Source: a virus
DNA: 23,745 bases
Direction: 5' to 3' (one strand)
Virus record (IMG/VR): IMGVR_UViG_3300027836_000042
Coordinates: 1 to 23,745 of that record
Position numbers and translations under genes: made by a program. A model generated the notes under the pieces. That model had not been told where the DNA came from. It saw nothing but the letters and a program-made list of their open reading frames with translations, and did not search any database. Positions 1-23,745 of the stretch are shown here, in pieces. Position 1 is the first letter of the stretch. Every line of letters begins with the position of its first letter.

Positions 1-18
1 ATGTAAAATTTTAAAAAA

Positions 19-972
19 ATGAATGTATTAAGTTTGTTTAATGGAATGAATACAGGTAGACAAGCCCTGGAAAATGTCGGAATAAAAGTAAATAAATACT
101 ATTCAAGTGAAGTAAAGCCTTATGCTATAGAATTAACTCAATACCATTTCCCAGATACTTTACAAGTTGGGGACGTTACTAAATGGAAGGAATGGAATAT
201 TAATTGGAAGGAAATTGATTTAATATTAAGTGGATCACCCTGCCAGGATTTAACCGTAGCAGGAAAACGAGCAGGAATATACGGAAAAAAATCTTCTTTA
301 TTTTTTGTTTTTGTAGACATATTAAATCATATTAAATCACTTAATCCTAATGTACTATTTTTACAAGAAAATGTTGGTAGTGCATCAAAATTTGATGTTG
401 GTATAATGAGTCGTGAATTAGGTGTTTATCCTGTTCGTATAAATTCAAAATTAGTTACAGCACAATTACGTGATAGATATTATTGGTCTAATATACGTAC
501 AAAAGAAACTATTTTTGATTTAGTGACTGATATACCACAGCCAAAAGATAGAGGTATAATGTTTAAAGATGTTATTACAGGCGGTAGAGTAGAGCGTGTA
601 AAAGCATTAGCATTATTAGAAAGTGAAAGTAGAGTTTGTACAAGTCAAGAGAGTATAAAAAAAAGAGCTGAAAGAGAGTTTATTAATATGATTTATGTTG
701 ACACTGATAAACATGTTGCTTTGAAAATGCAAAACAATAGAAATAATCAAGCAAGCCAAGAGTATTTAAAACATAGAAACGAAACTACTGGAATGTTAAC
801 TTTAATACATACAGAAGGAATAGTCAGAACAGTTAACCAAATAGAAATGGAACGCTTACAAGGTTTCCCGGATGGATATACAAGTATATTATCTAAATCA
901 AAGGCTGGATCATTATTAGGTGACGGATGGACTTTGCCAATAATAGAGCATATATTTAAATATATTAAATAA
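19..972 (+). CDS. C5-cytosine DNA methyltransferase, Dnmt3-like
   Basis: Transfers a methyl group from S-adenosylmethionine to C5 of cytosine in DNA. The 317-residue protein opens with the SAM-binding motif I (SLFNGMNTG, residues 5-13), followed by the catalytic GSPCQDL loop near residues 72-78 (the Cys attacks C6 of cytosine), the ENV motif near 117-119 and a QLRDRYYW segment near 149-156 corresponding to motif VIII. The C-terminal ERLQGFPDGYT and SLLGDGWTLPII segments match motifs IX-X. SLFxGxxTG, GSPCxDL and the closing LLGxxWxxPII read more like the Dnmt3 subgroup than like HhaI-type enzymes; this is from memory of the family. The length suits a solitary phage methyltransferase, and no restriction endonuclease lies beside it. 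Possible roles are protection from host restriction or the first step of a larger base modification. The gene is visibly poorer in CpG than the rest of the window, which suggests separate acquisition. Target site unknown. Confidence 0.93.
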   Translation: MNVLSLFNGMNTGRQALENVGIKVNKYYSSEVKPYAIELTQYHFPDTLQVGDVTKWKEWNINWKEIDLILSGSPCQDLTVAGKRAGIYGKKSSLFFVFVDILNHIKSLNPNVLFLQENVGSASKFDVGIMSRELGVYPVRINSKLVTAQLRDRYYWSNIRTKETIFDLVTDIPQPKDRGIMFKDVITGGRVERVKALALLESESRVCTSQESIKKRAEREFINMIYVDTDKHVALKMQNNRNNQASQEYLKHRNETTGMLTLIHTEGIVRTVNQIEMERLQGFPDGYTSILSKSKAGSLLGDGWTLPIIEHIFKYIK

Positions 973-999
973 AAAATTTACATTTTATTTATATTTAAA
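955..999. repeat. A/T-only inverted repeat at the 3' end of the methyltransferase gene
   Basis: Left arm 955-962 (TTTAAATA) pairs with 992-999 (TATTTAAA). Inner arm 966-974 (TAAATAAAA) pairs with 983-991 (TTTTATTTA). There is a 3-base bulge at 963-965 and an 8-base loop at 975-982. All 17 pairs are A-T. It overlaps the stop codon of the methyltransferase and sits where the base composition changes. It could act as a weak terminator or mRNA-end hairpin, or could partly be chance in very A/T-rich DNA. The rest of the 973-1036 spacer is A/T-rich and holds only a loose match (TATATTTA, 1009-1016) to the Bacteroidota -7 element. Confidence 0.5.
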
Positions 1000-1036
1000 A
1001 AATATTTGTATATTTATAAAACGAAACAGCTAAAAA

Positions 1037-1312
1037 ATGAATTTAGAAAGCATACAGGAATATTTTAAAATTCAAATAGAAATCGGAAATTTCATGGTTT
1101 TAAATATTACGAGATCAAACGATTTAATCGATAATACATGGGTTTCAATGCTGGTCGAAAATAGGCCTTTCGTAATTAAAACAAACGAGACCGAAACAAT
1201 CCAGGACGGTGATATATCCGAGAATTATATTCAATTAGGTAATTTTACACAGCAACAACATAAAACAATTTATGAACGAGAAAAAAAAAGACGGTTTGTA
1301 CGTAACGACTAA
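1037..1312 (+). CDS. Hypothetical protein, first gene of the recombination module
   Basis: A 91-residue acidic protein that I do not recognise. The middle part looks beta-rich (FVIKTNETETIQDGDI, then YIQLGNF), the end is strongly basic (REKKRRFVRND), and there is no signal peptide or membrane segment. The start is the first ATG after a 64-base spacer and is preceded by an A-rich stretch (cagctaaaaa) rather than a Shine-Dalgarno sequence, as elsewhere in the window. It lies directly upstream of a 56-residue gene that overlaps its 3' end and then the annealing protein gene, so a role in recombination or replication is possible, but only by context. Confidence 0.7.
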   Translation: MNLESIQEYFKIQIEIGNFMVLNITRSNDLIDNTWVSMLVENRPFVIKTNETETIQDGDISENYIQLGNFTQQQHKTIYEREKKRRFVRND

Positions 1313-1442
1313 AATTAGTACAGATGCAGACCGAAACGTATCAAAGTTTCAAGCGTCACACCTGGTAAATACTGGCCAGAAACTTAAAAAAATGGAGGCG
1401 TTAAACAAAATGCTCGAAGATTTTGTAATTTTAACATCGTAA
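1272..1442 (+). CDS. Small hypothetical protein overlapping its upstream neighbour
   Basis: A 56-residue reading frame that starts inside the preceding gene (41-base overlap, different frame) and fills the otherwise empty stretch before the annealing protein gene. The product is basic at the start (MNEKKKDGLYVTTK) and appears helical toward the end (LKKMEALNKMLEDF). Codon choice matches the neighbours: CpG-rich codons and codon junctions such as GAC-CGA-AAC-GTA and CTC-GAA-GAT. This, plus the tight spacing to the next gene (31 bases), supports real coding. No family recognised. The overlapping start suggests translational coupling. Confidence 0.6.
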   Translation: MNEKKKDGLYVTTKISTDADRNVSKFQASHLVNTGQKLKKMEALNKMLEDFVILTS

Positions 1443-1473
1443 AACAAAAAATAAACTTTTAAACTAAAACAAA

Positions 1474-2031
1474 ATGCAAAACGAAACAACAAGTTTGCCG
1501 TCGATTAGTGAATTATACGACGACGTAATTACAGCACAAAAACAGGACGTTTTTACTGTACTTTTAAACCAGGAACCGAATCCGAACTGGATTAAAACGC
1601 ACCCGTTTATATCTGGATACAAATACATTCCGATTGAACGAGTTGAATTTCTACTAAAAAAGATCTTTAAAGCATACAGGATCGAAGTAATGAAGTCTGG
1701 AATGTTAATGAATGCCGTCGAGGTTACTGTACGCGTACATTATTTGCACCCTATTACGAACGAGTGGAATTTTCACGACGGAGTTGGCGCACAGGAATTA
1801 CAAACACAAAAGGGCACAGGGCCGTTAAAAATGGATATGTCAAACGTTAATTCTGGTGCCGTTACTATGGCGTTACCAATAGCAAAAACAATCGCAATAA
1901 AAGACGCATGTGATCACTTTGGTAAACTGTTCGGATCTGATTTAAACAGAAAAACGCCAACAAATTACACGATTGATCAAAAATTACATTCGATCGACCT
2001 GGACTTAATTAAATCACAAATTAAACTTTAA
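1474..2031 (+). CDS. ERF/Rad52-like single-strand annealing protein
   Basis: Probable phage recombinase that anneals complementary single strands during recombination-dependent replication or repair. The 185-residue protein has an N-terminal part with YKYIPIERVEFLLKKIF (about residues 49-65), a central beta-rich part and a C-terminal signature around residues 128-160 (SGAVTMALPIAKTIAIKDA, then HFGKLFGSDLNRK). That signature matches the pattern A-x-A-x-K-x-A-xx-DA-xxx-FG-xx-LG typical of ERF/Rad52-type annealing proteins. The YqaJ exonuclease starts 5 bases after its stop, the usual exonuclease plus annealing-protein pair. The start is preceded by aactaaaacaaaATG. The exact subfamily (ERF versus RecT-like or Sak) cannot be fixed by eye. 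Confidence 0.78.
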   Translation: MQNETTSLPSISELYDDVITAQKQDVFTVLLNQEPNPNWIKTHPFISGYKYIPIERVEFLLKKIFKAYRIEVMKSGMLMNAVEVTVRVHYLHPITNEWNFHDGVGAQELQTQKGTGPLKMDMSNVNSGAVTMALPIAKTIAIKDACDHFGKLFGSDLNRKTPTNYTIDQKLHSIDLDLIKSQIKL

Positions 2032-2036
2032 ACAAA

Positions 2037-2642
2037 ATGATAGAAGTAAAAGTAGAACAAGGATCGCAGGAATGGTTAAAAATGCGCCTTGGAAAAATAA
2101 CAGGAACGAGATTAAAAGAAGTATTTAAAAGCGATAATTTATCTTTAGTTGACGAGTTAACAGCGGAAATTATTTCGGAAGTAGTCGAAGAAAATTTTGT
2201 TAATGCAGCAATGCAACGAGGCAAAGATCTCGAACCTATCGTTAGGGATCTATATACGCAAGTTACTGGAATAGAAATCGAAGAAGTAGGATTCTGTTTA
2301 AGCGAAGAAAATGATTTTTTAGCACTATCGCCAGACGGATTTACAAAAGATCGCAAAGGTGCAATCGAAATTAAATGTCCGAGTACAAAGATTCACGTAA
2401 AATATATTCGCCAGGATCAATTACCAAACGAATATAAATACCAGGTTTATAATTATTTTTTAGTAAACCAGGATCTCGAATATTTGGACTTCGTTTCCTT
2501 CGATGATCGTTTCAAAACGAAACCAATGTATCTAAAAAGAATTACACGCGACGAGATCCAAATAGATTTATATAACACGAGTGCAGAGGTAGAAAAATTC
2601 TGTACTAAATTTTTAAAGTATTACGAAAAAATCACAAAGTAA
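2037..2642 (+). CDS. YqaJ/lambda-exonuclease family nuclease
   Basis: A 5'-3' double-strand DNA exonuclease expected to produce single-stranded tails for the annealing protein encoded just upstream. The 201-residue sequence shows the family order: QGSQEWLKMRLGKITGT (residues 8-24, the N-terminal QxxxEWxxxRxGxITgT motif), MQRGKDLEP (59-67), the metal-binding SPDG at 98-101 and AIEIKCPS at 109-116 (the D-x(n)-E-x-K nuclease core, D100, E111, K113), and YKYQVYNY (133-140) with the conserved Gln. All core residues are present, so the enzyme should be active. Its stop overlaps the next start in a taATG arrangement, indicating coupled translation. Confidence 0.93.
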   Translation: MIEVKVEQGSQEWLKMRLGKITGTRLKEVFKSDNLSLVDELTAEIISEVVEENFVNAAMQRGKDLEPIVRDLYTQVTGIEIEEVGFCLSEENDFLALSPDGFTKDRKGAIEIKCPSTKIHVKYIRQDQLPNEYKYQVYNYFLVNQDLEYLDFVSFDDRFKTKPMYLKRITRDEIQIDLYNTSAEVEKFCTKFLKYYEKITK

Positions 2643-3568
2643 TGAAAAACGAAATTATAAACGCAGACGAGTTCGGTATTGATCAATCAAAAGCGAACGA
2701 ATTAATTGGTAATTTACCAAACATAAAAGCAGAGCGCGAAATATTAATCCAGGGTTACGATCAAATCGTAACTTTGGATATAGAGGACGAAGAAACAAGC
2801 AAACAGGCCAGGGAATTACGCCTAAAAATTAGGGACAATCGTACAAAAGGTATCGAGATCTGGCATAAAACAACGAAAGACTTTTTTCTGAAAGGCGGGC
2901 AGTTCGTTGATGCTATAAAAAACAAAGAAATCGCAGTCAATAAACGCATGGAAGAAAACCTCGAGCATATCGAAAAGCATGCAGAAAACAAAGAGAAACA
3001 GATTATCGAAACTGTACGTAAACAACGAATTGAAATAATAGAAGTTTACAAAGAATTTATTCCGTTTGGCCTGGATCTTGGAATAATGACAGTAACGGAC
3101 TTCGATAGACTTTTTAAAGGTGCAAAATTACAGTTCGAGGAAGATCAAAAAGAAAAACTACGTATCGAGGAAGAAACAAAGCAGGCCGAAATTAAGGCAA
3201 AAGCGGAAGAGGACGAGCGTAAAAGGTTAATCGAAGTACAAAGATTAGAAAACAAAAAGATAATCGCAGAGGCGAGAAAAAAAGAGGCTATTTTGCAGAA
3301 ACAGATCCAGGAAGAAATAGCGAAAGCAGAAAAACTCGAAAAAGAGATCCGGGAACGTAAGCAAATAGAAGATGCCGAAAAGTTACGTATACAAAAAATT
3401 AAACAGGATTTAGCAAAAGCGCCAAAAAAAGAGCAGTTAATTAATTGGATCGACAAAATGTTTATTAGTACACCAGACGGATTAGAACAGGATCCAGAAG
3501 TTTTAAATATTGTCGGCAAATTTGTGAATTTTAAAGCATGGGCGAAAAATGAAGTCAATAAAATTTAA
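2642..3568 (+). CDS. Coiled-coil protein of the recombination module
   Basis: A 308-residue, highly charged protein. The first third has EDEETSKQARELRLKIRDNRTKG (split near residues 48-70) followed by amphipathic helices. Residues about 165-265 are an almost unbroken Lys/Glu/Arg/Gln-rich coiled coil. The end (about 270-308) is a small globular segment containing INWIDKMF and FVNFKAWAKNEV. It resembles the DUF1351-type proteins often found beside phage recombinases, but I cannot assign it firmly. It starts within the stop of the exonuclease gene and overlaps the next gene by 20 bases, so it is clearly part of the same operon. A structural or accessory role in recombination is inference from context. 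Confidence 0.75.
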   Translation: MKNEIINADEFGIDQSKANELIGNLPNIKAEREILIQGYDQIVTLDIEDEETSKQARELRLKIRDNRTKGIEIWHKTTKDFFLKGGQFVDAIKNKEIAVNKRMEENLEHIEKHAENKEKQIIETVRKQRIEIIEVYKEFIPFGLDLGIMTVTDFDRLFKGAKLQFEEDQKEKLRIEEETKQAEIKAKAEEDERKRLIEVQRLENKKIIAEARKKEAILQKQIQEEIAKAEKLEKEIRERKQIEDAEKLRIQKIKQDLAKAPKKEQLINWIDKMFISTPDGLEQDPEVLNIVGKFVNFKAWAKNEVNKI

Positions 3569-3884
3569 TTTAATTTTAATTCTGGCTGGCGTAATGCTGG
3601 CCAGTTTTAATTACGAGGCAACTTATTATGCAGATTATTTTAATGGAAGGCCAACACGTTCTGGTGAAATATTTAGCCAGGATAAATTAACATGCGCAAG
3701 TAATAAATTCGCAATCGGATCCAGGTTAAAAATTACCAATAAGGAAAACGGAAAAAGCGTAACAGTTCGAGTAAACGATACAGGTCCGTCGGATTTAAAA
3801 GTTGTCGATTTATCAAAAAAAGCATTTCGTAAAATTGCAGATCTCGAAAAGGGACGAATTAAAATTAAAGTGATAAAATTATAA
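3549..3884 (+). CDS. RlpA-like double-psi beta-barrel protein with signal peptide
   Basis: An exported 111-residue protein. An N-terminal signal peptide (residues 1 to about 20: basic KSIKF, then hydrophobic LILILAGVMLASF) is followed by an RlpA-like domain: ATYYADYFNGRPTRSGE, TCASNKFAIGSRLKITN, VTVRVNDTGP and VVDLSKKAF. RlpA proteins cleave denuded glycan strands of peptidoglycan. The Glu of SGE and the Asp of VNDTGP are present, but the position occupied by the catalytic His in RlpA (AAHKTLP) is Ser here. No lipobox Cys is evident. The gene sits inside the recombination operon, overlapping the upstream gene by 20 bases. It could help in lysis, wall remodelling or superinfection effects. Activity is uncertain because of the missing His. 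Confidence 0.85.
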   Translation: MKSIKFNLILILAGVMLASFNYEATYYADYFNGRPTRSGEIFSQDKLTCASNKFAIGSRLKITNKENGKSVTVRVNDTGPSDLKVVDLSKKAFRKIADLEKGRIKIKVIKL

Positions 3885-3903
3885 ATAATTAAATATTTTT
3901 ACA

Positions 3904-4146
3904 ATGAGTAAACAGAATGATTTAGACAAAATTTTCGCAATTCATTTATTACTAAATGCAACTGTTTTTTTATTTGAAGATCTACCAGAAACAAATATTT
4001 TTTTAATCAAAAATAAAGATATTTACGAAAAAAGCGTTAAACTTGTCGAAGATCTTACAAGGTCAATAAAAACAAGTGAGGCGTCAAATTATAATTACAT
4101 TCTGGACCGCCTTAAAAAAATGAGCGAACGCGTTCATATAAAATAA
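3904..4146 (+). CDS. Small hypothetical protein
   Basis: An 80-residue, probably helical protein with no recognised family. The N-terminal part is rich in hydrophobic residues (IFAIHLLLNATVFLFEDL) but too broken by charges to call a membrane segment. The second half is charged (VKLVEDLTRSIK, ILDRLKKMSERV). It follows the RlpA-like gene after 19 A/T-rich bases and precedes the SSB-like gene by 25 bases, in the same direction. Confidence 0.65.
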   Translation: MSKQNDLDKIFAIHLLLNATVFLFEDLPETNIFLIKNKDIYEKSVKLVEDLTRSIKTSEASNYNYILDRLKKMSERVHIK

Positions 4147-4171
4147 ATAATCAAAACTTAAATTAAAAAAA

Positions 4172-4537
4172 ATGATTTTAACAGGAACGTTAATCGAAAT
4201 TTTCGATATAGTACAAATTACAGAAAAATTTAGAAAGCGAGAATTCGTAATTAAAACTAACGAACAGTATCCGCAGGAAATTTTAATCCAATTAGGCCAG
4301 GACAAATGCGAACTTTTGAACGGTATTAAATTAGGTGAAATTATTGACGTAAGTATAAACATAAACGGCAAAGGTTACACCAATAAAGAAGGTATTAAAA
4401 AATGGTTTAATAATATAGCAGCCTGGAAAATTGACGTACAGTACGGAAATCAAAATGCAGTTAATAAAGTACCACAGCCAAAAATTTCGGAACAGCCTAT
4501 CGCAGGAGTAGAAGGAGATGACGATTTACCTTTTTAG
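4172..4537 (+). CDS. DUF3127 family, probable single-strand DNA-binding (SSB-like) protein
   Basis: A 121-residue protein matching the DUF3127 pattern seen in Bacteroidota genomes and phages: a beta-rich start (ILTGTLIEIFDIVQIT), KFRKREFVIKTNEQYPQEI near residues 20-38, GEIIDVSININGKGYTN near 56-72 and AAWKIDV near 88-94. The C-terminal tail ends in GDDDLPF, an acidic stretch closed by Pro-Phe like the partner-binding tail of bacterial SSB. The position next to annealing protein and exonuclease genes fits an OB-fold ssDNA-binding role. I see the DUF3127 pattern and the tail directly; the SSB function is inference. The last three bases are followed directly by a short gene starting 2 bases downstream. 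Confidence 0.8.
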   Translation: MILTGTLIEIFDIVQITEKFRKREFVIKTNEQYPQEILIQLGQDKCELLNGIKLGEIIDVSININGKGYTNKEGIKKWFNNIAAWKIDVQYGNQNAVNKVPQPKISEQPIAGVEGDDDLPF

Positions 4538-4538
4538 A

Positions 4539-4718
4539 ATGAATAAAGCCAGATTAATTAAAAACAGGTTAAACATAAACTGGAACGGCAAAAGCAAATT
4601 AAATATCGTAACACGTCAAAGAATAGATGCGAGAAGGGCCTGGATAAGATTAAATAAAAAAGATAACGGTTTTATAACTGGTTTATTAAAATTTTTTAAA
4701 AATGAAGAATACGATTAA
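4539..4718 (+). CDS. Small basic hypothetical protein
   Basis: A 59-residue basic protein starting MNKARLIKNRLNINW. I chose the ATG at 4539 over an in-frame ATG at 4518. The later start comes 1 base after the stop of the SSB-like gene, while the earlier one lies inside that gene's conserved acidic tail codons. The sequence is rich in Lys, Arg and Asn (RQRIDARRAWIRLNKKDNG), which would suit nucleic-acid binding, but no domain is recognised. Confidence 0.6.
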   Translation: MNKARLIKNRLNINWNGKSKLNIVTRQRIDARRAWIRLNKKDNGFITGLLKFFKNEEYD

Positions 4719-4729
4719 TATTTAATACA

Positions 4730-4834
4730 ATGAATATATTTAAAATTTTAATTCAAATATGGTTGTGCAGTGCAATTATAATTTGGGCCTTCGTAATTTT
4801 ACTTTATATTGCAGAATATATAAGAAAAAATTAG
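4730..4834 (+). CDS. Tiny single-span membrane protein
   Basis: A 34-residue frame beginning MNIFKILIQIWLC and containing one strongly hydrophobic helix (about residues 4-27) followed by a short charged tail (EYIRKN). Its ATG lies 11 bases after the previous stop and is preceded by an A-rich stretch (tttaatacaATG), matching other starts here. Small one-span proteins are common in phages (lysis helpers, superinfection proteins), but the function is unknown. Short enough that chance cannot be excluded. Confidence 0.45.
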   Translation: MNIFKILIQIWLCSAIIIWAFVILLYIAEYIRKN

Positions 4835-4842
4835 TATATTCG
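4809..4842 (+). promoter_or_regulatory. Candidate Bacteroidota-type promoter
   Basis: TTG at 4809-4811, a 23-base spacer, then TATATTCG at 4835-4842. The Flavobacterium-type vegetative promoter is TTG-N19-TAnnTTTG; this has one mismatch (TTCG for TTTG) and a somewhat long spacer. It overlaps the end of the tiny membrane-protein gene and precedes the 4869-4921 hairpin, so a transcript from here would meet the terminator after about 70 bases. Based on pattern only. Confidence 0.35.
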
Positions 4843-4868
4843 TAATCGTTTTACATGTTTAAAAGTTT

Positions 4869-4921
4869 ACGCCCTTTGAATTTACTTTAGTGATTTTAGT
4901 AATTTTTAAAGGGCGTTTTTT
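4869..4921 (+). terminator. Rho-independent terminator after the recombination module
   Basis: ACGCCCTTT (4869-4877) pairs perfectly with AAAGGGCGT (4908-4916), followed by a run of six T ending at 4921. The interior contains a second, smaller inverted repeat, TTACT (4882-4886) with AGTAA (4898-4902), so the structure is probably a long two-part hairpin. It separates the recombination genes from the block starting at 4934. Confidence 0.8.
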
Positions 4922-4933
4922 AATTTTATTAAT

Positions 4934-5173
4934 ATGAAGTTTATTTTTTTAAGTTTATTTATTACTGTAATCCTGGATCACGAATTAAACTTTGGATATT
5001 ACATTCGAAAACTATTTGGTATTAGAATTTCTAAACCGATAAAACTTTTAGACTGTTTTCCATGTTTATCTTTTTGGGTTTCGGTAATAGTAACAGCGGT
5101 AACAAATTGCGATTTATTTGTACCTATTTATACATTTTTAATATCTAAAATTTATGATCTTATCAAAAATTAG
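4934..5173 (+). CDS. Small membrane protein with CFPCLSFW motif
   Basis: A 79-residue protein with hydrophobic segments at about residues 3-15, 45-58 and 61-74, and a Cys pair in CFPCLSFW (C41, C44). A CxxC followed by aromatic residues before a membrane helix resembles small membrane proteins of the DUF1360 type, but the match is weak. The N-terminal stretch could be a signal anchor. It is the first gene after the terminator and overlaps the next gene by 20 bases. Role unknown. Confidence 0.65.
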   Translation: MKFIFLSLFITVILDHELNFGYYIRKLFGIRISKPIKLLDCFPCLSFWVSVIVTAVTNCDLFVPIYTFLISKIYDLIKN

Positions 5174-5429
5174 TTTTGATTGTTTCGAACAAATCAAACA
5201 TTTATCAAATAGCAGTAAATTACCGCTCGAAGATTATTTAAAATTAAATGAAATTTACGTTGAAATTACAGGAAGGCCAATTAGTAAAGGTTGCGTTAAT
5301 TGTGTATCGCAGGCCTGGTTGATCGTTAATAATTGGGCCGATAGATTTTATAATGCCACAGCAGAAAAATACGCTAAAATTTTACCAGTTGAACGAGTAA
5401 AAAGAGGACGTAAACCACGAATAAAATGA
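5154..5429 (+). CDS. Hypothetical protein with CxxC pair and basic AT-hook-like tail
   Basis: A 91-residue protein, predominantly helical, with GCVNCVSQAW (C47, C50) in the middle and a basic end VKRGRKPRIK (residues 82-91). The RGRKP core resembles an AT-hook, a minor-groove binding element, though the canonical core is GRP. It overlaps the upstream membrane gene by 20 bases and the following GP88-like gene by 4 bases (ATGA), so it is probably translated together with them. No family assigned; DNA or metal binding is a guess from the motifs. Confidence 0.68.
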   Translation: MILSKISFDCFEQIKHLSNSSKLPLEDYLKLNEIYVEITGRPISKGCVNCVSQAWLIVNNWADRFYNATAEKYAKILPVERVKRGRKPRIK

Positions 5430-6010
5430 AATTTATAAAAAAAAAGAATTATTATACTGGTATTGTTTACGAGTGGAATTTACCAACAGGTCACACGTGT
5501 CCGTTTGCGGATACATGCCTGGTAAAAGTAAATCGTGAAACAGGTAAATTCGAAAATAAATCTAAAATGTATCGTTGCTATGCAGCAAGCGCGGAACGTT
5601 TTCCTGCGGTAAGGGATCACCGATGGAATAATTACGATCATGTTTTAAAAGGTAATAAACCAATAATTCCGAAAGACTGTACGGCAATACGGATTCACGC
5701 AAGTGGCGACTTTTTTAATCAAAAGTATTTCGATATGTGGCTGGAAATTGCAAAAGAAAATCCAGACGTTGAATTTTGGGCGTATACTAAATCTTTGAAG
5801 TATTGGATTAAAAGATTAAACAATATACCTATTAATTTAACTTTAACGGCCAGCTACGGAGGTAAAAATGACGAATTGATAAAACAGTACAGTTTAAAAC
5901 ATTCAATCGTTATAAACGAAGAAAAAAACGATCTACCGATAGATTATAATGACGATTACGCAAGAATGAAAAACGTAAACTTTTATCTGTTAAATAATTT
6001 TAAAAAATAG
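5426..6010 (+). CDS. GP88-like phage protein with conserved cysteines (possible Fe-S / radical-SAM-like)
   Basis: A 194-residue protein resembling the phage 'gene product 88' family. It shows TGHTCPFADTC (C25 and C31), YRCYAASAERFPAVRDHRW (C51), IRIHASGDFFN (88-98), FWAYTKS (117-123) and LTASYGG (140-146). CPxAxxC plus a later CYA, followed by SGDFF and YTKS, resembles cysteine-cluster proteins related to DUF5131 and spore-photoproduct-lyase-like radical SAM proteins. That relationship is from memory and inference. The spacing CX5C is not the classic CX3CX2C of radical SAM enzymes. The end is shorter than I would expect for this family. It lies between a Cys-pair protein and the ParB-like gene. 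Function unknown; a role in nucleic-acid modification is possible. Confidence 0.75.
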   Translation: MKFIKKKNYYTGIVYEWNLPTGHTCPFADTCLVKVNRETGKFENKSKMYRCYAASAERFPAVRDHRWNNYDHVLKGNKPIIPKDCTAIRIHASGDFFNQKYFDMWLEIAKENPDVEFWAYTKSLKYWIKRLNNIPINLTLTASYGGKNDELIKQYSLKHSIVINEEKNDLPIDYNDDYARMKNVNFYLLNNFKK

Positions 6011-6019
6011 ATCCAAAAA

Positions 6020-6751
6020 ATGCAAATAGAAAAAATAGTAAATATTCTCGAAAATCCAATTAATCCGAGATCTATTACAAAAGATAAATTTAAAAAACTG
6101 GTAAATAGTTTAAAAACGTTTCCAGATATGTTAAATAAAAGGCCGTTGATAGTTTATACTGATAAGGACGGAAAATACGTTGTACTCGGCGGAAACATGC
6201 GATTAAAAGCATGCAGGGAAATTGGACTAACCGAAATTCCAATAATAATTGCAGACGATTGGACCGAAGAACAAAGAAGGGAATTTTTGATAAAAGATAA
6301 CGTCGGATTTGGCGACTGGGAATGGGATACGTTAGCGAATGAATGGGACACGGATAAACTGGATAAATGGGGCCTTGATTTACCTAAAATTTCAGAAACT
6401 GAAAAATTATCGGCACTCGAGTTCGAAGATATTTATTATAAACCAATTAATAAACCAGAAATCAAATTAATAAATTGCGTTGATCTAACAAAATTTAATG
6501 CAAAAAAAGAATTTATTTTAAATTCAGATTTAAGCGAAGAAATGAAAAACGTTTTATTATTATTCGCATACAGGTTTATTAAAATAGATTTTGAGAGTGT
6601 CGCTAATTATTACTATTTTAATGCAGAAAACGAAGAAAAAACGATAATAGAACGACTTCGATTGGTGCTTTGTGATAATGGAGTTAATGGATTTATAGAG
6701 GACGATATTTTACGTATTCATGAATTACTAAACGAGTGGAACGATGATTAA
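6020..6751 (+). CDS. ParB-like N-terminal domain protein
   Basis: A 243-residue protein with an N-terminal ParB/Srx-like domain: ENPINPRSIT (11-20), PLIVYTDKDGKYVVLGGNMR (split at 42-61) with the GGNMR signature in place of GxxR, and IPIIIADDWTEEQRREFLIKDN (73-94). ParB-like domains in phages bind nucleotides (CTP or ATP) and some have nuclease or phosphotransfer activity; many stand next to DNA methylases or terminases. Residues 125-243 are acidic, helical and unassigned. The segment WEWDTLANEWD, then LDKWGLDLP, is the usual end of this domain in phage versions. It overlaps the glycosyltransferase-like gene by 8 bases, so the two are probably produced together. Confidence 0.85.
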   Translation: MQIEKIVNILENPINPRSITKDKFKKLVNSLKTFPDMLNKRPLIVYTDKDGKYVVLGGNMRLKACREIGLTEIPIIIADDWTEEQRREFLIKDNVGFGDWEWDTLANEWDTDKLDKWGLDLPKISETEKLSALEFEDIYYKPINKPEIKLINCVDLTKFNAKKEFILNSDLSEEMKNVLLLFAYRFIKIDFESVANYYYFNAENEEKTIIERLRLVLCDNGVNGFIEDDILRIHELLNEWNDD

Positions 6752-7652
6752 TATTTTTATTCCTTCATATCACAGGGCCGATAATTTAAAAACGGTTAAT
6801 TATTTCGTAAAAATAGGTTGGGAAGTTAAAAATATTCACGTATTTATTGACGATGAAACTGACGATATAGACGAATACCAGGAAAAAAGCGAAAAAGTAG
6901 GGTTTAACCTTCATATTTTTAATATGCAGCAGGCCAGGGATCGTTACGATTATGTTCACAGGCCGTCGGTATCGAGAAGGAGTGCAGGCCAGGCGAGAAA
7001 TATGTTTTACGAATTTGCTGAAAAATTAAATATTGATTTTTATATAGTGCAGGACGACGATACAAATGCTTACGAGATTAAAAGATACGGAAGGTATAAA
7101 GGCCTGGCAAATTTTGACGATATATTCAGTACATTCGAAGGAATAAAAGAATTTATGATCCGTCAAAAGATAGGACTTTTCGGGATATCACAAACAGGCG
7201 ATTTTATTGGTGGAAATAATACAAAACTTTTACGTAATAAAGTAATGAATACAACGTTCGTAAATACAAAATTTATTTATAGAGGGGAGCGAGGGATCCA
7301 GGACGACGATACCAGTCAATTTGTCGGAATAATGAATGAAGGCCTTTTTACAGGAAGTACAGGCGACGGGCTTGCGTTAAAACAAACACCTTCGGCAACG
7401 GCAAAAGGCGGTTTAACAGATCTATATAACGAGGCGAAATTATTAAATAAATCGCTTATTTGTCCGATTCAATTTCCTTCGGCAATATATGCGCAACAAC
7501 AAATTAAGAACGGCGGAAGGCTACACCATCACATTAAGGCGAAACATATTTACCCAAAAATTATTAAAACAGAAAACGTTTCGAATATTGCTTGGGATAC
7601 TTATTCGGAAGATATTAAATTTACAAACGAACCTTCCAGAATACACCGATAA
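6744..7652 (+). CDS. Putative TET-associated glycosyltransferase (TAGT) family protein
   Basis: A 302-residue protein with a GT-A-like fold outline: a beta-strand start INIFIPSYHRADNL (2-15), VFIDDETDD (33-41), FYIVQDDDTNAYEI (99-112) giving the DxD-type metal/nucleotide-sugar site, RGIQDDDTSQF (183-193) as a second acidic motif, SATAKGGLTDLY (217-228) and RLHHHIK (259-265). These motifs match what I recall of the TET-associated glycosyltransferases described in phages that add sugars to hydroxymethylated bases. The family name is from memory and no search was run. It sits between the ParB-like gene (8-base overlap) and the terminase genes. If the assignment holds, the substrate would be a modified base in phage DNA. 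No TET/JBP dioxygenase is visible here. Alternative: a generic GT-A glycosyltransferase acting on virion or host surface sugars. Confidence 0.7.
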   Translation: MINIFIPSYHRADNLKTVNYFVKIGWEVKNIHVFIDDETDDIDEYQEKSEKVGFNLHIFNMQQARDRYDYVHRPSVSRRSAGQARNMFYEFAEKLNIDFYIVQDDDTNAYEIKRYGRYKGLANFDDIFSTFEGIKEFMIRQKIGLFGISQTGDFIGGNNTKLLRNKVMNTTFVNTKFIYRGERGIQDDDTSQFVGIMNEGLFTGSTGDGLALKQTPSATAKGGLTDLYNEAKLLNKSLICPIQFPSAIYAQQQIKNGGRLHHHIKAKHIYPKIIKTENVSNIAWDTYSEDIKFTNEPSRIHR

Positions 7653-7667
7653 AACACCGATAGCAAA

Positions 7668-8045
7668 ATGGAAAAAAAAGACAAAAATAAAAACCTTCGT
7701 ACACCCTGGAAAAAAGGCGAAACGGGTAATCCAAACGGAAGGCCAAAAAGTATGGAAACAATAATAACCGAATATTTTTTGGACGAGAAAAATATGAAGT
7801 TGACTAAAACGCAGGTGCAGGATATTATTAAAAATATTTTATCAAAGAATAGGAATGATTTAACAGAACTGGCAAACAATGAAGATTTACCTTTTTGGAT
7901 AGCGTTAATCGCAAAGAAGGCAAAAAGGGACTTCGAGAAGGGATCTATACATATACTCGATGTATTATTTGATCGTGTTTACGGTAAACCAAAAGAAGAA
8001 GTCGATACTAATATTAATATTTCGAAATTTGAGTTCGACAATTAA
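7668..8045 (+). CDS. Small terminase subunit-like protein (DUF5681-type N-terminus)
   Basis: A 125-residue protein beginning with a basic stretch and the signature WKKGETGNPNGRPK (about residues 14-27), the (F/W)KKGxSGNPxGRPK motif of DUF5681 proteins that commonly precede phage large terminases. The middle is helical (KLTKTQVQDIIKNIL, ELANNEDLPFWIALIAKKA) and the end contains ILDVLFDRVYGKPKEEV, also typical of the group. It directly precedes and overlaps the large terminase gene, which supports a role in recognising phage DNA for packaging. Not all DUF5681 proteins are proven small terminases. Confidence 0.8.
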   Translation: MEKKDKNKNLRTPWKKGETGNPNGRPKSMETIITEYFLDEKNMKLTKTQVQDIIKNILSKNRNDLTELANNEDLPFWIALIAKKAKRDFEKGSIHILDVLFDRVYGKPKEEVDTNINISKFEFDN

Positions 8046-9249
8046 GGGATATAAACCGCACGAAAAACAAAAATTAATACACGATTCAATAGTAAACGAA
8101 TCGTATAAATATTATATTTTAAATATTGGACGGCAGTTCGGCAAAACAATGCTTGGAATAAATCAAAAATTATTTTGGGCGATAAATGATCCTGGCAGTT
8201 CGATAGCGTGGGTAACACCGATTTATAAACAAGGTAAAAAGGTATTCGACGAACTCGAAAAGGCAACGGCTAACAGCGGATTATTTCACTATAACAGATC
8301 TGATTTAACAGTTTATTGCAGCAATGGATCTAAAATTCAATATTTCTCTGGTGAGCGTCCAGATAATATTCGTGGTAATACTTTCGATTATTTGATCATA
8401 GACGAGTACGCATTTACCAGGCCAGAATTATGGACCGAAATACTATCGGCAACTGTATTGGTAAAAGGTAAAAAAGTTATTTTTATAAGTACACCAAAAG
8501 GTCGAAATCACTTTTATAAATTATCGTTACAGCCGAATTACGATACCAGATATAAATACTTTCATTTTACAAGTTACGATAATCCAATGATCGAAATAAA
8601 TGATCTGGAAGAAAGACGACGTAACCTTCCAGATTATGTATTTAAACAGGAATATTTAGCGGAGTTTATCGATAATGTTTCTGGCCTATTTAAGAACGTT
8701 ACGGAGTGCGTATATATTCCAGATCCAGATAAAAAAGATAATCGTTTAAATCAAAATATTTACGGAGGCCTGGATATTGGACGAGCAGACGATTATACTG
8801 TTTTAACTTTGCTGAATACAAATTACGAAATGATTTTTATAAAACGTTGGCGTCATTTAGATTGGTCTACAATTATAAATGAAGTCGGAGATATTATACA
8901 GGATTACAACGCCAGGGTAAAAGTCGAAGTAAATAATCAAGGGGACGTATTTTTCGAAATGTTACAAAATAGATTATACAGCTACGTCGAACCGTTTGTT
9001 ACAACGACAAAAAGTAAACCAATAATGATCGAGGATCTGGCGGTTTTATTTGAAAACAAAGAAATTAAAATTTTAAACGAAAATTACTTGGTAGACGAAT
9101 TAAATGCGTTTACTTATATTTACAATCAAAAGACGCGACGAGTACAATACGGTGCACCACAGGGAGTGCACGACGATAGTGTAATGAGTTTAGCGTTAGC
9201 CGTACAATCACTTAAAGATCTAAAAAATGATTACTTCGAAATTTATTGA
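8029..9249 (+). CDS. Large terminase subunit
   Basis: ATP-driven packaging motor and headful/cos nuclease. Walker A is GRQFGKTM near residues 37-44 from this start, Walker B is YLIIDEYAF, and the coupling motif region reads KKVIFISTPKG. The RNase-H-like nuclease part has GGLDIGRADDYT, the downstream VEVNNQGD and the final HDDSVMSLALA. I chose the TTG at 8029, which gives LSSTIKGYKPHEKQK and a 17-base overlap with the small terminase gene, about 406 residues. The upstream in-frame ATG at 7960 would add 23 residues (YYLIVFTVNQKK...) that look like an out-of-frame reading of the small terminase end; that start would give 429 residues. Function is secure, start is not. Confidence 0.93.
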   Translation: MSSTIKGYKPHEKQKLIHDSIVNESYKYYILNIGRQFGKTMLGINQKLFWAINDPGSSIAWVTPIYKQGKKVFDELEKATANSGLFHYNRSDLTVYCSNGSKIQYFSGERPDNIRGNTFDYLIIDEYAFTRPELWTEILSATVLVKGKKVIFISTPKGRNHFYKLSLQPNYDTRYKYFHFTSYDNPMIEINDLEERRRNLPDYVFKQEYLAEFIDNVSGLFKNVTECVYIPDPDKKDNRLNQNIYGGLDIGRADDYTVLTLLNTNYEMIFIKRWRHLDWSTIINEVGDIIQDYNARVKVEVNNQGDVFFEMLQNRLYSYVEPFVTTTKSKPIMIEDLAVLFENKEIKILNENYLVDELNAFTYIYNQKTRRVQYGAPQGVHDDSVMSLALAVQSLKDLKNDYFEIY

Positions 9250-9763
9250 AATTAAAGCGCCAGCAAGTTTAAAGGATTTAAGGATCCATAATTTAAAAGC
9301 GTTGACGTATCCGCAGTACAATATTAACAAAATGAAAATCGAGGATATAATCGAATTTTTATCACTTGTTACAAGCGCGACAAAAAATGAATTGCGTAAA
9401 ATAAAACTGGAAGATTTAAAAGATATTTTACTGCATATCGTTTCAATTTTTTCACAATATAAAATTCAGCACCCAGAAAAAAGAATAATAATAGAAGGCA
9501 AAGAATTCGATTTAATAGATCCTAAAAAAGTTGGCGTAGGTTGGCATATAGATATTTCGAACAGCGACTTCGAAAAGGATCCAGGCCGTTTGGCTGCCTT
9601 AATGTATATCGAAAGGGGAAGTAATTACGGAGATCTGGACGATAACGGAAATATGATCTATTCAAACCAGGAACGAGAAAAAATGTTTTTACGCTCGATG
9701 CCGTTAAATACCTATTTGGATTTAGTTAGTTTTTTTTTGCGCAAATCACTCGAATTAATTTAG
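9227..9763 (+). CDS. Tail assembly chaperone-like protein, zero-frame product (G-like)
   Basis: A 178-residue protein that overlaps the end of the terminase gene by 23 bases. It starts MITSKFIEIKAPASLKDLRIHNLKAL, is mostly helical (IEDIIEFLSLVTSATKNEL), and contains a GWHIDISNSDF and RLAALMYIERG segment. It ends LVSFFLRKSLELI. Immediately before its stop is a run of nine T, after which a second frame stays open (see the -1 extension). The two-product layout matches lambda G/GT-type tail assembly chaperones, which hold the tape measure during tail assembly. No sequence motif proves this; the call rests on gene layout and on membership of the tail module. Confidence 0.75.
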   Translation: MITSKFIEIKAPASLKDLRIHNLKALTYPQYNINKMKIEDIIEFLSLVTSATKNELRKIKLEDLKDILLHIVSIFSQYKIQHPEKRIIIEGKEFDLIDPKKVGVGWHIDISNSDFEKDPGRLAALMYIERGSNYGDLDDNGNMIYSNQEREKMFLRSMPLNTYLDLVSFFLRKSLELI

Positions 9764-9984
9764 ATATATTCGGAGAGGACGAGAAAGAAAAACAGCGAAT
9801 TGAAAAAAATAAAAAAGAAAAAAAAGAAAAAAAACAATTTTTTTGGGAAGAAATAATACAAATGCTTTCAGAATTTTATTCGCAATCGTGGGATGAAATT
9901 TTAAAATGGAATTATTATAAATTCAATCATAGACTAAAATTCGTTAATTTTACTAATCAAAAGAAATCTTTAAAAAATAGATAA
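9227..9984 (+). CDS. Predicted -1 frameshift fusion (GT-like) of the tail chaperone
   Basis: The -1 frame is open from just after a TAG at 9727-9729 to the TAA at 9982-9984. It reads FFFAQITRINLDIFGEDEKEKQ, then a Lys/Glu-rich stretch, then FFWEEIIQMLSEFYSQSWDEIL and a basic end QKKSLKNR (broken here into short pieces). Slippage of one base back in the T9 run (9730-9738) joins it to the first 170 or so residues of the upstream product, giving about 252 residues. The extension has no good start codon near its beginning, and the first 150 bases would otherwise be an unexplained gap, both of which favour a fusion. A homopolymer sequencing error or transcriptional slippage would give the same reading. 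Confidence 0.65.
9730..9738 (+). promoter_or_regulatory. T9 slippery run for -1 frameshifting
   Basis: Nine consecutive T, read in the zero frame as agT-TTT-TTT-TTG. Slipping back one base keeps all U-U pairing with the Phe tRNA and opens the -1 frame exactly at this point, since the -1 frame has a stop at 9727-9729. The zero-frame stop lies 23 bases downstream (9761-9763). I see no strong hairpin directly after the run. Confidence 0.65.
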
Positions 9985-9990
9985 AGTAAA

Positions 9991-10542
9991 ATGATCAACG
10001 AAGGCGACATAATTAACAATCTGGACTTCGGTACCGCAGATAATATTCTGTCGAATAAACCTAATAGCGCTTTATCAAATTTACTGTTAGATATAACTAA
10101 CGAATTGATCGCAGAAATGCGCCGAAATCTTAAAGATAGTCGCGCAACTGGTAATTTAGAACAAAGTATATTACCGACTAAAATTGAGGCCAGCAAAATC
10201 GAAGTATCGGCACCGCATTACTGGAAGTATATAAACTACGGAGTAAACGGTACAGTAATAAATCGAGGTGCGCCGACGCACGGGCCTGGTATAAATACAG
10301 GTGTAACTTTTCACGATGCTATTAAAAAGTGGATCTACGATAAAGGGATACCTTTACCAGAGGAAAAAACAATCGATGAACTGGCGTACGCAATCCAAAA
10401 CAGCTTAATTAAAAAAGGCCAAAAGGCCACGCATTTTTTTGATAAAGTAATCACGCCAGAAAAAATAAAAGAAATAAGTAAACCAATTTCAAAGCTATTA
10501 AAAGAAAGTATAATTACATTAATTAAAAAACCTAAAAAATGA
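9991..10542 (+). CDS. HK97 gp10-like head-tail joining / tail completion protein
   Basis: A 183-residue protein with LIAEMRRNLKDSRATGNLEQSI (about residues 38-60, split), then VSAPHYWKYINYGVNGT near 73-89, where xAPHYxxYxxxG is the hallmark I associate with HK97 gp10-like neck or tail completion proteins. It then has RGAPTHGPG and a helical, basic end. Such proteins sit at the head-tail interface or act in tail assembly. Starts 6 bases after the stop of the frameshifted reading frame, and its stop overlaps the next start (ATGA, 10539-10542). Assignment to the family is moderately secure; the exact place in the virion is inferred. Confidence 0.75.
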   Translation: MINEGDIINNLDFGTADNILSNKPNSALSNLLLDITNELIAEMRRNLKDSRATGNLEQSILPTKIEASKIEVSAPHYWKYINYGVNGTVINRGAPTHGPGINTGVTFHDAIKKWIYDKGIPLPEEKTIDELAYAIQNSLIKKGQKATHFFDKVITPEKIKEISKPISKLLKESIITLIKKPKK

Positions 10543-11831
10543 GTATAGGAATTTCACAGACACCGCAATTTTTAACGCCTTCAGATAATCCAATAATTTA
10601 TGGATTCGGCACAGAAAATTACCAGCCTTCGCCGAATTCTGGTTTACAAAAATATAAACTATCTTTTATTGTAAAAGTTTTTGTACAGTATATTGGCGAG
10701 GTAGGAGTCTTCGAAATTTATCCCGAATATTCAAATGGTCAATTTAGTAACAGTTATGGAAAAATAGATATATCGCCTATCATAAGATCTTATTTACAAT
10801 TACCAGATATTGTCCGATCACAGTACAGTACTGTAATATTCGATAGTGGTGTAAACGTAAGGCAGGCAAATATTTTAGTATATGAAAAATACGCAACAAC
10901 AATCGATGGTGAAACGGCCTTGCATGGTTCCGTTACCTCAAGTATTACGACAGTTTTTAAAGGAAGTTTATCGGAAAAAGAATTTCAAAATTTCAATCCG
11001 TACGATTATAATGTTGGGAATATTGATAAAAAATTCCTTACTGATAAACCTAAAATTGATTTTATTCCGCCTTATAATATTTTTGTATATATATGTGATT
11101 TTCTAAAAAACGATTCAATACATTTTTCTTATTTTGATATAGATTATTTAAACCAAATAAATTTTGACAAAATATTGAGAATAACTTATTTTAACGGGAC
11201 TAATAATGTGAACTTTGAAATACAATATCCGGCGGGCGAGCAGGGTGTATATAATAGTATTTACATTAATATAAAAGCGTTAGTTGATTTAGGCGTATTT
11301 ACGCAGGCCGTAGCGGACGGCATCGAATGGTTAGGAATTGGAGTTTTTAATCCAATTACAGATAATTTAGTTACGCCGTTTGTTTATTTAACAATTAAAA
11401 AACCTTGTTTTTATCCTGGTAAATCTTTAAAATTTTTAAATAAGTTCGGCGCGTATGATTACTTTTTATTCCAGCATAATGAACGTAAAAGCGCGTCAAT
11501 TAAAAGCTATGAATACGAAAGAGAAATTGGCGAGTGGAACAGTAATACAAATGATTTTGAAATTGATAAATTAAGGGACGGTAGGCAATCGTATTTAAAA
11601 CAAAAAACTGAAAAATTACAGCTTATTTCGGGTTATTTAAACGAGGACGAACAGAACTGGTTGACGCAATTATATGAGAGTCCTCTTGTGTACTTAAATT
11701 ATAATAATGGAGACGTTCAAAGCGTAATTATTACAAATACAAGTTTCACAATTAAACAGGATCAATACGACGAATTATATAACGAAATCGTCGATATTGA
11801 ATTTACAACTAAAAACAGCATAGAATTATGA
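10539..11831 (+). CDS. Probable tail (distal/tip) structural protein
   Basis: A 430-residue, beta-rich protein with many aromatic and Asn residues, no signal peptide and no membrane segment. It begins MSIGISQTPQFLTPSDNPIIYGF and repeats short beta segments typical of virion proteins. The C-terminal part includes KQKTEKLQLISGYLNEDEQNWLTQLYESP and a final VDIEFTTKNSIEL (given here in short pieces). Its position between the neck-like gene and another large beta-rich protein, upstream of the tape measure, fits a distal tail or baseplate hub component. I do not recognise a named family. It overlaps both neighbours by 4 bases. Confidence 0.7.
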   Translation: MSIGISQTPQFLTPSDNPIIYGFGTENYQPSPNSGLQKYKLSFIVKVFVQYIGEVGVFEIYPEYSNGQFSNSYGKIDISPIIRSYLQLPDIVRSQYSTVIFDSGVNVRQANILVYEKYATTIDGETALHGSVTSSITTVFKGSLSEKEFQNFNPYDYNVGNIDKKFLTDKPKIDFIPPYNIFVYICDFLKNDSIHFSYFDIDYLNQINFDKILRITYFNGTNNVNFEIQYPAGEQGVYNSIYINIKALVDLGVFTQAVADGIEWLGIGVFNPITDNLVTPFVYLTIKKPCFYPGKSLKFLNKFGAYDYFLFQHNERKSASIKSYEYEREIGEWNSNTNDFEIDKLRDGRQSYLKQKTEKLQLISGYLNEDEQNWLTQLYESPLVYLNYNNGDVQSVIITNTSFTIKQDQYDELYNEIVDIEFTTKNSIEL

Positions 11832-14026
11832 TAACTTCGATAGTAGTAAATAATTTTAAATTAGACCTGGCCGAAAATATAAGTGTACCTTTAAATTTTT
11901 CCTTACAGGAGTTTCGAGATCCAGAAAAAAGAAAGCGATCGTTTTCCAAAACTATAAATATTCCAGGCACGAGTAAAAATAAAAAGTTTTTTTTATCGGC
12001 CTTTAATATTAGTTTAAAAGTAACTGATTCAGTAGGATTACAATTTCAACCTAATTTAGCGCCAGAATGTATTGTTAAAAAAGGCGATATTATTATTTTT
12101 CGTGGTTTATTGAAATTAAACCAGGTTAATATTTTAGATAAAAATTATACTTTTGAATGTACAATATATTCAGAGGTTGTAAATATTTTTTCTAATTTAA
12201 AATCGATTAATTTAAACGAATTAGACTGGTCTGAATATGATCACGAATTGACAAGGGAAAACGTTTTAAGCACTTGGGAAACTTCAGTAATTAAAAACGG
12301 CGTAGCAACTTCAAATTTTAACGGTGTCTATCCTTCCAACGGTTACGATCCTATGTCGTTCGGATATCTTTATCCACTTGTTAATTATGGATTCGCACAA
12401 CCGAATAGTACGACTTATAAAGTAAATCAATTAGTACCGCACGTTTATGTAAAAGAATGCCTTATTAAGATTTTCGAATACGCCTATAAGGACACGGATA
12501 TAAAAGTAGATTATACAACTAATTTTTTTAATAATGATAATATTAAAAAAATGATTTATGGTTACGGTGGCGGAGATCAATTAAAACTTTCAGCTGCCGC
12601 GATCCTGGCTTCAAAAATTGAATTTTTAAATGCGACTTATTCAAACATGTTCGATTTACCGCCTGGTACTGGTAGTTTATGGTATTTAAACTTTAGTCAA
12701 GATTTTTTATATCTTTTGGACGAATACGGTACTATACCGTCAATACAACAAAATCAAAACACAATAGAATTCGACAACGGCGGTTATGTAAAAATAAATG
12801 TAAAAGGGCTTTATACTTTTAATATTAAAATAGTAGTTACGTATTATGGTGGAAATGTAAGTAATCCAGTGAACAACTTAACTACATTAAAAGTATATAA
12901 AAATAATACTTATTCTGTTTTTAGTAAAACAAATACTACTATAACAAATTCAACATATACTTTAAATTACACGTTTGATTTAGACTGTAATCCAGGCGAA
13001 ACTTATTCATTTGGATATACCGCATTTGTTACGAGTTCAACGCCACAAATATTAATGAGTATTACTGAATGCGATTTTACAATGTCGGCAGAAAAAAGCC
13101 AGGAATTAACCGACGGTTCTGTTGTTTCTTTAAATGCAGCTATACCAATAATAAAATGTGCTGATTTTCTTAAGGGAATTTTAAACATGTTTTATGCGAC
13201 AATTTCGGATCCGATTTATGATCCAGTTACAAGTAACAGAATTATTTATATAAATTCGTTTTCAGACTTTTATAAGGATCAAACAGAATACGACGTATGG
13301 ACAAAAAAAATTGACAAAAAAAGGGAAATTAATATCGAAAGTAATTCGTTAATCGAAGGTAAAAATTATGTTTTTCAATTTAACAGCGAGAAGGATTATT
13401 TTAATAATGAATATACTCGTATAACTGGCGATAATTACGGCGAACTGGATATATTATTCGACACGTTTCAAAGTGAAGAAAGAATTTTTAAAATGCCGTT
13501 TTCAACATATCCGTCGGTAAAAATTTCTGGATCTAATTTACGAATTCCGCATATATTAGAAAATAACGGATCAACAATTAAATCTTATAAAGGTGGCGGT
13601 CATTTAAGTTTTTACAACGGTTTAAGGCCTGGAAATTGCGCAATACAAAGGGCAGGAAACACGATACAAACAGCGAGTACAAACTATCCTATGATCCATC
13701 ATTTTAGGTTACAAAATTCACAGGATTACATACCTTTATTTGATTTACATTTTCAATCCAGGCAGTATTCGTTCGATGAAATTTTGGTGTTTCCTTCATT
13801 AAATACTTACTCAAAATATTTTGTTCGATTTATTAATGAAATGACTTCGCCAGATGCAAAACTATTAAGGGCGTATTTTAAACTAAACGATCTGGATATT
13901 TCAAACATGGATTTTAGTAAATTAAAAATGATTGACGGAAATTTATTCAGATTGTACACAATAAAGGATTACGATAATATAAATTTAGGCACAACACAAT
14001 GCGAACTTATTAAATTTTTAGGGTAA
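11828..14026 (+). CDS. Probable tail tip / tail-associated structural protein
   Basis: A 732-residue protein. The N-terminal part (MITSIVVNNFKLDLAENISVPL, then FRDPEKRKRSFSKTINIPGTSKNKKFF at about 29-55) is a pattern I know from Bacteroidota phage tail proteins. It continues with ECIVKKGDIIIFRGLLKLNQV and a long beta-rich, Asn/Thr-rich middle. The last part is FRLYTIKDYDNINLGTTQCELIKFLG. Size, position (before the tape measure in the tail block) and beta-rich make-up suit a gp27-like hub or tail-tip protein, but no catalytic motif for a wall hydrolase is seen. Its stop shares one base with the next start (taATG). Confidence 0.72.
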   Translation: MITSIVVNNFKLDLAENISVPLNFSLQEFRDPEKRKRSFSKTINIPGTSKNKKFFLSAFNISLKVTDSVGLQFQPNLAPECIVKKGDIIIFRGLLKLNQVNILDKNYTFECTIYSEVVNIFSNLKSINLNELDWSEYDHELTRENVLSTWETSVIKNGVATSNFNGVYPSNGYDPMSFGYLYPLVNYGFAQPNSTTYKVNQLVPHVYVKECLIKIFEYAYKDTDIKVDYTTNFFNNDNIKKMIYGYGGGDQLKLSAAAILASKIEFLNATYSNMFDLPPGTGSLWYLNFSQDFLYLLDEYGTIPSIQQNQNTIEFDNGGYVKINVKGLYTFNIKIVVTYYGGNVSNPVNNLTTLKVYKNNTYSVFSKTNTTITNSTYTLNYTFDLDCNPGETYSFGYTAFVTSSTPQILMSITECDFTMSAEKSQELTDGSVVSLNAAIPIIKCADFLKGILNMFYATISDPIYDPVTSNRIIYINSFSDFYKDQTEYDVWTKKIDKKREINIESNSLIEGKNYVFQFNSEKDYFNNEYTRITGDNYGELDILFDTFQSEERIFKMPFSTYPSVKISGSNLRIPHILENNGSTIKSYKGGGHLSFYNGLRPGNCAIQRAGNTIQTASTNYPMIHHFRLQNSQDYIPLFDLHFQSRQYSFDEILVFPSLNTYSKYFVRFINEMTSPDAKLLRAYFKLNDLDISNMDFSKLKMIDGNLFRLYTIKDYDNINLGTTQCELIKFLG

Positions 14027-16191
14027 TGGAAGAAATAATTTTTAAAGTAGGCGTAGAAACAGGGGACGCAAAAAGTAAAATTGACGGGGTAACAGATGCC
14101 GTTAAAAAAACAGGGAAGGAAACCGAAAAGGCTGGCGGATCCTTTACTAATTTACGAAAAGAATTAAAAAATTTAACGTTGCAGTTACAAACGTTAGATC
14201 CTGCAAGCAAAGAATTCGAAAAGGTCGCAAAAAGGGCTGGGCATATAAAAGAACAAATGCGTGGGGTTGCGGATGCAATAAACGACGCAGATCCAGAAAA
14301 ATTCGGTGGTAAATTTCAGCGAACAGCGGAAGGAATTGCAGGCGCGTTTTCAGCGGTAACAGGCGCGCAAGCTATTTTCGGCGGGAATAGTGAGCAAATC
14401 GAAAAGCAAATGTTAAAAGTACAGGGCGCAATCGCTTTAACGCAGGGTATTAGCGCAATGAAGGAATTAAAAAACGATAGTTTAGACTTCGCAACGGCAA
14501 TTAAAAAATCTGTCGTAGGCGCGTTCGTATCACTTACTTCCGCAGAATTGATTAACGCACAGGCTACGGGCACTATGACGATGCTACAAAAAGCCTATAC
14601 GATAGCGGTTGGAACTTCTACTGGTGTAATGAAGGCGTTTAAACTTGCATTAATTTCAACTGGTATCGGTGCGCTGGTTGTTTTATTAGGATTCTTAATC
14701 GAAAAAATGATGTCTTACATGGGTTCGGCAGAGGACGGGATAAAAGCACAAGATCGTTTTACTGCGTCTATGGAGCGGTTTACCAGATCACAGGAGCGAA
14801 CACGTAAAAGCATGGAAGACGGAATAAAATATCAAATAGATTACGCAAAAGCAATCGGGGCCTCGGATGAAAAAATATACGAATTAGAATTAAAAGGAAT
14901 TGATAAACGAAACGCGTTGAGAGAGAAGGATATCATAAATAATAATAATTTATTATATAAAATTCGTACGGATAAAATGGATGCCTACGATAACGAAAAC
15001 TGGGATCTCGTTAAGTCTATGAATGATCAAATTAAAACTACCCGGAAGGCAAACCAGGATTTATACGACGAGGAATTTTCACTAAAAAGAGAAAAAAGTT
15101 TATTAACGGCAAACTATAATAAAAAAACAATCGACGATAATAAAAAAAACAGCACAGAGCAAGCCACAAAAGACAAAGAGGCAAAAGACAAAGAGAAGGA
15201 AGTCGAGAAAAAACATTTAGAAGATAAACAAGCGCTAAAAAGAAAGTACGAAGATTTAATGGCGTCCAGTATTACCGACCAGGCGACCAGAGAGCAGGTC
15301 GAATTAGCATTAAAACAGCAAAGGGAAATAACAGATTTAAAAGCACAATACGAAACAAAAAAACTTTTAAAAAATGAGTTCGATCGTACTATGCTTGCGA
15401 TGGAAGTAGCGCACGATGTTGAAAAGGAAAACCTAAAAAAACAACAGGATAAGGACAAGGATGAAAAGGAACAGGCTATAATCGATAAAGAAAATTTAAA
15501 CGCAAAATCAAAAATCGAGGCGGAAATAATTGCACTCGAAAATGAGTTTAAAGCAAAGCAGGAAAAAAAGGTCGAACTTGAAAATTTAGACTTCGCACAG
15601 CAATTACAAAACAAAGAATTAACAAACGGCGAAATACAAAAAATTACAGCACAGCACGAGGCGAACCTTATAGCGATTGGAACGGAAAGCAAAGATCGAC
15701 AAATTGAAATTGATAACGCAATCGCAGAGGCTAAATTTAACCTGGCAAATAATATCGGTTCGGCAATCGGTGCGCTTGGTGGTTTATTTGCGCAGGGATC
15801 AAAACAGGCAAAAGCATTTGCGTTAATACAAATAGGAATCGATACGGCAACTGGATTCATGAGTGCGTTAACTATTGCGCAACAATCGGCAAAAGCAACG
15901 GGGCCAGCAGCAGCGTTCGCAATGCCTATATTTTACGCGTCGCAGGTTGGTGCGGTATTGCAGGCGTTAGGTAAAGCGAAATCTATTTTAGGATCCAGTA
16001 CAAGCGTACAAGCGCCAACAATAAACACCGCTGGCGGAATTGGATCTGGAAGCGGAAGTTCGGGCGTAGGCGTAAATCAACAGGATACGGAAGTAAGGGC
16101 GCAATCCACTTATAAGGTCGTAGTAGTGGATAGTGATATAACAAAAATGCAAGAAAAAACAAAAAAAGTTGAATTAATATCCAGCATTTAA
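14026..16191 (+). CDS. Tape measure protein
   Basis: A 721-residue protein that sets tail length and is threaded through the tail tube. The start is charged (FKVGVETGDAKSKIDG, VTDAVKKTGKETEKAG) and helical, followed by an Ala/Gly-rich part with a membrane-like helix around residues 206-226 (ALISTGIGALVVLLGFLI). A long Lys/Glu/Gln coiled coil covers about 365-560. A second Ala/Gly-rich hydrophobic stretch runs from about 570 to 660 (NNIGSAIGALGGLFAQGS, AAAFAMPIFYASQVGAVLQ), with a Gly/Ser-rich end. This order is typical of Bacteroidota phage tape measures. At roughly 0.15 nm per residue the tail would be about 110 nm long; that is an estimate, not a measurement. Downstream lies a 34-base spacer before the head genes. 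Confidence 0.92.
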   Translation: MEEIIFKVGVETGDAKSKIDGVTDAVKKTGKETEKAGGSFTNLRKELKNLTLQLQTLDPASKEFEKVAKRAGHIKEQMRGVADAINDADPEKFGGKFQRTAEGIAGAFSAVTGAQAIFGGNSEQIEKQMLKVQGAIALTQGISAMKELKNDSLDFATAIKKSVVGAFVSLTSAELINAQATGTMTMLQKAYTIAVGTSTGVMKAFKLALISTGIGALVVLLGFLIEKMMSYMGSAEDGIKAQDRFTASMERFTRSQERTRKSMEDGIKYQIDYAKAIGASDEKIYELELKGIDKRNALREKDIINNNNLLYKIRTDKMDAYDNENWDLVKSMNDQIKTTRKANQDLYDEEFSLKREKSLLTANYNKKTIDDNKKNSTEQATKDKEAKDKEKEVEKKHLEDKQALKRKYEDLMASSITDQATREQVELALKQQREITDLKAQYETKKLLKNEFDRTMLAMEVAHDVEKENLKKQQDKDKDEKEQAIIDKENLNAKSKIEAEIIALENEFKAKQEKKVELENLDFAQQLQNKELTNGEIQKITAQHEANLIAIGTESKDRQIEIDNAIAEAKFNLANNIGSAIGALGGLFAQGSKQAKAFALIQIGIDTATGFMSALTIAQQSAKATGPAAAFAMPIFYASQVGAVLQALGKAKSILGSSTSVQAPTINTAGGIGSGSGSSGVGVNQQDTEVRAQSTYKVVVVDSDITKMQEKTKKVELISSI

Positions 16192-16209
16192 AAAATAAGC
16201 GTATTTTTG
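16169..16209 (+). promoter_or_regulatory. Weak candidate promoter for the head genes
   Basis: TATTTTTG at 16202-16209 is an exact match to the Bacteroidota -7 element TAnnTTTG, 16 bases before the protease start codon. The nearest upstream TTG (16169-16171) is 30 bases away, farther than the usual spacing of about 19. The only spacer between tail and head blocks is here, which makes a promoter plausible. Confidence 0.3.
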
Positions 16210-16225
16210 ATTAAAATATAACCTA

Positions 16226-16747
16226 ATGTTACCGTTTTTTGAATTAGTAGTAAATGAAGGCGACGATATTACAGGCGTAGATTTTAATTCTTTTGTAGAA
16301 TTACCTGCGCATTATAAACCGTTGTATGCATTTAACGAAGAAAAAGAAATATATTTATTTAATGAAGAAAAAAGAATTGTTACTGGTGTAATGATATCGG
16401 CAAACCAGCCTATTTATCGTAAAAATCCAGAACGATATGTTTTATTTCGTCCAGAAATTATTAAAATAATAAGAACAAAAAATATTAAACAGGGATTCGC
16501 AAATAATGTAAACCTGGATCACAACGAGAATAAAGTTGTTAAAAATATAAAAGTTGTTTCTGATTATATTGTAAATAATATAAACCAAATACCAGAACGT
16601 TTTAGAGGTTTAAATTTACAGGCCGGCACATGGATTCGATCGTATAGAATTAATGACCCTGGCGTTTGGAATAAAGTAAAAAAAGGCGAGTTCGGAGGCT
16701 TTTCGGTAGAAGTAACTTGCGAAGAAATAGCAATTAAATTAAAATAA
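16226..16747 (+). CDS. Prohead serine protease, XkdF-like
   Basis: A 173-residue protease that is expected to trim scaffold and capsid during head maturation. It has RIVTGVMISANQPIYRKNPER (about residues 50-70, split), a catalytic-His segment NLDHNE (about 95-100), VVSDYIV, GTWIRSYRINDPGVW (about 132-147) and the catalytic-Ser segment FGGFSVEV near 155-162. LDHN...GSW...V.D..W..V..G...GFSxE matches the XkdF group of phage serine proteases. It lies directly before the scaffold-like and capsid genes, the normal position. Its stop is followed 1 base later by the next ATG. Confidence 0.87.
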   Translation: MLPFFELVVNEGDDITGVDFNSFVELPAHYKPLYAFNEEKEIYLFNEEKRIVTGVMISANQPIYRKNPERYVLFRPEIIKIIRTKNIKQGFANNVNLDHNENKVVKNIKVVSDYIVNNINQIPERFRGLNLQAGTWIRSYRINDPGVWNKVKKGEFGGFSVEVTCEEIAIKLK

Positions 16748-16748
16748 T

Positions 16749-17255
16749 ATGAATAAACAGACAAAAACAATTTTTGATTTTTTTAAAAAAGATCAAAAGC
16801 TAAATTTTTCGGAAGTTCAAACTATCGACGGAATTACACTTTACTACGAAGGTGAGTTAGTTGTAAAAACAGAAGAAAAAGAAGGAACGAAAATCTTTGT
16901 ATTAGACGCAGAGAATAATCAAATACCAGCACCTGAAGGCGATTTTCAAATTGAAATGGACGGTAAAATAATGATTATTTCGATTGACGTTAACGGTATG
17001 CTTTCAGATATGGAAGAAGTTATGGAGGACGAGGATCCAGCGCCTGCGCCAGCACCTAACGAGGAATTCGTAAGTAAAAAAGAATTCGATACAATTATTC
17101 AAAAAATAATCGAAGATGCTGATTTAAGAATAGCAAGTATCGAAGAAAAATTTGAGGCGCTTGCTTCAAAAAAAGAAAGCAAGTTTAAAGACCAAAAAAC
17201 AAAAACTGGAACTTTTACAGCCGTAACAGTTCGTGAAATTTTAACAAAAAAATAA
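16749..17255 (+). CDS. Scaffold-like protein between protease and capsid
   Basis: A 168-residue acidic protein: a beta-rich N-terminal part (TIDGITLYYEGELVVKTEE, GDFQIEMDGKIMII), an acidic and Pro/Ala hinge (EEVMEDEDPAPAPAPNEEF, about 90-108), then a coiled-coil-like helix (KEFDTIIQKIIEDADLRIAS, EEKFEALASK) and a basic end. Acidic proteins with a hinge and coiled coil between protease and major capsid genes are usually scaffolds. The function is from position and composition, not from a sequence signature. It precedes the capsid gene by 8 bases. Confidence 0.72.
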   Translation: MNKQTKTIFDFFKKDQKLNFSEVQTIDGITLYYEGELVVKTEEKEGTKIFVLDAENNQIPAPEGDFQIEMDGKIMIISIDVNGMLSDMEEVMEDEDPAPAPAPNEEFVSKKEFDTIIQKIIEDADLRIASIEEKFEALASKKESKFKDQKTKTGTFTAVTVREILTKK

Positions 17256-17263
17256 TTAATAAG

Positions 17264-18229
17264 ATGAGTTTAAAAAGAACATTAAAAGAAAAATTCGGAT
17301 ACGATGTTTCCGGATTAGATAACTGGAAAGACAACACACTTCCAAATATCACAGCGGATTTAGTTGAAACTTCAAACTTTTTATCGACTTTAACATTGGA
17401 AGAAGGCGTAAAAGGTACAAGAGAAATCGCATTATTAGAGGCGGATATCGCATTAAAAGCGAAAGCAAATTGTGCGCCATCGCCAGACGGTTCGACAATC
17501 CTTACAGGTGTAGATCTTACGACAAAACCTTTGTACATGGGTATCGAATTTTGTAATGAGGATCTTAACAAAAAAATGACGCAAGTATTGAATGCGTTAG
17601 GTATGAAAATGCAGGAAGGACAACTTCCAGCACCGTTAGAAACTATTTTAATGGCGTATTTAACAAAAGTATTGCAAAAAAAATCAAATCGTTTGGTATG
17701 GTTGGGCGATACAACTTCGTTAAATCCAGATTTAGTTCACTTTAACGGATTAGTTAAATTGTTAAAAACTAATGTTGACGTTTTAGAAACGCCAACTGTT
17801 TTCGCTACGATTACAAGTTCAAACGGATACAGTGCTGCAAAAGAAGTTTACAAAACTATTCCTGCGGAAGTATTTGATGGACAAATACCAGTTGCGTTGT
17901 ATACAGGACGTACAGAGGCATTGGCGATTTTGGAACAATATAACGTTGCAAATCCTTATTCTACAGTTTTACCAACTGAAGTTGGTGGATCGTTAGAATT
18001 TCCTTTACCTTTGTTTGGTATCATGGTAAAAACTGATCCAGCGTTAAACGGATTAAACGAAATTTTCGCTTTACCTTTATCGTTAACATTTTTGGGTGTG
18101 GATAGTAGAGAGGACGAAAACTTCGATATTAAATTTGATTCGTACAACGAAAAATTAAAAGCGGAAACGTCTTTTAGATTAGGTACGCAAATTGTTTGGG
18201 GTAAATATTTCGTAAGATTAAATAAATAA
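17264..18229 (+). CDS. Major capsid protein
   Basis: A 321-residue protein that would form the head shell. It starts MSLKRTLKEKFGYDVSGLDNW and has a regular, low-Cys, Leu/Thr/Ala-rich make-up typical of HK97-like shell proteins (MGIEFCNEDLNKKMTQV, MAYLTKVLQKKSNRLVWLGD) with an end SFRLGTQIVWGKYFVRLNK. Position is the strongest evidence: protease, then scaffold-like, then this gene, followed by a terminator. Its codon choice is cleaner and more uniform than in neighbouring genes, as expected for a very highly expressed protein. I do not see a family signature I could name with certainty. Confidence 0.85.
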   Translation: MSLKRTLKEKFGYDVSGLDNWKDNTLPNITADLVETSNFLSTLTLEEGVKGTREIALLEADIALKAKANCAPSPDGSTILTGVDLTTKPLYMGIEFCNEDLNKKMTQVLNALGMKMQEGQLPAPLETILMAYLTKVLQKKSNRLVWLGDTTSLNPDLVHFNGLVKLLKTNVDVLETPTVFATITSSNGYSAAKEVYKTIPAEVFDGQIPVALYTGRTEALAILEQYNVANPYSTVLPTEVGGSLEFPLPLFGIMVKTDPALNGLNEIFALPLSLTFLGVDSREDENFDIKFDSYNEKLKAETSFRLGTQIVWGKYFVRLNK

Positions 18230-18235
18230 TTAATT

Positions 18236-18260
18236 AAGGGCGTGTAAAAGCGCCCTTTTA
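18236..18260 (+). terminator. Terminator after the major capsid gene
   Basis: AAGGGCG (18236-18242) pairs with CGCCCTT (18251-18257) around an 8-base loop, followed by a short T run. It lies 7 bases after the capsid stop and before the tail tube gene, so it may reduce readthrough from the capsid gene or stabilise its mRNA end. Confidence 0.75.
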
Positions 18261-18273
18261 AAATTTAAAAAAT

Positions 18274-18798
18274 ATGTGTGAATTAACAGCAGGATTCGGC
18301 GCTTTAAAATGTGATAGTGCAGCAGGTATCGACGAATGGTATATCGGTTCGATGCGTGATTCAAGTACAGGTACGGCAAATTTTACGTATACTCGTACGG
18401 CTGGATCACTTACGGCAATGGCGAACGTAGGTACAAAATTATTTTATAAAGTTTTGGTTGACGTTGAAATGTCGGACTTTACGGTAACGAGCATTGGTAC
18501 GAGAGAAAATGCAAGTGCAGGTTTTGATATTACAGGAAATATTAAACTGGCAGGAAACACGGCGGAAATGATTGACCAGTTCGAAAGTTTATCAAAAGAT
18601 CGACTTTGTGTTATTGGAAAATTAAACGACGGTACGTATGAAGTTTTGGGACTTGACAAAGGTGTAAAATTTAATTTTGCGAGAACGTCTGGAACTAAAT
18701 TCGAAGATATGAACGGGGTTACTTTAACTTTTACAGGTCGTGAGAAAAAAAATGCGCCAAAAGTATCTGGTACGATTGTAGATGCTTTATTAGTATAA
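18274..18798 (+). CDS. Probable major tail tube protein
   Basis: A 174-residue protein with a beta-rich, Thr/Gly-rich sequence: MCELTAGFGALKCDSAAGIDEW, TGTANFTYTRTAGSLTAM, YKVLVDVEMSDFTV, LSKDRLCVIGKLNDGTYEVLG and a final GVTLTFTGREKKNAPKV (short pieces). The end, a beta hairpin with TFTGREKxxAP, is what I would expect in a tail tube protein of Bacteroidota phages. It is set off by terminators on both sides, consistent with separate high-level expression. Alternative: a head decoration protein, since it follows the major capsid gene. Confidence 0.68.
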   Translation: MCELTAGFGALKCDSAAGIDEWYIGSMRDSSTGTANFTYTRTAGSLTAMANVGTKLFYKVLVDVEMSDFTVTSIGTRENASAGFDITGNIKLAGNTAEMIDQFESLSKDRLCVIGKLNDGTYEVLGLDKGVKFNFARTSGTKFEDMNGVTLTFTGREKKNAPKVSGTIVDALLV

Positions 18799-18820
18799 TT
18801 ATTTTAAACTCTTATTTTAA

Positions 18821-18858
18821 AAAAGGCCTGGATTTTATAATTTAGGCCTTTATTTTTA
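18821..18858 (+). terminator. Terminator after the tail tube gene
   Basis: AAAGGCCT (18822-18829) pairs with AGGCCTTT (18844-18851) around a 14-base A/T-rich loop, followed by T-rich sequence (tttatttttat). It is 23 bases after the stop of the tail tube gene. Confidence 0.78.
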
Positions 18859-18873
18859 TAAAAAAATACAAAA

Positions 18874-19023
18874 ATGGAAAAATTACGGGAACTTTTTTTA
18901 AGTCAATTTGATGTAATTGATAAAGACGGAGAAAAAATCGTTAAATTTAAGGATCCAAATAAAACGAAAAATGTTACTACTGATAAAAAAAGAAAGCGCA
19001 AACCTTCTAACGGTAACGCTTAA
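18874..19023 (+). CDS. Small basic hypothetical protein
   Basis: A 49-residue frame starting MEKLRELFLSQFDVIDKDGEK and ending in a strongly basic stretch TTDKKRKRKPSNGNA. It starts 16 bases after the terminator T run, is preceded by an A-rich stretch (aaaaaatacaaaaATG) like other starts, and overlaps the next gene by 53 bases in another frame. Without it, the stretch after the tail-tube terminator would be empty. The charged tail could bind nucleic acid or another protein. No family recognised. Confidence 0.58.
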   Translation: MEKLRELFLSQFDVIDKDGEKIVKFKDPNKTKNVTTDKKRKRKPSNGNA

Positions 19024-19339
19024 CGAAAAAGCAGATCTGGATTTAGCAGTTAATTGGTTGTTTCGATTTATTAGAGAGCAAACAAATAAAGATTATTTCG
19101 TAAATTTATTCGATTTATCTTCGTCACCTGGCCGTTATAATTTATTTAATTTATATGAAAGTTTTGATTTAGATTTACCAGAAGGCGAATATAGATATGA
19201 AATTTATCAAAAATCAAATACAGATACAGATTTTTCAACTGGAATTTTGTGCGAATCTGGCAAAGCAAAAGTTTATATAGATCCTACGGAAGAAAATAAA
19301 TTTAATAATACAAATACACTAATTAACGTTTATGAATAA
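18971..19339 (+). CDS. Small structural-module protein
   Basis: A 122-residue protein starting MLLLIKKESANLLTVTLNEKA. I chose this ATG over one at 18917 because MLLLxKxExNxxxVTLxEK is a recurring start in Bacteroidota phage proteins of this kind (from memory), while the 18 residues before it read as an out-of-frame copy of the small upstream gene. The rest has YFVNLFDLSSSPGRYNLFNL, LPEGEYRYEIYQKSN and GKAKVYIDP, pointing to a compact beta fold. These proteins usually occur near tail or head structural genes; function not established. It overlaps the portal gene by 8 bases. Confidence 0.7.
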   Translation: MLLLIKKESANLLTVTLNEKADLDLAVNWLFRFIREQTNKDYFVNLFDLSSSPGRYNLFNLYESFDLDLPEGEYRYEIYQKSNTDTDFSTGILCESGKAKVYIDPTEENKFNNTNTLINVYE

Positions 19340-21224
19340 TTATACTGATTACATTTTTCGCGAGGCCAAAATACCTGCGCCATCGGAAAATATTAAAAAA
19401 GGATCTTCGCATTATAATTGGGGCGATGATAATTTGTATCCGCAATTTTTATTGTATTTATATTATTCATCGTCTATTCACCAAGGGATCGTAAACAGTA
19501 AAATTAAATATATAGCGTCCGACGGTGTAAATAGTGATTCGACAAATACTGATCTTTGGAATTTAATTAAGAAAAACGGAAATGCGCCTTTTTCACTGGA
19601 TGAAATAGTTAAAGAGCTTGCGACTGACCAGGAATTAATTAATTCGTTTGCTATTATATATAAATTAAATACAATTTCCAAATTTTGGGATGCACACCAC
19701 GTGCCAGTTGAATTAATTAGAAAATCCACAGTCGAAGGATATTACGAATACTCGGAAGACTGGAAGGCATATAAACAAAGCGAAGAAAAAACAGCTTGGA
19801 AGTTAATTAAATCGATCGAAGAGGTAACAGGAACGGATACGGAATGTTTATTATATGTTTGTAGTAAATCAAAACAGCACCTTTTAAACGAGGACAAAAA
19901 AACGTTAACTAAATCTGTTTATCCAATACCTTCTTATTCTGGTTGTATTACTTCTATTTTGGCAAGTATTGAAATCAATTACTTTAAATATTCCGAGGTT
20001 GTGAACGGCTTTAAGGGCGGAACTATGGTAAATGTACCTTGGGGTGATCCAAACGACAAAGCAGGGAAGGATAACGTAGTAAAAAAATTAAAAGGTGACG
20101 CGTCAAACAGGGATACGCAAGGCGGTTTAGTTGTTACATTCTCAAAATCGCAGGAAATGGCGCCGACAGTTTTACAGCTTAACGGCAACAATCTCGATCA
20201 AAGATACCTATTAACAAAAGAAAGTATCGTCGATGAAATTATGTACGGACACAGCGTTATTAATCCTTCTTTATTTGGCGTAAAAACTTCTGGCCAGCTT
20301 GGCGGATCAATGGAACTACAAACAGCCTATTTAATTTTCATGAATAATTATGCAAGTGATCGTCAAAAAATTATTACTGATGCGCTCGAGTATGCAAATT
20401 ATACGTTAAACAATTTCAGCGATAAAATTTACTTTAAAGTTAAATCTTTGGAATTGGAACCGATTGCGGATAGTAAATCAATCGTTGCAGATACATTGAA
20501 TAAAATGTCGCCTTTGGTTGCAAATGCGGTATTGAAAAACTTAACTATAAACGAACAACGTGCGCTCGCTGGCCTTACGCCTATACCGAACGGTGATGTG
20601 TTAAATTTCAGCACCGAAACGCCAAAAATTGACGATTATACTGTTTTATCTTGGTTTAACGAATTAGGGAAAAAAGAATACAAAGAAGTTTATTCACGTG
20701 AATTATGCGGATATGATAATTTAGATTTTTCAGAAAATGAATTATTAAATAAATATAAATTTTCAGATCTTACAAGTGATCAAAGCAAAATTTTAGAAAT
20801 GATCAAAAACGGTGAAAGTTATTCGGCAATCGTTAAGGCATTAAATAAGGGTGCGACATATATTAGTAAACAATTAATCGAACTCGAAACACTTGGAATG
20901 ATCAAAGGTTTTGAAATAACTTCAAAAGGTAGTACAAATATCGGAGGCGTTGGATTCGAAATTGTTTATCAATATAGAGAAAGAATCGACGCACCTTCGT
21001 TGGCACCTGGATCGACTTCTCGTCCTTTTTGTAAAAATCTTATCCAATTACAGCGAGTTTTTTCAAGGCAGGAAATCGACAAAATTTCTGATCGTTTAAG
21101 GTCCGCAGGAATTGATCGAAACGTTTGGGAGTATAAGGGCGGTTGGTATCACAATCCAGAAACAGGAATAAATACGCCGTCATGTCGACACACTTGGTTT
21201 CAAATAGTAATCGAAAAAAAATAA
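19332..21224 (+). CDS. Portal protein with C-terminal winged-helix-like and Mu F-like domains
   Basis: A 630-residue protein. The portal part covers about residues 1-430: WGDDNLYPQFLLYLYYSSSIHQGIVNSKI near 32-60 (split), LATDQELINSFAIIY, VPVELIRKSTVEGYY, IPSYSGCITSILASIEINYFKYSEVV, LGGSMELQTAYLIFMNNYASDRQKII and LTINEQRALAGLTPI, the usual portal ending. After it, residues about 478-525 (DQSKILEMIKNGESYSAIVKAL, then YISKQLIELETLGMIKGFEI) read as a winged-helix/HTH module. The end (SRPFCKNLI near 562-570, then GWYHNPETGINTPSCRHTWF) resembles the Cys/His C-terminal part of Mu gpF / SPP1 gp7-type minor head proteins. The portal forms the DNA gateway at one capsid vertex. Sits downstream of the capsid gene instead of the usual upstream place. 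Confidence 0.87.
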   Translation: MNNYTDYIFREAKIPAPSENIKKGSSHYNWGDDNLYPQFLLYLYYSSSIHQGIVNSKIKYIASDGVNSDSTNTDLWNLIKKNGNAPFSLDEIVKELATDQELINSFAIIYKLNTISKFWDAHHVPVELIRKSTVEGYYEYSEDWKAYKQSEEKTAWKLIKSIEEVTGTDTECLLYVCSKSKQHLLNEDKKTLTKSVYPIPSYSGCITSILASIEINYFKYSEVVNGFKGGTMVNVPWGDPNDKAGKDNVVKKLKGDASNRDTQGGLVVTFSKSQEMAPTVLQLNGNNLDQRYLLTKESIVDEIMYGHSVINPSLFGVKTSGQLGGSMELQTAYLIFMNNYASDRQKIITDALEYANYTLNNFSDKIYFKVKSLELEPIADSKSIVADTLNKMSPLVANAVLKNLTINEQRALAGLTPIPNGDVLNFSTETPKIDDYTVLSWFNELGKKEYKEVYSRELCGYDNLDFSENELLNKYKFSDLTSDQSKILEMIKNGESYSAIVKALNKGATYISKQLIELETLGMIKGFEITSKGSTNIGGVGFEIVYQYRERIDAPSLAPGSTSRPFCKNLIQLQRVFSRQEIDKISDRLRSAGIDRNVWEYKGGWYHNPETGINTPSCRHTWFQIVIEKK

Positions 21225-21228
21225 AATT

Positions 21229-21768
21229 ATGGCGCATTTAATTTCAGTAAGTAATTTAAAAAAATTAAGTTATATATCGACAAATGTCGACGATACATTA
21301 ATTTCGACAATTATTAGCAGGGTGCAGGATACAGTTATCGAACCTATATTAGGATCCTCGTTGTATAATCATTTACTCAATGCCGTTGATAATAATACTT
21401 TGAATGTAAACGAACAGGAATTATTAAGTAAATATTTATCTAAATGTTTAATCGCAGCGGTAGAAGTTAGGGCCGTCGATATGACTACTTTAGAACTTCG
21501 CCAGGTTGGTTTATCAAAAGTAAATGCGGAAGGTGTAAATACGGTAAATGAAAGCGAAATGAATAGGACAATAAATTCGCTAAAAAAAGATTACAACTTT
21601 TATCGTGAGAGATTAATTCGTTTTTTAAAATTGAATTACTTAAATTTTCCAGAATATACAACTTATTACAATTCTTTGTACGGTTTTGATGAAAACGGTT
21701 GCGGTGAACTTGGATCGGAAATAAGACCAGATAACGGGGGTGTGGATATTAATATTTCGTTCGTATGA
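21229..21768 (+). CDS. Head-tail connector-like protein (DUF6712-like)
   Basis: A 179-residue protein starting MAHLISVSNLKKLSYISTNVDD, with helical blocks LISTIISRVQDTVIEPILGSSLY (about 24-46), LLSKYLSKCLIAAVEVRAVD and NRTINSLKKDYNFYRERLIRFL. The alpha-helical layout, the LGSSLYN motif and the position right after the portal match the adaptor/connector proteins of Bacteroidota phages (DUF6712, from memory), which ring the portal and join head to tail. The start is 4 bases after the portal stop; its stop overlaps the next start by 4 bases. Confidence 0.75.
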   Translation: MAHLISVSNLKKLSYISTNVDDTLISTIISRVQDTVIEPILGSSLYNHLLNAVDNNTLNVNEQELLSKYLSKCLIAAVEVRAVDMTTLELRQVGLSKVNAEGVNTVNESEMNRTINSLKKDYNFYRERLIRFLKLNYLNFPEYTTYYNSLYGFDENGCGELGSEIRPDNGGVDINISFV

Positions 21769-22385
21769 TAAAAACTTTAAATGTTATAGTAAAGGAATTC
21801 GAAGAAATCCAGAAAGCGCATTTACAATTACATTCGTTTTATTTTGGCGAACTTAATTTGGCCTTAAAAGATCGAACGAGAAACTATCCTTTAATGGGCG
21901 TAGATTATCAAACTGGTAATGTAAACGAATTAAATACGCCTATTAATTTTATACTGGTAATTGCGGATCGTATTTATAAAGATAATTCAAACCTGGTCGA
22001 AACAAAATCGGATACTTTGCAAATATGCAGGGATATATACAACTTATTAAAAAAATCGCCTCGCTGGTATAAGATCGGGCGTATACTTAATGCAAATATA
22101 ACTACGTTTGTAGAAAGAGGGCAGGACGAGATCGCAGGCCACGTAATGACGTTTACTCTCGAGATTAGGGATAGTAACGGGATCTGTAATTTACCGTTAA
22201 TTGGATACGATTACGAGGGCGAATTTTCGTTTCCATGTGATCCAGTAAGTATTAAAAATTCTAATAATACTTTTCAGATTGATATTACGCCAGGATCTAC
22301 TTATATACTTCCAGATATGACAGTAGAAGTTCAAATAAACGGGGTATTTAAACAAATTGTAAATCTTATAACTTTAGATCAATGA
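21765..22385 (+). CDS. Tail terminator/completion-like protein
   Basis: A 206-residue protein starting MIKTLNVIVKEFEEIQKAHLQL. An N-terminal helix is followed by NYPLMGVDYQTGNVN, a strand-helix pattern FILVIADRIYKDNSNLVETKSDTLQICRDI (short pieces), ATITTF-like strands (ANITTFVERGQDEIAGHVMTF) and LPLIGYDYEGEF. The pattern of helix, acidic helix around a D-T-L-Q-I-C-x-D turn and beta strands matches tail terminator or neck proteins found after the connector gene. Assignment is by pattern and context. Overlaps neighbours by 4 bases on both sides. Confidence 0.65.
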   Translation: MIKTLNVIVKEFEEIQKAHLQLHSFYFGELNLALKDRTRNYPLMGVDYQTGNVNELNTPINFILVIADRIYKDNSNLVETKSDTLQICRDIYNLLKKSPRWYKIGRILNANITTFVERGQDEIAGHVMTFTLEIRDSNGICNLPLIGYDYEGEFSFPCDPVSIKNSNNTFQIDITPGSTYILPDMTVEVQINGVFKQIVNLITLDQ

Positions 22386-23745
22386 ATATAATTAATATTT
22401 TAGCGGATAAAAACGATATAGGCCTTGGAAATGTAGATAACACGTCCGATGTAAATAAACCAGTATCGACGGCACAACAAACGGCTTTAAATAGTAAGGA
22501 AAATTTAAGTAATAAATCGACCGATACAGCGCTTGGATCTTCGGATACGTTATATCCTTCACAAAAAGCTACAAAAACGTACGTAGATAATCAATTAGCG
22601 ACTATTACGGTATCTGATGCAACTACAACAACAAAAGGAATTTTAAAACTTGCTGGCGACCTTGGCGGAACTGCAAATTTACCTACCGTTCCAGGTTTAG
22701 CAGCAAAAGAAAATAATATTACGGCAGGAACTACGGCGCAATATTTCAGAGGCGATAAAACGTTTCAAACATTAGATAAATCCGCGGTTGGCCTGGCAAA
22801 CGTCGATAATACTAGCGATACAAATAAACCAATTTCAACAGCACAACAAACAGCATTAAATACAAAACAAAATACGTTAGGATTTACGCCAGAAAACGTT
22901 ACAAATAAGGAAAATTTAACACTGGATAATTCGATAACAAAATATCCGACAAATAATTTAGTAAAAACAACATTAAATAATTATTTACTATCAAGTTTAA
23001 AAGGATCGCCAAACGGCCTGGCGGAATTGGACGGGGCTGGTAAACTTTTATCTTCGCAATTACCTTCATACGTTGACGATGTACTCGAATATGCAAGCCT
23101 TTCGTTGTTTCCTGTAACAGGTGAAAGCGGAAAAATTTATATCGCAATTAATACAAATATTTCTTATCGTTGGAGTGGATCTGTATATGTTGAAATTTCC
23201 TCGTCTTTGGCACTTGGTGAAACAAGTTCGACAGCTTACAGGGGGGATCGTGGTAAAATTGCTTACGACCATTCACAAACTACGGGAAATCCGCACGGAA
23301 CAAATAAAAATGACGTAGGCCTCGGAAACGTAGATAATACAACAGATTTAAACAAACCAATTTCAACAGCTACGCAAACGGAATTAAATTTAATTACAAA
23401 CATAAACTGGTTAGGCGATTACAATAATGGTTATACCTATACGGTAGGCGATGGAGTTATGTTTAACGGTGCGTCATTTAGAATGTATATTTCTATAGGT
23501 GCAGCAGGTTATACACCTTCGGCATATCCTGGTAACTGGAAACAAATAACGGAGTATGTTTCGGCAAACGACGTGGGCCTTGGAAATGTACCAAATATTG
23601 ACGCAACGGATCCGCAAAATATTAATCAAAGTTCGTCATATAGATTTATGACGGACGCGCAAAACGCAGTTTTTTCCGCAAAGCAGGACGCACTCGGTTA
23701 TTTTCCAGAAAATCTTACAAATAAACAAACAGATCTTACGGCAAG
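22382..23745 (+). CDS. Tail fibre protein, 3' end beyond the window
   Basis: An open frame from the ATG at 22382 (ATGA overlap with the previous stop) with no stop before the window end, at least 454 residues. It begins MNIINILADKNDIGLGNVDN and contains repeated GLGNVDNT(S/T)D(x)NKP(V/I)STA units at 22415, 22787 and 23312, with a diverged fourth at 23570. Between these are LGFTPENVTNKENL-type units and a block reading QLPSYVDDVLEY, FPVTGESGKIYI, YRWSGS and TAYRGDRGKIAYDHS. These are common building blocks of trimeric phage tail fibres and short tail fibres, which bind the host surface. The receptor-binding end is not in the window. Confidence 0.9.
   Translation, partial: MNIINILADKNDIGLGNVDNTSDVNKPVSTAQQTALNSKENLSNKSTDTALGSSDTLYPSQKATKTYVDNQLATITVSDATTTTKGILKLAGDLGGTANLPTVPGLAAKENNITAGTTAQYFRGDKTFQTLDKSAVGLANVDNTSDTNKPISTAQQTALNTKQNTLGFTPENVTNKENLTLDNSITKYPTNNLVKTTLNNYLLSSLKGSPNGLAELDGAGKLLSSQLPSYVDDVLEYASLSLFPVTGESGKIYIAINTNISYRWSGSVYVEISSSLALGETSSTAYRGDRGKIAYDHSQTTGNPHGTNKNDVGLGNVDNTTDLNKPISTATQTELNLITNINWLGDYNNGYTYTVGDGVMFNGASFRMYISIGAAGYTPSAYPGNWKQITEYVSANDVGLGNVPNIDATDPQNINQSSSYRFMTDAQNAVFSAKQDALGYFPENLTNKQTDLTA
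22415..23640 (+). repeat. Diverged coding repeats within the tail fibre gene
   Basis: About 75-78-base units at 22415-22492, 22787-22861 and 23312-23389, each encoding (D)xGLxNVDNTxDxNKPxSTAxQTxLN, plus a partial, diverged unit starting at 23570 (DVGLGNVPNIDATDPQNI). The units differ in nucleotide sequence, especially at third codon positions, so they are old or under protein-level selection and not a recent tandem duplication. They are coding and not a CRISPR array. Confidence 0.85.

Follow-up and report, generated by a model that had tools for sequence, protein, structure and literature searches.

A T9/T10 run as the probable transcriptional slippage site of a putative tail-chaperone cassette in presumed Bacteroidota phages

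Background

The window analysed here is the whole 23,745-nucleotide stretch of virus record IMGVR_UViG_3300027836_000042. Directly after its large terminase gene lies a short reading frame, here called G, which runs into nine consecutive thymines (T9), where a second frame, the T part, opens at -1. The locus therefore raises two questions: whether one reading start is meant to give both a short product and an extended product (GT), and, if so, whether the change of frame is made by the ribosome or by RNA polymerase. Control of phage tail assembly through the G/GT ratio is the textbook case of ribosomal frameshifting.

Results

Geometry of the cassette

The features of the cassette and its neighbours are collected in Table 1. 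At the run, the zero-frame codons are AGT TTT TTT TTG (9728-9739), and this frame stops at TAG 9761-9763. In the -1 frame, TAG at 9727-9729 is followed by an open stretch of 84 codons, from 9730 to TAA 9982-9984. These limits had been given to the base in the first-pass annotation, for the 178-residue frame and for the -1 frame alike, as had the observation that the latter fills the gap before the next gene, which begins at 9991. The extension can be reached through insertion of one base in the RNA or through a -1 ribosomal shift, and the joined product would have 252 aa. The window is AT-rich and about 1.8 runs of nine or more T are expected in it under a Markov model; a lone T9 is thus unremarkable, and the case depends on conservation in relatives.

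Table 1. Positions of the cassette and of neighbouring genes in the window
Feature	Position	Strand	Evidence
Large terminase subunit, directly 5' of G	7960..9249	+	PHROG_2 1.1e-45; Terminase_6N 1.1e-17
Zero-frame ORF, short tail-assembly-chaperone-like product (G)	9227..9763	+	178 aa; homologues in >320 loci
Putative T9 slippage run with zero-frame T_TTT_TTT	9730..9738	+	T9 or T10 in 74/74 clusters
Overlap, G zero-frame tail and extension start on the same DNA	9739..9763	+	
-1 frame extension (T part)	9739..9984	+	Purifying selection; near-start ATG absent in nearly all relatives
Next gene, neck / tail-completion-like protein	9991..10542	+	phrog_5, E 0.0011, weak
Tape-measure protein, presumed chaperone client	14026..16191	+	phrog_1538, 9e-6

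The 3' end of the terminase gene overlaps the start of G by 23 nt. On its other side, the cassette is upstream of the tape-measure gene, as first annotated; the distance, given there as four genes, is more clearly expressed as three intervening genes. The position close behind the terminase, called unusual in the first-pass annotation, is regular in this phage family, including the isolate P12024L. Part of group g2 has one or more small genes between terminase and cassette. In L091-L107 and L189, the cassette adjoins large terminases unrelated to those of the other loci, a different family being present in the T10 clade and likewise in P12024L; an exchange of terminase and tail block as modules is suggested.

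Relatives and constancy of the run

A first search returned one near relative, on two contigs and with 84% amino acid identity; the run, 38 bases around it and the extension were all kept. The search was then widened with the terminase and the neck gene, with terminases from two other groups and with one distant G-part homologue. Both parts were detected with profile HMMs that did not require the T run, and 321 loci with both parts were obtained. The longest T run at the transition was T9 in 298 loci and T10 in 22, while the site was lost in one, L056, through an internal deletion; this was the sole exception. Every one of the 320 intact loci had its extension in the -1 frame. An alignment of related phages had been proposed when the locus was first annotated, and it bore out conservation of the T run and of the -1 frame (320 of 321 loci).

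After clustering of 530 bases around the site at 80% nucleotide identity, 74 intact clusters remained, which are not fully independent events; the run was T9 in 70 of these and T10 in four. Runs of 7, 8 or 11 T were absent from the intact relatives and their 74 clusters. The groups extend down to approximately 15% protein identity with the protein of the window and are still linked by profile, a window-like sequence scoring 1.6e-23 against the g3 model and 6e-4 against the g2 model. Three single copies stood apart on inspection: L124 has a stop-free frame through both parts despite T9, L019 is a chimera with a rearranged G part, and L056 is the deletion described above. They were treated as broken copies.

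The relatives include two cultured Nonlabens phages (Inhavirus), P12024L (gp40-gp41) and P12024S (gp38-gp39). Like the window, they have homologous G and T parts joined at exactly T9, right after the terminase; unlike it, they are annotated with two hypothetical proteins, and the neighbouring terminase belongs to another family. Pointers to the host included DUF3127, DUF6712 and the Nonlabens relatives, from which the hosts are presumed to be Bacteroidota. No prophage relatives were found when a genome collection was scanned with the terminase alignment.

Ribosomal or transcriptional slippage

Classical programmed -1 ribosomal frameshifting on T_TTT_TTT would give the same GT protein, and this heptamer lies in the zero frame of every intact site. 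Known tail-chaperone cassettes also use -1 frameshifting (PMC5009743, PMC3711429). However, T9 always holds an in-frame T_TTT_TTT, and so its presence cannot separate the two mechanisms. What was kept is the entire run, and the heptamer occupies varying places within it. The run begins at codon position 3 in g1 and g3, at position 2 in most of g2 and at position 1 in L238 and its relatives, with a length of 9 or 10 throughout. L016 and L018 are sisters (terminase clade support 97) that differ in register, one T having been lost at the 5' end and one gained at the 3' end, the length being exactly nine in each. On the terminase tree at least four changes of register are required, a count made unsure by the tree's mixing of terminase families.

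Codon usage was informative in g3, where Phe is encoded more often by TTC than by TTT and conserved Phe columns outside the run show both codons. Within the run, all three Phe codons were TTT in 70 of 70 distinct sequences, including a wobble base outside the heptamer; protein constraint may contribute at that base, since the zero frame reads it as a second codon position. Elsewhere in these phages long runs were avoided. In 372 kb of other coding sequence there was no T run of nine or more, against 5.5 expected (P = 0.004), and there were six A runs of this length against 27.8 (P = 7e-7), with expectations taken from synonymous-codon shuffling. Depletion set in at a length of 8-9. In the literature, avoidance of slippage-prone runs appears in many bacterial genomes at nine A or nine T (PMC1088944), and programmed slippage makes use of Tn with n>8 (PMC3711429). 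In A/T runs, most slippage events insert a single base, and their frequency climbs exponentially as the run lengthens (PMC5574713).

The usual stimulators of ribosomal frameshifting were also sought. RNA structure was not found on either side of the run in 31 representatives (mean z -0.2 downstream and 0.1 upstream, for pseudoknot-free folds), and Shine-Dalgarno (SD)-like motifs upstream were not enriched (6 of 74, against 22 of 222 controls). Not every -1 ribosomal frameshift site needs a structure or an SD-like stimulator. For the window, the first-pass annotation had proposed a ribosomal back-slip on T-TTT-TTT; its -1 cassette of G/GT layout was upheld but its mechanism is the poorer fit, since the uninterrupted T9 or T10 in any codon register, together with the absence of the usual ribosomal stimulators, is better fitted by slippage of RNA polymerase. 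Given the constant run length, never 7 or 8 T, and the avoidance of long A/T runs elsewhere in the genomes, we regard a ribosomal shift as an unlikely source of GT, while it is probable on these sequence patterns that a G/GT-like pair arises chiefly through programmed transcriptional slippage that inserts one U. The two kinds of slippage could act together.

Coding of the extension and the remaining alternatives

Substitutions were counted by codon position of the -1 frame past the overlap, using 42 independent pairs from three groups. The counts at positions 1, 2 and 3 were 17/7/67, 9/6/25 and 32/10/85, and the extension is under purifying selection. In the overlap the codon-position pattern was flatter, which is what use of both frames would produce. 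At the run, one substitution was counted in 168 codons, compared with 21-25% of third positions upstream; part of this conservation of T9 could reflect a constraint on the amino acids F-F-(F/L) in two frames. In loci that do not run into a contig end, insertion of one U gives an open stretch of 78-96 codons. Deletion of one T leads to a stop within 3-21 codons, and over one-base deletions and two-base insertions together the stop always comes within 3-22 codons. The zero-frame tail of G past the shift heptamer is 8 residues in the window and up to about 70 in relatives; this tail is itself constrained, and the overlap thus codes in two frames.

The annotation of the Nonlabens phage homologues as separate genes would have the downstream part translated from a start of its own. 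This is very improbable, because an ATG within 15 codons of the run occurs in only one of 74 clusters and 30 of the 74 have no ATG anywhere in the extension; moreover, the -1 frame begins at the run, and the first residues of the extension align and are conserved across groups. Third-position bias, the scarcity of ATGs and the early stops in alternative shifts indicate, as far as sequence can, that G and GT are two intended products. T9 runs are mutable, and a phase-variation tract, in which mutation of the DNA run switches GT on and off, would be a further explanation. It is scarcely credible, considering that no T7, T8 or T11 occurs, and that the T10 clades keep the -1 relation of the frames, and hence T10 is not a switched state. 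Finally, homopolymers are error-prone, and a true run of 8 or 10 T would leave one continuous frame, a possibility raised at first annotation; but sequencing or assembly error is excluded by the number of independent assemblies, the same T9 recurring on many independent contigs and metagenomes and in isolates P12024L and P12024S, with the zero frame past the run also constrained.

Identity of the protein

The G part was modelled by AlphaFold2 with a pLDDT of 86.7 (residues 1-171), its last helix running into the slippage site. The extension was modelled as a helix, a low-confidence linker and then a helical segment. Searches of the PDB by sequence and by fold gave no match, while in a viral structure library the G part matched uncharacterised homologues, including the P12024S protein; a BFVD entry named chaperone was matched at E 0.61. 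Pfam, PHROGs and NCBIfam offered no usable name for the window's own proteins. Among 40 members, one matched Phage_TAC_7 of Pfam (E 0.002, weak given 40 trials), and one member matched phrog_1932, a PHROG named tail assembly chaperone, weakly (E 0.033). A G/GT chaperone function is considered likely from the architecture: two products by -1 recoding, their sizes, and a place among the morphogenesis genes ahead of the tape measure.

A further candidate was gp10 of Flavobacterium phage 6H (L191, 10047-10927, minus strand), which showed a weak fold match to the G part (E 2.8e-3, TM 0.34). Behind it lies an unannotated gap of 305 bases holding an out-of-frame ORF of some 100 aa; with T6 only and no simple way of joining the frames, it was left out of the comparison. 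Elsewhere in the window, the stretch from the neck-like gene to the tape measure (10539-14026) encodes two proteins, of 430 and 732 aa, that have no significant family match. An uncharacterised 174-aa protein (18274-18798) follows a major-capsid-like gene; its gene position suggests a tail-tube protein, with which the T part would presumably interact.

Discussion

Comparison with lambda gpG/gpGT places the cassette in a familiar layout. Both systems have a short product and a C-terminally longer one from the -1 frame, both precede the tape-measure gene within the morphogenesis block, and in both the extension is a low-confidence linker followed by helices. Unlike lambda, the family of the window has as its shift site an uninterrupted T9 or T10, in any register and without stimulators, and the gene in the window adjoins the large terminase, three genes before the tape measure. 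Nor does the family have a clear sequence or fold match to lambda or other known chaperones. For the probable mechanism, the closest parallel is with dnaX of Thermus thermophilus (A9), type III secretion genes of Shigella and transposases of IS elements, in which A/T homopolymers of about nine give two products per gene through slippage of RNA polymerase. Those genes differ from the present one in that the run here is of T rather than A and adds a new C-terminal domain of about 80 residues.

What we infer under programmed transcriptional slippage is that the slip takes place during transcription, what sets the ratio of products, and the role as chaperone; these would combine as follows. One reading start would yield two proteins, as with lambda G and GT. 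Most transcripts would carry nine U's and be translated to G, of 178 aa. At T9, the nascent RNA-DNA hybrid can be entirely rU:dA, and the host RNA polymerase would sometimes slip back and add one U; such messages would be translated, with no shift by the ribosome, to the 252-aa GT with its helical T part. The ratio of products would be set by the length of the run, a shorter run slipping too little and a longer one too much. By analogy with lambda, G would coat the tape-measure protein, while GT would recruit the tail-tube protein through its T part.

Within the open-licence literature, a tail chaperone recoded by transcriptional slippage was not found, and the reviews and predictors there call such recoding ribosomal. 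According to one report, the ribosomes of Bacteroidia do not recognise SD sequences (PMC9976891). We consider it likely that a major lineage of Bacteroidota phages replaced the ribosomal frameshift of the tail chaperone, or evolved apart from it, and uses RNA-polymerase slippage at a length-tuned T9 or T10, perhaps because host ribosomes skip the stimulating SD contacts.

If this is true, the same need is met by two different machines, as with dnaX, and these phages provide hundreds of natural sites at which the run length, 9 or 10, would report the tolerance of bacterial polymerase. It is also suggested that frameshift finders seeking only heptamers and structure can misread such a signal. 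The run, present in every intact two-part homologue found, would then be a marker for unannotated tail chaperones in phages of Bacteroidota.
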